Shown in pieces: positions 1 through 64,000 of a stretch of DNA of 64,000 bases (position 1 is the stretch's first letter; each line of letters opens with the position of its first letter). The stretch spans positions 1 through 64,000 of the forward strand of contig NZ_JABVWW010000004.1 in assembly GCF_013350005.1 (NCBI RefSeq), given 5' to 3'. The notes under the pieces are model-generated. The model ran no database searches, had not been told where the DNA came from, and worked only from the letters and a program-made list of their open reading frames with translations. A program made the position numbers and the translations under genes. Source of the DNA: Methylocystis silviterrae. Its GTDB lineage: Bacteria; Pseudomonadota; Alphaproteobacteria; Rhizobiales; Beijerinckiaceae.

Positions 1-70
1 ACTGAGCGCTCACGATCCCGTGGACTGAGCGCTCATGATCGTCTGGAATCAGTGCTCACGATCGCGTGGA
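1..70. repeat. Three degenerate tandem copies of a 23-24 bp palindromic unit
   Basis: Copies run 1-23, 24-47 and 48-70. The first two each carry the perfect 10 bp palindrome TGAGCGCTCA followed by a variant of CACGATC; the third is decayed (ATCAGTGCTCA). The array touches the window edge, so its full copy number is unknown. It lies directly in front of the GGDEF-EAL gene and could be an operator cluster or simply an interspersed repeat. Confidence 0.7.
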
Positions 71-76
71 TTACGC

Positions 77-2224
77 ATGGGCGAGCGAGTCTATCTCTAC
101 TTCGTGGCGCTGATCGCCGTTCTCGGCGCCTTTCGTCTTTACGTTTTCTTGGCGCATGCGAGCGCGCCCGTCTCGCTTCGACGACGCGATTCGCGGGAAT
201 GGGAGAGGCTCTACGCGATCGGCGCGGTCGGCTTCATGACGGCGGTCGGCGCTTCCGTCGCCATCTTGTTCTACAACCATTACAACGACGTTCTCGGCAT
301 TTACAGCATCGTGATTATGATGAGCGGCCTGAGCGGACTTGCGGGTCGCAACGCCGGCCGTCCCTGGATCGTTCTTGCGCAATCGCTCGGCCTCGCGCTT
401 CCCCTTGCGATCGCCGCGATGATGCATGAAGAACGGCGCTACCTCGGCCTCGCGCTGATTGTCGTGCTGCTGATCGTCTCCATTCATTCAACGACGAAAT
501 TTCTGCACAGCAATTTGGAGTCGGCGCTGCGCAACGGCTTGGACGCCACCCGCCAGCGGCAGAAATTCAGCCTCGCGCTGAACTCGATGACGCATGGCCT
601 GTGCATGGGCGACGCCGACCTCTCCGTCACGGTCGTCAATCGGCGCGTCATCGATTTCTTCGGCATCGTGGCGGCGGCGACGCCGATCCGGCTCGAAGCG
701 CTGGCGCATGCGATCGGCAAGAGCGTCGGCATGTCGTCGCAGGAAGGCAAAATCTTTTTTGAGCGATGGAGGCGGCACGTCACAATGCCGCGCGCCAACA
801 TCTTCACGCACAAGCTCGGCGAACGCTTTTTTGAATTTCACTGCGAACGCGCCGAAGCGGGATCCTTCATTACCGTCATCGAGGACGTGACGATACAAAA
901 GCGCGCGCTCCGCGAGATCGAGCGCATCGCGCATTTCGATGATCTGACCAATCTGCCGAACCGCTATCAGTTTCAGGAGACGCTTGAGGAGGAAATGGTT
1001 CAGCTCAGGCAACGCGGGTTTCACGCCGCGCTGCTCAACATTGATCTCGATCGGTTCAAAGAGGTCAATGACACGCTGGGCCATTCCATCGGCGATCAGC
1101 TGCTGTCTGCGGTCGGAGCGCGTCTTGCCGCCTGCGTGCCGCGTCCGCATGTGGTGGCGAGGCTCGGCGGCGACGAGTTCTGCGTGCTGCTGCGCGCCGG
1201 CGAACGCCTGCCTGACGTGGATGAACTCGCCGCCAATATACTCACCGAGATGCACCGCACCTTCATCGTCGAAAACCACGTCATCAACATCGGCGCGAGC
1301 ATCGGCATGGCCGCCGCGCCAAAAGACTCGGAGACCTCCGGCGGCCTGCTCAAATGCAGCGATCTCGCGCTTTACCGGTCGAAAACGAAAGGGCGCGGCA
1401 AAGCGATCTGGTATTCCCAGGAGATGCAGGACGCGCTGACCCGAAAGCGCGCAATCGACACCGAATTGCGTCATGCGTTCCTGGCGAATGAATTGATCGT
1501 CTACTACCAGCCGGTCGTCGATTCCCGCACCGCGACGATCGTTTCCCTGGAGGCGCTGCTGCGATGGCGCCACCCGACCCGAGGAATGATCTCGCCAAGC
1601 GAATTCATTCCTATCGCCGAAGAAACCGGCATGATCATCGAACTCGGCGCCTGGGCGCTGCGGCAGGCGTGCAATGACGCGAAATCGTGGCCCTCGAACG
1701 TCCGTGTCGCCGTCAATATCGCGCCAAGGCAATTCCAACAGAAGGATCTCGCCGAAATGGTCGCGGCGACGCTCCGCGAATCTGGATTGGAGCCCGATCG
1801 TTTGGAGCTCGAAATCACCGAAACGACGCTCATGGTGTCAGATGACGTCGAAAGCAAATTGCGCGAGATCGAAGCGCTCGGCGTCCGTCTCTCACTCGAC
1901 GATTTCGGAACCGGCTACAGCAGCCTCGGCTATCTCAATCGTTTCCCTGTCAAGAAGGTCAAGATTGATCGCGCCTTCGCGCGGCAGGCGATCGAGTCGC
2001 CCAAAACGCAGGCGATCATCTCGGCGATCTCTGCGCTCGCACAGGATCTATCCATCGATCTCGTCGCCGAAGGCGTCGAAACTGACGCTCAACTCGCCTT
2101 CATGGCGAGCAAGAATATTTTTCTCATTCAGGGCTTCCTCTACACGCGACCGCGGCCAATCGAGGAGCTGAGACCGCTCCTCGAGTATTGGCGGGACGCG
2201 CCGCGCCTCGTCAGCGCGGCGTGA
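77..2224 (+). CDS. Membrane GGDEF-EAL protein (c-di-GMP cyclase/phosphodiesterase)
   Basis: 715 aa from the ATG at 77; an in-frame ATG at 35 would add 14 residues read from the repeat array, and a TGA at 26-28 closes the frame above it. About five hydrophobic segments fill residues 5-140, then a PAS-like linker, a GGDEF domain (about 290-445) and an EAL domain (about 465-710). GGDEF is intact near residue 365 within RLGGDEF, but the product-inhibition RxxD site upstream reads RPHV, so feedback by c-di-GMP is probably lost. EAL (in SLEALLRW), DDFGTGYSS and AEGVET are all present, so phosphodiesterase activity is likely. The N-terminus looks short for this membrane family, so the gene may have lost its first helices. 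It converges with the next gene, 17 bases between them. Confidence 0.9.
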   Translation: MGERVYLYFVALIAVLGAFRLYVFLAHASAPVSLRRRDSREWERLYAIGAVGFMTAVGASVAILFYNHYNDVLGIYSIVIMMSGLSGLAGRNAGRPWIVLAQSLGLALPLAIAAMMHEERRYLGLALIVVLLIVSIHSTTKFLHSNLESALRNGLDATRQRQKFSLALNSMTHGLCMGDADLSVTVVNRRVIDFFGIVAAATPIRLEALAHAIGKSVGMSSQEGKIFFERWRRHVTMPRANIFTHKLGERFFEFHCERAEAGSFITVIEDVTIQKRALREIERIAHFDDLTNLPNRYQFQETLEEEMVQLRQRGFHAALLNIDLDRFKEVNDTLGHSIGDQLLSAVGARLAACVPRPHVVARLGGDEFCVLLRAGERLPDVDELAANILTEMHRTFIVENHVINIGASIGMAAAPKDSETSGGLLKCSDLALYRSKTKGRGKAIWYSQEMQDALTRKRAIDTELRHAFLANELIVYYQPVVDSRTATIVSLEALLRWRHPTRGMISPSEFIPIAEETGMIIELGAWALRQACNDAKSWPSNVRVAVNIAPRQFQQKDLAEMVAATLRESGLEPDRLELEITETTLMVSDDVESKLREIEALGVRLSLDDFGTGYSSLGYLNRFPVKKVKIDRAFARQAIESPKTQAIISAISALAQDLSIDLVAEGVETDAQLAFMASKNIFLIQGFLYTRPRPIEELRPLLEYWRDAPRLVSAA

Positions 2225-2241
2225 GATTTCGCGAGCAGGCC

Positions 2242-2946
2242 TCAGTTGCGCTCGAGCGCCACCAGGCTACGCCGATCAACCCCAGGTTGCACCATACGTT
2301 GCGCGCGAAATATCGCGTGCGACGCGTTATAGCGCCGGCCGAACCGGGCCAAGTAACGCTCTATCGCCGCGGCGCCAGGCTGCGGTTCGACGACGTCTCT
2401 GACGATCAGCAGTTCGTGCGCGTCTTCCGCAGTGAGCGCCGTATTGCTGTCCATCAGACGCTCGGCCTTCACGAAGCCCAATGTCCGACCGACTGCGGCG
2501 TAAAGCCCCAAGAGGTCGGAGGGATCTCCCGAGAAGGAGAATTGCGCGTCCCTTTCGGCGACGATGCCGGAGCAATGCATAGCGAAGTCGAAATCGGAGC
2601 CGGTCATGAGGCCGCGCGCCCAGGCGAGCGTGATCACCGGTGTATCGACGATCAGCTCGGAATTTTCGGCGGCCATCTCTCCAAAACCCTCCGCCGGCCT
2701 TGGCGCCTCTCGCACGCCATGCGCGAAATCGTAGACGATGTAGCGGAGCTCGTTCAGCTCGCCTCGGTCGATCGCCGATAATATGTCTGTAATTGTACGG
2801 ATCGTGGGCGCGTCAAAACCCGGACGAGTCTTGCGCAATACTAGAGTCTGGTGGTCTTTCAACCAAATGGTCGAAAGACAGCCGCCGGTGACAGAAAGTT
2901 CAGCTTGGTCACGCAGATAAGGAAAGTTCAACATGTTTCCCGCCAT
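2242..2946 (-). CDS. Crotonase-fold (enoyl-CoA hydratase/isomerase superfamily) protein
   Basis: 234 aa. The crotonase core is visible in the stretch around residues 100-135, where PVITLAWARGLMTGSDFDFAMHC corresponds to the family's substrate-binding turn, followed by AERDAQFSF. The usual glycine-rich oxyanion-hole GGG/AGG reads MTG, and acidic residues typical of hydratases or DSF synthases are not clearly conserved (Asp takes the place of Glu in SDFDFA). It may therefore be a divergent CoA enzyme or a non-enzymatic relative. Two starts are possible, ATG at 2946 or ATG at 2934; neither has a strong ribosome binding site. A perfect AT-rich inverted repeat lies 20 bases upstream. Function unknown; family call from fold motifs only. 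Confidence 0.65.
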   Translation of the reverse strand: MAGNMLNFPYLRDQAELSVTGGCLSTIWLKDHQTLVLRKTRPGFDAPTIRTITDILSAIDRGELNELRYIVYDFAHGVREAPRPAEGFGEMAAENSELIVDTPVITLAWARGLMTGSDFDFAMHCSGIVAERDAQFSFSGDPSDLLGLYAAVGRTLGFVKAERLMDSNTALTAEDAHELLIVRDVVEPQPGAAAIERYLARFGRRYNASHAIFRAQRMVQPGVDRRSLVALERN

Positions 2947-3342
2947 AGTTTGTGAAGGCTCGATTAAGTTAAATGAAAATTTAACTTCGCCAACCCTGGC
3001 GCTGATGATTGCCCCGAAATTGCGCCGAAGTTACGCCAAGTGCATGACATTTAAGCAACTTCTCTAACACGCGAACCTTACGAAAAAATCATCGTCAGGC
3101 GACGGGATTGTACAATAAGCGGGCCGCGCAGACTTTTTCGAGCGCGTGTGGCCCTTGGTCGCGGGACAAGTGGGCGCAGCTGATTTATATTAACTAGAGC
3201 GCCGCTGGAGGTTCCGGAATCTCGCCCGTCGCAGCTCGCCTTCGCTCAAAGGGTGTGCGAAAACTGGCGCGTCGGAACCGGACTGCGCGCCAATAAGAGA
3301 CTGCTCATCGCAGAGCGGCCAGTTCAGAAGGGAGAAAACCAG
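2947..3342. other. 396-base divergent intergenic region
   Basis: This is the shared upstream region of the minus-strand crotonase-like gene and the plus-strand exported protein. It is more AT-rich than its surroundings and holds the perfect inverted repeat at 2966-2987. I see no RNA gene, and no open frame with a ribosome binding site. Confidence 0.6.
2966..2987. promoter_or_regulatory. Perfect AT-rich inverted repeat, candidate operator
   Basis: Arms AAGTTAAAT (2966-2974) and ATTTAACTT (2979-2987) are separated by GAAA. The repeat starts 20 bases upstream of the start codon of the crotonase-like gene, where a repressor could block its promoter. There is no GC-rich stem or T-run, so a terminator is unlikely. 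Confidence 0.5.
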
Positions 3343-3918
3343 ATGATCATGCGATTTTTCGCCGCCATGCTGTTCGCGGCGGCCGGCTGGATCACGCAAG
3401 CGCACGCGCATGGCGACGTCGGCGTTAACCAGGGCCAATGCCTGATGAAACTCGGCCCGGATACGATGACATTCACGGGGTATCAGCCGCAAAAGTCGCG
3501 TGAGCAGTTCTGCGACGATATTCCAGACGCCGGGCCCACCATTATCACCCTGGATGCGCAGCAGGACGAACTGCGTGACATGAATCTCGAGATGCGCGTC
3601 GTCCGTGACGTCGGCCAGAAGGACGACTCCGAAAATCTCGAGGCGAATACAGAGTATTACTCTCCCCCCAAGAAGTATAAGTCCGGCACGCTCACCTTCG
3701 AGCACGTCTTTCCGCAGGAAGGCAAGTTCATCGGACTGGTGAAGGCGAGAAGCGACGATGGCGCGAAAGAATATGTCGCGCGCTTCCCCTTCTCCGTCGG
3801 CTTGACCCAAACCAGGGAAATCACGATCGCCGTGTTCTTCGGGGCCCTGGCGCTAGTCGGCTTCGGCCTCTGGTACAGGCACCAGTTCATGGGCAAGAAG
3901 CCCACAACGAAGGCTTAA
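3343..3918 (+). CDS. Exported protein with C-terminal membrane anchor, function unknown
   Basis: 191 aa from the ATG at 3343, chosen because GGAGAA sits 7 bases upstream and a clear signal peptide follows (basic MIMRFF, hydrophobic core, cleavage after AHA). The mature periplasmic domain is about 135 residues, has two cysteines (CLMKLG and QFCDD) and ends in a predicted beta-rich part. A single hydrophobic helix, ITIAVFFGALALVGFGLW, lies near residues 160-178, followed by a basic tail, so the protein would face the periplasm while anchored at its C-terminus. This layout recalls FixH/YtkA-like metal or redox accessory proteins, but I see no diagnostic motif. It stands alone between a divergent gene and convergent lolD. 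Confidence 0.7.
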   Translation: MIMRFFAAMLFAAAGWITQAHAHGDVGVNQGQCLMKLGPDTMTFTGYQPQKSREQFCDDIPDAGPTIITLDAQQDELRDMNLEMRVVRDVGQKDDSENLEANTEYYSPPKKYKSGTLTFEHVFPQEGKFIGLVKARSDDGAKEYVARFPFSVGLTQTREITIAVFFGALALVGFGLWYRHQFMGKKPTTKA

Positions 3919-3925
3919 AACGGCT

Positions 3926-4609
3926 TCAGCTTAAGAGCTCCACTCGACCGTCGCGTAAGGTTACGCGGCGGTCCATTTGTTTCGCGAGCTCCATATTGTG
4001 AGTCGCGATGAGCGCCGCCAGTCCGGTGCTGCGGGCGAGCGCCAACAACGTCCCGAAAACATGCTCCGCGGTGCGCGGATCGAGATTGCCGGTCGGTTCA
4101 TCGGCAAGCAGAAGATGCGGCGCGTTCGCGACGGCGCGGGCGATGGCGACGCGCTGCTGTTCGCCGCCGGAAAGCTCCGACGGCCGGTGCGACGCGCGCG
4201 GTCCCAGCCGCAAATAGTCGAGCAGCTGTTGCGCCCGCAGGCGCGCTTCGTTCCCGCTCAGGCCATTGATCATCTGCGGCAGCGCCACGTTCTCGAGCGC
4301 CGAGAACTCCGGCAGCAGATGATGGAACTGATAGATGAAGCCGACGGTGGCGCGCCGCAGCCGCGTGCGCTCGGCGTCGGACATGCGCGACGTCGGCGCA
4401 TTTGCAATCAGCACTTCGCCGCCGTCCTGGCGCTCCAAGAGTCCGGCGATATGGAGGAGCGTCGACTTGCCGGCGCCAGACGGCGCCAGCAGCGCGACCG
4501 TCTCGCCCGGGTAGATGGACAGATTGACGTCCATCAGAATGTCGAGCCGCGCCTCGCCCTCGCGATAGTGGCGCGCGATGCTGCGGAGTTCGAGAACGGC
4601 CTCGCTCAT
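3926..4609 (-). CDS. lolD: Lipoprotein-releasing ABC transporter ATP-binding protein LolD
   Basis: 227 aa, normal for LolD. It is the ATPase that powers extraction of lipoproteins from the inner membrane for transfer to LolA. Walker A is APSGAGKST (about residues 42-50), the signature [14 protein letters not shown] near 145, Walker [13 protein letters not shown] near 166, and the switch histidine is in ATHNMELA. It starts 5 bases after the permease gene ends, so the two form an operon. Confidence 0.95.
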
Positions 4610-4614
4610 CGCGA

Positions 4615-5922
4615 CTACTCGTGCCGCAGCGCTTCGATCGGATCGAGCGATGCGGCTTTCCAGGCTGGATAGATCGAGGCGAGAACGGCGAGCGTGAGCG
4701 TCATGACCACAATCGCCGTCACCTCGCGCGGGTCGACGATCGCCGGCAGCCGCGAGAGAAAATAGAACTCCGCGGGGAAGAGATTGGCGTCGAACAGCTT
4801 ATTGACCCCGACGCGGATAGTGTCGAGATTTTTCGCCAGCGCCAGACCTAGCGCAAAGCCGGCCAGCGTGCCGACGACGCCGATCGAAGCTCCGATGATC
4901 AGGAACACGCGCAGGACCGCGCCCCGCGTCGCGCCCATCGTGCGCAGTATGGCGATGTCCTGCGTCTTGTCCTTCACCAGCATCGTCAACCCGGAGATGA
5001 TGTTGAAGGCCGCGACCACGACGATCAAAGCGAGAATGATGAAAAGGATGTTCTTCTCGACCTGCAGCGTGTCGAAGAACGTTTTGTTGCGCTGGCGCCA
5101 GTCGGTGACGATCAGCGGCCGGTCGATGGACTTTTCGACGTTGATGCGAAAATCGTCCATCTTCTCGGGATCAGCGACGAAAGCTTCGACGACCGTCGCC
5201 TCATTCTCCCTGTTGAAGAAGAGCTGCGCCTCGGTGAGCGGCATATAGACGAAGACGCTATCGAATTCGGACATGCCGATCGAGAAGATCGCAACGACTT
5301 TGTAGGCTTTGATGCGCGGGGCCACCCCGAAGGGCGTCTGCACCCCCTTGGCGATGAGCAGGCTGACCGGGTCGCCGACGCCGACGCCGAGCGTCTCCGC
5401 CAGCCGCTGTCCGATGGCGACGCCGCCGGCCTTATCGAATCCGGCAAGCGCGCCGCTCTTGACGTTGCCCGCCACGCCGGGGAGCCGCGTCAGGTCCTTC
5501 TCGCGCACGCCGCGCACAAGCACGCCCGATTGGCCGAACTGAGTCGATATGCCGGCCGCGCCCTCGACCATGGGAATTGCAAGCTGGACGCCGGGCAGCT
5601 TCGCCGTCTTCGCGGAGACCCGATCCCAGTCGGTGAACGGCGTCTCCACCGCCTGCAAAAAAGCGTGGCCGTTGATGCCGATGATCTTGTCCATCAGCTC
5701 GCGATGGAATCCGTTCATCACCGAAGTGACGACGATGAGCGTCGCGACGCCCAGCATGATGCCGAGGAACGAAAAGCCGGCGATGACCGAGACGAAGCCG
5801 TCGGCGCGACGGGCGCGCAGATAGCGCAGCGCCACCATCCGCTCAAAGGCCGAAAAGGCGCCGGCGCCTCTTGCCGGTTGCGCCGCGCCGGCGCCTCTTG
5901 CCGGTTGCGCCGCTTCGGTCAT
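4615..5922 (-). CDS. lolC: Lipoprotein-releasing permease of the LolC/LolE family
   Basis: 435 aa with the FtsX/MacB architecture: a first membrane helix near residues 45-70 ([24 protein letters not shown]), a periplasmic domain, then three helices at the C-terminus. Many alphaproteobacteria have one LolC/E hybrid rather than two subunits, and only one permease is present here. The start overlaps the proS stop as ATGA, implying translational coupling. The first residues are a 9-residue block (AQPARGAGA) repeated twice, encoded by an exact 27 bp duplication and absent from the family; homology begins at [17 protein letters not shown]. Confidence 0.92.
5858..5911. repeat. Exact 27 bp tandem duplication in the 5' end of lolC
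   Basis: 5858-5884 and 5885-5911 are identical copies of a unit beginning GCGCCGGCGCCTC on the plus strand. Read on the minus strand they encode two AQPARGAGA blocks just after the LolC start. The perfect identity suggests a recent slippage or duplication event. Confidence 0.9.
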
Positions 5923-7259
5923 GCCTGAGCCTGTCTCATTGCGGCGACGATGCGGGTGACGGCGTCCTGAGGCGCGAGAAGCTCCCGCTCTCCGGTGCTG
6001 CGCTGCTTCACCTCCACCCTGCCCTCAGCCAGGCCCTTTGGCCCGACCAGAACCTGCCAGGGCAGGCCGATGAGATCGAGGGTCGCGAATTTCGCGCCGG
6101 GGCGTTCGTCGCGATCGTCATGCAGCACGTCCAGTCCCGCGTTCTCGAGCTGCGCCACGAGATCGGCGCAGACCTTGCCCGTCGCCGGGTCTCCGACTTT
6201 CAGATCGGCGACCCCGACATGGAACGGCGCGACGGATTCTGGCCAGATCACGCCGTTGTCGTCATGTCCCGCCTCAATAATGGCGGCGGCGAGGCGCGAC
6301 GGCCCGATGCCGTAGGAACCCATTTGCACGACGACCTCCTTGCCGTCCGGTCCGTTGACGACGGCCCTCATCGGCTCGGAATATTTGGTTCCGAAGTAGA
6401 AAATATGGCCGACCTCGATGCCGCGCGCCGCGACCCGGGCGTCCTCGGGAACGGCGTCGAAGGCGGCGGCGTCATGCATCTCGCTCGTCGCCGCATAGCG
6501 GCTGGTCCATTTGTCGACCACCGCCTGCAACGCCGCCGCATCGTCGAAGTCGATCGAAGGGGGCGGCGGCGCGAAGGATAGAAAATCTTTGTGGCAAAAG
6601 ACTTCGCTCTCGCCGGTCGACGCGAGAATGATGAACTCATGGCTGTTGCCGCCGATCGGGCCCGACTCCGCCGCCATTGGAATGGCGGTCAGGCCCAGGC
6701 GCGCGAAGGTGCGCAGATAGGCGACGAACATCTTGTTGTAGGAATGCTGGCCGGCCTCGGCCGTGAGATCGAAGGAATAGGCGTCCTTCATCAAGAATTC
6801 GCGCGAGCGCATCACGCCGAAACGCGGCCGCACCTCGTCGCGGAACTTCCACTGGATATGAAAGAGATTGAGCGGCAGATCCTTGTATGAGCGCACATAG
6901 GCTCGAAAGATCTCGGTGATCATCTCCTCGTTGGTCGGGCCGTAAAGCATCTCGCGGTCATGGCGGTCGGCGATGCGGAGCATTTCCTTGCCATAGGCGT
7001 CATAGCGGCCCGACTCGCGCCACAGATCGGCGGACTGAATGGTCGGCATCAGACATTCGATGGCGCCGGCGCGGGTCTGCTCCTCGCGGATGATGGCGTT
7101 GATCTTGTTCAAGACCCGCAATCCGAGCGGCAGCCAGGCGTAAATGCCGGCCGACTCCTGTCGGATCATGCCCGCCCGCAGCATCAGCCGGTGCGAGACG
7201 ATCTCGGCCTCTTTCGGGGTCTCGCGCAAAATGGGCAGGAAATAGCGGGAAAGGCGCAT
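5919..7259 (-). CDS. proS: Prolyl-tRNA synthetase, short alphaproteobacterial type
   Basis: 446 aa from the ATG at 7259, which begins [15 protein letters not shown] like other alphaproteobacterial ProS; the open frame above adds 52 low-complexity residues with no homology and is rejected. Class II motif 2 is in [20 protein letters not shown], motif 3 in [13 protein letters not shown], and the C-terminal anticodon-binding domain starts near residue 350. The editing insertion domain of the 570-residue bacterial enzyme is absent, as expected for this short class. The stop overlaps the lolC start. Confidence 0.96.
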
Positions 7260-7435
7260 GTCGAATCCGGTTGGGCGAATCGGGGAGCGGCGAGCATAGC
7301 CTGTCCGCCGCCCGAGCAAACGGCGCGGGCGAGGCTGTTGAACCCCGGCGCGGCCGAAAACGCAAGCGGCAGGCGCCCTTCTCTTCCGGGCGGCGCGCGC
7401 CCATTTCGGGAGCATGAACTCTTGAGGAGGCCGAC

Positions 7436-7507
7436 ATGGGCAAGGCTGTGGGCAAGGCTGTGGGCGAGGCTATGGGCGAGGCTATGGGCGAGGCTAAAGG
7501 AGAGCCT
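7436..7507 (+). repeat. 12 bp in-frame tandem repeat (five clear copies plus one decayed)
   Basis: Unit RTGGGCRAGGCT repeats from 7436 to 7495, and a sixth degenerate unit follows to 7507. Each unit opens with ATG or GTG in the gene's frame and includes a GGCAAGG/GGCGAGG purine stretch. Copy number changes would lengthen or shorten the protein by four residues without breaking the frame. Confidence 0.92.
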
Positions 7508-7795
7508 GCGACCAGACATCCCTGGGGAAGCGTCCGCGACAATCCCGAGTTCAGTCGCTTCGAACTCGACATCGATGGAGAGACGGCGCTCGCCTATTAC
7601 CGCATCGACAATGACGTGATGGTCTTCACCTCAACGCAGACGCCGCCAAAGCTGCGCGGTCAGGGCGTCGCCTCCGAACTCATCCGCAACGCGCTGCAAT
7701 TCGCGCGGACTCGCGGCCTGAAGGTCCAGGGCGAGTGCGCCTTCGTCGCGGATTACTTGCGGCGCCATCCCGAGTTTGCGGACTTGGCACATTGA
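7436..7795 (+). CDS. Small GNAT-family acetyltransferase with repeat N-terminus
   Basis: 119 aa. Residues about 25-115 form a short GNAT domain of the COG2388 type, with the acetyl-CoA loop RGQGVAS (about residue 74) and a C-terminal block on the family pattern ([14 protein letters not shown]). The first 20 residues are five G-[KE]-A-[VM/K] repeats from a 12 bp tandem array. AGGAGG at 7423-7428 sits 7 bases before the ATG at 7436, supporting that start, though every repeat unit begins with an in-frame ATG or GTG. The substrate is unknown. Confidence 0.85.
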
Positions 7796-7885
7796 CCTAG
7801 CGCCCGCGCTTGTGAGCAAATTACCATTCCTGTTCGATGACAAATATCCTCCCCGAGCCCCATGATTATTGATTTCGGGGTTCTC

Positions 7886-7941
7886 CCTTCTCCCGCTTGC
7901 GGGAGAAGGTGGCCCGGCGAAGCCGGGTCGGATGAGGGCGG
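7886..7941. repeat. Left inverted palindromic repeat flanking the DUF559 gene
   Basis: It begins with a perfect hairpin, CCTTCTCCCGC-TT-GCGGGAGAAGG (7886-7909), followed by TGG, a second small hairpin (CCCGG-CGAAG-CCGGG) and TCGGATGAGGGCGG. Its reverse complement matches 8291-8349 except in the inner hairpin. It resembles the REP-like palindromes scattered through Hyphomicrobiales genomes. It ends 3 bases before the DUF559 start codon. Confidence 0.88.
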
Positions 7942-7944
7942 ATT

Positions 7945-8314
7945 ATGCGTGATGATACGCCAATAGAACGGTTCCGACAGGCCCGCGCGCTTCGCCGCGT
8001 CATGACAACCTCCGAAGAATTGCTTTGGCGGCATCTTCGCGGACGCGGCCTCGGTGGAGAAAAATTTCGCCGACAGGTTCCGATCGGACCTTTCATTGCG
8101 GACTTCGCTTGTCTCGAAAGGCGTTTGATCGTCGAACTCGACGGCCGACCGCACGAAGCGCCCGAAAGGCAAGCGCGACCGCCATCGCGACGAATTTCTC
8201 GCGGCCCATGGGTGGCGCGTGCTGAGATTGACGAACGAACGCGTCATCTGCGGCGCGGCGTTGCTGGATATCATGGCGGCGCTGCGGCCACCGCCCTCAT
8301 CCGACCCTCGCTAA
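7945..8314 (+). pseudogene. DUF559 (Vsr/endonuclease-fold) gene with one frameshift
   Basis: The start at 7945 reads a normal DUF559 N-terminus: MRDDTPIERFRQARALRR, TTSEELLWRHLRGR, FRRQVPIGPFIADFAC and the core VELDG with a following H. After about 8170 this frame loses homology, while the +1 frame from 8174 continues with RDRHRDEFLAAHGWRVLRLTNERV and ends at TAA 8312-8314. Joined, the two parts give about 123 residues, the family's usual size. So a single one-base insertion (or two-base deletion) near 8165-8173 broke the gene, unless it is a sequencing error. DUF559 proteins share the fold of very-short-patch and restriction-like nucleases; their role is not established. The restored 3' end lies inside the right flanking repeat. 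Confidence 0.85.
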
Positions 8315-8349
8315 CGCGAGGGCCACCTTCTCCCGCAAGCGGGAGAAGG
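8291..8349. repeat. Right inverted palindromic repeat flanking the DUF559 gene
   Basis: The reverse complement of this 59-base segment matches 7886-7941 over both outer parts. It differs in the central hairpin, CCCTCG-CTAA-CGAGGG type here instead of CCCGG-type. It contains the restored stop codon of the DUF559 gene and ends in the same GCGGGAGAAGG hairpin. Confidence 0.88.
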
Positions 8350-8372
8350 GATGGCGCGGCGAGATTTCGGCC

Positions 8373-8490
8373 TTAGACCGTGACGGACCGCAACTTCAAC
8401 GAAGCGACGCGATGCAGCATCTCCGGCGGAAACATATTGGTGGTCGTTCCGACCTCCGCCGCTCGTTCAATTTCATGATGCCGCTGGCGG
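8373..8490 (-). pseudogene. Possible 3' remnant of an unidentified gene
   Basis: On the minus strand an open stretch of about 36 codons ends at TAA (8375-8373). It reads RHHEIERAAEVGTTTNMF then PPEMLHRVASLKL and has no start codon with a ribosome binding site. It looks like a protein C-terminus, but I do not recognise the family. It sits between the DUF559 repeat and the ABC-F fragment, in a region full of gene debris. Confidence 0.3.
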
Positions 8491-8507
8491 ACCTTCAGGC
8501 CTAGTGG

Positions 8508-8620
8508 CGCAATCCGCAGGAGGGGCGGGCCTTGCGTCGCAGCGTGAGGAATTGGCGCGTGCGCTGGCCGCCGCCGAGGAACAGTGGCTGGAATTCGCCG
8601 CTGAGGCGGAAGCGCTGTGA
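8508..8620 (+). pseudogene. Duplicated 3' fragment of the ABC-F ATPase gene
   Basis: From 8508 (CGCAATCCGCAGGA) to the TGA at 8618-8620 the sequence follows the 3' end of the ABC-F gene at 9599-11464, in the opposite orientation. The translated part reads LASQREELARALAAAEEQW then LEFAAEAEAL; the intact gene ends LASQREELAQALAAAEEQW then LELAAEVQA. The early part of the fragment has small indels and no start or ATPase domain. It is a decayed partial copy, not a gene. Confidence 0.85.
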
Positions 8621-8856
8621 AAGAGCTCTACGCGAAGTCAGCCCCCTGCTCGGCTCGCGTAGCGGCCTGAGCACTGCAGAAGAGCCGATGGCAAACGTCG
8701 CAGCCAAGCTCGCGGAGCTGGTTACCCTGCAGCTTCATTGCCGGGGTGGGGCTGTTACAGAATTCAAGATTTTTGAACCACCCGAATGATCGCCGCTTCG
8801 GGCTTTAGACGACGCCGAACCGGGCGTTCCCCTGTGCGCTCTGGGATGCTAAGTTC

Positions 8857-9417
8857 GTGATTATGGTAGTAGTCGATGTTGCTTCCATACTTCGCTCTGA
8901 TCCGCTGCGTTGGCGGCTTCTGGAAGTAGTTCGCGGCCTTGATTTGCCCGATAGCTGGATAGGTGCTGGCTTCGTCAGAAACGTCATCTGGGATCATTTA
9001 CATCAACGCCCCGCGTCTGCGCTGACCGGCGATGTTGACGTCATCTGGTTTGATCCTGAACGAGCCGACCCTACCGAAGACCGGGTTTATGAGGCGGCGT
9101 TGTGCGATGCAGAACCATCAGTCTCGTGGTCAGTGAAGAACCAAGCGCGGATGCATACCCGCAACGGCGATGATCCCTACGCTTCCGCAGTTGACGCCAT
9201 GCGCTACTGGCCAGAGACGGCGACGGCAATCGCCGCTCGTCGGCACGGACTTAGTGGCTGCGAAATAGCCGCTCCGTTTGGCATGGATGATCTGCTCAAC
9301 CTTGTTCTGCGACCAACACCAAGGTTCTCTGATGAGAAGCGCAGCGTCTACGAGGAACGTGTGAGGACGAAAGGCTGGGCCGTCACTTGGCCTCGGCTAC
9401 GAGAAGTCGAGACATAG
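8857..9417 (+). CDS. Nucleotidyltransferase-family protein (DUF925/COG3575 type)
   Basis: 186 aa. The pattern GAGFVRNVIWDHLH, then GDVDVIWFDP and the later block WSVKNQARMH with DDPYASAVDAMRYWPETATAIAAR, matches the NTP_transf_6 family of predicted nucleotidyltransferases. The D-V-D of GDVDVIW would be the metal-binding acidic pair. No substrate is known for the family. Two in-frame ATGs (8857, 8863) are possible and neither has a strong ribosome binding site. It stands alone in the scarred region, and its codon use is less GC-biased than its neighbours, suggesting acquisition. Confidence 0.8.
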   Translation: MIMVVVDVASILRSDPLRWRLLEVVRGLDLPDSWIGAGFVRNVIWDHLHQRPASALTGDVDVIWFDPERADPTEDRVYEAALCDAEPSVSWSVKNQARMHTRNGDDPYASAVDAMRYWPETATAIAARRHGLSGCEIAAPFGMDDLLNLVLRPTPRFSDEKRSVYEERVRTKGWAVTWPRLREVET

Positions 9418-9598
9418 CTTCGCTTCTCCACTGGAGCCGGGCAGTGCATATCTCAAGACAACATTCGCTGACCCCTTGTTTTTCGCTCGCTTGCGGCGTG
9501 CACAAGTTTGTTGCGAAAGTTGAGCGCTTCCCTACTCCTCCCCGCCCGCTCCACCGACGACAGGCGCAAGAATTCGGCGACGCGACGGCCAAGAGCCC

Positions 9599-11464
9599 CT
9601 AAGCTTGAACCTCGGCGGCGAGTTCCAGCCACTGTTCCTCAGCGGCGGCGAGCGCCTGCGCCAATTCCTCGCGCTGTGATGCCAGCCGCGCCGCTTCCTG
9701 CGGATTGCGCGCGAAGGCGTCGGGCGCGGCGAGCGCCTCGTCGACGCGGGCGATCAGCTGCGTGAATTTCTCGACGCGTTCCTCGGCGGCGGCGAGCTTG
9801 CGCCGCGCCTGCCCGGCGTCGCGACGCCTTGGCGCCTGCTGCTTTGCCGCCTCTTGCTTCGCCGCCTCCTGAGCCGGCGCGCGCCTTGGCTCATCGTCGC
9901 GCGATTTCGAGAGCACCTGCCGCGCATAGTCGTCCATGTCGCCGTCAAACGCGCGCACGGTTCCGTCGTCGACCAGCCACAGGCGATCGGCGCAGGCCTC
10001 GAGCAGATAGCGGTCATGCGAGACCAGAACGACGGCGCCCTCGTAATCGTTGATCGCCTCAATCAGCGCGGCGCGGCTGTCGATGTCGAGATGGTTCGTC
10101 GGCTCGTCGAGGATGAGGAGATGCGGCGCGTTGAAGGTGGCGACGCCGAGCAGCAGCCGCGCCTTTTCGCCTCCCGAAAGCTTGGCGATGAGGGTTTCGG
10201 CGCGCGCGCCGGAAAATCCGGTCTGCGCCGCGCGACCGCGAATACGCGCCTCGGGGGCGCCCGGCATCAGCCGCGCGAAGACGGCGTAAGGCGTCTCGTC
10301 CTCATTCAGATCGTCGACCTGATGCTGCGCGAAAAATCCCGCCTCGAGCTTTGGCGCGCGCACCATCTCGCCGGCGCAGGCCGAAAGCCGCCCGCCGAGC
10401 AATTTGGCGAAGGTCGACTTGCCATTGCCATTGGCGCCGAGCAGGCCGATGCGATCGTCGTTGGAAATCGACAGCGTAAGCCGCGACAGCACGATTCGAT
10501 CGCCATAGCCGACCGCCGCTTTCTCCAGCGCGATGATCGGCGGCGACAGCGGCTTCTCGGGCGAGGGCAGATGAATCGGCAGGACCGAATCGTCGACGAT
10601 CGCCGCGATGGGCTGCATTTTGGCGAGGAGTTTCAGGCGCGACTGCGCCTGGCGCGCCTTCGTCGCCTTGGAGCGGAAGCGGTCGACGAAGGCCTGCAGA
10701 TGCTTGCGCTGCTCTTCCTGCTTCTTGGCGCCCTTGACGGCGAGGAGCTGCGCCTCGCGCCGCTGTTTTTCGAAGGAGGAGTAGTCGCCCTTATAGAGCG
10801 TCAGCTTTCCCCGCTCGAGATGCAGAATATGAGTGGCGACGTCGTCGAGCAGATCGCGGTCGTGGCTGATGACGATCACGCTCGCCGGATAGCGCGACAG
10901 GTAATCGACCAGCCACAGCGTGCCTTCGAGATCGAGATAATTGGTCGGCTCGTCGAGGAGCAGCAGGTCGGGCTGCGCGAACAGCACCGCCGCCAGGGCG
11001 ACGCGCATGCGCCAGCCGCCGGAGAATTCCGACAGCGGCCGGCGCTGCGCCGCGGCGTCGAAGCCCAGCCCGTGCAGGATGGCGGCGGCGCGGGCGGGCG
11101 CCGAATGGGCGTCGATGTCGGCGAGCCGCGTCTGAATGTCGGCGATGTCGTGCGGATCATGCGCGGCCTCGGCCCGCGCCAGCAGGTCGGCGCGCTCAAG
11201 GTCCGCCGCCAGCACGAAGTCGATCAGCGCCGTCGGACCGCCCGGCGCCTCCTGCTCGACGCGCCCGAGCCTTGTGCGGGCGGGGATCGAGATCGCGCCG
11301 CTTTCGGGGGCGATTTCGCCGCTGATCAGCCGGAACAGCGTGGTCTTGCCGGTGCCGTTACGGCCGACAAAGCCCGCGCGGGAGCGTCCCGGGAGGAACA
11401 CCCCGGCGTGGTCGAACAGCAGCCGGCCGCCAAGCCGGTAGACGAGATCGTTGATCGTGAGCAT
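9599..11464 (-). CDS. ABC-F family ATPase (ribosome-associated, no membrane domain)
   Basis: 621 aa with two ABC cassettes in tandem. First Walker A GRNGTGKTT (about residue 34), signature SGGWRMRVALA, Walker B LLLLDEPTNYLD; second Walker A GANGNGKST (about 345), signature SGGEKARLLLG, Walker B LLILDEPTNHLD. The interdomain linker is rich in Lys, Arg and Gln (QEEQRKHLQAFVDRFRSKATKARQAQSR), as in translational ABC-F proteins that enter the ribosomal E site. The C-terminus is a charged coiled coil. It is close to the YheS/Uup branch, but I cannot assign the subfamily. A decayed copy of its 3' end lies at 8508-8620. Confidence 0.92.
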   Translation of the reverse strand: MLTINDLVYRLGGRLLFDHAGVFLPGRSRAGFVGRNGTGKTTLFRLISGEIAPESGAISIPARTRLGRVEQEAPGGPTALIDFVLAADLERADLLARAEAAHDPHDIADIQTRLADIDAHSAPARAAAILHGLGFDAAAQRRPLSEFSGGWRMRVALAAVLFAQPDLLLLDEPTNYLDLEGTLWLVDYLSRYPASVIVISHDRDLLDDVATHILHLERGKLTLYKGDYSSFEKQRREAQLLAVKGAKKQEEQRKHLQAFVDRFRSKATKARQAQSRLKLLAKMQPIAAIVDDSVLPIHLPSPEKPLSPPIIALEKAAVGYGDRIVLSRLTLSISNDDRIGLLGANGNGKSTFAKLLGGRLSACAGEMVRAPKLEAGFFAQHQVDDLNEDETPYAVFARLMPGAPEARIRGRAAQTGFSGARAETLIAKLSGGEKARLLLGVATFNAPHLLILDEPTNHLDIDSRAALIEAINDYEGAVVLVSHDRYLLEACADRLWLVDDGTVRAFDGDMDDYARQVLSKSRDDEPRRAPAQEAAKQEAAKQQAPRRRDAGQARRKLAAAEERVEKFTQLIARVDEALAAPDAFARNPQEAARLASQREELAQALAAAEEQWLELAAEVQA

Positions 11465-11606
11465 TGCTGCGATGCTTTAGGGCCTCGCCCGAAGGGGTGC
11501 AAACGCGAGGCCATGCGCGGCGATCTGGCGCCGCCGGACGGCCTTGTCTTGCGCCGCCCGCGCCTCTATACACGCCCTCGCGCCGCCGCAATGCGGCCGC
11601 GCAGCC

Positions 11607-11682
11607 GCGCCCATCGTCTAGAGGCCTAGGACGTCGCCCTTTCACGGCGAAAACAGGGGTTCGATTCCCCTTGGGCGCGCCA
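11607..11682 (+). tRNA. tRNA-Glu (anticodon TTC)
   Basis: Cloverleaf with acceptor GCGCCCA (11607-11613) paired to TGGGCGC (11672-11678), discriminator G and an encoded CCA (11680-11682). The anticodon loop CTTTCAC carries TTC for Glu, and the T loop is GGTTCGATTCC. Length 76 bases. Confidence 0.97.
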
Positions 11683-11766
11683 AACGGCGTATCGGCCTGT
11701 TCCAGGCGATTGGTCGGGATCACGCGAGAGAATGCGCGTGAAGGCCGTCGATTCCACGGCCCTCGC

Positions 11767-12762
11767 TCATCTCAGGCCAGCCGCCTTCAAAATGGCGTCG
11801 GCGTCCGCCAGCCATACAGCGTCGTCGGCCTTGAGGCGCAAAAGAACGCGCCGCAGCGCGAAGGCTCCGTCAGGCGTGCCGACGACAAAGGGATGAATTC
11901 CGATGACCCCAGTCGTGGCGCCTCGCGCGGGGTTGGCGCGAGCCTCAATGACCAGTTCCGATACATAGTCTAACCAGAGCGTCTCGATCTCTCTGGTCGT
12001 TTTCATCCGCGCCAGATATTGCCCCATGTCGACAGTTACGGCCGGATAGGGCAGCAGGATGAGCGGGCCTTCCGGCGTCTTCAAACGTGAGATGACATCC
12101 GAATCCATCTGGTCGAGCGTGTAGGCGACGCCTTCGGCGGCCATCGCCCGCATCGTGTCGCGATTGGCGTAGACGCTCGGACTCGACCAGCCCGTCGGCC
12201 TGACGCCGTCCGCTTCGGCGATGAGATCCAATGTGCGGCGAATGTAGGCCTTCTGCGCAGCAATCCCACTCCGGAGCGACAACATGCGGCTTGTGTTTTT
12301 CATGCCGTGCGCGATGATCGGCGCATTCGGCAGCATCGAACGGAACTCCTTCCAGACCGATGGGCGCCTGCCGAAAAACTCCGCATTCACCACGATGGTG
12401 AGCGGCACATTCAGTTCTTGAAATAGCCGGCCGACGCGGACAACGCCCCAGTCGATCGCATATTGACGGAACGCCTCGTTCACGAGGTCAGGCTTTCGCG
12501 ACGCAAGATCTGGACGGAAGATCGGACCTTTGCCGAAGCCGAACTCCTCCACGAAGAACGCAAAGCTGACTGCGACCTTTTTGCCGCCAGGCCAGGCGGC
12601 GGTGTGAATCGCTTCGCGCTCGAAACCCGTGACGCGATCAATGCGATCTTGCGCGCCGCTCTCGAGGGGAAGCAGAGCGGCAAAAAGGAGCGCAACTCCT
12701 GCGACAAAACGAGGTTCAGGAGCCTTTCGAGCCGTGATCGCGGCTACAGGATTCGAATTCAC
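11767..12762 (-). CDS. Exported polysaccharide deacetylase-like protein
   Basis: 331 aa from a GTG at 12762 that overlaps the upstream stop as GTGA. A hydrophobic segment near residues 18-37 (RFVAGVALLFAALLPLESGAQ) may be a signal peptide. The NodB-like fold is suggested by VSFAFFVEEF, PLTIVVNAEFFGRRP, APIIAHGMKNT and GWSSPSVYANRDTMRAMAAEGVAY, the pattern of PuuE/allantoinase-type deacetylases. The first metal-binding Asp-Asp pair (usually FDDG) is missing, and only one histidine of the HxxxH motif is kept (HGMKN), so catalysis is doubtful or altered. It probably works with the upstream unknown protein, with which it is coupled. Confidence 0.75.
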   Translation of the reverse strand: MNSNPVAAITARKAPEPRFVAGVALLFAALLPLESGAQDRIDRVTGFEREAIHTAAWPGGKKVAVSFAFFVEEFGFGKGPIFRPDLASRKPDLVNEAFRQYAIDWGVVRVGRLFQELNVPLTIVVNAEFFGRRPSVWKEFRSMLPNAPIIAHGMKNTSRMLSLRSGIAAQKAYIRRTLDLIAEADGVRPTGWSSPSVYANRDTMRAMAAEGVAYTLDQMDSDVISRLKTPEGPLILLPYPAVTVDMGQYLARMKTTREIETLWLDYVSELVIEARANPARGATTGVIGIHPFVVGTPDGAFALRRVLLRLKADDAVWLADADAILKAAGLR

Positions 12763-13658
12763 GGAAGATCGCTCAAGCTCTTAGCGCCGGGCCCCGGCGT
12801 GATCAGCGTCGGCCATTGACGCGAGCCGAACGGCGCTTGCGGCGGCAGGACCACATTCATCTTGCGCTTCGCGTCTTCCTCGATGATCGCTTGCCGCGCG
12901 TCTCCGCCGATCAATTCGAAATCCATGAGGTGGTAGTTGCCGAAGAATGCGGCGCCCACCGAGCGGTCGGCGATGATGCGCGTCAGCGAGTCCAGCATAT
13001 CGTCGGGCGTCGTGGTGAAGGATATCGTCTCGATCAGCATCAAGCGATCATTGATGGCCTCGGGGCCGAAGAACTGCGCGAGCACGCTAAACAGGACGTT
13101 GTTCTGGCGGGCGACATAGATCGTATTGCTGGCCGCATAGGTTTTGTCCCAGTCGGCGCCAAACGTCTCTTTCCATCCGCCGATGACATCCATCCAATGG
13201 GCGACCTGGGTTTGCGCCGCCCAAGCAATATTTTTCTTCAGCAGCGGCGACTGCGTCTTGGCGAATTTTTGCAGGCCTTCCGCTGAGATCGCGTTGTTCT
13301 TCAGGCACTCGTCCATGAACGCGATATTGTTTCGCAGAATGCTTCGATTGTTTGTTCGCCAGTCTTTTTGCATTCCGCTCGCGTCAAGCGTGTCGAGCGC
13401 GGATTGCATGCGGCTCCTATACGCCGCCAACGCGCCGCGCCATGTCGTGTCCTTGGGACTGTTCAGATACGGAACGACGACTTCGGCCAACGCCATGGTG
13501 CTGTGGCCAACCGATTTCAGCAACTGATAGACGATCGGCGCCATGCCGGGGCGATAAAGGATAAATCGCCCGCCGGCGCCGGAAAACAGTCCCAGAATAA
13601 TTGGATGCTTGGCGAGGATGTTTTTCTTGAAGATCTGCGCGCATGGCGTGCGCGGCAT
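12759..13658 (-). CDS. Conserved protein of unknown function, 5' end probably replaced
   Basis: The frame is open to 13817, but homologous-looking sequence begins only near 13634 (IFKKNILAKHPIILGLFSGAGG). Upstream of that, the DNA belongs to the molybdopterin-enzyme remnant in another frame. The ATG at 13658 would give 299 aa with 8 foreign residues. The protein is mostly helical, with repeated Asn-rich blocks (TNNRSILRNNIAFMDECLKNN) and no motif I recognise. The stop overlaps the deacetylase start. The missing N-terminus probably held a signal peptide, so the product may be nonfunctional. Confidence 0.55.
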   Translation of the reverse strand: MPRTPCAQIFKKNILAKHPIILGLFSGAGGRFILYRPGMAPIVYQLLKSVGHSTMALAEVVVPYLNSPKDTTWRGALAAYRSRMQSALDTLDASGMQKDWRTNNRSILRNNIAFMDECLKNNAISAEGLQKFAKTQSPLLKKNIAWAAQTQVAHWMDVIGGWKETFGADWDKTYAASNTIYVARQNNVLFSVLAQFFGPEAINDRLMLIETISFTTTPDDMLDSLTRIIADRSVGAAFFGNYHLMDFELIGGDARQAIIEEDAKRKMNVVLPPQAPFGSRQWPTLITPGPGAKSLSDLP

Positions 13659-13962
13659 GCGTCGGCCATCCCGGGAGATCCGCGGCGCGGAAATCGGACG
13701 CGTACAGCTTCGCCCCTGTGACTTTGGCGACTCCATCAATCCGACCTGCGCCCGTGGCGGCCGGATTCCAGCGTTGTCTTCCGGGCAGCGTCTCGCGTGC
13801 GGCGAAACCGGGTTCATTCGCTAGGGCGAGACGCGACAGGCTGAGCGCAATGCCGCTCGCGGTGACAAATTTGGCGAACTCGCGTCGAGAAGCTTTCACG
13901 CTCCGACCTCTTGGTTCCACCTCGGCGACCGCCATCGGCGATGCTTTCATTCGCACGGGCAT
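13640..13962 (-). pseudogene. 5' remnant of a xanthine dehydrogenase-family molybdopterin subunit
   Basis: From the ATG at 13962 the frame encodes a twin-arginine signal (KASRREFAKFVTASGIALS) followed by the start of the molybdopterin-binding subunit of the isoquinoline/aldehyde oxidoreductase type: RIDGVAKVTGAKLYASDFR then AADLPGWP. Homology stops at about residue 107 (HAAHAM, nt 13644), and the rest of the roughly 700-residue enzyme is gone. The frame then runs out of phase into the next gene. This is a deletion scar, not an active gene. Confidence 0.8.
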
Positions 13963-14219
13963 AGACCGCCGGCAAGCTCGACGCTCCGGGCCTTGGTCTT
14001 TACAAGCGCAGATCCGCCGGAGACCAACCGACCAAATTGACGATGCACCGCCGTAAGCGCTTTGCGCGATTGGCTTCTCACCAACCGCATCGCAACGCCA
14101 TCGCGTTTAGCCGCCCGACAAGTCGGTCGTCGTTCACTGCGACGGCGTTATCGCAGTCGTCGATCACAGCGAAGGGATCGCCGCCGTGACGAAGTCGCGG
14201 CCAACGGGCGTCGCGCTCG

Positions 14220-15455
14220 CTACGCCGTCGCGCGCAATTGCGCGACCCGCACCGGCACGGGCGGATGCGAGAAATAGAAAGTGGCGTAGAGCGGGTCGGG
14301 CGTCAGCGTTGCGAGATTGTCGCGCGTCAGCCGGGTCAGGGCCGAGATCATCGGCTCCTTGCCGACGATATCGCGGGCGAAGGCGTCCGCTTCGAACTCC
14401 GCCCGGCGCGACCGCCACGCCAGCAAGGGCGACAGGACATGCGAGATCGGCTCTCGCGCAAGCAGCAGCGCGACGAGCACCACGCCGGGGTCGTTCGGCA
14501 GGCCGAACCAGCCGGCGAAGACATCCGAGCCGAAGGCCCACCACAGCACAGCGAAACCGACGAAGGCGATCGCGGCCGCCAGCGCCAGCATCTGCCGCAC
14601 ATGGCCGAATTTAAAGTGGCCAAGTTCATGAGCAAGAATCGATTCGATCTCGTCGGGCGAATGTTTCTCGAGCAGCGTGTCGAAAAAGACGATGCGCTTG
14701 GCCTTGCCGAAGCCGCTGAAATAAGCGTTGCCATGCGTGGAGCGCGTTGAGGCGTCCATCACAAAAAGGCCTTTCGACTCGAAGCCGCATCTGGCGAGCA
14801 GCGCCTCCATGCGCCGCTTCATGGCGCCGTCTTCAAGCGGCGAAAATTTATTAAACAGCGGCGCGATGACGGTCGGATAGATCACTGTCATCGCAATCGC
14901 GATGGCGATGAAGACGACATAGGCGATAAGCCACCATGTGTCGGGGGCGGCGCCCAGAAGCCAGAACATGCCGAAGAGCAAGGGCGTCGAAATGGCGAGT
15001 TCCAGCGCGCCGGACTTTGCTTGGTCGACGAGAAACTTTTGCGGCGTCAGTCGGTTGAATCCAAACTTTTCTTCGAGCCAGAAGGCGCGCGCTGCGGCGA
15101 AGGGCATGTCGATCAAACTGCCGATCACGCCGAAGACGAGAACGAAAAGAACGCTGCGAACGAGGCCAGGTTCGACGAAGGCGGCGATCGCCGCATAAAG
15201 CGGCGCGAGCCCCAGCGCTAGCCACGCGATAGAAATCACGGCGTCGAAAATCGTTTCGGCGACGGAAAATTCTGTTTTTGCGATCGTATATTCGGCGGCG
15301 CGGCGATGATCGTCGAGCGTGACTTCGTGCGCGAAATCCGCCGGCACCTGATCGCGATGGGCGTTTACCGTCGCCGTCTGCCGCATGCGCAGATACAAGC
15401 CAAGGCCGGCCGAGGCGGCGATCGCCAGACAAATCACGACGCCCATTGCGCTCAT
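14220..15455 (-). CDS. M48 family membrane metallopeptidase (Ste24-like)
   Basis: 411 aa from the ATG at 15455, with GGGAGAG about 6 bases upstream; the longer frame adds 42 residues without homology. Zinc motif HELGH is in ILAHELGHFKFGH, with the downstream glutamate in EFEADAFA. Several membrane helices precede the protease domain (residues 1-20, 60-115, 140-180) and two lie within it, as in CAAX-type Ste24 proteases. Such enzymes cleave or quality-control membrane proteins; the bacterial substrate is unknown. Confidence 0.9.
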   Translation of the reverse strand: MSAMGVVICLAIAASAGLGLYLRMRQTATVNAHRDQVPADFAHEVTLDDHRRAAEYTIAKTEFSVAETIFDAVISIAWLALGLAPLYAAIAAFVEPGLVRSVLFVLVFGVIGSLIDMPFAAARAFWLEEKFGFNRLTPQKFLVDQAKSGALELAISTPLLFGMFWLLGAAPDTWWLIAYVVFIAIAIAMTVIYPTVIAPLFNKFSPLEDGAMKRRMEALLARCGFESKGLFVMDASTRSTHGNAYFSGFGKAKRIVFFDTLLEKHSPDEIESILAHELGHFKFGHVRQMLALAAAIAFVGFAVLWWAFGSDVFAGWFGLPNDPGVVLVALLLAREPISHVLSPLLAWRSRRAEFEADAFARDIVGKEPMISALTRLTRDNLATLTPDPLYATFYFSHPPVPVRVAQLRATA

Positions 15456-15903
15456 TCTTCTCTCCCGCAAACTTTCATGCGGCAATATAGGAAAGCGCGG
15501 CCTGCTTTGCGAGAGCGCCGCCTTATGTCGCCGCCGAGTTGGGCCGCTGTGCGCGCGCGCCGTCGATAACGCGCATCTCACGTTTCATGCAGACGAGGCC
15601 TTCTCCTGACCGGTTGTATGGACGAAAGCCTGGACACAGTTGATGTCGTCGGCGCTTCGGCTTGACCACGACGTCGGCGCGCTGTTTGAAAGCGCGATCT
15701 CGACCCGCGGCGGGTGCGCGACTTCGATCTCGGCGCGGAGACGCGCGCGACAAGCGAACCCATCTGCGATGCGACGAACGCGTCGAACCGCCATGAAGAA
15801 CGCTGGTCGAGTCTGCTCGATGTCTATAATTTGGCGATGACGCCTGCGACTCTCCTTAAGGCTGAGAGCGCCATCCAGCGGAGCCGCGAAACGGAGTTTG
15901 CCT
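15456..15903. other. 448-base region without a supported gene
   Basis: Open frames exist on both strands but none has a ribosome binding site or family motif. A plus-strand stretch near 15714-15890 reads like ordinary protein (ATSEPICDATNASNRHEERW then SSLLDVYNLAM), yet it has no start and runs out of phase into the DUF423 gene. I treat it as unassigned, possibly decayed coding DNA. Confidence 0.4.
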
Positions 15904-16305
15904 TTGAGACTGTCGTTCGCCATCGCGACTATCGCCGCTCTTCAAGGAGCGGCCGGCGTGTCTCTCGCCGCCGCCGCGGCCCATGCCGACGCGAGTCCTT
16001 TTCTCGCGACCGCAAGCCAATTTCTCATGATCCACGCCGCCGCCGGCGTCGGCCTCGCGGCGCTTATACGCACGACGCCGCGGCCAAAGGCGAATTGGCT
16101 CGCGGCTATCGCGCTGGCGCTCCAGGCGGGGGTCACGCTGTTCGCGGGCGACCTTGCCGCCCGGGTCTTTTTATCGGGGAAGTTGTTTCCTCTCGCCGCG
16201 CCGATCGGCGGCGGGCTTACGATCTTGAGCTGGTGCGCTCTCGCCGTCTGGGCGGCGTTCGCCATGTTCGCAGCAAATTCACTGCAAAAGCCGCCCGCAA
16301 GCTAG
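15904..16305 (+). CDS. DUF423 family small membrane protein
   Basis: 133 aa from a TTG at 15904, preferred to the TTG at 15898 because CGGAG (15892-15896) then lies 7 bases upstream. Four hydrophobic helices (about residues 3-25, 38-55, 65-85 and 95-125) with the pattern LRLSFAIATIAALQGAAGVSL, QFLMIHAAAGVGLAAL and GDLAARVF match DUF423/YwdK inner-membrane proteins. The function of the family is unknown. It is followed by a receiver-domain gene 32 bases later. Confidence 0.85.
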   Translation: MRLSFAIATIAALQGAAGVSLAAAAAHADASPFLATASQFLMIHAAAGVGLAALIRTTPRPKANWLAAIALALQAGVTLFAGDLAARVFLSGKLFPLAAPIGGGLTILSWCALAVWAAFAMFAANSLQKPPAS

Positions 16306-16337
16306 ACAACTGCGGCATTCCGCCCCACCATTTACCC

Positions 16338-16775
16338 ATGTCGGTTTCAAGCTCCGGCCTTTCGTCCTCGGCCGCTCCGAGAGATGACTCCCAGCGCACG
16401 AGCGATCCTTTGCTCGGGCGACGGCTGCTGATTGTCGAAGACGATCCCTATATCGCGCTGGCGCTGGAAGAGACCCTGGCCGAATTCGGCTTAGTTATCG
16501 CGGGGATGGCGCGCAGCGTCGACGAAGCGGTGCGGCTATCCCGCGAGGACGGAGTCGATTTGGCCTTGCTCGACGTCAATATCGGCCACGAGAAGATTGA
16601 TCCGGTCGCCGACGCGCTCGCCGCCCGCGGCTGCCCCTTCATTTTCACGACGGGGTGCGGGCGCGCAGGACTGCCCGAGGCGCATCTTGAGCACGCCATG
16701 GTCGAAAAACCGTTCTACGTCGAGGAAATCCTGACCGCGCTCCGCAGCGAACTGTCGCGCGCCGAAGAGCGCTAG
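16338..16775 (+). CDS. Stand-alone response regulator receiver domain
   Basis: 145 aa from the ATG at 16338. After a 27-residue Ser-rich leader comes a single CheY-like domain: acidic pocket in VEDDPYIA, phosphoacceptor Asp in LALLDVNIG, and the conserved Lys in VEKPF. The switch Thr is in FIFTTGCG. There is no output domain, so it probably passes phosphate on or controls a partner protein. This type is common in Hyphomicrobiales, often linked to HWE-type kinases, but no kinase gene is nearby. Confidence 0.9.
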   Translation: MSVSSSGLSSSAAPRDDSQRTSDPLLGRRLLIVEDDPYIALALEETLAEFGLVIAGMARSVDEAVRLSREDGVDLALLDVNIGHEKIDPVADALAARGCPFIFTTGCGRAGLPEAHLEHAMVEKPFYVEEILTALRSELSRAEER

Positions 16776-16944
16776 GCCCAGCCTTTTCGTCACTATCTTT
16801 CGCCACTATATCGCCGCCCTTGGCCGCGACAAGCGACGTCTCAAGACTCGCTTCAGGAGCACGCGGCTGCAGCCCTCCGCCATAACCGACAAGCCCTCCG
16901 AATCGCTGAGAGCGCGCCGCCCTTCAGGCGCTGCGCTTCGGCTG

Positions 16945-18783
16945 TTGGCGACGGCCTTGGCGGCGGGGGCAGCCCTGGCGGCGATCGCCGCCGTTGTTGC
17001 GCCGTGGCTGTTCTCGCCCGGCGCTCTCATGGACGCCGTCGCCGATCAGCTCCAAGGCTCTTCGGGGCTTTATGTCGCCGCGCGCGGCCGAACGAGCTTC
17101 TCGCTCTTTCCGCGTCCAAGCATCGCGGTCGAGGGCGTCGCCTTCGCCGACCGCAATGGCGCGCTGCTCATCGAGTCGAGCGAGCTGCGCGGCGACGTCG
17201 ACGTTCTGCCGCTGATCGCGGGGCGCCTCAGAGTCGCGTCGGTGAAGCTCGTACGGCCGCGCGCCCACATCGATCTTGACAGAAAGCCGGCCGGCGCGCC
17301 CGGCGCAGCCGCCCGAGCGGCCGCCGCAAAGCCGGCAACGCTCGAAGCCGCGGCGGCCGATAATGTGCGGTTTGGGGTGGTGTCGATCGTCGACGGCGAC
17401 GCACGAATCACCTACCGCAACCGCGTCTATGCGCTGGAGCGAATCAACGCGAATTTTGAATGGCGCCGCATCGGCGAGGCGGCGGCCCTGACCGGCGCGT
17501 TCGATTTCAACGGCGAACGGCTCGAGGCGATCTTATGGGTCGCGCGTCCGGGAGCGTTGTTGCGCGGAGAACCCTCCGTTGTGACGACCCGGCTTGACGG
17601 CAAGAGCCTTCGGGCTGAAGCGCAAGGCGTGGGACAACTTGGAGCCAACGCCCGCTTTGAGGGGCGCGCAGCGGCCAGCGCGCCTTCGGCGCAACAGGCG
17701 CTGCAGCTCTTCGGCGTCGCCGCGCCCCTGCCCGGCCCCTTCAATGACGCGCAATTCTCCGCGCAAGCGACGCTCGCGCCCGGAGAGGCGCACTTCAAGG
17801 GCGCACGTCTCTTTGTCGACGGAAACGAGTTTCGCGGCGATATCGACCTGCAGAAAGAGGACGGCCGCCCAACGCTGACGGCGGCGCTCCAAAGCGAATT
17901 CCTCTCACTGCGGCCGTTTCTCGCCGACGCGCCGCCGCTTGTCGCCGCGAACGGACAGTGGAGTGATCAGCCGTTCAATCTCCCGGACCTCTCCGGCGCG
18001 GACGTTGATCTGCATCTCGCCGTCGGCCACGCCAGGCTTGGCCGGCTCAAGGTCGAAGACGCCGCCATCGAAGTCAGTTTGCGCGACGGCGCCGCGGAGT
18101 TCGCGATAACGCAGGCGCACGCCTATCGCGGCGGACTCAAGTTTCGGGCCTCGATCGCGCCTGGGCCCGATGGGCTGGCGCTGCGGGCCGATGCGCAAAC
18201 TACGGCGGTCGAAGCAGGCCCGCTGCTCTGGGACGCTTATGGAAAACCTGTTCTGGCGGGAGCGCTTAACGCGACTCTCGCGGTCGACGGCACGGGCGAT
18301 CGGATGGCCACGCTGATGCAGAGCCTGAACGGCCGCGCCAGCGTCGCTCTCGTCGACGGCGAGATATCCGGCGTCGATCTCGAGAAAGCGCTTCGCCGAT
18401 TGGAGACGCGGCCTCTATCGAGCGCCGTCGACATCCGCTCGGGCCGCTCGACGCTCGACGCCGCGAGCGCCACCGTAAAGATAGAGAACGGCGTCGCCGA
18501 CATCGCCGAGGGCGTCGCGCGAGGACCCGGCTTTACGCTTGCCTTCGGCGGCTCGGCGCGCCTTCCGGAGCGCAGTCTCGCGGTCAGAGCCGTTGCGCGC
18601 AAAGCCGACAGCGCCGGTCTGACCGCCGAGTCGGCGCCAAGCATCGCCCTCGACCTCGCCGGCCCCTGGGACGAATTGGCGTTGGGGCTGGACGCGCAAG
18701 CCTTCATCCGCCGCTCCGACGCGGCCGCTCCGCTGCTGCCGCGACTGGATCCGCCGCCGCAGGACGGACCGGCGGCGCAATGA
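16945..18783 (+). CDS. AsmA family envelope protein
   Basis: 612 aa. A signal anchor (residues 1-27) is followed by an AsmA N-terminal domain (residues about 35-160: SGLYVAARGRTSFSLFPRPSIAVEGVAF) and the C-terminal AsmA_2 block near 440-560 with NGRASVALVDGEISGVDLEKAL. AsmA-like proteins are thought to bridge inner and outer membrane and affect phospholipid transport. The only standard start in this frame before the anchor is TTG at 16945, without a clear ribosome binding site, although the frame stays open back beyond 16776. Confidence 0.85.
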   Translation: MATALAAGAALAAIAAVVAPWLFSPGALMDAVADQLQGSSGLYVAARGRTSFSLFPRPSIAVEGVAFADRNGALLIESSELRGDVDVLPLIAGRLRVASVKLVRPRAHIDLDRKPAGAPGAAARAAAAKPATLEAAAADNVRFGVVSIVDGDARITYRNRVYALERINANFEWRRIGEAAALTGAFDFNGERLEAILWVARPGALLRGEPSVVTTRLDGKSLRAEAQGVGQLGANARFEGRAAASAPSAQQALQLFGVAAPLPGPFNDAQFSAQATLAPGEAHFKGARLFVDGNEFRGDIDLQKEDGRPTLTAALQSEFLSLRPFLADAPPLVAANGQWSDQPFNLPDLSGADVDLHLAVGHARLGRLKVEDAAIEVSLRDGAAEFAITQAHAYRGGLKFRASIAPGPDGLALRADAQTTAVEAGPLLWDAYGKPVLAGALNATLAVDGTGDRMATLMQSLNGRASVALVDGEISGVDLEKALRRLETRPLSSAVDIRSGRSTLDAASATVKIENGVADIAEGVARGPGFTLAFGGSARLPERSLAVRAVARKADSAGLTAESAPSIALDLAGPWDELALGLDAQAFIRRSDAAAPLLPRLDPPPQDGPAAQ

Positions 18784-18793
18784 CGCGAGAAGG

Positions 18794-19087
18794 TTAAACG
18801 TCCTCCAACTGCGTTTCGTGCAGCAGCCTTGTCAGTTCGTCAGGGATATCGAGATAACGGAAGCGACGAAGCTCAAAACCAACCTCGACGACGCCCCAGG
18901 GCGGCGCATAGGTTCGCCAGGGCGAAACTTCCCCAAGAATGACGACGTGACCGCCATCGATGCCGCGAGCGATCCGCGCGACCGTGTAAATGGCGCCACG
19001 GGCCAAGCCCTCGCAACGACCATAGGGGCCCGCAGTCGCATCTACGCAAACCACCTCGGCGCCGGGAGGCGTTTCAGGACTAATCAT
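18794..19087 (-). CDS. Small conserved protein of unknown function
   Basis: 97 aa. GAGG lies about 8 bases before the ATG at 19087. The sequence is balanced and soluble, with YTVARI, GGHVVILGEVSP and a C-terminal YLDIPDELTRLLHETQ; it resembles small SH3-like or phage-derived proteins of unknown role, and two cysteines lie near the N-terminus. It converges with the AsmA gene. Confidence 0.6.
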   Translation of the reverse strand: MISPETPPGAEVVCVDATAGPYGRCEGLARGAIYTVARIARGIDGGHVVILGEVSPWRTYAPPWGVVEVGFELRRFRYLDIPDELTRLLHETQLEDV

Positions 19088-19183
19088 CTGGCGACCTCGT
19101 TCTGCGGCGCGATGAACGCGCGCTCCTAAATTAATTATGGAGCGCGCGTCGGCCGACGAAAGAGCCGACGCGCCGCATAGCGG

Positions 19184-19387
19184 TCACCAGATTTTCAGAA
19201 AGCCGAAAATGCCTCTCTTCAGCTTCTTGCGGTCAAGCGCGCTGAGTTCGTCATAGACGCGGCGCGCCGACGCCCGCAGTTCCAGGAGCCTGTCATCCGA
19301 GACGTCGAAATCAAGAACGGCGGATTTCAACTCGCGGCGCGCCTGGTCCAGCCGCGCCTGCGCATCCGCAATCAACGCATTCAGCAT
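19184..19387 (-). CDS. Small coiled-coil protein of unknown function
   Basis: 67 aa from the ATG at 19387, with GAGGG 7 bases upstream; the frame is open for 14 more codons without support. It is mostly helical and charged (LNALIADAQARLDQARRELK, LRASARRVYDELSALDRKK) with a short hydrophobic basic end, GIFGFLKIW. I do not recognise the family. Confidence 0.6.
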   Translation of the reverse strand: MLNALIADAQARLDQARRELKSAVLDFDVSDDRLLELRASARRVYDELSALDRKKLKRGIFGFLKIW

Positions 19388-19547
19388 TATTACCCTCTTC
19401 GATGTGAAGTCGCCCCAACTATACCGCAACTGCGAAGAAAACGAACCCAGGTGCAGCGCGTGTCGGCCGCGCGGTCCGCTCCATCTGCGCTATCGCTAAG
19501 CGCGCGCCTTCAAATTGACGGCGCCAATTTCTCGCGTGAGAAAGGCG

Positions 19548-19618
19548 AGGCCTCGGAGGGAATCGAACCCCCGTACAAGGATTTGCAGTCCTCTGCGTAG
19601 CCACTCCGCCACGAGGCC
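19548..19618 (-). tRNA. tRNA-Cys (anticodon GCA)
   Basis: On the minus strand, acceptor GGCCTCG (19618-19612) pairs with CGAGGCC (19555-19549), discriminator T at 19548. The anticodon stem-loop GGACTGCAAATCC has GCA for Cys, and the T loop is GGTTCGATTCC. The 3' CCA is not encoded (CGCC follows), unlike the tRNA-Glu in this window. Confidence 0.96.
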
Positions 19619-19698
19619 TTAGCACGGCGTGCGCCGCGTGGGCTCGCTCATACAGGAGGGCGTCATGGCGAGCAAGCCAAGTCGCGCGATTACGCGCG

Positions 19699-20184
19699 TC
19701 AATAGGGGCGGCCGTCCTTATGCGTCATGACCCAGTGGCCGTCCGGGCCGAGCGCCGCGGCGAGGTCGTCGTCGGGATAGCTCGCCGCGTCGCCAGCCGA
19801 CCGGTCGCCAATTTCCAGATAGGCGACGTCGCGATCGGTTCTGTTGACGAGGCAGTGGGCCGGCCCTCGCGCCGGAAATCCCGCGCACATGCCAGCGCGC
19901 AGGAGGATCTCTTCATCGTCGCGCAGCAGCGTCGGCTCTCCATCGAGGATAAAGACGAATTCGTCCTGCCGGCTGTGGCGATGCTTCAGCGCGGACTGCG
20001 CGCCGGGGGCGAGCGTCGTGAGATTGACGCCAAAATTGGTCAGGCCAAAAAAGTCGCCAAGCGACCGCTTCTCGCGCCCACGAACCCGCGCCGCGAACGG
20101 GTCAGGGTAGCTCGAGCGCTTGGCTCGAGGGGCGACATCCGCCGCCACGACTGCGGCCGACAGGGACCTAATCGGCGTTTCCAT
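19699..20184 (-). CDS. Cupin domain protein
   Basis: 161 aa. One cupin barrel: motif 1 is seen in LKHRHSRQDEFVFILDGEP (H-x-H, then E, then G) and motif 2 in GPAHCLVNRTDRDVAYLEIG, with the fourth metal-binding histidine in AHC. It belongs to the group of cupins with a C-terminal GHWVMTHKDGRPY tail. The substrate is unknown. It is divergent from topA, 109 bases away. Confidence 0.88.
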   Translation of the reverse strand: METPIRSLSAAVVAADVAPRAKRSSYPDPFAARVRGREKRSLGDFFGLTNFGVNLTTLAPGAQSALKHRHSRQDEFVFILDGEPTLLRDDEEILLRAGMCAGFPARGPAHCLVNRTDRDVAYLEIGDRSAGDAASYPDDDLAAALGPDGHWVMTHKDGRPY

Positions 20185-20293
20185 GGCGCAGCTTTCCTTC
20201 AGGCCCCTGGGCTAGCCAATTTGACAGGGGGCGCCCATTTTGACCATCTTCCGCCGCTCGCCAAGCCGGCGCGCCTCCTGGAATGATCACGAA

Positions 20294-23212
20294 ATGAATG
20301 TCGTAATCGTCGAATCAGCGGCCAAAGCGCAGACGATCAACAAATATTTAGGCAAGAATTTCAATGTGTTGGCCTGCTACGGCCATGTTCGCGATCTTCC
20401 CGCCAAGGACGGATCGGTCGATCCCGACCAGGATTTTCTCATGGTCTGGGAAATGGACGCCAAGGGCGCAAAGCGCGTCGCCGCCATCGCCGAGGCGGTG
20501 AAGGGCGCCGACAAAGTCATCCTCGCGACCGACCCCGACCGTGAGGGAGAGGCCATCTCCTGGCACTTGCTCGACATTTTGAACAAGAAGCGCGTGCTCA
20601 AGGACAAGAAAATCGAGCGCGTCGTCTTCAATGCGGTCACCAAGGCCGCGATCCAAGAGGCGATGGCGCATCCGCGCGAGATCGATCAGGCGCTGGTCGA
20701 CGCCTATCTCGCGCGCCGCGCGCTCGACTATCTCGTGGGCTTCACCCTGTCGCCGGTGCTGTGGCGCAAACTCCCCGGCGCCCGTTCGGCCGGCCGCGTG
20801 CAGTCCGTCGCGCTTCGCCTCGTCTGCGACCGCGAACTCGAAATCGAGAAATTCGTCGCACGCGAATATTGGTCGCTCGTTGCTCATCTGAAGACCAAGG
20901 CGGGCGAACCCTTCACGGCGCGACTGGTCGGCGCCGACGGCAAGAAGATTTCGCGGCTCGACATTGGCGCGGGCCAGGAAGCCGAGGACTTCAGGAAGGC
21001 GCTGGAGACCGCCGCCTTCGTCGTGCGCTCGGTCGAGGCGAAACCCGTCAAGCGCCACCCTTACGCGCCCTTCACGACCTCCACCTTGCAGCAGGAGGCG
21101 TCGCGAAAGCTCGGGCTCGCGCCGGCGATCACCATGCGCATCGCCCAGCGGCTCTATGAAGGCGTCGACATTGGCGGCGAGACGGCGGGTCTCATTACTT
21201 ATATGCGTACCGACGGCGTCGACATGGCGCCCGAGGCGGTCGCCAGCGTGCGCGGCGTCATCGGCCGGGAATACGGCGACCGTTTCGTTCCCAAGGTTCC
21301 GCGTAAATATACGACGAAGGCCAAGAACGCGCAGGAAGCCCATGAGGCGATCCGCCCGACCGACCCCACGCGACTGCCCAAGGAAGTGGCCAAATATCTC
21401 GAACCCGAGCAGGCCAAGCTCTATGAGCTGATCTGGACGCGCACCATCGCCAGCCAGATGGAGTCGGCCGAGATGGAGCGAACCACCGTCGACATTGACG
21501 CCAAAGCCGGAGCCCGCGCGTTGGAGCTGCGCGCGACGGGTCAGGTCATTCGCTTCCCAGGCTTTCTTGAACTCTATCAGGAAGGCCGCGACGACGGCGA
21601 GGACGACGACGGCGGTCGCCTGCCGGCGATGGCGCAGGGCGAGCCGTGCACGCGCGAAAAAATCGACGCCACCCAGCATTTCACCGAGCCGCCGCCGCGC
21701 TTCACAGAAGCGACGCTCGTCAAGCGCATGGAGGAGCTCGGCATCGGGCGCCCCTCGACCTACGCCTCGACGCTCGCCGTGCTGCGCGACCGCGACTATG
21801 TGCGGATCGACAAGAAGCGCCTGGTGCCCGAGGACAAGGGACGCCTCGTCGTCGCCTTCCTCGAAAGCTTCTTCTCGCGCTACGTCGAATTCGACTTCAC
21901 CGCCGACCTCGAAGAAAAGCTCGACCTCGTCTCCAATAATGAGATCGACTGGAAGCAGGTGCTGCGGGACTTCTGGAAAGATTTCTCGGCGGCCGTCGAC
22001 GGCACCAAGGATCTACGCGTCAGCGAGGTGCTCGACAGCCTCAACGAGCTGCTGGGTCCCCACGTCTTCCCGCCGAAGGAGGACGGAAGCGATCCTCGGC
22101 TCTGCCCCGCCTGCAATAGCGGTCAGCTCTCGCTGAAAGTCGGCAAATTCGGCGCCTTCGTCGGCTGCTCCAACTATCCCGAATGCCGCTACACGCGCAC
22201 GCTATCGCCGCCGACGGGCGACGCCGCCGACGCGGCGAGGCCGGGCGTGAAGGTCCTAGGCGTCAATCCCGAAACCGGCGCGGAAGTCACGCTGCGGGAT
22301 GGCCGCTTCGGCGCCTATGTGCAGGAAGGCGAGCAGGAAGAAGGCGGCGAAAAGCCCAAACGCGCTTCGCTCCCCAAGAGCATCAGGCCTGACGATCTGA
22401 CGCTGATGCAGGCCATCGCCCTGCTCGCGCTGCCGCGTGAAGTCGCGAAACATCCGACGAGCGGCGATCCGATCGTCGCCGGCATCGGGCGCTTCGGGCC
22501 CTATGTCCAGCATGGCAAGACCTACGCCAATATCGGCCGCGACGACGACGTGCTGAGCATCGGCGCCAACCGCGCCATCGATCTCATCGTGCAAAAGGAA
22601 TCGGGCGGCTCCCGCTTCTCGCGCGGGTCCTCGGAGCCGGCGCGCGTGCTGGGCGATCACCCTCAGGGCGGATCGGTGACCGTCAAGGCCGGCCGTTTCG
22701 GTCCTTATGTGAACTGGGGCAAGGTCAACGCCACGATCCCGCGCGCCGTCGATCAGGCGTCGCTGACGCTCGAACAGGCGCTCGAGCTTCTCGCCGAGAA
22801 GGCTGCTGGCGGCGGCGCGACGGGCGGCGGGGGACGCTTGCTGGGCGAGCATCCCGAGGGCGGCAAGGTCACGGTGCGCCCGGGCCGCTTCGGCGCTTAC
22901 GTCAATTGGGGCAAGATCAACGCGACGCTGTCCAAGGGCGCTTCGGCCGAGGACGTGACTCTGGAAGAGGCCCTGCAATTGATCGAAGCCAAGGGCGGCG
23001 CGCCGAAGAAATCGGCGAAAAAAGCGCCGGCCAAAAAGGCGTCGGCAAGGAAAGCGGCGCCGAAAACCAGGAAGACGATCGAAGAGAGCGACGCGACGCC
23101 CTTCGAGGATTCGCGACCGGTAGGACAGGCGGCGAAGGCGTCCGCGAAGAAGGCGGCGCCGAAAAAGCCGGCTGCAAAAAAGCCCGCGGCGAAGAAGGCC
23201 GCAGCGAAGTAG
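20294..23212 (+). CDS. topA: DNA topoisomerase I
   Basis: 972 aa from the ATG at 20294 (MNVVIVESAAKAQTI), the usual TopA start; 18 upstream residues are rejected. The Toprim domain has VIVESAAKA and DPDREGEAIS; the catalytic tyrosine is in TYMRTDG (about residue 305). A Cys4 zinc finger (CPAC...CSNYPEC, about residue 605-635) is followed by three repeated GRFGPYV/GRFGAYVNWG modules and a Lys/Ala-rich tail (residues about 915-972), as in other alphaproteobacteria. It relaxes negative supercoils. rnr follows, separated by an interspersed palindrome. Confidence 0.97.
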   Translation: MNVVIVESAAKAQTINKYLGKNFNVLACYGHVRDLPAKDGSVDPDQDFLMVWEMDAKGAKRVAAIAEAVKGADKVILATDPDREGEAISWHLLDILNKKRVLKDKKIERVVFNAVTKAAIQEAMAHPREIDQALVDAYLARRALDYLVGFTLSPVLWRKLPGARSAGRVQSVALRLVCDRELEIEKFVAREYWSLVAHLKTKAGEPFTARLVGADGKKISRLDIGAGQEAEDFRKALETAAFVVRSVEAKPVKRHPYAPFTTSTLQQEASRKLGLAPAITMRIAQRLYEGVDIGGETAGLITYMRTDGVDMAPEAVASVRGVIGREYGDRFVPKVPRKYTTKAKNAQEAHEAIRPTDPTRLPKEVAKYLEPEQAKLYELIWTRTIASQMESAEMERTTVDIDAKAGARALELRATGQVIRFPGFLELYQEGRDDGEDDDGGRLPAMAQGEPCTREKIDATQHFTEPPPRFTEATLVKRMEELGIGRPSTYASTLAVLRDRDYVRIDKKRLVPEDKGRLVVAFLESFFSRYVEFDFTADLEEKLDLVSNNEIDWKQVLRDFWKDFSAAVDGTKDLRVSEVLDSLNELLGPHVFPPKEDGSDPRLCPACNSGQLSLKVGKFGAFVGCSNYPECRYTRTLSPPTGDAADAARPGVKVLGVNPETGAEVTLRDGRFGAYVQEGEQEEGGEKPKRASLPKSIRPDDLTLMQAIALLALPREVAKHPTSGDPIVAGIGRFGPYVQHGKTYANIGRDDDVLSIGANRAIDLIVQKESGGSRFSRGSSEPARVLGDHPQGGSVTVKAGRFGPYVNWGKVNATIPRAVDQASLTLEQALELLAEKAAGGGATGGGGRLLGEHPEGGKVTVRPGRFGAYVNWGKINATLSKGASAEDVTLEEALQLIEAKGGAPKKSAKKAPAKKASARKAAPKTRKTIEESDATPFEDSRPVGQAAKASAKKAAPKKPAAKKPAAKKAAAK

Positions 23213-23285
23213 GATTGGCGCGGCGTTTCGATTTCGGCGCCGGCATCCTATATGTTTGACAAGGAATCCGGTCGAACTGACGGAT

Positions 23286-23328
23286 GTCATTCCCGACGCG
23301 CGCTTGCGCGCGCGATCGGGAATCCAGA
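23286..23328. repeat. Interspersed palindrome between topA and rnr
   Basis: ATTCCCGA (23289-23296) and TCGGGAAT (23316-23323) enclose alternating GC, giving a long hairpin with TTG at its tip. The flanks GTC and CCAG fit the repeat type that begins GTCATTCCCG and ends CGGGAATCCAG, common in alphaproteobacteria. There is no T-run, so it may act as an mRNA hairpin rather than a standard terminator. Confidence 0.7.
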
Positions 23329-23373
23329 GTGACGACGATAGCCTGACGACTTCCGCCCTGTTTGAGCGAGCCT

Positions 23374-25635
23374 TTGGCAAAAAAAGATAGAGAAAAACAC
23401 GCCCCCTCTCGCGAAGACATTCTCGCCTTCATCGCCCGTGAAACCGAGGCGGGCGGGCCGCGCAAGATCGGCCTGCGCGAAATCGCCCGCGCCTTCGGCG
23501 TTGCCGGCGACGACCGCATCGCGATTAAGCGCATGCTCGCCGAACTCGCCGAAGAAGGCGTTCTGGAAAAGCGCGGCAAGCGCGTGACCCGCAAGGGGAC
23601 GCTGCCGCCGGTCGCGCTCGTCGACATCATCGCGCGCGACCGCGACGGCGAGATGATCGCCGCGCCTGTCGAATGGGACGAGGACGAGCTGGGGCCGGCG
23701 CCGCGCATCCGCATCCACGCGCCGCGCCGCGCAAGGCCGGGCGAGCCCCTGCCCGGCGTCGGCGATCGCGCGCTGGTTCGCGCCGAGCCCGACCGCGATG
23801 CCGGACCGGACGAGCCGCCCTATGTCGGACGCGTCGTCAAACTCCTCTCGCGCCAGCGTCAACGCGTGCTCGGGGTGCTGCATATCGAGGCGAATGGCGC
23901 CGGCCGCATCGAACCCATCGACAAGAAGCAGGCGGGACGCGAACTCGCCGTCGCGGCGGCCGACATCGGCGCAGGCAAGCACGGCGACCTCGTCTCGATC
24001 GATCTCATCGGCAAGACGCGCTTTGGCGCGCCGCGCGCCCGCGTGCGCGAAACGCTCGGCTCGGTGACGGGCGAAAAGGCGGTGAGCCTCATCGCGCTGC
24101 GCGCGCATGACATTCCGGATGTGTTTCGCGCCGAGGCGACGGCGGAGGCCGAGCGCGCGCAGCACGCGTCTCTGCACGGCCGCGAAGACTGGCGCGATCT
24201 GCCGCTCGTCACCATCGATCCGCCGGACGCCAAGGACCACGACGACGCGGTTCACGCCGCGCTCGACACTGCGCCGGACAATGACGGCGGCTTCGTCCTT
24301 ACGGTCGCGATCGCCGACGTCGCGCATTATGTGACGCCGCGCTCGGCGCTCGACCGCGACGCCTTGGAGCGCGGCAATTCGGTCTATTTCCCGGATCGCG
24401 TCGTGCCGATGCTGCCCGAGCGCATCTCCAATGACTTGTGCTCATTGCGGCCCAACGAAGATCGGCCGGCGCTCGCCGTGCGCATGCGCGTCACCAGCAA
24501 GGGCAGGAAGATCGACCATAGTTTTCATCGCGTGATGATGCGCTCGCACGCCAAGCTCGCCTATGCGCAGGCGCAGGACGCGATCGAGGGCCGCACGGAT
24601 GAAACCACGAAGCCGCTGCTCGCCCCGGTGCTGCGGACGCTTTACGCCGCGCATGAGGCGCTGCAGCACGCCCGCAATCTGCGCGCGCCGCTCGATCTCG
24701 ATCTGCCCGAGCGCAAGATCCTGTTGAAGAAAGACGGCTCCTTCGACCGCGTCATCATTCCGCCGCGGCTCGAAGCGCATCGGCTCATCGAAGAATTCAT
24801 GATTCTGGCCAACGTCGCGGCGGCCGAAACCTTGGAGCAGCATCGCCAGCAGCTGATCTATCGCGTGCATGATGAACCTTCGCGCGAAAAGGTCTCGGCG
24901 CTTTCGGAATTTCTCGCGACGATCGGCGTCAAGCTCGCCAAGGGCCAAGCGCTGCGCCCCGCGCATTTCAATGTGATCCTCGATCGCGTGAAGGGCTTGG
25001 AGCATGAGAACATCGTCAACGAGATCATTCTGCGCACGCAGGCGCAGGCGGAATACACGCATGAGAATTACGGGCACTTCGGCCTCAATCTGCGTCGCTA
25101 CGCGCATTTCACGTCGCCCATTCGCCGCTACGCCGATTTGATCGTGCATCGCGCGCTCATTCGCGCCTTGAAGCTCGGCGAAGGCGCCTTGCCGGAGATG
25201 CCGGTTGGCGAACTCGCGGAGATCGCCGCCCGCATCTCGGCCGCCGAACGGCGCGCGATGGCGGCTGAGCGCGAGACCGTCGATCGGCTCATCGCGCATC
25301 ATCTCGCCGACCAGATCGGCGCGCGCTTTCAGGCGCGCATTTCCGGCGTGACGCGATCGGGGCTTTTCGTGCGCCTCGCCGAGACAGGCGCCGACGGCTT
25401 CGTGCCGGCGGCGACGCTGGGCCGCGAATATTACGCCTACGACGAGGCCGCCCATGCGCTCACCTCGCGCTCCGGCGTCAGCTACCGGCTGGCGGATATT
25501 ATAGAAGTGAAGCTGATCGAGGCGGCGCCGATCGCCGGCGCCTTGCGTTTCGAAGTCGTGAGCGGCGGCGAACGCCGCGCGCCGCCACCGCGGGCGAAAA
25601 AGGAACGTGAGCGGAAGCCCGCGCGCCGCAAATGA
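23374..25635 (+). CDS. rnr: Ribonuclease R
   Basis: 753 aa from TTG at 23374 (MAKKDREK); a TTG at 23362 is also possible, and a TGA at 23344 rules out anything earlier. Domains in order: helix-turn-helix region (about 10-75), cold-shock domains, RNB catalytic domain with the Asp cluster DPPDAKDHDDAVHA (about residue 285-298), S1 domain (about 640-725) and a basic tail. It degrades structured RNA 3' to 5' and helps rescue stalled ribosomes. topA-rnr adjacency is normal in this group. Confidence 0.95.
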   Translation: MAKKDREKHAPSREDILAFIARETEAGGPRKIGLREIARAFGVAGDDRIAIKRMLAELAEEGVLEKRGKRVTRKGTLPPVALVDIIARDRDGEMIAAPVEWDEDELGPAPRIRIHAPRRARPGEPLPGVGDRALVRAEPDRDAGPDEPPYVGRVVKLLSRQRQRVLGVLHIEANGAGRIEPIDKKQAGRELAVAAADIGAGKHGDLVSIDLIGKTRFGAPRARVRETLGSVTGEKAVSLIALRAHDIPDVFRAEATAEAERAQHASLHGREDWRDLPLVTIDPPDAKDHDDAVHAALDTAPDNDGGFVLTVAIADVAHYVTPRSALDRDALERGNSVYFPDRVVPMLPERISNDLCSLRPNEDRPALAVRMRVTSKGRKIDHSFHRVMMRSHAKLAYAQAQDAIEGRTDETTKPLLAPVLRTLYAAHEALQHARNLRAPLDLDLPERKILLKKDGSFDRVIIPPRLEAHRLIEEFMILANVAAAETLEQHRQQLIYRVHDEPSREKVSALSEFLATIGVKLAKGQALRPAHFNVILDRVKGLEHENIVNEIILRTQAQAEYTHENYGHFGLNLRRYAHFTSPIRRYADLIVHRALIRALKLGEGALPEMPVGELAEIAARISAAERRAMAAERETVDRLIAHHLADQIGARFQARISGVTRSGLFVRLAETGADGFVPAATLGREYYAYDEAAHALTSRSGVSYRLADIIEVKLIEAAPIAGALRFEVVSGGERRAPPPRAKKERERKPARRK

Positions 25636-25653
25636 TAGTCTGACGGTCGAGAC

Positions 25654-26325
25654 TTACGTTTGCCCGAGAACCGATGTCTCGATTTCTCGCCAAACGCCGT
25701 TGCGCTTTTCGAAAATTACCACCGCGTAAAGGAATTCGGGCGCGCCGCGCCCTATGCCGCCGTCCTTCGAACGTCTGAAATAGCTTTCTGAGATGTTTAC
25801 AAGGAACGCAGCCCTGCGGAATTTTGTGTCGAACACTGGAAAACTAAATTCTTTATGCAATACATCACGAGTCCTATATTCTCCAACACGGGATGATTCA
25901 AAAATCCAACTCTTGTCCGCGAGCTTATGCTCGTCCTTCAACATGTCGCGCACAGCATTCAAATGTTCTTGAAACTCTTCCTCGGTGCAAAAAGCGTCAG
26001 GCTGCTGACCTTCGGGATCGAAGATTTTTCTGACCTCATTTTCAGGAGCCTCTGCCGTAAGTCCCGCCAGCGCTTTGATCCCGAAATATTTACGCGAGTA
26101 ACCTTCGGGAATGCTCCCGGATTTCCAGCTCGCTACATAGAAGCAGCGCGGCAATGAATTGGGAGTCCCTTTAGGGTGCATGACTCCAAAGGCGCGAAAG
26201 AGCGCGATCGCCTCCTTCACAACCCTCTCCTCTGACTCCTCCGCCAGAGCGACGCCTGAAAACAATATGGCGGCGAGCGCGAAAGCGGTCGCGATATGAT
26301 GTTTGAAATTCAACCTGGCCTCCAT
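25654..26325 (-). CDS. Exported protein of unknown function
   Basis: 223 aa from the ATG at 26325, chosen because a signal peptide follows (NFKHHIATAFALAAILFSGVALA, cleavage after ALA). The frame is open 12 codons further. The mature part has two cysteines and blocks such as AFGVMHPKGTPNSLPRCFYV and EFLYAVVIFEKRNGVWRE. It is visibly less GC-rich than its neighbours and has many Lys, Phe and Glu codons, suggesting recent transfer. No known family recognised. Confidence 0.6.
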   Translation of the reverse strand: MEARLNFKHHIATAFALAAILFSGVALAEESEERVVKEAIALFRAFGVMHPKGTPNSLPRCFYVASWKSGSIPEGYSRKYFGIKALAGLTAEAPENEVRKIFDPEGQQPDAFCTEEEFQEHLNAVRDMLKDEHKLADKSWIFESSRVGEYRTRDVLHKEFSFPVFDTKFRRAAFLVNISESYFRRSKDGGIGRGAPEFLYAVVIFEKRNGVWREIETSVLGQT

Positions 26326-26362
26326 TGAAAAAGTTGAATTCACGCCTTTGAGAAAACGCAAA

Positions 26363-26390
26363 AGCCCCGCCGCTAACGTTCGGCGGGGCT
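26363..26390 (-). terminator. Rho-independent terminator after the 26475-27458 gene
   Basis: A perfect 10 bp stem, AGCCCCGCCG with CGGCGGGGCT, surrounds an 8-base loop. On the minus strand it is followed by TTTTGCG. It lies about 85 bases past the stop of the minus-strand membrane protein gene and just before the start of the next minus-strand gene. Confidence 0.8.
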
Positions 26391-26474
26391 GCCATTGTAT
26401 CCAAAGTTGCCGGCGGGCGCGCCGCGCCCTCCGATTATTCTACGTGAGCGAAAAGCCGATAGGCCCGGCGCGCT

Positions 26475-27458
26475 TCAGGCGCCCTTCGCGCAGATGAAGA
26501 CTTGGCGACGCCGGCCCCAGCACGCCCCGGTCCGATAGACCTTGCCGAGGCTGCGGCCGCCAAGGCTCGCCGTCCACGTCCGTCCATGATCTTGCGTCAG
26601 AACAACGGCGTCGTCTCCGGCGTTGAGCGTCAGCGTCGAGCGCGTGGGCTGGCGGAGCATGCAGCTGCGCTCGAAGAGAACCCGTCCATCGACCTTTACA
26701 AAGCATTTTGCGCGGCGGCCTTCGTCGGCGGGCTCGTCCTCGCGCTGACTTTTGCGCGTCGCGGGCGCCTCCTCGTCCGGCTCCGCCGTCGCGGCCGCAT
26801 CAACTGGCGGCGCGTCGTCGAAGGCGGTTTTCGGCAGCGCCGCGCCGAGCGGCGGAACCGTCGCCGCGCCGAGCGCTGGCGCGGCGGCGGGAACGTCGGT
26901 TTTTTGGGGCGGCGGCAGCGGCTCGGGCAGGGGCTCCGCCGCGGCCTGTGCCTCCAGAAGCCGCTCTTTCAGCTCCTTGGAGTCGGGCGTCGACGGCGCG
27001 GGAGACGCAATTGTGTCCGGCGGCGCGCTAACCGTAAGCGCCGAGGATGGCGCGACGTCGACGGCTTGCGCGGCCTCAGTCACGGGCGCCGGCGGCGGCT
27101 CGATCCGCACAGGCGTCGTCGGCGTTTCGACCTGACGCAGCGTCGCGCCATCGGCGCGCGGCGCGGGCGCGCCTCTTAGCGCGAGAGTCGCGACGCCGCC
27201 GACGCCTCCGAGCAGGATGGCCCCGGCGACGACATAAAACCAGATCGGCGCTCTAAATGATGCGGCGCCCTGGACCGCGCGCCACTCGCCAGCGACGTCG
27301 CTCGAAAAATCCTTGATCCAGGCCATCGCGCGCGTGTTGCGGAAGGGCTTTTCCAAGCTTTCGAGCTCTCTTAAGAGGCGCCGCTTCTCTTGGAGTATCC
27401 GCCGTTCAAAATTCTCCAACTCCGCGACTTTGCGCCGCTTTTCGAGTGTTACGCTCAT
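26475..27458 (-). CDS. Membrane-anchored protein of unknown function
   Basis: 327 aa from the ATG at 27458 with GGAG 10 bases upstream. A basic coiled-coil N-terminus (residues 1-40, EKRRKVAELENFERRILQEK) is followed by one membrane helix (about 72-95, IWFYVVAGAILLGGVGGVATLAL). A long Pro/Ala-rich linker comes next (about 100-240), then a small C-terminal domain with four cysteines: KCFVKVDGRVLFERSC and TGACWGRRRQVFICAKG. This layout suggests an inner-membrane protein with a disulfide-bonded periplasmic domain on a flexible stalk. Family not recognised. Confidence 0.7.
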   Translation of the reverse strand: MSVTLEKRRKVAELENFERRILQEKRRLLRELESLEKPFRNTRAMAWIKDFSSDVAGEWRAVQGAASFRAPIWFYVVAGAILLGGVGGVATLALRGAPAPRADGATLRQVETPTTPVRIEPPPAPVTEAAQAVDVAPSSALTVSAPPDTIASPAPSTPDSKELKERLLEAQAAAEPLPEPLPPPQKTDVPAAAPALGAATVPPLGAALPKTAFDDAPPVDAAATAEPDEEAPATRKSQREDEPADEGRRAKCFVKVDGRVLFERSCMLRQPTRSTLTLNAGDDAVVLTQDHGRTWTASLGGRSLGKVYRTGACWGRRRQVFICAKGA

Positions 27459-27829
27459 ACTACTCACTCCAAGCGCGTTCGCGTGAAGACGAAGGAAGCA
27501 CTTCTTCACGTCGATACATGCAGGCGCTGCGCTTCGACGACGCGCGCGAGCACCAGCTACTTACGAGATATTTCCTCCCGCCCGAGTATTGCCGCGCAAT
27601 TCGCCGGAGTCGTTCCAGCCACACGCCGCTTCTCTTGTGGATTAACCAACAAAATTATGGCTGTTCTTTGCCGCATCCTCTTGACGAGGCTCGAATCGCT
27701 CTGGGCTCAGGACTGGCCCGGCGCGCCTTCTTGACATCGTTCGCGCCGCACGTATGTTGCCGGCCAATTCGCTCCCGGCGCGCTCAGCGACCGGGACGAT
27801 TTCATTTCTCTGATAGACTGGGATGAGCG
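27459..27829. other. 371-base region upstream of rpmG
   Basis: It holds the upstream region of the minus-strand membrane protein gene and the rpmG promoter at 27731-27758. No other gene is supported: the plus-strand open frames lack ribosome binding sites and familiar motifs. Confidence 0.6.
27731..27758 (+). promoter_or_regulatory. Sigma-70 type promoter for rpmG
   Basis: TTGACA at 27731-27736 is a consensus -35 box. After 16 bases comes TATGTT at 27753-27758 as -10. The rpmG start codon is 72 bases downstream. Confidence 0.65.
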
Positions 27830-27997
27830 ATGGCCAAGTCCGCCATGATCAAGATCAAGCTCCTGTCCACGGCGGATACGGGCTATTTCTACGTGACCAA
27901 GAAGAACGCGCGCACCAAAACGGAAAAGCTCGTCTTCAAGAAATACGATCCCGTCGTGCGCAAGCACGTGGAATTCAAGGAAACCAAGATCAAGTAA
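27830..27997 (+). CDS. rpmG: 50S ribosomal protein L33
   Basis: 55 aa, beginning [20 protein letters not shown] and ending ETKIK, the length and sequence of alphaproteobacterial L33. It lacks the zinc-binding cysteine pairs, so it is the zinc-independent form. A consensus promoter lies 72 bases upstream. L33 sits near the E site of the large subunit. Confidence 0.95.
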
Positions 27998-28456
27998 GCG
28001 CGCGCAGATAAAGCGCGCGCCTTGCCAAGGCGTTCGTCACAACCGCTGGTCTAGCCAGGAGGAGCGTCGCCGCAGGGGGACGCTCCGAGAGTTTTTGGCT
28101 GGAGAATAAACCGCTTTGGGGAAGGCGGCCGACTGACGATGGCTTCAAGGAGGCCACTCCAACCACCGCCAGTCGGCCAACCCCACGGACCCAGGAGATG
28201 CGGCGGACCTGAGCACTCCGCAGGGTATTCAAAGTTGTGCCGAATACGCATCAAACGCTTACGCACGCCATGGGTCTTCTTACAGGCCCTTCGACGCCGC
28301 CAGACGCGCAACTCATTTGGCGCAGTCACGTTACTCCGGCTGCACAAAAATGCAACTATCTGATATGAATTTTCACAGACGCTGAGTTGTGAAGCGTTTG
28401 TGCGATATCGAAACAAATAACATCGCGCTGCGATGAACGCGGCGCCGGAGGAGTAG
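27998..28456. other. 459-base region without a supported gene
   Basis: A small GC hairpin (GCGCGC-AGATAAA-GCGCGC) follows rpmG, and a second one, GAGCGTC...GACGCTC, lies near 28059-28086. The last 150 bases are AT-richer and lead into the lipoprotein gene. Open frames here have no ribosome binding sites. Confidence 0.5.
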
Positions 28457-28870
28457 ATGGCTTCTGGATTCCGCTTTGTTCTTGGGCTTGTGGCCGGCGT
28501 CTCGATCGCCCTGACGCTTTCCGCTTGCGGCGATCATATGCCCGGCGACGCCACGGGCGCGAAGGTGTTGCGCAATCTTCTGGAGAAGAATGGCGTGGAC
28601 GCCAAGCTCGTGTCCTTCAAGAAGGTGCAGGGCCGCGAAGTGAAGCGCGAGAACGTCGACGCTTACGAATTGATGTATGAGGCTGAAATTCTGTTTCCCG
28701 AGGGTTTCGAAGCCAAATGCGCTGATGAGCGCGAGCGCGGAACCTGCGCCTTTCTCGGCCTCGACGACGACCGGACATTCGCCAAGGCCGAAGTGCACAC
28801 GAGCGAAGGCACGCTGCATTTCGTGAAGAGCGAAAAGGGCTGGATGGCCGAGGACAGCAACGCCTATTAG
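28457..28870 (+). CDS. Putative lipoprotein of unknown function
   Basis: 137 aa with GGAGGAG 4 bases before the ATG. The signal peptide ends in a lipobox LSAC (cysteine near residue 24), so the mature protein is lipid-anchored, probably released to the outer membrane by Lol. The mature domain has KVLRNLLEKNGVDAKLVSFK and a Cys pair in KCADERERGTCAF. It ends 4 bases before the kdsB start. Family not recognised. Confidence 0.75.
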   Translation: MASGFRFVLGLVAGVSIALTLSACGDHMPGDATGAKVLRNLLEKNGVDAKLVSFKKVQGREVKRENVDAYELMYEAEILFPEGFEAKCADERERGTCAFLGLDDDRTFAKAEVHTSEGTLHFVKSEKGWMAEDSNAY

Positions 28871-28874
28871 CGCC

Positions 28875-29621
28875 GTGCAGGCGCTCGCGCCGATCGTTAT
28901 TATTCCGGCGCGTCTACGCTCGACGCGTCTGCCCGGCAAGGCGCTCGCCGAAATCGACGGTCGGCCCATGATCGTCCATGTCTGGGAGCGCGCATGCGCC
29001 GCAGCGCTCGGACCTGTCGTGGTCGCGACCGACTCTCCCGAGATCGCGCGCGCGATCGAGTCGGTCGGCGGACACGCGGCGCTTACGCGCGGTTCTCACG
29101 CTTGTGGCAGCGATCGCATCGGCGAAGCCTTGCGGGCGCTCGACCCACATGGCCGCCATGGCGCCGCCGTCAATCTGCAGGGCGACCAGCCCTTCCTTCC
29201 CGAAGGGGCGCTCGAAGCGGCGCTCGCGCTTCTCGACGATCCAGCCGTCGACATCGGCACACTCGCCTGCCCGGCGCGCGCCGAAGACGCCAGCGATCCC
29301 AACGCCGTCAAGCTCGTCGGAGCCTCGCTCGCGCCTGAACGGGTTCGCGCGCTTTACTTTACGCGCGCCCCGGCGCCTTATGGCGCGGGGCCGCGATTGA
29401 AGCACATCGGCGTTTACGCCTTTCGCCGCGCCGCTCTGGAACGATTCGTCGCGCTTCCGCCCTCTCCGCTCGAATTGCGTGCGCGCCTCGAGCAGTTGCG
29501 CGCGCTCGAGGCCGGCATGCGCATCGACGCCGCTGTGCTGGACAAAGGCGCCCCATCGGTGGATACGGAACGCGATTTGACCGCGCTGCGCGCCACGGCG
29601 CGCGAACAGGACCCAAAGTGA
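28875..29621 (+). CDS. kdsB: 3-deoxy-manno-octulosonate cytidylyltransferase
   Basis: 248 aa from a GTG at 28875. It activates Kdo as CMP-Kdo for lipopolysaccharide inner core synthesis in the cytoplasm. The nucleotide-binding N-terminus IPARLRSTRLPGKALAEI and NLQGDQPFL are family signatures. The stop overlaps the pheA start (GTGA), so the two are co-translated. Confidence 0.96.
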   Translation: MQALAPIVIIPARLRSTRLPGKALAEIDGRPMIVHVWERACAAALGPVVVATDSPEIARAIESVGGHAALTRGSHACGSDRIGEALRALDPHGRHGAAVNLQGDQPFLPEGALEAALALLDDPAVDIGTLACPARAEDASDPNAVKLVGASLAPERVRALYFTRAPAPYGAGPRLKHIGVYAFRRAALERFVALPPSPLELRARLEQLRALEAGMRIDAAVLDKGAPSVDTERDLTALRATAREQDPK

Positions 29622-30481
29622 CGCAATATATCGCCTATCAGGGAGAGCCCGGCGCGAACTCCGACCTCGTCTGCCGTCAGGCCTATCCGCAACTGACGCC
29701 GCTTCCTTGCGCAAGCTTCGAGGACGCCTTCGCGTCGGTGACCGAGGGGCGCGCCGCGCTCGGCATGATCCCGATCGAAAATTCCATCGCCGGACGCGTC
29801 GCGGATATTCATCATTTCCTGCCGCATTCGGGTCTGCATATCGTCGGCGAATACTTCCTGCCGATCCATTTTCACTTGATGGCGCCCAGGGGCGCGACGC
29901 GGCAGGGGCTCAGAAGCGTCTACAGCCATGTCCATGCGCTGGGTCAGTGCCGCCGCGCCATCCGCCAACTCGGCCTTGCGGCGCACACCGCCGGAGACAC
30001 TGCCGGCGCCGCGCGCGAAGTCGCCGAATGGGGCGATCCGACGAAGGCCGCGATCGCGCCGCGACTCGCCGCCGACATCTACGATCTCGACGTGCTGGCG
30101 GAGAACATTGAGGACGAGGCGCATAACACGACGCGGTTCATCGTGCTGTCGAAGACCAAGCATTGGGCGGCCCCGAGCGCGGGGTCGACCATCACCACCT
30201 TCATCTTTCGCGTGCGCAACGTGCCGGCCGCGCTCTACAAGGCGCTTGGCGGCTTCGCCACGAATGGCGTCAATATGACCAAGCTCGAAAGCTACATGGT
30301 TGACGGCGAATTCGCCGCGACGCGCTTTCTCGCCGACGCCGACGGACATCCCGAGCAGCCGGCGATGGCGCGCGCGCTCGAAGAACTGCAGTTCTTCTCC
30401 AAGGAAATGGAGATTCTCGGCGTTTATCCCGCGAGCGATTTTCGCCTCACCAATATCCGCGCCTTCGCCTTTGGGGATTGA
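29618..30481 (+). CDS. pheA: Prephenate dehydratase
   Basis: 287 aa from a GTG at 29618 overlapping the kdsB stop. It converts prephenate to phenylpyruvate in phenylalanine synthesis. The catalytic domain (residues 1-180) shows AYQGEPGANSD and the conserved NTTRF region as NTTRFIVLS; the ACT regulatory domain (about 195-275) contains LESYMV, the phenylalanine-binding motif. There is no chorismate mutase domain, as usual in alphaproteobacteria. Confidence 0.96.
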   Translation: MTQYIAYQGEPGANSDLVCRQAYPQLTPLPCASFEDAFASVTEGRAALGMIPIENSIAGRVADIHHFLPHSGLHIVGEYFLPIHFHLMAPRGATRQGLRSVYSHVHALGQCRRAIRQLGLAAHTAGDTAGAAREVAEWGDPTKAAIAPRLAADIYDLDVLAENIEDEAHNTTRFIVLSKTKHWAAPSAGSTITTFIFRVRNVPAALYKALGGFATNGVNMTKLESYMVDGEFAATRFLADADGHPEQPAMARALEELQFFSKEMEILGVYPASDFRLTNIRAFAFGD

Positions 30482-30647
30482 CAGGCCTCAAGAGCAATTG
30501 CTTTCCTTGCCGGCCTTCTTCAGCGGGAACGGACTGTCGCCTCAAGCGACGCTTCGTTCGCGCCATGAGCGACGTCCTTCGAGACGCAAGCGCCCGTCAG
30601 AACGGCCAAAATGGTTTTAAGGAGCAAGCGCTCGAAGGGAACAGCCC

Positions 30648-31082
30648 ATGGCCGTCGCCTATGATCCCAACAATATTTTCGGCAAGATTCTGCGCGGAGA
30701 AATCCCTGCGCATAAGATCTTTGAGGACGACGTCTCGCTCGCGTTTATGGATATCATGCCGCGCGCCGAGGGCCATGCTCTGGTCATTCCAAAGGAAGGC
30801 GCGCGCGGACTCCTCGACGTCTCGCCGGAAACGCTCGGCCAATTGATGAAGCGCGTGCAGCATGTCGCGAAGGCGATCGAAAAGGCGTTTGCCGCCGACG
30901 GCCTGACGCTGCATCAATTCAACGAAAGCGCCGGCGGGCAGGTGATCTATCACCTGCACTTCCACCTGTTGCCGCGTTGGGACGGCGTCGCCTTGCGCCC
31001 TCCGGGGACCATGGCGGACGACGCTAAGCTCGCTGAACAGGCGGAGAAAATTCGCAGCGCAATGGCGCCGTTCGAAGGGTGA
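30648..31082 (+). CDS. HIT family hydrolase
   Basis: 144 aa, with GAAGGGA 7 bases before the start. The histidine triad reads HLHFHLLPRW (about residue 102-111), in the Hint/Fhit superfamily of nucleoside phosphoramidate or dinucleotide hydrolases. The N-terminal IFGKILRGEIPAHKIFEDD is typical of bacterial HinT-type proteins. Function in the cell is uncertain. Confidence 0.92.
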   Translation: MAVAYDPNNIFGKILRGEIPAHKIFEDDVSLAFMDIMPRAEGHALVIPKEGARGLLDVSPETLGQLMKRVQHVAKAIEKAFAADGLTLHQFNESAGGQVIYHLHFHLLPRWDGVALRPPGTMADDAKLAEQAEKIRSAMAPFEG

Positions 31083-31097
31083 GGCCGCTGCGGCGCC

Positions 31098-31119
31098 GGC
31101 TTGCCTGATCGGGCAAGCC
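31098..31119. terminator. Hairpin between convergent genes
   Basis: GGCTTGCC (31098-31105) and GGCAAGCC (31112-31119) form a perfect 8 bp stem with a 6-base loop. It lies between the convergent HIT and DEAD-box genes and could terminate in both directions, although the flanking T-runs are weak. Confidence 0.5.
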
Positions 31120-31132
31120 TTGCTGGAAAAAC

Positions 31133-32683
31133 CTATTCTTCGCCGACCTTCGCCGGCCTCAGCGCCACCGGGCGCAGCAGGAAGGACGGCACGTGGTCGC
31201 CCAGTCCAATGACGGGCGGCCCATCGTCTTCATGATGGCGCGGGCGGCGCTCACGGCGCTCTGCGGCCGGAGGCCCGGCCGGCGCCCCATAGGCCGGAGG
31301 CCGTACGCCTTCTCCATCAGCCTTGGCGCGGCCGCCGCGGGACCGGCCGATGCTGACGGGGGCCTCGCGATCTGCGGCGGCTGACGGCGGCCGGCGGCTG
31401 ACAGGCGTTTCGCGTTCGGCGGCGGCTGGTCGGCGGCTGACGGGCGCGTCGCGCTCGGCGGCGGCTGACCGGCGACCGCGGTCCCGGCGCGGCCCGCGTT
31501 CGGCGCGCTCGCCGCGGCGCTCTTGCGGGCGGCTCGTCTCCATCGGCGGCGGCAAGGCGTCGAAGCCCGGCCCCTCCCACTCGATCGCCTTGCCGATGAG
31601 GCTCTGGATCTGGTCGATATATTTCATGTCGTCTTCGGTGACGAGCGTGATCGCCACGCCCGACCGGCCGGCGCGGCCGGTGCGGCCGATTCGGTGCACG
31701 TAATCTTCGCTGTGCGTCGGGACGTCGAAGTTGAGCACATGGCTCACGTCCGGAATGTCGAGGCCGCGCGCCGCCACATCCGAACACACGATCAGCGACA
31801 CATCGCCAGTCTTGAACGCGTCGAGCGAGGCCATCCGCGCGAGCTGATCCATGTCGCCGTGCAGGGCGCCGGCGGAAAAGCCGTGCTTGACGAGCGAGCG
31901 ATGAAGGGTCGCCACGTCGCGCTTGCGGTTGCAGAAGATGATCGCGTTCTTGAAGTTATCGGCGCCGCGAATGAGGTTGCGCAACGTCTCACGCTTGTCG
32001 GCGTGGCCCCGCGAAGCGACGAGAACCTGCCGGATCGTGGTCGCCGTCGTCGCGGCGCGCGAGACTTCGCAACGGATCGGATTATGCAGAAAGGCTTCCG
32101 TTAGCCGCGTGATCTCAGGCGGCATGGTCGCAGAGAAGAAGAGCGTCTGCCGCGTGAACGGCACCAGCTTGCAGACGCGCTCGATGTCGGGAATGAAACC
32201 CATGTCGAGCATACGGTCCGCCTCGTCGATGACGAGAATTTCGATGCCGGTGAGCAGCAGCTTGCCGCGATCGAAGAAGTCGAGAAGGCGACCCGGCGTG
32301 GCGATCAGCACGTCGGCCCCGCGCATGATTTTGGTTTCCTGCTCGCCGAAGGCGACGCCGCCGATCAGCAGCGCGACGTTGAGACGATGGTTCTTGCCGT
32401 ATTTTGCGAAGCTTGCTTCGACCTGCGCGGCAAGTTCGCGCGTCGGCTCCAGAATGAGCGTTCGCGGCATTCTGGCGCGGGCGCGGCCGCTTTCGAGACG
32501 GCTCAGCATCGGCAGGGTGAAAGCGGCGGTCTTGCCGGTGCCCGTTTGGGCGATGCCGAGAATATCGCGCCCCTGCAAGGCGGGTGGAATGGCCTGCGCC
32601 TGAATTGGCGTGGGGGTCGTATAGCCGGACGTTTGGACGGCTGCGAGAACCTTTTGGGAAAGGCCCAGTTCTTCGAATGTCAT
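31133..32683 (-). CDS. DEAD-box RNA helicase, RhlE-like
   Basis: 516 aa. All helicase motifs are present: Q motif (YTTPTPIQAQAIP), AQTGTGKT, PTRELAAQ, DEAD in VIDEADRMLD, SAT, and HRIGRTGRAG. Residues 1-380 are the two RecA domains. The tail (about 385-516) is basic and low-complexity, with three copies of an AA(E/D)RExPVSRRP-like unit followed by GGRAKADGEG, probably an RNA-binding extension. It is a likely ribosome-assembly or cold-adaptation helicase. Confidence 0.92.
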   Translation of the reverse strand: MTFEELGLSQKVLAAVQTSGYTTPTPIQAQAIPPALQGRDILGIAQTGTGKTAAFTLPMLSRLESGRARARMPRTLILEPTRELAAQVEASFAKYGKNHRLNVALLIGGVAFGEQETKIMRGADVLIATPGRLLDFFDRGKLLLTGIEILVIDEADRMLDMGFIPDIERVCKLVPFTRQTLFFSATMPPEITRLTEAFLHNPIRCEVSRAATTATTIRQVLVASRGHADKRETLRNLIRGADNFKNAIIFCNRKRDVATLHRSLVKHGFSAGALHGDMDQLARMASLDAFKTGDVSLIVCSDVAARGLDIPDVSHVLNFDVPTHSEDYVHRIGRTGRAGRSGVAITLVTEDDMKYIDQIQSLIGKAIEWEGPGFDALPPPMETSRPQERRGERAERGPRRDRGRRSAAAERDAPVSRRPAAAERETPVSRRPPSAAADREAPVSIGRSRGGRAKADGEGVRPPAYGAPAGPPAAERRERRPRHHEDDGPPVIGLGDHVPSFLLRPVALRPAKVGEE

Positions 32684-32924
32684 TAATTATCCTGAATTAC
32701 GGCCCGCATGTGCGGAAATTCCGCTTGCGCGCTAGCCGTAAAGAAGCGCGCGTGGATGTTGAGAGAAGTCGCCGTCGACGCCGCAACGGCTATCTGGCCC
32801 GCCGACGGTCCGCCGCAAAGAAGCGCGGGCGATAGCCACGGGAATGCTTTAAGGGCAATTGCCAGATTGTCAATAAATATATGCGCACGTCGGGCCGCGC
32901 ACACGGGGGTTGGTCGCAAAAAAA

Positions 32925-33281
32925 CTAATGATCGGCGAATTCGCCAGCTTCGCCGCAAGGCGTCAACGCCTTCCGCCCTTTGCGCTTGTCTGGGATCGTG
33001 CCTGTCGGCAAACGGTCGACGTCGGCCTCGCGTTGTTCTGTCGGCGCCGGCGCCTCGTGTTGCGGCGCCGCCTTGGCAAGGCCGCGCAGATCGGCTTCTG
33101 CGCCCCTCGAAAAGCGCGCCGGCGCTCGCGTTTCGGGAGGCTCAAACATATTTGAGAGCAGCTTGGCGCCGAGCACGCTGCACAAACAAGCGGCGATCGA
33201 CAGCGCCGCGAGACTCCAGACGCCCGCCGGAAGGCCGGCGCGGGGGTTGCTTAAACGGCGATGCTCGAGGGGTCGACGCAC
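32925..33281 (-). CDS. Possible small membrane protein of unknown function
   Basis: 118 aa from a GTG at 33281 with only a weak ribosome binding site. One membrane helix is clear (VWSLAALSIAACLCSVLGAKLL, about residues 21-42), followed by a charged Pro/Glu-rich tail. Codon use is ordinary for the region and the frame is unbroken. Without homology evidence, this remains a tentative gene. Confidence 0.45.
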   Translation of the reverse strand: MRRPLEHRRLSNPRAGLPAGVWSLAALSIAACLCSVLGAKLLSNMFEPPETRAPARFSRGAEADLRGLAKAAPQHEAPAPTEQREADVDRLPTGTIPDKRKGRKALTPCGEAGEFADH

Positions 33282-33324
33282 TTGAATGCCTGAAGGTTAG
33301 CGGTGTGACGCTAATCTAGCGGAG

Positions 33325-33540
33325 GTGAATTTTTTATTGATGCGGCTTTCGACAAAACTCGGCGACGGCGCGTCGCGCGACCCCTTGCCAAGCCGCTGGG
33401 AAAGCTCAAAACTAGCGATGTTCTTGATTTCCCTCACCGTGGAAATGGCCCAGATTCTGCGAGGCGACCCTAAAAGAACCACTGAGCCGACCTACATGAA
33501 AAGGATCGAAAGGGTGAAGACGTGGCGGCGGAGGATTTAA
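33325..33540 (+). CDS. Possible short gene upstream of clpS
   Basis: Up to 71 codons from GTG 33325, or 66 from ATG 33340, overlapping the clpS start by 19 bases. GGAGG lies at 33319-33323. The peptide has a hydrophobic block [17 protein letters not shown] and a basic end, but no recognised family. It may be only the clpS leader. A TTAGCG...CGCTAA hairpin (33297-33314) lies just upstream. Confidence 0.25.
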
Positions 33541-33905
33541 CGCTAGCGATGGCGGCTAGTGCGCCGCGAGCGGCCAAGGAGCCGCGCAAGGGAGGCGACG
33601 TCGGTCCCGGGGCCGGAACAGCGCTCGTCACGCGAACGCGTCCTCAGACGCGCAAGCCCAATATGTATCGGGTGCTTTTGTTGAATGACGACTACACGAC
33701 GCAGGAGTTCGTGGTGATCGTGCTGCGTAAGTATTTCAACAAGTCCGTCGAGGAAGCCACGCGCATCATGCTCCACGTCCACAATCACGGCGTCGGCGAA
33801 TGCGGCGTCTACACTTACGAGGTCGCTGAGACCAAAGTCACCCAGGTCATGGATTTTGCAAGGAAGCATCAGCATCCTCTGCAATGCATCATGGAAAAGA
33901 AATAG
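33522..33905 (+). CDS. clpS: ATP-dependent Clp protease adaptor ClpS
   Basis: 127 aa from a GTG at 33522 preceded by AAGGG. The conserved core from residue 43 ([21 protein letters not shown]) holds NDDYT, which recognises N-degron residues, and HxHxxG in [14 protein letters not shown]. ClpS delivers substrates bearing bulky N-terminal residues to ClpAP. clpA begins 9 bases after. Confidence 0.95.
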
Positions 33906-33914
33906 GACGAGCGC

Positions 33915-36353
33915 ATGCCGACCTTCTCGCGCAATCTCAAGCAGACCCTCGACCGTGCGCTCGCGTCCGCCCGCGAGCGGCGCCATGAATATGCGACGCT
34001 CGAGCACCTCCTGCTGAGTCTCGTCGAGGACGTCGACGCGTCGGCGGTGCTCCGCGCCTGTTCGGTGGATCTCGACGTCCTGACCAAGAATTTGCGCGAC
34101 TACATCGATCGCGAACTCGACAACCTCGTCAACGAAGACGCGGACGAATGCAAGCCGACCGCCGGGTTCCAGCGGGTCGTGCAGCGGGCGATTATCAGCG
34201 TTCAATCGTCCGGCCGCGAAGACGTCAGCGGCGCGAATGTACTTGTCGCGCTGTTCGCCGAGCGCGAAAGCCACGCCGTCTATTTCCTGCAGGAGCAGGA
34301 CATGACGCGCTATGACGCCGTCAATTTCATCAGCCATGGCATCGCCAAGCGTCCGGGGCTTTCGGACGCCAGCCGGAGTCCGCGCGGCGTCGAGGAAGAC
34401 GGCGAGCGCAGCGAAGGCCGGGAGGGCCGCGACGGCGAGAGCCGCAAGAAGGAAGGCGCGCTCGAGGCCTATTGCGTCAACCTCAACAGGAAGGCGCGCG
34501 ACGGCCGCATCGACCCGCTGATCGGCCGCGAGCCGGAAGTGCTGCGCACGATCCAGGTTCTGTGCCGCCGGCAAAAGAATAATCCCCTGCTGGTCGGCGA
34601 TCCCGGCGTCGGCAAGACGGCGATCGCCGAAGGCCTCGCGCGTAAAATCGTCTCCAACGAGGTCCCGGAGGTTCTCGCCGGGGCGACGGTGTTCGCGCTC
34701 GACATGGGCGCGCTGCTCGCCGGCACACGCTATCGCGGCGACTTTGAAGAACGCCTGAAGCAGGTCGTGAAAGAAATCGAGAATCACAAGAATGCGATTC
34801 TCTTCATCGACGAGATCCACACAGTCATTGGCGCGGGCGCCACCTCGGGCGGCGCGATGGACGCCTCGAACCTTCTGAAGCCCGCGCTCGCGCAGGGCGT
34901 TCTGCGCTGCATCGGCTCGACGACCTACAAGGAATACCGCCAGTATTTCGAGAAGGACCGCGCGCTCGTTCGCCGCTTCCAGAAGATCGACGTCAACGAA
35001 CCCTCGATCCCCGACGCGATCGAAATCGTGAAGGGGCTCAAGCCCTATTTCGAGGAATTTCATAAGATCCGCTACACCAACGACGCGCTGAAGGCGGCGG
35101 TGGAGCTTTCGGCGCGTTACATTCATGACCGCAAGCTGCCGGACAAGGCGATTGACGTGATCGACGAAACCGGCGCGGCGCAGATGCTGGTCGCGGAAAA
35201 CAAGCGCAAAAAGACGATCGGACTGAAAGAAATCGAAACGACGATCGCCACCATGGCGCGCGTGCCGCCGAAGACCGTCTCCAAGGACGACGCCGAAGTT
35301 CTCGCGCATCTCGATGAGACGCTGCGCCGCGTCGTCTACGGTCAGGATAAGGCGATCTCGGCGCTGACGTCGGCGATCAAGCTCGCGCGGGCGGGCCTAC
35401 GCGATCAAGAGAAGCCGATCGGCTGCTATCTCTTCTCCGGACCGACCGGCGTCGGCAAGACGGAAGCCGCGCGCCAGCTGGCGACATCGCTCGGCATCGA
35501 GCTCGTGCGCTTCGACATGTCGGAATATATGGAGCGCCATACGGTGAGCCGACTGATCGGCGCGCCTCCCGGCTATGTCGGATTCGATCAGGGCGGTCTG
35601 CTGACCGACGCCATCGACCAGCATCCGCATTGCGTGCTGCTGCTCGACGAGATCGAGAAGGCGCATCCCGATCTCTACAACATCCTGCTGCAGGTGATGG
35701 ATCACGGGAAGCTGACGGACCATAACGGCAAGACGATCGACTTCCGCAACGTCATCCTCATCATGACGACGAATGCGGGCGCGCAGGATCTTGCGCGCAC
35801 GCCGATCGGCTTCACGCGCACGCGCCGCGATCTCGACGACAGCGAAGCGATCAATCGGCTTTTCGCGCCGGAGTTCCGCAATCGTCTCGACGCCATCGTG
35901 CCTTTCGGTCATCTGCCGGTCGACGTCATCAAGCGCGTCGTCGACAAATTCATCATGCAGCTCGAAGCGCAGCTTGCCGACCGCAATGTCACGATCGAGC
36001 TCACCGACGAAGCGCGCAGCTGGCTCGTCGAGCATGGCTATGACGAATCGATGGGCGCGCGGCCGATGTCGCGGGTCATTCACCAGCACATCAAGACGCC
36101 GCTCGCCGACGAGGTGCTGTTCGGCCGCCTGAAGAACGGCGGCGCTGTGCGCGTCGTCGTCGTCGGCGACGACACCGGAGCGAAGTCGCTGGGCTTCGTC
36201 TTCCCGGAGGGCCCGGTGTTGCCGCGGCCTGAGCGCGACATCTTCGAGGCCGGCAAGAAACGCGCCGCGGAGGAAGCCGCGTCGGGAGATGACGCGGCGA
36301 TTCGCGCTGCGGATGCGGAACGCGACGAACGTTCGGCGCCGCTGAAGAACTAA
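33915..36353 (+). CDS. clpA: ATP-dependent Clp protease ATPase subunit ClpA
   Basis: 812 aa. Clp_N repeats (residues 1-150) are followed by a charged linker (about 150-185) and two AAA+ modules. Walker A motifs are GDPGVGKT (about 225) and GPTGVGKT (about 510); the second module is followed by [14 protein letters not shown] and a C-terminal D2 small domain. The IGF-type loop that binds ClpP is seen as IGFTRTRRD (about 635). The acidic tail after residue 760 is longer than in E. coli. It unfolds proteins for ClpP, with ClpS as adaptor. Confidence 0.96.
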
Positions 36354-36385
36354 ACGCCCAACGCAGCGCGCCGCACAACAAACAT

Positions 36386-36416
36386 GAGCCGCATCGCATG
36401 CGCTGCGAGGCGGCTC
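36386..36416 (+). terminator. Probable terminator after clpA
   Basis: GAGCCGC (36386-36392) pairs with GCGGCTC (36410-36416), with an inner CGCA/TGCG stem. CTACTTTTG follows. It lies 33 bases past the clpA stop and before the convergent uvrA end. Confidence 0.55.
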
Positions 36417-36451
36417 CTACTTTTGAGGCGAAGACGTGCCGGTGGGGGCTT

Positions 36452-39451
<3,000 letters not shown>

Positions 39452-39576
39452 TCACAAAGGCCGGAAGGAGAGTGGAAGCGTCATTTAGGCGCCGAGCAAG
39501 GCAAATGCCACGCGCCGCAGCATAAATCCATCTGAAGCTCATCCGATGCTCGATCCGCTCGCTTGCACGTCAGCCT

Positions 39577-39611
39577 TGATATCGCGCCCGCATAGAGATA
39601 TCATTGATATC
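39577..39611. promoter_or_regulatory. Probable FitA operator with three TGATATC half-sites
   Basis: GATATCA-T-TGATATC (39597-39611) is a perfect 15 bp palindrome, and another TGATATC lies at 39577-39583. The palindrome ends 16 bases before the antitoxin start codon. FitA-type RHH antitoxins repress their own operon through such inverted repeats. Confidence 0.7.
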
Positions 39612-39627
39612 AAATGTGGAGGCTGGC

Positions 39628-39891
39628 GTGCCTGACATTCTGTTGAGAGACGTTCCCCCGGAAATGAAGCGCCAGATCGAGGATCTGGCGCACGGGCATA
39701 AGCGCAGCATTTCGAGCCAGGCGAAATTGTTGCTCGAACGCGCTTTGTCTCAGGCTGTCCGGCCAGAGCGCGCCCGAGCGGCCGGAGGACTTGGAACGCG
39801 ACTCAAAAGTCTCGTGTCGCAAGAAGATTGGACGGACGATTTCATTCAGCCTCGTGATCAAAGCGACCGCGCCCCGCCAGACTTCGAATGA
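39628..39891 (+). CDS. FitA-like ribbon-helix-helix antitoxin
   Basis: 87 aa from the GTG at 39628, chosen because GGAGG lies 5-6 bases upstream; a TTG at 39604 inside the operator is unlikely. The RHH fold is in ILLRDVPPEMKRQIEDLAHG then SISSQAKLLLERAL (residues 3-45), typical of FitA/VapB. The C-terminal tail (about 55-87), with Trp and acidic residues, would wrap the toxin. The stop overlaps the toxin start as ATGA. Confidence 0.88.
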   Translation: MPDILLRDVPPEMKRQIEDLAHGHKRSISSQAKLLLERALSQAVRPERARAAGGLGTRLKSLVSQEDWTDDFIQPRDQSDRAPPDFE

Positions 39892-40310
39892 TCTTGCTCG
39901 ACACGAACATCGTCTCTGAAATGATGAAGCCGATGGGCGACGGTAACGTGCGGCGCTGGATGGACTCCTATTCTGAGCTCGATTTCTTCATCGCGACGCC
40001 CGTCATCGCGGAGCTTCGTTTTGGTCTGGCGCTGCTGCCTGAGGGGCGAAAGAAGGATGTTTTGACCAAAGCCTGCGACGCGATCGAAGCTGAGATTTTC
40101 GCTGGCCGCATATTGTCGTTTGATCAACGCGCGGCGCAGGCCTTCGCCCGTTTGCGTGGCAGACGCAAAATGCGAGGCAAGCCGCTCGCCGTCATGGATG
40201 CGATAGTTGCGAGCATCGCCGCCGCCCACGCAATGACGCTCGCGACGCGCAATGTCGCGGATTTCGTCGATCTCGACATCGCCGTCGTCAATCCGTTCGA
40301 AGCGCGCTAG
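39888..40310 (+). CDS. FitB-like PIN domain toxin (ribonuclease)
   Basis: 140 aa. PIN-domain acidic residues are visible: D5 in LLDTNIVSE, E42 region in PVIAELRFGL, and the Asp in VMDAIVASIA (about residue 103) with TRNVADF after it. FitB/VapC toxins cleave RNA with a metal ion. Start and antitoxin stop overlap (ATGA), the usual layout for such a pair. Confidence 0.92.
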   Translation: MILLDTNIVSEMMKPMGDGNVRRWMDSYSELDFFIATPVIAELRFGLALLPEGRKKDVLTKACDAIEAEIFAGRILSFDQRAAQAFARLRGRRKMRGKPLAVMDAIVASIAAAHAMTLATRNVADFVDLDIAVVNPFEAR

Positions 40311-40335
40311 CGATACGCTTTGGAAATCCCCCACC

Positions 40336-40417
40336 GTCGTTGCGAAGAGGCGCAGCCGACAAAGCAATCCAGAGGCGGCGGCGGACGGCTGGATTGCTTC
40401 GCTTCGCTCGCAATGAC
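40336..40417. repeat. Imperfect interspersed inverted repeat after fitAB
   Basis: AAGCAATCCAG (40362-40372) and CTGGATTGCTT (40389-40399) form a perfect inner stem. The outer ends GTCGTTGCGA (40336-40345) and CTCGCAATGAC (40407-40417) also match imperfectly. It belongs to the widespread alphaproteobacterial repeat type GTCATTGCGAG...AAGCAATCCAG. It separates fitAB from dctA. Confidence 0.8.
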
Positions 40418-40491
40418 AGGCGGTTTCGACGCGAAAGGTGATACTAAAGTATGCGTTGCTCCCGTTACGCGCGGCAGGCGCCAATACCCTC

Positions 40492-41802
40492 ATGACCGCC
40501 AATCCCTCCGCTACCCGCAAGCCACTTTACCGCCACCTCTATGTCCAGGTGCTCGCGGCCATTGCCCTTGGCGCGCTCTTCGGCTGGCTGGCGCCGCACG
40601 CCGCCGCGCAGGACTGGGTGAAGGCGCTCGGCGACGGCTTCGTCAAGCTCATCAAGATGGCGATCGCCCCCATCATCTTCTGCACGGTGGTGTCGGGCGT
40701 CGCCCATATTGAGGACGCGCGCAAGGTCGGCCGCGTCGGACTGAAGGCGCTCCTCTATTTCGAGATCGTCTCCACCTTCGCCCTCGCGCTTGGCCTGATG
40801 ATCGGAAATCTTGCGCAGGTCGGCGCCGGCTTCGCCGGAAAACCCGACCCTTCCGCCATCGCCAAATATACGGCGCTCGCCGAAAAGCGCGGCGGCGTCG
40901 ATTTTCTTCTCGACATCATTCCCGACAGCGCGATCGGCGCCTTCGCCAAGGGCGACATTCTGCAAGTTTTGCTGTTCTCGCTGCTCTTCGGCTTCGCGCT
41001 CTTAGCGCTCGGCGAGCGCGGCCGCGCGCTGCGGGTGATCATCGACGACGTCGGCCACGCCATGTTCGGCGTCATTGCCATCATCATGAAAGCCGCGCCG
41101 ATCGGCGCCTTCGGCGCCATGGCCTATACGGTCGCGAAATACGGCTCAGCCGCGCTTCTGTCGCTCGCCGGACTCGTTGGTCTGTTCTATCTCACGGCCG
41201 GGCTCTTCGTCGTCTTCGTGCTGGGCGCCATCGCGCGCGCGGCCGGGTTCAACATCTTCAGCCTTATCGCCTATCTGCGCGACGAGCTGCTGATCGTGCT
41301 TGGCACATCCTCATCGGAAAGCGCCCTGCCCGCTCTGATGGAGAAGCTGCAATGGCTCGGCTGCTCGAAGTCGGTCGTCGGACTCGTCGTGCCAACCGGC
41401 TATTCCTTCAATCTCGACGGCACCAACATCTATATGACGCTGACGACGCTGTTCATCGCGCGCGCGATGGGCGTCGAGCTTGATCTGTCCCATCAGGCGA
41501 CCATCCTCATCGTCGCAATGCTGACGTCGAAGGGCGCGAGCGGCGTTTCCGGCGCGGGGTTCATCACCCTGGCGGCGACGCTGATGGCGGTCGATCCGCA
41601 GCTGGCGCCAGGCATGTCGCTCGTGCTCGGCGTCGATAAATTCATGAGCGAGTGCCGAGCCTTGACGAACTTCATCGGCAATGGCGTCGCCACCATCGTG
41701 GTCGCCGCTTGGGAGGGCGAGCTGGACCGCGCGCGGCTGACGGCGGGGCTCGCACGCAAGATTGATCCTTCCGATGTCGCGATCGGCGTCACGACCGATT
41801 GA
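40492..41802 (+). CDS. dctA: Dicarboxylate/cation symporter, DctA family
   Basis: 436 aa from the ATG at 40492, the usual start ([20 protein letters not shown]). It has about eight membrane helices and two hairpins. The substrate signature is in TSSSESALP (about residue 280) and in [10 protein letters not shown] (about 308), both hallmarks of the sodium or proton:dicarboxylate family. It takes up succinate, fumarate and malate. No clear ribosome binding site is seen. Confidence 0.93.
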
Positions 41803-41892
41803 GACCGGGAGCCCGCAGACGCGCGTAACCGCTAAGCTTAGGAAAAGAGAACAAAATTCCGCTATGCTTGCATGACGTTACGACCGATTCTA

Positions 41893-41907
41893 GAACAAAA
41901 ACTGAAC
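41893..41907. promoter_or_regulatory. LexA box (GTTC-N7-GTTC type) upstream of ssb
   Basis: The plus strand reads GAAC-AAAAACT-GAAC, which on the other strand is GTTC-N7-GTTC, the established SOS box of alphaproteobacteria. It is centred about 113 bases before the ssb start, so ssb is probably damage-inducible here. Confidence 0.7.
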
Positions 41908-42012
41908 ATTAACGGTCTCCTGGCGCCACATCAGCTGTGGACAAGCCGAGCCGGCGCGCCCGAGGACCGGCCTTTGCACTAGAGTGCCACGCGTCAACAA
42001 GCGGAGAGCGAT

Positions 42013-42516
42013 ATGGCGGGCAGCGTCAACAAGGTGATCCTGATCGGCAATCTCGGCCGCGATCCTGAGGTGCGGACGCTGCCGTCGGGCGATCGCGTCG
42101 TCTCTTTTTCGGTGGCGACCACCGAGTCCTGGCGCGATAAAAACACCGGCGAGCGCAAAGATCGCACCGAGTGGCACAATGTGTCGATCTTCAACGAAAA
42201 TCTCGGGAAGATCGCCGAGCAATACTGCCGCAAGGGCTCCAAGATCTATCTCGAGGGCCAGCTGCAGACTCGCGAATACACCGACAAGGACGGCAATCAG
42301 CGCAAGGCGACCGATGTCGTGCTGCAGCGTTTTCGCGGCGAGCTGACTCTGCTCGACAGCAAGGGCGGACGCAGCGAGGGCGACTACGAAGGCGGCTATA
42401 GCCAGAGCGGCGGAACCTTTGGCCGCTCCTCGCCGATGGAGCGCGGTCCTAGCGAACGGCGTCCCGCCTCGGCCGGCAAGCTTTCCGACCAACTCGACGA
42501 CGACATTCCCTTCTGA
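42013..42516 (+). CDS. ssb: Single-stranded DNA-binding protein
   Basis: 167 aa. The OB fold (residues 1-115) begins GSVNKVILIGNLGRDPEVRT and includes TEWHNVSIF. A Gly/Ser-rich linker leads to the acidic tip DDDIPF, which binds partner repair proteins. A start-proximal AGCGGAGAGCG serves as ribosome binding site. A LexA box lies upstream. Confidence 0.97.
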   Translation: MAGSVNKVILIGNLGRDPEVRTLPSGDRVVSFSVATTESWRDKNTGERKDRTEWHNVSIFNENLGKIAEQYCRKGSKIYLEGQLQTREYTDKDGNQRKATDVVLQRFRGELTLLDSKGGRSEGDYEGGYSQSGGTFGRSSPMERGPSERRPASAGKLSDQLDDDIPF

Positions 42517-42528
42517 TCCCAGAACGCT

Positions 42529-43668
42529 CTAAGAGCGACCGCGCGACGCATATTCGAGGATGATGTCAGCCGCCCGAGCGCTCGGCGTTCGGCCTGTCTC
42601 GAGCAGGCGCTCGCGGACGCGCTTGAAGGCCGCGAGCTGCGCTTCGCGCGCGGCGCTCTCGCGCAAGAGCGGCCTCAACGCCTCGGCGAGCGCGCGCGGC
42701 GTCGCCGCCTCCTGCAGGAATTCAGGCACAATATTCTCGCCGATGATGAGATTGGGCAGCACGATTGACTCGACTTTGACGAGAAAGCGCAGCAGCGATT
42801 CGGCGCGCGAGACCTTATAGGCGACCACCATCGGAACTCCGGCGAGCGCCAGCTCCAGCGTCGCGACGCCGGACGTGACGAGCGCGGCGCGCGCATTTCG
42901 AAAGGCGGCGAATTTCTCCGCCTGGCCAATCAGACGCGGCGTCAACGGCCATCCCTGCAACTCACGCAACAAGGTCTTCTCAACATTCGGCGCGACGGGA
43001 ATGGCGACCTCGAAGTCGGCGCGTTCGCGCAAGAGAAGTTCGAGCGCGTCGCCGTAGATCGACGTCATGCGTCGCACTTCCGCCAGGCGCGACCCGGGCA
43101 GAACAAGCAGCGAGCGCGCGCCGCGCTCCTGAAGGGGCCGCGCCAACTCGTCGAGACGCTCGACGAGCGGATGGCCGACATAGACGCATCGCGGGCCGCC
43201 GAGGCGAACATGCGCCTGCGGCTCGAAGGGCAGCAGCGCCAGCAGGCAATCGACATAGTTGCGCATCGCGGACGCACGGCCGGGCCGCCACGCCCATACG
43301 GTCGGGCTGACGTAATCAACGATCGGCAGGTCAGGTCGGGCGGCCCGTACCCGGCGCGCGACGCGATGGGTAAAATCCGGCGCGTCGATGATGACGAGAC
43401 AATCCGGCGCCTGATCGATGACCGCGCGCGCCGTCTGCGCGATGCGCCGGAGAAGACGCGGCAGCCGCGCCAAGACAGGAATGAGGCCCATCACCGCGAT
43501 GTCTTCGAGCGGAAACAGCGAAACGAGGCCTTCGCGCGCCATCGCCTCGCCACCGACGCCGGCGAAAACGGTCTCCGGACGCGCGGCGCGCAAAGCCCGC
43601 ATCAGCGCTGCGCCGAGCTGATCGCCAGAGGCTTCGCCGGCGACAAGGAAGATGCGCGGCGCGCTCAT
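42529..43668 (-). CDS. lpxB: Lipid A disaccharide synthase
   Basis: 379 aa from the ATG at 43668, which overlaps the lpxA stop as ATGA; the frame is open far upstream but inside lpxA. Motifs: VAGEASGDQLGAALM (N-terminus), SPTVWAWRPGRA and GTSGVATLE-like VTSGVATLELAL. It joins UDP-diacyl-glucosamine to lipid X at the inner membrane. It directly follows lpxA, with no lpxI between. Confidence 0.95.
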   Translation of the reverse strand: MSAPRIFLVAGEASGDQLGAALMRALRAARPETVFAGVGGEAMAREGLVSLFPLEDIAVMGLIPVLARLPRLLRRIAQTARAVIDQAPDCLVIIDAPDFTHRVARRVRAARPDLPIVDYVSPTVWAWRPGRASAMRNYVDCLLALLPFEPQAHVRLGGPRCVYVGHPLVERLDELARPLQERGARSLLVLPGSRLAEVRRMTSIYGDALELLLRERADFEVAIPVAPNVEKTLLRELQGWPLTPRLIGQAEKFAAFRNARAALVTSGVATLELALAGVPMVVAYKVSRAESLLRFLVKVESIVLPNLIIGENIVPEFLQEAATPRALAEALRPLLRESAAREAQLAAFKRVRERLLETGRTPSARAADIILEYASRGRS

Positions 43669-44465
43669 GCCGATCCAGCGCGCGCGCGAGGCGCGCAAAG
43701 CGGCCGCGTCGAGGGCGCGCGCAGAAATTCTATGATCGCCGCAATGTCTGCGTCTCCGGCGAAATCCCGTGACAGACAGTCGATGCGTTCGCTCAGCGCG
43801 CGCGCCTCTCGCACGAAGAGCAGGCGATACGCCCGGCGTAGACGCTCGATGCGCTCCGGAGCGAAATCGCGCCGCTGCAGGCCGATGCGGTTGAGGCCGA
43901 AAAGATGCGCGCGGTTGCCCGACGCAAGCGCGAAGGGAATGACGTCGGCTTCGACGCCCGAGAGGCCGCCGACGAAGGCGTGCGCGCCGATGCGCACATT
44001 CTGATGCACCGCCGTCGCGCCGCCGATCATCGCATGGTCCCCAATCTCGACGTGCCCGCCCAGCAGAACCTGATTGGACAGTATCACGTCGTCGCCCAGC
44101 CGACAGTCGTGAGCGACGTGCGAAGCGGCAAGAAATACGCAGCGCGCCCCAATACGCGTGCCCTCCCCCGCGCCTGCATTGATCGTCACGCCTTCGCGAA
44201 TGACGCAATCATCGCCGATCGTCAGCGCGCCCTCCGTGAGCGCAGCCTTCATATCCTGCGACGGCAGTCCCACGGCGGCGAAGGCGAAAATCCGGGCGCG
44301 CGCGCCGATCCGCGTCCGCCCGCCGACGACGACATGGGAAAGGAGAGTCGCGCCGTCGCCGATCTCGACGCCGGCGCCGATATGACAGAAGGGGCCGACG
44401 GCGACGCCGGCGCCGAGCCGCGCGCCGTCTTCGACGACACAGGACGGATGAACCGAAGGGTTCAT
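43665..44465 (-). CDS. lpxA: UDP-N-acetylglucosamine acyltransferase
   Basis: 266 aa. A left-handed beta-helix of hexapeptide repeats (residues 1-185, for example IGARCVFLAASHVAHDCRLG) with the catalytic histidine in AHDCRLG (H in SHVAHD) and a helical C-terminal domain. It performs the first acylation of lipid A synthesis. It is followed by lpxB with overlapping codons. Confidence 0.95.
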   Translation of the reverse strand: MNPSVHPSCVVEDGARLGAGVAVGPFCHIGAGVEIGDGATLLSHVVVGGRTRIGARARIFAFAAVGLPSQDMKAALTEGALTIGDDCVIREGVTINAGAGEGTRIGARCVFLAASHVAHDCRLGDDVILSNQVLLGGHVEIGDHAMIGGATAVHQNVRIGAHAFVGGLSGVEADVIPFALASGNRAHLFGLNRIGLQRRDFAPERIERLRRAYRLLFVREARALSERIDCLSRDFAGDADIAAIIEFLRAPSTRPLCAPRARAGSA

Positions 44466-44487
44466 TGTCGCACTCGCCTCAGTGAAG

Positions 44488-44952
44488 CTAAGCGCCCATC
44501 ATGACGCTGATCTGCGCCTCGCAGACCAGCGCGCCGTCGACCATCGCGCGCCCAGAATACCACCAGATGTTTCGCTTCTGCGCGGTTTTGGCCATGTGGA
44601 ATTCGACGCGGTCGCCGGGCGTCACCGGCTTGCGGAATTTCGCATTGTCGATCGTGACGAAATAAACGAGACGCGACCGATCCGCGCCTTTTAGCGCGCG
44701 GATGGCGATGACTCCGGCGGTCTGCGCCATCGCCTCGATGAGCAGGACGCCGGGCATGATTGGACGCTCGGGAAAGTGCCCTTGAAACTGCGGCTCGTTG
44801 ACCGTGACGTTCTTCACGCCGATGCATGATTCATCGCCGCGGATGTCGAAGATGCGATCGACGAGCAGGAACGGATAACGATGCGGCAGTTGGCTCATGA
44901 TCTGCAAAATGTCAGCGCTCTCCAGAGTCGCGCCGGCCGCGGCCTCGGGCAT
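44488..44952 (-). CDS. fabZ: 3-hydroxyacyl-ACP dehydratase FabZ
   Basis: 154 aa. The hot-dog fold has the active-site His in [13 protein letters not shown] and Glu in [11 protein letters not shown]. It dehydrates hydroxyacyl-ACP in fatty acid synthesis and shares the hydroxymyristoyl-ACP precursor with LpxA/LpxD, whose genes flank it. The start is preceded by GGAGGAAG, 3-4 bases upstream. Confidence 0.96.
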
Positions 44953-45006
44953 TTCTTCCTCCTTATCGAGGGCATGGCGAGCGCCATCCCATGTGTCTTG
45001 ATTGTC

Positions 45007-46077
45007 TTACGTCGGCTTGTCCTTGCGCGCGAGTCGGTCGAGCAGCGCCGCGCCGCGCAAGAACCGCCGCAACGGTCGCGCTGGCGCGCCGCCGACCCGC
45101 GCCCCGGCCGGCAGGTCGCGCATCACCCCGGATTTGGCCGCAACCGCTGCGCCTTCGCCGATTGTGAGGTGGCCGGCGACGGCGGATTGTCCGCCAAGCG
45201 TGACGAAATCGCCGATCTCACAGGAGCCGGCGAGTCCAGATTGGGCGACGATGGCGCAAAAACGGCCGATCACCACGTTGTGGCCGATCTGCACGAGATT
45301 ATCGATTTTCGTTCCCTCGCCGATAATCGTGTCGCGCGACGCGCCTCGATCAATCGTCGTATTGGCGCCGATCTCAACATCGTCCTGCACGATCACGCGA
45401 CCGACCTGCGGCGTCTTGAGATAGCCTTCGCGAGTCGGCGCGAAGCCGAAGCCATCCTGCCCAAGCCGCGCCCCCGGGTAAATGACGACGCGGTCGCCGA
45501 TCAGCGCATGCGTGAGGCTTGCATGTGCGCCAATCGAACAGTCGCGGCCGATGCGCACATTCGGACCGATCACCGCCTGCGGCCCGATAATCGTTCCAGC
45601 GCCAATCTCGGCGCCCGGCCCGATCACGGCGCCGGGATCAACAACCACGCCTGGTTCGAGTCGCGCCTGCGGATGCACCGCCGCTCCCGGAGAAACGCCG
45701 CTGGATTGGAATAAGGAGCCGGGCCGCAGCGCGTCCGGAAAGAGATGCGCGGCCGCGAGCGTCATCGCGCGCTGCGGATCGTCGACGAGAAGCGCGACGA
45801 CGGCGTTAGGCAGCAGGTCAAGATGGCGCTCGCGCAGGAAGCAGGCGGTCGCTCGGCACTCCGAGAGCGCCTTGCGATAGCGCGGGTTGTCGTAGAAGCA
45901 GAGGTCGCCCGGCCTGCTCCAATCGAGCGGCGCGACGCTTATGATGAGGGGCGGCGGCGCGAACTCGCCCGCCCCGGGCGCGCCGTCAGGGCCGCCGCGA
46001 ATTTCTGCGCCGGAGATCTGCGCAATCTCGCTCAACGGCGCGGGCCGCGCCAACGGAAAGAAGGCCGCTGCGCTCAC
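45007..46077 (-). CDS. lpxD: UDP-3-O-acylglucosamine N-acyltransferase
   Basis: 356 aa from the GTG at 46077 ([19 protein letters not shown]), the usual LpxD start; the frame extends to 46209, but the extra 44 residues overlap bamA and have no homology. The N-terminal uridine-binding domain is followed by hexapeptide repeats from about residue 115, with the catalytic histidine in QIGHNVVIG. It adds the second hydroxyacyl chain of lipid A. Confidence 0.94.
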
Positions 46078-46159
46078 GCTGCAAGGACCTGTGCGGCAGC
46101 CCAAGCCGGCCCACGAGCCGTCCGCCGGGCGTGGTTCGCCCGGCGATCGTCTCCGATCA

Positions 46160-48481
46160 TTAGAAGTTGGTGCCGCCGCTGAAGCGGAAGTTCTGCGTGA
46201 TGTCGCCATAGACCTTCGAGGTCACGACGGCGTAATCGAAGCGGATCGGTCCCATCGGCGAATTCCACAGCACCGAAGCGCCCACCGACGAGCGGATCGC
46301 GAATTTGTTCGCGATCGGCACCACGCAATTGCCCTGGCCGAAGCCCGCCTGCGCCGTATAGGCGCCGATGCAGGTCACGCCGGGAATCGTCGGCATATTG
46401 TTGGCGAAGTTCGTCTTACCGCTGAAATTCCATAGCGAACCGGCGTCGGCGAAGAGCGCGCCTCTCAGCCCGAGATCCTTGGGCAGGTACCAGAACGGGA
46501 ACTGAACTTCGAGCGATCCGCCGACATAGTTGGAGCCGCCCAGCGAGTTGCCGCGGTTGTTGTTGAAGCTCGTCAGAATGTTCGAATCGCGCGGGCCGAT
46601 GCCGCCTGGCGCGAAGCCGCGCACCAGGCTGGGGCCGAGGTTGAAGTTGTCCTGAATGCGCGGCTTGTAGCCGCCGAAGGTCGACAGATCGCCGCCCTGC
46701 AGGCGGGCGATGCCGACCACGTCATCGAGATAGGGAATCTCGCGGAAGTAGCGAATGTCGCCGGTCGTGCGCAGATAGCGCGTGCCGCCGCCGAGACCCG
46801 CCACGTCCTGATTGAGCGAGGCCAGCCAACCATTATGCGGGTTCTTGAAGTTGTCGATGGTGCTGTAGTTCAGCGAATAGCCGACGAGCGACGTCAGCAG
46901 CCCGCCCTGCGACTCCTTGATCGCGAGCGAGGCTTCGCCGTTCGATTGGCAGTTGACCAGGAGGTTCGGATAGCCGGCGGACTGCGGGTAGAACGGACTG
47001 AAACCAGGCGTGTAGCCAAACACCGGCACCAAACAGTCGTTGTAAGGACGATTCTTGTCGTTCGGGATTGAGATCGTCGTCTGATAGATCGAGTAGTGCG
47101 GCGAGAAGCTGAGCTCTTCGGTGATCGGTATGCCGAAGCGCAACGTGCCGCCGTAGGACGTCGAACTGTAGATCGAGTAGTTATAAGCGTCCTGTCGACG
47201 CACGAAGACGTCGAAGCCGGCGGCGATGCGCTGGTCGAGGAAATAAGGCTCGGTGAAGCTGAACGTCACGCCGCGGGCGATCTGGCCGCCCTGCACCGAA
47301 AGGCGAACCGCCTGGCCGCGACCCATGAAGTTGCTTTCCGACACGGACACTTCGGCGATGAAGCCCTGGTTGGTCGAATAGCCGCCAGAGACGCCGAAGT
47401 TGCCGGTGGGCTGATCTTCAACGTCGACGTTCAGGATCACGCGGTCGGGCGATGAGCCAGGCTCATTGGTGATTTTCACCTTTTTGAAATAGCCGAGGCC
47501 ATTCAGCCGGCGTTCGGCGCGGTCGATCAGGACGCGGTTATAGGCGTCGCCCTCGCCGATATCGAACTCGCGGCGAATGACATAGTCGCGCGTGCGCGTA
47601 TTGCCGCGAATGTTGATGCGTTCGATATAGACCCGGGGTCCTTCCTCGAGCAGGAACTGGATCGCCACCGTCTGATCGGCCGGATTGCGTTCGCCGCGCG
47701 GGCGCGCCTGGGTGAAGGCGTAGCCCCGCTTGGCGATTTCGCGCGACAAAGCTTCGACGGTCTTCTCAACCGCGTCGCCGTTGTAGACGTCGCCCGGCGC
47801 AAGCCGCAGCAAATCGTTCAACGCCGCGCCGTCGACGTCGGGCAGATGGGATTCGACGCCAACGGACGACACGCGATACTGCGGACCTTCGTTCACGACG
47901 ATGGTGATGATGTAGCCGGCGACCGTCGGATCAAACTGCACGTCGGAGCTGATCACGCGGAAATCGGCATAGCCGTTCTTGAGATAGAATCGACGAATGA
48001 GTTCGAGGTCCGCCGCGATGCGGTCGGGATCATAAACGTCGCTTGTCTTGAGGAACGACAGGAAGTTCATTTCCGTCGTCTCCATCATGCCGACGAGACG
48101 GCGTGTGGAATAGACCTCATTGCCGATGAATCGAATCTCCTTAACGCCGGTCTTGTCGCCTTCAACGACGGTGAAGACCAGGTCGACCCGTCCGTTCGGC
48201 AGATCAACCGTCCGATAGCTCACTTTCGCCGCAGCGCGTCCCGACCGACGATAGACTTCCGTCAATCGCGCGACGTCGGCCTCGGCCAGCTGCGGGTTGA
48301 ATGCTGTGTGGGCGCGCGAGCGCACCTGCTCCTGCAAGATGTCAGTCTTGACCTTGCTGTTGCCCTCAAATGCGATGCGATTGATGTCGGGCGCGGCGAA
48401 CGCCGGAACGCTAAACGCCAGCAGAGCGGCCACAACCGCGAACAGGAACGATGATTTCCAAATGCCGCTGATTGAGCGCAT
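46160..48481 (-). CDS. bamA: Outer membrane protein assembly factor BamA
   Basis: 773 aa from the ATG at 48481, followed by a signal peptide ending in SVPAFA; 60 upstream residues are rejected. Five POTRA domains (about 25-425) include the repeated [17 protein letters not shown] and [14 protein letters not shown] type openings. The 16-strand barrel fills the rest, with the VRGF motif in [10 protein letters not shown] (about residue 625) and a terminal Phe. It inserts beta-barrel proteins in the outer membrane. skp/ompH, often between bamA and lpxD, is not here. Confidence 0.96.
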
Positions 48482-48895
48482 ATAGTGCAGGTCCTCGTCG
48501 CAACGTCGCCGCCCGGGCCGCGGCGCGAAACTCATGTAAATTCGCCGACGATCGGCGCTTCGCCAGCGTTGAGCGATTCTTTCTACAAGGTTTGCCCGAC
48601 CCTGCAAATGCAGAATAAATGGTGTTTCCGCAATTTGTCGAAGGCGTGACGTTAAAGCCACGATTCATGGTCAGCGCATGGTTAAGACGTGGCGCCGCAA
48701 GCGTCATCATGTCCAAATTACGACAGGAATGGCGCGCTTACGCGGCGTCCTGCGCGCCGCATAGTTACAATCGGCTGCGTGCGCGCTCAAGCGCCTGCCG
48801 ATCACATCGAATCATGTGATCGATAAGGAAGCTCAAAATCAAAATAGCGAGCAGGTTCTCATCGAAAAAGTCTGCCCACTTTTTCGGAACCTGCG

Positions 48896-50050
48896 CTACG
48901 AGCCTGAGCCGGTGAGCTTTTGAATGAGTCGCGCGATGTCGTTATATGTCGAGAAAATCATCAGCGCGCCGACCATCGCGAGACCCACTCGGAAGGCGAC
49001 CTCCTGCGCGCGCTCGTTGAGCGCGCGGCCGCGCGCCGCCTCAATCGCGAAGAACAGCAAATGTCCGCCGTCAAGCAGCGGCACCGGCATGAGATTGAGC
49101 AGACCGATCGAGACTGAGAGAATCGCGATGAGGCTCAACAGCGGCGCGATGCCCACCTTGGAGACCGCCTGCGCCATTTGCCCCGAGACTTGCGCGATGC
49201 CAATCGGTCCGGAGAGCTGATCGGCGCTCTCCCGTCCGGTGACGAGTCCGCCGATGTAATTTCCCGTGCGGCGCACGACCGTCCATGTTTCCTGCACGCC
49301 CATCGCCACCGCGTCGGCGGGCCCGTAGCGTTCCTGGCGGATGTCGGCCGCGGCCTTCGAGGCCTGAATGCCCAGCATGCCGATTCGGATTTTGCCGATC
49401 GCGCTTTCGACCTCGCGCAGGGCGGGAACGACCGGAAGCGTCAGCTGCTGATCGCCGCGTTGAATCACGAAGATGAGTTTCTTGTCGGCCGAACTCGAAA
49501 CGATTTCCTGCAGATTCGAAAAGGAGCCGACCGGCGCGCCGTCGACGGTCAGCACCAGGTCGCCGGCCATGAAGCCCGCAGCGGCGCCGGCCCCATCAGG
49601 GGTCAACGAGCCGACGCGCGGCGCATAGATCGTGCGTCCGTAAACCCCGAAGAGAACTGCGAAAATCGCGATCGCCAGAACGAAATTCGCGAAAGGACCG
49701 GCGAAGACGATGGCGGCGCGCTTCCATACCGACTGCGCGGCGAACGTCACTGCGCGCTCGGTCTCGGGCATCGCGCGCACGGCTTCGGGGTCCGGCGCGC
49801 TTGCGGCGTTGGCGTCCCCATGGAAGCTGACATAACCGCCGAGCGGAATGCTGGCGATGCGCCAGCGCGTGCCGAGACGATCCACCCGAGACCACAGCTC
49901 CGGTCCGAAGCCGATGGAAAAGGCGTCCACCTTCACGCCGCACCACCGGCCAACGATGAAGTGTCCAAATTCGTGCACAAACACGACCAGCGTGAGAACG
50001 AGCACGAAGGGGATGAGATAAAAGGCGAAGGTCGTCAGGAGGTCTAGCAA
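48896..50050 (-). CDS. rseP: Site-2 metalloprotease RseP
   Basis: 384 aa from a TTG at 50050 (MLDLLTTFAFYLIPFVLVL); there is no ATG or GTG between this point and dxr that keeps the usual N-terminus. Zinc motif HEFGH (about residue 22), PDZ domain (about 130-215) and the LDG motif in PVPLLDGGH (about 335) are present. It is an inner-membrane protease that cleaves anti-sigma factors and signal peptide remnants. It sits between dxr and bamA as in most proteobacteria. Confidence 0.94.
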   Translation of the reverse strand: MLDLLTTFAFYLIPFVLVLTLVVFVHEFGHFIVGRWCGVKVDAFSIGFGPELWSRVDRLGTRWRIASIPLGGYVSFHGDANAASAPDPEAVRAMPETERAVTFAAQSVWKRAAIVFAGPFANFVLAIAIFAVLFGVYGRTIYAPRVGSLTPDGAGAAAGFMAGDLVLTVDGAPVGSFSNLQEIVSSSADKKLIFVIQRGDQQLTLPVVPALREVESAIGKIRIGMLGIQASKAAADIRQERYGPADAVAMGVQETWTVVRRTGNYIGGLVTGRESADQLSGPIGIAQVSGQMAQAVSKVGIAPLLSLIAILSVSIGLLNLMPVPLLDGGHLLFFAIEAARGRALNERAQEVAFRVGLAMVGALMIFSTYNDIARLIQKLTGSGS

Positions 50051-50105
50051 AGCGCTGTCTCGCAGGTCTCGCTTGCGCCAAGCCTGCCGGCGGCGCGCGC
50101 CATGA

Positions 50106-51353
50106 TCACTGAAGCAACATGCCTGAAGCGGCACGCCCGGCCAAGGCCGATCGTGATCTTTCTCTGACAATATGGTCCACCGCGAGGGCGTCCTCAACTG
50201 TTGCGGGCGCATTTGCGGTTCCGTCGCGCAACGCGGCCTCGCAGGCCTCGGCCACATGGCGCGCGATCCCGTCGAAGGAAATGCGGCGATCGAGGAAGGC
50301 TTCGACGGCGATTTCATTGGCGGCGTTGAGCACGGTCGGCAGGCCGCCGCCGGCGCGCAGGACCTCGAGCGCCAGTTTGAGCGCCGGAAACCGTTCAAAA
50401 TCAGGCGCCTCGAATGTCAGCGTGGCGATTTTCGCCAGATCGAGGCGCGGCGTCGGGGTCGTCAGCCGATCAGGATAGCCGAGACAGTGGGCGATCGGCG
50501 TGCGCATGTCCGGCACGGCGATTCCCGCGGTCACCGAGCCGTCGGAAAAGGCGACGAGGCCGTGGACGATCGACTGCGGATGGACCACGACTTCGAGCTT
50601 TTCGGCCGGAATGCCGAAAAGATGATGAGCCTCGATCAGTTCGAGCCCCTTGTTCATCATGCCGGCCGAATCGACGGTTATTTTCGGGCCCATCGCCCAA
50701 TTGGGATGATTGAGCGCCTCCTCGACGCTCGCCTCGGCGATGCGCTCCTTGCTCCAGGTGCGGAAGGGGCCGCCGGACGCCGTGACGATCATGCGTTCGA
50801 TGCGGGAGGGGTCCTCGCCGCCAAGCGCCTGGAAAATGGCGTTGTGCTCGCTGTCCATCGGCAGCAGTTGCACGCCCATTTCCGCCGCCTTCCGCATGAA
50901 GGGCACGCCGGCGCAGACGAGACATTCCTTATTGGCGAGCGCCACGTCGCGGCCCGCGGCGAGCGCCGCGTAGGTCGGCTCCACGCCGGCGGCGCCGACA
51001 ATGGCCGAGATCACGAGATCGGCGTCGCGCAGCGCGGCCTCGATGATCGCCTCGCGACCCGCGGCGACCTGAATGTTGGTCCCGGCGAGCGCCGCCTTGA
51101 GCGCCGCATAAGCGCTCTCGTCGCGGATGGCGGCGAATTCGGCCCTGACCGCGCGGGCGACGCGCGCGAGCGCCTCGACATCGCGGCCGCCCGCCACCGC
51201 CGACACCGAAAATCCTTCCGGATCGCGTTCGAGAAGGTCGACCGTCGAGCGGCCGATCGAGCCCGTCGCGCCCAGCAGCACGATGCGGCGCGGGACCGGC
51301 GCCGGCGGCTGGGCCGGGGCGTGCGCGTGAAACTGTCCGTTTGCTAATGTCAT
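50106..51353 (-). CDS. dxr: 1-deoxy-D-xylulose 5-phosphate reductoisomerase
   Basis: 415 aa from the ATG at 51353; the open frame above it runs through cdsA and is not coding. NADPH site LLGATGSIGRSTVDLL (about 25-40), the metal site in MDSEHNAIFQ, and the loop GPFRTW (in TASGGPFRTWSKE) are clear. It makes methylerythritol phosphate for isoprenoids, which feed uppS nearby. The first 20 residues are Pro/Ala-rich and extra to the family. Confidence 0.95.
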   Translation of the reverse strand: MTLANGQFHAHAPAQPPAPVPRRIVLLGATGSIGRSTVDLLERDPEGFSVSAVAGGRDVEALARVARAVRAEFAAIRDESAYAALKAALAGTNIQVAAGREAIIEAALRDADLVISAIVGAAGVEPTYAALAAGRDVALANKECLVCAGVPFMRKAAEMGVQLLPMDSEHNAIFQALGGEDPSRIERMIVTASGGPFRTWSKERIAEASVEEALNHPNWAMGPKITVDSAGMMNKGLELIEAHHLFGIPAEKLEVVVHPQSIVHGLVAFSDGSVTAGIAVPDMRTPIAHCLGYPDRLTTPTPRLDLAKIATLTFEAPDFERFPALKLALEVLRAGGGLPTVLNAANEIAVEAFLDRRISFDGIARHVAEACEAALRDGTANAPATVEDALAVDHIVRERSRSALAGRAASGMLLQ

Positions 51354-51364
51354 TGGGTCCCGCC

Positions 51365-52243
51365 CTACCAGAAGAAAAGACCGGCCGCCACCGACGGCGC
51401 GCCGCGCAGCAGGCCCACCGCCGCCGCGAAGGCGCTGGCGAAGATGAAGCCGTCGAGCCGATCCATGGCGCCGCCATGGCCGGGAATAAGCTGGCTCGAG
51501 TCCTTCACGCCGAAGCGGCGCTTGACCGAAGATTCGAAAAGATCGCCGACTTGCGAGAAGGCGGCGGCGGCCAGTCCGACCAGGAACACACGCCAGTTCG
51601 CAAGTTGCGGGCCGGCGCCGAGATAGACGGCGACAAGGCCCAGGAATGCGCCGCAAAGAACGCCTGTGATCGTGCCCGACCATGTCTTGCCGGCCGAGAC
51701 GCGCGGCCAAAGCTTCGGTCCGCCGATCAGCCTGCCGCCAAAATAGGCAAAAACATCGGTGCCCCAGACCACGGCGAACAGGAAGGCGATCGCGACCGCG
51801 CCGAAATCGGGCGACTCGCGCAAAAGGCATACGGAGAAGGCAAGCGCGCCGGCGTAGACAACGCCCGTCGCCGCCCAGAGGCGACGCTCGGCTCCCGCCA
51901 GCGCTGCGCCCGCAAGGGCAAAAACCACAATCGCGAGCGCGGCGGCGCCCGGCATGAAGACGCGTCCGAACGCCGTTGCGGCGGCGACCGCCGCGCCACC
52001 GACGGCGATTCTGGCGGCGCGCCCGTCGCCGCCGATCAGGCCCTGCCACTCCCAATTCACCGCGAAGGCGGCCGCCAGCCAGAAGAGCGCGAAGACGTCG
52101 CCGCCAAGATAGAGCGCGCCAAGAGCGGCGATGACCATCGCCGCGGCGGATGCGAGGCGCGGCCCAAGGTCGGCGAAGCCTCCGGCAGACGGCTTTTCAG
52201 GAGACTGCCCGGCGCGGCTTAGGTCGCTTCGATCCGCCGTCAT
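51365..52243 (-). CDS. cdsA: Phosphatidate cytidylyltransferase
   Basis: 292 aa with about eight membrane helices. The C-terminal signature is seen in [15 protein letters not shown] and in [36 protein letters not shown]. It makes CDP-diacylglycerol for phospholipid synthesis. The uppS stop overlaps its start as ATGA. Confidence 0.95.
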
Positions 52244-53040
52244 GAAGCGGTCTTGGCGCTGCGCGCCGCGGCCTCAAGCCCGCCAAACCGGCGATCCCGA
52301 TGGGCGTATTCGGCGATCGCCGCCGAAAGCGCCGCTTCGTCGAAATCCGGCCAGAGAATCGGCAGGAAGACGAATTCGGCGTAAGCCGCCTGCCAGAGCA
52401 GGAAGTTCGACAGCCGCTGCTCGCCCGACGTGCGGATAATCAGGTCCGGATCGGGAATGTCCGCGGTGTCCAGCCGCCGCGCGATCGCGTCGGCGTCGAT
52501 CTCCTCGGGCCTCAGTCGGCCTTGCGCCACCATTTCCGCGAGCGCGCGGGCCGCCGCCGCGATCTCCTGCCGCGCGCCGTAGTTGAACGCGACGACGAGG
52601 GTGAGCCCGGAGTTCGCCTGCGTCATCTGCTCGGCCTCGCGCAGCAAGTCCGAAATGTCGGGCGCGAGGTCGGCGCGCGCGCCGATGACGCGCACACGCA
52701 CATTGCTCGCGTGCAATTCCGCCAGATCGTTGCGGATGAAGCGGTGCAGCAGCGTAAGAAGGCTTTCCACCTCCTCGCGCGGTCGCGACCAGTTTTCCGC
52801 CGAGAAGGAATAGACGGTCAAATAGCCGATATTGAGCTTGATCGCCGCCCGCACCGTGCGGCGCAGCGCCTCGACGCCGCGCCGGTGTCCTTCGAAGCGC
52901 GGCAGGCCCCGCTTCGCCGCCCAGCGGCCGTTGCCGTCCATGATCAGCGCGACATGACGCGGCGCCGTGCGCGCGCGCTGAGCGTTCGTTTGCGCCTCCA
53001 AAATGTCGCTTTCGGTCATATTCGAGTTCCAAACGGCCAT
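52240..53040 (-). CDS. uppS: Undecaprenyl diphosphate synthase
   Basis: 266 aa. The diphosphate site is in IMDGNGRWA (about residue 33), with GHRRG and the C-terminal [20 protein letters not shown]. It builds the C55 carrier lipid for peptidoglycan and LPS. An internal ATG at 53019 is an alternative start. It overlaps cdsA and lies 30 bases after frr. Confidence 0.96.
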
Positions 53041-53070
53041 AGGACCTGCGCCGGACGACGCCGCAGCTTC

Positions 53071-53631
53071 CTAGACCTGCATAATTTCCTTTTCCTTGGC
53101 GGCGAGCGCGGCGTCGATCTCCTTCACCGTCTCGTCCGTCGCCTTCTGCACCTCTTGTTCGTGGCGCTTCTCGTCGTCCTCGGGAATCGCGTGATCCTTT
53201 AGCAACTTCTTGAGAATGTCGAGGCCGTCGCGGCGCACGTGGCGCACGGAGACCCGCGCCTCCTCGGCGTATTTATGCGCGACCTTGACGAGTTCCTTGC
53301 GGCGCTGCTCGTTCAGCTCCGGCATGCGGATGCGCAAATTTTGACCTTCCACCGTCGGCTGAAGACCGAGATTGGCCTCGCGGATCGCCTTGTCGACGGC
53401 GATGACCAACGCCTTGTCCCATACCTGCACCGAAAGAAGGCGCGGCTCGGGCACGCTGACGGTGGCGACCTGATTGAGCGGCGAAACCTGCCCATAAGCT
53501 TCAACATGAATCGGATCGAGCAAGCTCGTCGAGGCGCGTCCCGTGCGAAGCCCGCCGAATTCGTGCTTGAGCGTCGCGACCGCGCCCTGCATGCGGCGCT
53601 TCATATCCTCAAGGTCAAAAGTTTCCGCCAT
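53071..53631 (-). CDS. frr: Ribosome recycling factor
   Basis: 186 aa from the ATG at 53631 ([14 protein letters not shown]). Normal length; conserved [21 protein letters not shown] and the [21 protein letters not shown] hinge-helix block. It splits post-termination ribosomes together with EF-G. Confidence 0.96.
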
Positions 53632-53802
53632 GTGCACAACCTGTCTTTGATCTGTCGCCGCTCTCACGAACTCTCGCGCGGCTCGGCTTCTTATAATTTC
53701 GAACGTGGCGTGGCAAAAAGGCGCACGCCGCCGCCTTCGCCGGCGCTCCGGCTCCGCGGCGCAAGATTTATTGCACGATTTATCGTCGGGCGCGAAAGGG
53801 TC

Positions 53803-54531
53803 TTACGGCGCAACGAGGGTGGCGCGCGCCCGACCGGAAAGCGCCCCGTCGATGGCGCCGGCCTCGGCGATCGAAAAGACGAGAATCGGGATCTTGTTCT
53901 CGCGGGCGAGCGCGAAGGCCGCCGTATCCATCACCGCCAGATTTTTGGCGATCGCCTCGTCATGGGTCAAACGGTCGTAGCGCTCCGCGGTGGGATCGCG
54001 CTTGGGATCGGCGGTGTAGACGCCGTCGACCTGAGTGGCTTTGAGCACCGCGTCGGCGGAGAGCTCCGCGGCGCGCAACACCGCGCCGGTGTCCGTGGTG
54101 AAGAAGGGATTGCCGGTGCCTCCGGCCGCGATGACGACGCGGCCCTTGGCCAGATGATGCAGGGCGGCGCGGCGCGAAAAGGATTCGCATATGGACGGCA
54201 TCGAGACCGCTGACAGGCAGCGCGCCTGCCGCCCCTGCCCTTCGACCGCCTGCTCCAGCGCCAAACCGTTCATCACCGTCGCCAGCATGCCGATCGAATC
54301 GGCGCGCGCGCGCTCGATGCCGGTTTCGGCGCCCTTGATGCCGCGAAAGAAATTGCCGCCGCCGACGACGACGGCGATCTCATGTCCCGCCGCCGCGGCG
54401 GTCGCGAGGTCGGCGGCGATTCGGGCGATCGTGACGGCGTCGAGACCATGCGGCGCCGAACCCTGCAGGGCTTCCCCGGACAGCTTGACGACCACACGCT
54501 TGAATCGTCGCGTCGACGTGAGGTCGGACAT
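53803..54531 (-). CDS. pyrH: Uridylate kinase (UMP kinase)
   Basis: 242 aa. Amino acid kinase fold: KLSGEALQG at the N-terminus, the GGGNFFRG nucleotide loop near residue 56, and AAGGTGNPFFTTDT near 135. It phosphorylates UMP to UDP. It is separated from tsf by an inserted SDR gene. Confidence 0.96.
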   Translation of the reverse strand: MSDLTSTRRFKRVVVKLSGEALQGSAPHGLDAVTIARIAADLATAAAAGHEIAVVVGGGNFFRGIKGAETGIERARADSIGMLATVMNGLALEQAVEGQGRQARCLSAVSMPSICESFSRRAALHHLAKGRVVIAAGGTGNPFFTTDTGAVLRAAELSADAVLKATQVDGVYTADPKRDPTAERYDRLTHDEAIAKNLAVMDTAAFALARENKIPILVFSIAEAGAIDGALSGRARATLVAP

Positions 54532-54714
54532 GAGGCGGATCTCGCTGACTGAGGCGGGGCGCGTTCTTCATACGGAGGCCACGCGGCGCCGGCAAGTGAG
54601 GCGCGTCACCCAAGCTTTGGATGAGGCCACCGGAGCGCGCCAGGGGAGCCGCCGACGCACGCGATTGCAATCGAACCGCCACGCGTCGGTCGGGGCATTA
54701 TTCACGACGCTTGA

Positions 54715-55704
54715 TTACGGCCCGACTTCGCCGCCCGTCGCGCCAAACACCTGTCCCGTCGCGAAACTCGCTTCGCTGGAGGCGAGCAGAACATAAAGCG
54801 GCGCGATTTCCGCCGGCTGTCCCGGGCGCCCCAGCGGCTTGTCGGCGCCAAATTCGGCGAGGTGATCGGGAAATTGTCCGCCGCTCGGCTGCAACGCCGT
54901 CCAGAAGGGGCCCGGCGCAACGGCGTTGACCCTGATGCCTTTGTCGGCGAGCTGCTTCGCCAGACATCTGGTGAAATTGAGAATGGCGGCCTTGGTCGCG
55001 GAATAATCCAGAAGCTGCGGCGAAGGATCGAAAGCGACGATCGAGCTCGTATTGATGATCGACGATCCCGGCTGGAGATGCGGAAGCGCGGCTTTGGTGA
55101 TCCAGAACAGCGCGTAAAGATTGGTTCGAAACGTCCAGTCGAGATCCTCGGTCGTAAGGTCGAGGATCGATTTGCACGCATGCTGGCGCGCGGCGTTGTT
55201 GACGAGAATATCCAGGCCGCCGAGATCGCGCGCCGCATCGTCGACGAGCTTGCGGCAAAATTCTTCGTCGCGAATGTCGCCCGGGAGCGCCACCGCATTG
55301 ACGTCGGCCTCGCCCATGAGGTCCATGACCTCCTTCGCGTCCGCTTCCTCCTCCGGCAGATAATTGATCGCGACATCGGCGCCTTCGCGCGCAAAAGCGA
55401 TCGCCGCGGCGCGGCCAATGCCGCTGTCGCCGCCGGTGATGAGCGCCTTGCGGCCAAGGAGACGCCCCGAGCCTCGGTAGCTTTCCTCGCCATGATCGGG
55501 ACGCGGCGTCATGAGGCCGGCGAGACCCGGCCAGGGCTGGGTCTGCTTCTCGAAGGGCGGCCTGGGATAGAGCTCGCGCGGATCGCGCAGTTCCCGCGCG
55601 GATGGCGCATCGTCAAAGCCGAGCACGGAGGTCGCGGCGTCGATCGCGCGCTCAACGCGCGGTCCGCGAATCGTTGCGTCGGCGGCGGTCTTCTTGGCGC
55701 GCAT
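54715..55704 (-). CDS. Short-chain dehydrogenase with N-terminal extension (YghA-like)
   Basis: 329 aa, with GAGGGAG 6 bases before the ATG. Residues 1-75 form the extension typical of YghA/YdaD-like SDRs (PPFEKQTQPWPG). The Rossmann motif is TGGDSGIGRA (about 91-100), NNAA replaces NNAG, and the catalytic Ser and Tyr-x3-Lys lie in SSIVAFD and YSATKAA. Substrate unknown; relatives are glucose or alcohol dehydrogenases linked to stress. It has its own upstream gap (about 110 bases) and no overlap with tsf or pyrH, so it looks like an insertion into the conserved cluster. Confidence 0.92.
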   Translation of the reverse strand: MRAKKTAADATIRGPRVERAIDAATSVLGFDDAPSARELRDPRELYPRPPFEKQTQPWPGLAGLMTPRPDHGEESYRGSGRLLGRKALITGGDSGIGRAAAIAFAREGADVAINYLPEEEADAKEVMDLMGEADVNAVALPGDIRDEEFCRKLVDDAARDLGGLDILVNNAARQHACKSILDLTTEDLDWTFRTNLYALFWITKAALPHLQPGSSIINTSSIVAFDPSPQLLDYSATKAAILNFTRCLAKQLADKGIRVNAVAPGPFWTALQPSGGQFPDHLAEFGADKPLGRPGQPAEIAPLYVLLASSEASFATGQVFGATGGEVGP

Positions 55705-55818
55705 GTGCGGCTCCCTCTGCTCGATCTTCGCCCTGCGACGAAAACCAACATCCGGAGCCTAAACGCCGCCCGCCGGCGATTGTTTCGCGCGGGCGACGCT
55801 TTGCGTTAGAGGCGGGCG

Positions 55819-56745
55819 TCAGCCCTTCGCGGCGGCCGCGACCTCGGCGGCGAAGTCGCTCGTCTGTTTCTCAATGCCTTCGCCGAGCGCGTAGCGCACG
55901 AAGCCCTTGATGGCGATCGGCGCGCCGGCCTTGCCTTCGATCTCCTTGACCGCCTGGGCGACGCTCTTGCCGCCGTGGTCAGGATGGTTCGAGACCTGAT
56001 CGAGCATGCAGACCTCCTTGGCGTAGGTCTTGATGCCAGAGTCGATGATCTTCTGCAGCACGTTTTCCGGCTTGCCGGCGTTCTTCTCGGCAAGCAGCTT
56101 CTTCTCACGCTCGACCGTCGCCGGGTCGAGGCCCGAGGCGTCAAGCGCCAGCGGATTGGCCGAGGCGACATGCATCGCGAGCTGGCGCGCGAGCGTCGCC
56201 AGCACGTCCTTGTCGCCCTTCGATTCGAGCACGACGATCACCGCGATCTTGCCCTGGCCGTCGACGACCTGCGCATGCACGTAACGGCCGACGACGCCCT
56301 CGCCGACGCTGAGCGCGGCGGCGCGGCGCAGCGTCAGGTTCTCGCCGATGCCGGCGATCGCATTGGTGATCGCCTCGCTCACCGTTCCGCCGCCGGGATA
56401 GGCTTCCTTGCCGAGCGCCTCGACGTTGCTCGCGCCGCTCTTTAAGGCGACTTCGGCGATGTTCTTCACAAGCGTCTGGAAATCGGCGTTGCGGGCGACG
56501 AAGTCCGTTTCCGAATTCACCTCGACGACGACGCCCGAATTCCCCGAGACGAGCGCGGCGACAAGCCCTTCGGCGGCGACGCGATCGGCTTTCTTCGCGG
56601 CCTTGGAGAGGCCCTTCTTGCGCAGCCAGTCGACCGCCGCTTCGAACTCGCCGTCCGTCTGTGTGAGCGCCGCCTTACAATCCATCATGCCCGCGCCGGT
56701 GCTCTCGCGCAGTTCCTTCACAAGGGCGGCGGTGATCGTAGCCAT
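55819..56745 (-). CDS. tsf: Elongation factor Ts
   Basis: 308 aa, with the hallmark [12 protein letters not shown] (residues 16-27) and the SETDFVARN block. It recycles GDP-bound EF-Tu. It follows rpsB, as in nearly all bacteria. Confidence 0.97.
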
Positions 56746-56834
56746 GGCTGAAATTCCTTCTTAAGGGAGTCATGCGACGACGCCGGCCCACTGGACCGGC
56801 GCGCGCGTCTTAAGCATTGGACTTGACGGATTGA

Positions 56835-57887
56835 TCAGGCTGCGAGGAGCGCCTTCGCCTGATCGACCCAGCCGTCGCGCGCAATGCGGCCGTTCAGCTT
56901 CAATTCGCCGTCGAGTTTTTCGACGTCCGCCGGAGTCATCGCGGCAAGCTGCCAATAGTGGTAGACGCCGGCGTCGTTCATCTTTTTGACGAGCTGCGGG
57001 CCGACGCCGTGCAACTTGGCGAGATCGTCCGGAGCGCCGCGCGGCGCCGACAGCAATTCGAAGGCCTCGACAGGCGTATCTGCTTCCGCGCCGGCGACCT
57101 CGGCGGGACGCAAATCTTCGCGGACCACCGGGCGCGCCTCGAGGGCGGGCTCAAGCGCCGGCGACTCATCGGCGCCGATATCGATCCCCACCGAGCCCTG
57201 GCTGCGCGAAATGCCGTCGATGGCGGCTCTCGCCACGAGATCGCAGTAGAGCGCGATGGCGCGGCCCGCGTCGTCATTGCCTGGGATCGGATGGGTGACG
57301 CCGTCCGGATCGCAATTGGTGTCGAGCACGGCGACGACGGGAATCTTGAGGCGATTCGCCTCCTTGATCGCGAGCTGCTCTTTGTTGGTGTCGATCACGA
57401 AGATCAAATCCGGCGTGCCGCCCATATCCTTGATGCCGCCGAGCGCCTTTTCGAGCTTGTCGCGCTCGCGGGTCAGCAGCAGGCGCTCTTTCTTGGTGAT
57501 GCCCGATGCGCCGGCTGAAAGCTGCTCGTCGAGCTTGCGCAGACGGGTGATCGATCCGGAAATCGTCTTCCAATTGGTGAGCGTGCCGCCCAACCAGCGG
57601 GAATTGATGTAATATTGAGCGCTCCGCTTGGCGGCGTCGGCGATCTGCTCCTGCGCCTGGCGCTTGGTGCCCACGAACAGCACGCGTCCGCCTTTGGAGA
57701 CAGTGTCCGAAATCGTCTTCAGCGCCTGATGGAGCAGCGGCACCGTCTGGGCGAGATCGATGATGTGGATGTTGTTGCGGGCGCCAAAGATAAAAGGCGC
57801 CATCTTCGGGTTCCAGCGATGCGACTGATGGCCGAAGTGAGCGCCGGCCTCCAGGAGGCCGCGCATGGTGAAATCGGGCAGAGCCAT
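56835..57887 (-). CDS. rpsB: 30S ribosomal protein S2 with C-terminal extension
   Basis: 350 aa. Residues 1-230 are the S2 core ([41 protein letters not shown]-like [13 protein letters not shown]). An acidic linker is followed by a helix-hairpin-helix-like domain (about 285-350: [31 protein letters not shown]). Such extensions occur on alphaproteobacterial S2; their role is not established. It heads the long minus-strand cluster. Confidence 0.96.
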
Positions 57888-58309
57888 AGTGTCTTTTCTC
57901 CGGTTGAACCTCGGCGAGAGATGAAAGAGGCCGGAGAGCCGGCCACCGGAGCGACGTCTTGAGGCAGACGCCGCGTAACCCTCGCCTGTGGAATGGCGCG
58001 CTTATAGGCGATGCGCCTACGTCCGGCAAGGGCCGCCGCCGACCAGCGCGCGCGGACGCTTTAGCCGTTAGATGCATGGCTGGCGCATCGGCGTTCGAAG
58101 GGAACGCGAGGACAGGAAATGCGCTTAATTTTTTGCAACGTCCGCGACCTCTTGTCGCATGTTAACGTATTGAATTTCAAAAGTAATATTGCTTTTTTGA
58201 CGGAGCTTTGAGCCCCCGCAAGAGCGCATTGCCATCCGATCGGAAACAAGCTAGGCTCCCTCTCGATGCGGCAAGCATTCACGTAAAATCAAGAACAGGG
58301 GGAAAACGC
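57888..58309. other. 422-base region upstream of rpsB and the 63-residue membrane protein gene
   Basis: The rpsB leader (minus strand) is GC-rich and can form hairpins, for example GGCCGGAGAGCCGGCC (57931-57946). The middle (58120-58200) is AT-rich and is the likely divergent promoter zone. I see no RNA gene and cannot fix exact promoters. Confidence 0.45.
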
Positions 58310-58501
58310 ATGGCCGTCAACGTTCACAATACCGGCGATATCGGCAAGATGCTGCTTTGGATCGCCGCCTTCGTCGCGTTCGTCGTCGTCGCTCTGACCT
58401 GGGTTCCGGACTGGATTTCTCCCGAAGGAACCAACGGCACGGGCAACCGCGGCGGCATCCAGGGCGAAGGCGTTGGCTCTACCGCCCGCATGATCCAGTA
58501 A
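58310..58501 (+). CDS. Small single-helix membrane protein
   Basis: 63 aa from the ATG at 58310, with AGGGGGA 6-7 bases upstream; the frame extends upstream without support. One membrane helix (about residues 12-32, LLWIAAFVAFVVVALTWVPDW) is followed by a Gly-rich tail NGTGNRGGIQGEG. The strong ribosome binding site suggests real expression. Family not recognised. Confidence 0.65.
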   Translation: MAVNVHNTGDIGKMLLWIAAFVAFVVVALTWVPDWISPEGTNGTGNRGGIQGEGVGSTARMIQ

Positions 58502-58651
58502 AACATACCCCTGCCGAAAAGACTCGCCGGGCGCGCAAGCTCCCGGCCCTTGTCTTTCTGGCGGGTGATCGGCCGGTTACCGCGCAGATCATTTTGGAGC
58601 CGACGTTCTCGACGTGATCGAGCGTCGGCTTCCACTTTTTCGGAACCTGCT

Positions 58652-59581
58652 CTAACGCGCCCGACTCCACACTTGCGCCAACCAAGTCCAATATTGCGTC
58701 AGCCAAATATTTTGCGCGGCCGGTCCAGCTTCGACGAGCACGGCGCTGAGCAAGATGAGCAACCCGCCCAGCATCGCAGGCCCGGTGAGACGCTCGGACA
58801 GCAGGATGACGCCCGACAAGGCTGCGAAAACGCTCTCCAGCGACATGATGAGCGCGGCTTCGGCCGCTGGCGTGTAGTTGAGCGCCACGATTTGAAGCGT
58901 GAAGGCGATCCCCCCGGAGCACAGCCCCGCATAGAGAATCGACGGCAGGGCCGCGGTCAGGCCATCGAGCGAAAAAGGCTCGCCGCCCAGGCCCACGACA
59001 GTTCCAAGAACGCCGATGACGCCGAACTGCGCGAAAGCCAAAAAATACGGCCGGTTGGCGCGAGCGAGAAAGGTCGGAACGAGACTGATCCCGGCGGCCC
59101 ACGCAATATCCGCAATTAAAACCAAGGCGTCTCCCGACGTCCAACTCTGGAGCTGCGCGCTGTCCGTCAGAAGCCAAGCGCCGACGATGGACCCCAGGCC
59201 CGCGACGAGGACGACCTGCCGGGGTCTTACGCCGGTCTGCGCAAAGACGAACACTGGAACGAGCACGACATATAGCGCCGTGAGAAATCCGCCGTTTGTG
59301 GCCGTCGTCGTGGCAAGGCCGACTTGCTGCAAAGCCGCGGCGACGAAGACGCAAAAGCCGATCAGGCCTGCGAGAGGCAAATCGCCCTTTTTCAGCGGAG
59401 AGCCGCTGCGACGGGCTTCATAGAGCGCCAACGGCGCCAGCGCGACGCACGACAGGAGAAAACGGACGCCGACGAAGGTGACGGGACCCATAAGCTCGCC
59501 GGCGTTTTTTTGCGCGATAAAGGCCGTCCCCCAGATAAACGCCGCCAGCACCAGCAGCAGATCGGCGCGAATACGGCTCAT
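58652..59581 (-). CDS. EamA/DMT family transporter
   Basis: 309 aa from the ATG at 59581, overlapping the upstream hydroxylase stop as ATGA. About ten membrane helices in two EamA repeats; the start (RADLLLVLAAFIWGTAFIAQK) is typical. The substrate is unknown (amino acids or other small metabolites in the family). The coupling to a fatty acid hydroxylase family gene is unusual. Confidence 0.9.
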   Translation of the reverse strand: MSRIRADLLLVLAAFIWGTAFIAQKNAGELMGPVTFVGVRFLLSCVALAPLALYEARRSGSPLKKGDLPLAGLIGFCVFVAAALQQVGLATTTATNGGFLTALYVVLVPVFVFAQTGVRPRQVVLVAGLGSIVGAWLLTDSAQLQSWTSGDALVLIADIAWAAGISLVPTFLARANRPYFLAFAQFGVIGVLGTVVGLGGEPFSLDGLTAALPSILYAGLCSGGIAFTLQIVALNYTPAAEAALIMSLESVFAALSGVILLSERLTGPAMLGGLLILLSAVLVEAGPAAQNIWLTQYWTWLAQVWSRAR

Positions 59582-60621
59582 AATATGCCTGTGCTCTTTA
59601 GCCTTTGACGGCGCTGCTCCAGTCGCTCGGTCCCTGCATTCCACGCATCGGCGAGCGCGCGCCAGAGCGCGAGGGCAGCTCTATAAATCGGGGTCGCCAA
59701 TAGTCCGAGCGACGAATGCGGGTCCGCGGCGTCTTCCTCGACCCCGTATTTCAGGCGCGGGTTCTTGGTCGAAGGCATCTCGAGCGATCCGAACATCCAG
59801 TCCCAAATGGCGAGAACGCTGCCGAAGTTGCGATTGAAGTGCTGCGGATCTGTCGAATGATGGATCTGGTGATGCGCGGGGCTTAGGACGATTTGTCCCA
59901 AAATCCCGCGAAAGGGAATCCAGAATTGCGAATGTTGAAGATGCCCGATCGTCCAAAGGAAGAAGATGAAAAGGATGTTCTTCCCGTCGACCGTGAAGGA
60001 TTCTGTGGTTCGCCCAAAGACCCACGCCAATATGCCTGACGCGCCGCCAATGAACGTCGCGAGCATGTAGCCGAAAATGATGTTGTCGATCGGATGATTG
60101 CGAAAGTTCGTCACCGGGGTAAGCACCTCGGCGGTGTGATGCACCTTGTGGAACTCCCACAAAAACGGAATTCGATGCTTAAGGTAGTGATCGACCCAAT
60201 AGCCGATCTCATAGGCCAAAAAGAGCACGGCGGTAGAGAAGAGCTTTATCGAAAGGTCACAGCAAGAGACCGGCGCAATCGCGCCAAATGAATTGCGCAG
60301 CGCGGCGCTCACGAGCGTCGCGACGGCATTCGACGATATGACGAGCGCGCCCACCACGACCGGCATGAGAACGACGCTCAGGATGAAGAGCTTGACGTCC
60401 GCGGCAAACGATTTGGACAGCAGGAGTCTCTTGTCGAAGATTGCCCGCGCGATGGCCCGCGGGTTGACGCGCCCCCGGCGCATCTTGCGCTGATAGGCCA
60501 GCGCGACAACGGCGATGAGAAACGTCGTCGCCAGGGAATAGACCGAAAAAATCGATCCCGCCGAAAACAGTTCGTTGGAGATCTTCGCAGCGGAAAAGCG
60601 GAGCGCGCCGTAAACGTCCAT
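59578..60621 (-). CDS. Sterol desaturase / fatty acid hydroxylase family protein
   Basis: 347 aa with four to five membrane helices. The di-iron histidine motifs are present: HYLKHR (about residue 160), HKVHHTAEVLTPVTNFRNHP and HHQIHHSTDP. The family hydroxylates or desaturates membrane lipids such as sterols, hopanoids, carotenoids and fatty acids; the substrate cannot be told here. A ribosome binding site is not clear. Confidence 0.9.
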   Translation of the reverse strand: MDVYGALRFSAAKISNELFSAGSIFSVYSLATTFLIAVVALAYQRKMRRGRVNPRAIARAIFDKRLLLSKSFAADVKLFILSVVLMPVVVGALVISSNAVATLVSAALRNSFGAIAPVSCCDLSIKLFSTAVLFLAYEIGYWVDHYLKHRIPFLWEFHKVHHTAEVLTPVTNFRNHPIDNIIFGYMLATFIGGASGILAWVFGRTTESFTVDGKNILFIFFLWTIGHLQHSQFWIPFRGILGQIVLSPAHHQIHHSTDPQHFNRNFGSVLAIWDWMFGSLEMPSTKNPRLKYGVEEDAADPHSSLGLLATPIYRAALALWRALADAWNAGTERLEQRRQRLKSTGIL

Positions 60622-60805
60622 CGAGCTTTCGGGTCCAGATGATGTTGAGAGTTCAGCCTAGGACTGACGCGCCTCGGGATGCCTGCTCGCGTCGCTGGCG
60701 CGCGTCCCTGTCCGCCACGGGCTTGCCTGCCTGCAAAGCGTATTCTCTACGCGAGCCGCTGCCAAGAGCGATATGCCGGCGGGCCTTCAGAGCATAGGTT
60801 CCGGA

Positions 60806-61426
60806 TTAGAATTCGATTCCCTCCTGCGCTTTGACGCCGGCGCCGAAATGGTGCTTGACCAGGGTCATCTCGGTGACGAGATCGGCTGCGGCGATGAGCT
60901 CCGCCTTGGCGTTGCGTCCGGTCACGACGACGTTGAGATCGTCGCGGCGCGCGGCGAACGCACCCAGCACCTCCTCCAGCGGCAAATGCTCATAGCGCAG
61001 CGAAATGTTCAATTCGTCGAGCACCAGCAAGCGGATCTCATGGTCGTCCATCAGTTCGCGCGCCTTCTCCCAGGCGCGCCGCGCCGCCGCTTCGTCGCGC
61101 GCGCGGTCCTGGGTCTCCCAGGTGAAGCCTTCGCCAAGCGTATGCCAGGCGACTTGACCGAGCTCTTGGCCAAGCTTTTCGAGCATGTTGCGCTCGCCGG
61201 TGCGCCACTGGCCCTTGCCGAACTGAACAACGCCGATCTTCCAGCCATGGCCGAGAGCGCGCAGCGCCAGCCCAAAGGCCGCCGTCGACTTGCCCTTGCC
61301 GGCGCCGGTGTGGACCATCAGCAGGCCTTTGCGGGCGACCGTCTTGCCGGCGACCTCGGCGTCCTGAACCGCCTTGCGCTTTTCCATTTTGAGGCGATGG
61401 CGGCGCGCCTCGTCTTCTTCGTTCAT
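60806..61426 (-). CDS. cobO: Cob(I)yrinic acid a,c-diamide adenosyltransferase
   Basis: 206 aa from the ATG at 61426; the frame continues to 61504 without support. P-loop HTGAGKGKST near residue 40, then RALGHGWKIGVVQFGKGQW, and LLVLDELNISLRY as the Walker B region. It attaches the adenosyl group in cobalamin synthesis. It is divergent from the riboswitch-led cbtB operon. Confidence 0.95.
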   Translation of the reverse strand: MNEEDEARRHRLKMEKRKAVQDAEVAGKTVARKGLLMVHTGAGKGKSTAAFGLALRALGHGWKIGVVQFGKGQWRTGERNMLEKLGQELGQVAWHTLGEGFTWETQDRARDEAAARRAWEKARELMDDHEIRLLVLDELNISLRYEHLPLEEVLGAFAARRDDLNVVVTGRNAKAELIAAADLVTEMTLVKHHFGAGVKAQEGIEF

Positions 61427-61486
61427 CTCGGTCACAGGCGCTCCTCGGCCGGTTTGACGGAAGCATGAGCCGCGCATATGACTAGT

Positions 61487-61665
61487 CGGGACGGTCCTTC
61501 GCAAGAAGTGAAAAGGGAACGCGGCGCGGGCATTACGCCCCTATCCGCGGCTGCCCCCGCAACTGTAGCCGGCAAGGTCCGCGCCATCTGCCACTGAGCG
61601 TGAGGCTTGGGAAGGCGGCGCGGTCCGACGACCCGGGAGCCAGGAGACCTGCCGTCAGGGCGATC
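61487..61665 (+). promoter_or_regulatory. Cobalamin riboswitch
   Basis: The conserved blocks appear in order: GTGAAAAGGGAAC (61508-61520), CCGCGGCTGCCCCCGCAACTGTA (about 61545-61567), GCCACTG (61590s), GGGAAGGCGGCGC and the B12 box AGCCAGGAGACCTGCC (61638-61653). Just after it lie a GGCGAT...ATCGCC hairpin (61659-61678) and GCCGCC-GGTGG-GGCGGC (61693-61709), directly in front of the cbtB ribosome binding site GGGAG. It should repress cbtBA-cobW-cobN when cobalamin is plentiful, probably by blocking translation. Confidence 0.95.
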
Positions 61666-61721
61666 ATTTTGCATCGCCGCGCACATCGCATCGCCGCCGG
61701 TGGGGCGGCAGGGAGACCGAT

Positions 61722-61907
61722 ATGAACGCCAAATCATCCGCCACCGCCGCCGCCCTCCCCTCTTCGAGACTTGAGGCGCTGAAGGCCGCCTTTGTTGCGC
61801 TCACTCTCGGCTTCGGACTCGTTTGGCTCGCGGGCTTCGCCTATCCAGAAAGCGTCCATGACGCGGCGCATGACACGCGCCACGCGCTCTCCTTTCCCTG
61901 TCACTAG
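61722..61907 (+). CDS. cbtB: Cobalt transporter subunit CbtB
   Basis: 61 aa, with GGGAG 6 bases before the ATG. One membrane helix (about residues 22-42) is followed by the histidine-rich end HDAAHDTRHALSFPCH, the metal-binding signature of CbtB. With CbtA it forms a B12-regulated cobalt uptake system. Confidence 0.93.
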   Translation: MNAKSSATAAALPSSRLEALKAAFVALTLGFGLVWLAGFAYPESVHDAAHDTRHALSFPCH

Positions 61908-61919
61908 GCCACAACGCGC

Positions 61920-62582
61920 TTGATCGCGCGCGTTTTGACGACCGGCCTGATCGCCGGCCTTGTCGCCGGGCTTGCGGTCGCGGCCCTGCAGCACTTCACC
62001 ACGACGCCGCTGATCCTCGCCGCCGAGGTATATGAGGCGGCGCAGCATGCGCATGACGGCGCCGACGCGGGCGCGGCGTTTTCAGGTCTGAGCCGCACGG
62101 CGGCGACCAGCGCCGCAACGATCGCCGTCTCGATCGGCTATGCGCTCATATTGCTCGCCGCGATGCTTCTCTCTGGCGACGCCATCGCGCCGCGCCGCGC
62201 CGCCCTGTGGGGCGCCTGCGCCTTCGCCGCGACCGGGCTCGCGACGAGTCTTGGCCTCGCGCCGCAGCTTCCCGGCATGGCGGAAACCGAACTCGCCGCG
62301 CGTCAAATCTGGTGGCTCGCGACCGCGCTGTCCACCGGCGCCGGACTGTTTGCCCTGTTGCGGCTTGACTCGACGGCGGCAAAGATCGTCGCCGTCGCGC
62401 TGATCGTCGCGCCGCATTTCTTCGCGCCGCAGCCCGCGACGCCCGAGAGCACGGCGCCGGCGGAGCTCGCCGCGCGCTTCGCGGCCGCCTCGCTCGCCGT
62501 TCAGGCGATCAGCTGGGCGCTTGCCGGCGCGCTTGCCGGTCTCGTCTGGCGACTCCAGTCGCGCCAACAGGAACTTTCATGA
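61920..62582 (+). CDS. cbtA: Cobalt transporter subunit CbtA
   Basis: 220 aa from a TTG at 61920. Five to six membrane helices; the start (LTTGLIAGLVAGLAVAALQHFTTTPLILAAE) with His and Glu in AEVYE and AAQHAHDG matches CbtA. Its stop overlaps the cobW start (ATGA). Confidence 0.92.
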   Translation: MIARVLTTGLIAGLVAGLAVAALQHFTTTPLILAAEVYEAAQHAHDGADAGAAFSGLSRTAATSAATIAVSIGYALILLAAMLLSGDAIAPRRAALWGACAFAATGLATSLGLAPQLPGMAETELAARQIWWLATALSTGAGLFALLRLDSTAAKIVAVALIVAPHFFAPQPATPESTAPAELAARFAAASLAVQAISWALAGALAGLVWRLQSRQQELS

Positions 62583-63610
62583 GCGCCAAAATTCCTGCAA
62601 CGATCGTCACCGGCTTCCTCGGCGCGGGAAAGACGACGCTCATTCGTCATGTGCTCGAGAACGCCAAGGGTCGGCGCCTCGCGCTCGTCATCAATGAATT
62701 CGGCGACGTCGGCGTCGACGGCGAAATCCTGCGCGCCTGCGGCGTCGAAAATTGCCCGGAAGAGAACATCGTCGAACTCGCGAACGGCTGTCTGTGCTGC
62801 ACCGTCGCCGACGATTTCATCCCGGCGATCGAAGCGCTGCTCGCGCATGAAAAGCGTCCCGATCACATCATCATTGAAACTTCGGGACTGGCGCTGCCCA
62901 AACCGCTCGTCAAGGCGTTTGATTGGCCGGCGATCCGCTCGAAGCTGACTGTCGACGGCGTCATCGCCGTCATCGACGGCAAGGCCGTGGCGGAGGGCCG
63001 TTTCGCCGATGATCTCGATGCGATCGCCAAGGAGCGCGAAGACACGCAGACGATCGATCACGACAATCCGCTTGAAGAGGTGTTCGAAGATCAGCTCGCC
63101 TGCGCCGATCTCATCGTCCTCAACAAGACCGATCTGCTGGGCGCCGATGAAGAACGCGACGTCGCAAACCGTTTGGCGTTAGGCGCCCGGAAATCGGCGA
63201 AGATCGTGCGCGCCAGCGGAGGGCGCGTCGATCCACTCGTGCTGCTCGGCCTTTCGGCGGCGGCGGAGGATGATCTGGCGAACCGTCCGTCGCATCATGA
63301 CGCCGAGCCCGGACACGACCATGACGACTTCGACAGTTTCGTCGTGTCGCTCTCGGCCGTCGCCGATCCGGCGGCGCTGGTTGCGCGACTCGCCGAAGCG
63401 GCGCGCGCGCATGACGTGCTGCGCATCAAGGGATTCGTTGAAGTCGTCGGCAAGCCGATGCGCCTGCTCGTGCAAGGCGTCGGCGCGCGCATCGAACATC
63501 ACTTCGATCGGGCGTGGAAGCCCGATGAGCAGCGCATGAGTCGCGTCGTGATCATCGGCGAGAAAGGCCTCAATCGCGACGCGGTTATCGCGACGCTGGC
63601 GCAGCCGTGA
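62579..63610 (+). CDS. cobW: CobW family GTP-dependent metallochaperone
   Basis: 343 aa. P-loop GFLGAGKTT (about residue 12), the metal site GCLCC (about 70), NKTD guanine motif, and a His/Asp-rich loop (HHDAEPGHDHDD, about 240-251) before the C-terminal CobW_C domain. It is thought to supply cobalt to the CobNST chelatase. It overlaps cbtA and lies 7 bases before cobN. Confidence 0.95.
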   Translation: MSAKIPATIVTGFLGAGKTTLIRHVLENAKGRRLALVINEFGDVGVDGEILRACGVENCPEENIVELANGCLCCTVADDFIPAIEALLAHEKRPDHIIIETSGLALPKPLVKAFDWPAIRSKLTVDGVIAVIDGKAVAEGRFADDLDAIAKEREDTQTIDHDNPLEEVFEDQLACADLIVLNKTDLLGADEERDVANRLALGARKSAKIVRASGGRVDPLVLLGLSAAAEDDLANRPSHHDAEPGHDHDDFDSFVVSLSAVADPAALVARLAEAARAHDVLRIKGFVEVVGKPMRLLVQGVGARIEHHFDRAWKPDEQRMSRVVIIGEKGLNRDAVIATLAQP

Positions 63611-63616
63611 TACGCC

Positions 63617-64000
63617 ATGCATCTTCTCCCGCGCGATCTCCATAATCTCGACGACGCCGGCGCCGCCGTCGATCTTGGACAATCTCCTGCGGAGATCGTG
63701 TTTCTGTCCTTTTCGGATTCCGAGCTGCGGCTGCTGGCGCGGCTTTATGAGCAAAGCGGCGCGACCCTCCCGAGCTTTCGCTGCGCGTCGCTTGCGCAAT
63801 TGAAGCACCCCTACTCCGTCGATCTCTATCTTGACACTGTGGCGCGACATGCGCGGCTGATCGTCGTGCGGCTGCTCGGCGGCAAAGACTATTGGCCCTA
63901 TGGCGTCGAGCAACTCGAGGCGCTTGCGCGCGCGAAGGGAATCGCCCTCGCGATCGCGCCCGGCGACGCCCATGACGACGCGCGCCTGCAGCACGCTTCA
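63617..64000 (+). CDS. cobN: Cobaltochelatase subunit CobN, 5' part
   Basis: 128 codons from the ATG at 63617, running off the window; full CobN is about 1,100-1,300 residues. The visible N-terminus (MHLLPRDLHNLDDAGAAVDL, EIVFLSFSDSELRLLARLYE, RLIVVRLLGGKDYWPYGVEQ) matches CobN of the aerobic cobalamin pathway. It inserts cobalt into hydrogenobyrinate diamide, with CobS and CobT that are not in this window. Confidence 0.93.
   Translation, partial: MHLLPRDLHNLDDAGAAVDLGQSPAEIVFLSFSDSELRLLARLYEQSGATLPSFRCASLAQLKHPYSVDLYLDTVARHARLIVVRLLGGKDYWPYGVEQLEALARAKGIALAIAPGDAHDDARLQHAS

Follow-up and report, generated by a model that had tools for sequence, protein, structure and literature searches.

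Small nuclease-like genes of the DUF559 family (PF04480) usually lie between inverted copies of palindromic triplex repeats, and in the samples analysed here this association is firm. The preliminary description had proposed from one locus that DUF559 proteins act on, or spread with, such palindromes; that they accompany them is borne out by the bracketing of the genes, by the match of repeat type to gene clade and by co-occurrence across genomes. Cutting and mobilisation of the repeats by the enzyme are what we infer, and the preferred reading, to which a probability of about 0.6 is given, regards DUF559 as a homing-like nuclease recognising the repeats and driving their spread. As the enzyme behind the spread of triplex repeats, DUF559 is a promising first candidate.

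The window locus and its repeats

The window, i.e. the whole stretch of 64,000 nucleotides analysed, carries one such locus, with these features:

7886-7909, + strand: left repeat, outer hairpin (pyrimidine arm, 2-nt gap, purine arm)
7910-7929, + strand: left repeat, linker with second hairpin
7930-7938, + strand: left repeat, third strand GGATGAGGG, toward the gene; mirrors the purine arm GGGAGAAGG under G-G, A-A/T
7945-8314, + strand: DUF559 (PF04480) gene, frameshift at about 8150-8172
8294-8302, - strand: right repeat, third strand, toward the gene
8303-8325, - strand: right repeat, linker with second hairpin; includes TAA 8312-8314
8326-8349, - strand: right repeat, outer hairpin

As first described, the two repeats are reverse complements except in the central hairpin: the arms 7884-7915 and 8320-8351 (32 nt) and the inner arms 7925-7941 and 8291-8307 (17 nt) show 100% complementarity, and the middle hairpin is the sole divergence between the copies. 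The left repeat ends at 7941, 3 bases upstream of the ATG at 7945, and the stop codon, TAA 8312-8314, lies within the right repeat and closes the frame with the C-terminal part (54 aa). The assignment of the gene to DUF559 also holds, in two frames: the PF04480 profile matches 7975-8172 (78 bits) and 8168-8254 (22.4 bits) in different frames, and the gene is therefore frameshifted; this copy is probably dying. The 24-nt hairpin has two matches in the window against none in 100 shuffles, and its 22-nt core occurs at 19 places (≤3 mismatches) in the 3.85-Mb genome, four of them being outer hairpins of two DUF559 genes.

Two rearrangements were observed nearby. Positions 8508-8614 and 9610-9710 match in inverted orientation (86% over 100 nt), a partial copy of the end of an ABC-F-like gene (9599-11464). 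The downstream flank (8442-8490) is flipped relative to the upstream flank when compared with its match in a related genome, G180 (L191, 1402-1450), i.e. there is an inversion near the right repeat.

The repeats had been called REP-like, an identity that was not sustained, as they are triplex motifs (TM/PIT) and not RAYT-type REPs. RAYT-driven REPs are ruled out by the absence of a Y1 transposase from the window genome (G000), the Y1_Tnp profile being matched in 6 of 31 genomes of the genus. The E. coli triplex motif is written CCCTCNCCC-loop-GGGNGAGGG-NNN-GGGNGAGGG, with 23 copies in K-12, about 100 in Neisseria gonorrhoeae and 443 in Microcystis aeruginosa, and its triplex formation in solution has been demonstrated; the available text of that survey reports neither an association with mobile elements nor a shared function of flanking genes (PMC4666352). 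The enterobacterial RU-3 is a different repeat. No tie between DUF559 or ycjD and these repeats was found in titles and abstracts among the matches listed from the open-licence literature.

Distribution of bracketed DUF559 genes

Bracketing was scored by aligning the 320-bp upstream flank to the reverse complement of the downstream flank. The window genome has seven PF04480 matches in six genes, all six lying between inverted repeats of five sequence types (scores 18 to 46). PF04480 was matched in 22 of the 31 genus genomes, with up to seven matches per genome, and the 70 match rows gave 65 genes once the parts of three split genes had been joined and two rows removed (one within a 1,869-aa frame, one a fragment beside another match). 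The former, G030:C20:76119-76388, is a DUF559-like domain in an open frame of other protein architecture. The comparison set beforehand as the refutation test, i.e. flanking palindromes at DUF559 genes against other genes, gave scores ≥18 for 60/65 genus genes, 0/171 random ORFs and 0/133 neighbouring ORFs; at ≥14 the counts were 63/65, 3/171 and 1/133, and the two genes below 14 are short fragments. A score of 25 was reached by 78% of own flank pairs but by only 11% of randomly paired flanks from different DUF559 genes.

In the class, DUF559 was matched in 54 of 144 genomes, and a sample consisting of the best match of each of 29 genomes gave 14/29 loci at ≥18 and 20/29 at ≥14. A wider sample came from a profile scan of named genomes, mostly Proteobacteria, from which the best 80 of 572 confirmed loci were taken and 79 were testable; 55/79 scored ≥18 and 64/79 ≥14. 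The repeats are thus not confined to Alphaproteobacteria, as had been supposed, and also stand beside DUF559 genes of other groups. Outside Proteobacteria inverted pairs are weaker: among the 12 loci of these best 80 named as other phyla or Desulfobacterota, seven reached 14 and four reached 18 (two Chloroflexi, one Syntrophales, one Methylomirabilota). Four of seven plasmid-collection records scored ≥18 (Deinococcus, Azospirillum, Sinorhizobium and Pseudanabaena), the others being Picosynechococcus (13) and E. coli KE47 and Lelliottia (both 9); in KE47 and Lelliottia the TM-like motifs stand only downstream. The Deinococcus plasmid pDEIPR03 (L222) has a different geometry, the tail of its left copy pointing outward, with an outer inverted repeat AGGGCCAGCGTTGCTG.

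The triplex grammar itself follows the genes. A TM lies within 250 bp of 154 of 173 DUF559 genes (genus 54/65, class 26/29, wide 74/79 from the best 80 of 572 loci) and on both sides of 116/173, against 0/346 shuffled flanks. Among control ORFs at least one TM was found at 8/174 and both at 0/174, and neighbouring ORFs had TMs on both sides in 1/34 (class) and 1/64 (wide) cases. Shuffles and control ORFs together exclude chance or composition as the cause of the bracketing. The tails point toward the gene in 256/346 flanks and away from it in 87/346, where one flank may count in both. When hairpins were picked regardless of their tail and the fit of the tail to the purine arm was compared in mirror and direct orientation, the mirror fit was better for 156, worse for 12 and equal for 58 of 226 asymmetric arms (37 better and 3 worse among 58 distinct arms). 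The tail thus mirrors the purine arm, the orientation that a reverse-Hoogsteen third strand needs.

Repeat subtype, when compared with DUF559 clade as had been suggested, follows it. Over the 125 loci scoring ≥18, protein and repeat similarity of non-syntenic pairs were correlated in the genus (r=0.517, 1398 pairs), within genomes (r=0.522, 71 pairs) and in the class and wide samples together (r=0.23, 2318 pairs), each with 0/300 permutations as high. A TM pattern search in the 144 class genomes, set against DUF559 at E≤1e-13, found the pattern in 40 genomes and the gene in 38: both in 32, TM only in 8, DUF559 only in 6 (no TM by the pattern used) and neither in 98. DUF559 thus occurs in 32/40 TM-positive and 6/104 TM-negative genomes (odds ratio 65, Fisher p 1.3e-18, uncorrected for phylogeny), and the reversed pattern, used as a control, gave 15 matches in 4/144 genomes. 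The complete genome G042 has all three of its DUF559 matches inside TM pairs, and the five other inward TM pairs listed there are far shorter and hold no DUF559.

The E. coli member of the family, ycjD, was matched in 3365 of 5426 genomes, and in K-12 the ninth TM in the published list (1,351,204-1,351,239) lies between fabI and ycjD (PMC4666352); this is the only side of ycjD with a clear TM. Among the records listed (60 of 5416), the median number of further repeat places was 29 (19-37) with ycjD (n=37) and 7 (2-33) without it (n=23; p 1.7e-9), where places were counted at E≤1 and are not all proven TMs, the counts in 1388 records are to be read as "at least", and the lineages are related. 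The sediment strain NZ_LR778147 is an exception among the records listed, with 33 repeat places and no ycjD. In two records without ycjD that were read, sapF is followed by efflux genes, and an eef operon is described at that place, after sapF (PMC12817139). Three E. coli sites were rejected as proofs of insertion: the short allele at alx-sstT resembles a deletion between direct repeats, the 186-bp difference at fepB-entC is not polarised in direction, and at ygfF-gcvP the neighbour gene differs in the comparison strain. Strain EC261 was rejected as an alx-sstT comparison, having other sequence at the site.

Gene-less alleles and units bounded by terminal repeats

At two loci, some orthologous sites that lack the gene carry a repeat or a bare hairpin, the order of change being unpolarised. 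At the window site, 12 relatives comprise G180 with one intact repeat and no gene, three genomes with a single altered repeat (G011, G023, G026), one with a hairpin-like remnant (G021), six with none and one with a contig end. At the site of another gene of the window genome (L004), compared in 30 of the 39 genomes with a locus, the repeat-gene-repeat form occurs in three, a bare hairpin resembling the one in the right repeat in four, two repeats about 100 bp apart in one and a repeat with half a hairpin in one, and none of these forms was found in the other 21 within the stretch compared. The palindromic outer hairpin means that the two inverted repeats contain a direct repeat as well, and a deletion between them would leave one bare hairpin.

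Another alphaproteobacterium, G158, has discrete gene-less units at several places in its genome, for one of which an empty counterpart site and a target-site duplication were found. In G158, a TM pair is enclosed, in units of about 300 bp, by common outer terminal inverted repeats (TIRs) GGTCTGTCGACATTCA. A DUF559 remnant lies between the two TIRs of L274, L273 has about 40 nt resembling one end of a DUF559 gene, and the other units have no recognised gene; L275, with a full DUF559 gene, has the left TIR only. The gene-less unit L271 is absent from the sister genome G182, where the flanks are joined at one CTAG that is doubled in G158 (a 4-bp duplication), and this is the only clean empty site; L273 is also absent from G182, with about 70 bp of other sequence instead. 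Other unit ends in G158 are CTAA/CTAA, CTTG/CTAG, CCAG/CTAG and GTAG/CTTA. Such outer TIRs are not general to DUF559 loci, being found at 1/63, 1/20 and 1/64 loci. As further observations, shorter TIR-bounded units, about 80 bp long and carrying one hairpin or what is left of it, occur in G158 and G182 (L313-L317), and the duplicated target at the unit ends L270-L274 resembles CTAG. Vsr acts at CTWGG, and a link to the CTAG-like target may or may not exist.

These units bear on a rather unlikely alternative, in which DUF559 is a passenger that settled inside MITE-like repeat pairs moved by an unrelated DDE-type transposase. The outer TIRs and the 4-bp CTAG duplication in G158 would suit such an enzyme, duplications of this kind being known for some DDE insertion sequences, and the case for DUF559 as the driver is weakened in that the clean empty site comes from a gene-less unit only, in a TIR-bearing genome unlike the other loci. 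Against a passenger stand the one gene family found between many repeat types, with clade following type, and the DUF559 remnant inside both TIRs of L274; moreover, no TIR pair (≤2 mismatches, among the matches listed) lies 0.8-3 kb apart in G158, the spacing an insertion sequence needs, and a convergent pair about 0.8 kb apart is seen on contig C61 at 3 mismatches.

The enzyme, its possible role and known systems

All 28 sequences compared share the DUF559 residues D44, E55, D57 and H61, and the corresponding D, E, D and H are invariant in 45. YcjD was earlier assigned to the PD-(D/E)XK superfamily (PMC1189080), and a DUF559-containing gene is placed in the EDxHD family (PMC9403480). With a predicted structure (mean pLDDT 89.2), the search returned 3hrl, a Neisseria protein also matched by the DUF559 profile, then the catalytic domain of the homing endonuclease I-Bth0305I (3r3p_B; TM 0.72, E 8.1e-4), then Vsr. 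The resemblance to Vsr claimed in the preliminary description is thus present (TM 0.63, E 0.088) and weaker than that to I-Bth0305I, whose sequence relation to DUF559 is itself weak (profile E 9.6e-5). A phage gene was rejected as a candidate identity, with 3 of 50,697 phage records matched by one query, as was a defence gene, the PADLOC matches being weak (best E 3.3e-4).

The Vsr-like fold also recalls a host repair enzyme that tackles damage or mismatches at unstable repeats, and lies near them for that reason without moving them. The Caulobacter DUF559 protein VsrA is linked to mismatch repair, and its presence leads to an SOS response once a methyltransferase is lost (PMC12907096); genome instability is described around triplex motifs (PMC4666352). 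This role appears quite improbable: a trans-acting enzyme need not sit between inverted copies of its own substrate, and up to seven matches per genus genome, together with frameshifted copies, suggest turnover. That the repeats are terminators or insulators attracted by any small foreign gene can practically be dismissed, for, although the single-stranded outer hairpins are stable, 0/76 control ORFs of 90-250 aa scored ≥18, a terminator has no need of a third strand, and an earlier test, as stated in the available text of PMC4666352, gave neither promoter nor terminator activity.

Under the homing-like reading, the locus would be a minimal selfish unit in which two inverted TMs enclose a single small gene for a restriction-fold nuclease. 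This nuclease, possibly dimeric, would recognise the repeat and cut there or at a short target; host break repair might then copy the two repeats into a new site, either together with the gene or without it, and gene-less pairs would be non-autonomous derivatives. A bolder version is offered tentatively, at slightly worse than even odds: that DUF559 is the sole mobility enzyme of unrecognised minimal mobile elements and itself recognises and moves triplex repeats, the TM/PIT of E. coli, Neisseria and cyanobacteria being their non-autonomous offspring. Triplex repeats occur in many bacteria, including E. coli K-12, for which the text available from the survey gives no link to a gene class or mobile element (PMC4666352), and pairing them with DUF559 (YcjD) opens both to experiment in a laboratory strain. 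Should this nuclease move the repeats, a restriction-type enzyme would fill the role that the RAYT transposase has for REPs.

Several known systems share parts of this arrangement. In REPtrons and REPINs, too, inverted palindromic repeats enclose a gene, paired derivatives lacking the gene measure about 80-130 bp, and the repeat type matches the gene clade; their enzyme is an HUH tyrosine transposase (Y1), of which the window genome has none, whereas DUF559 is PD-(D/E)XK/Vsr-like, and their repeats have a GTAG head in place of the triplex grammar. The published TM/PIT share the hairpin and third-strand grammar, the triplex of the window repeats being predicted from sequence, and a K-12 TM adjoins ycjD; to repeats without a mobile-element link or common flanking function in the available survey text (PMC4666352), the present analysis adds DUF559 as a partner and describes variants in which the linker forms a second hairpin, as it often does in DUF559-flanking repeats. 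Vsr has a related fold, and DUF559 genes differ from it by their repeat bracketing. The EDxHD homing endonucleases, represented by I-Bth0305I, have in common with DUF559 the fold of the catalytic domain and a weak sequence relation, and a further likeness is that DUF559 genes stand at repeats that are gene-less in other genomes. The target on which I-Bth0305I dimerises is nearly 60 bp long (PMC3943268), close to the length of the DUF559 repeats. These endonucleases target one allele of one gene, whereas DUF559 targets would be dispersed repeats, and DUF559 differs further in having no intron or intein and a protein with little beyond the catalytic domain.
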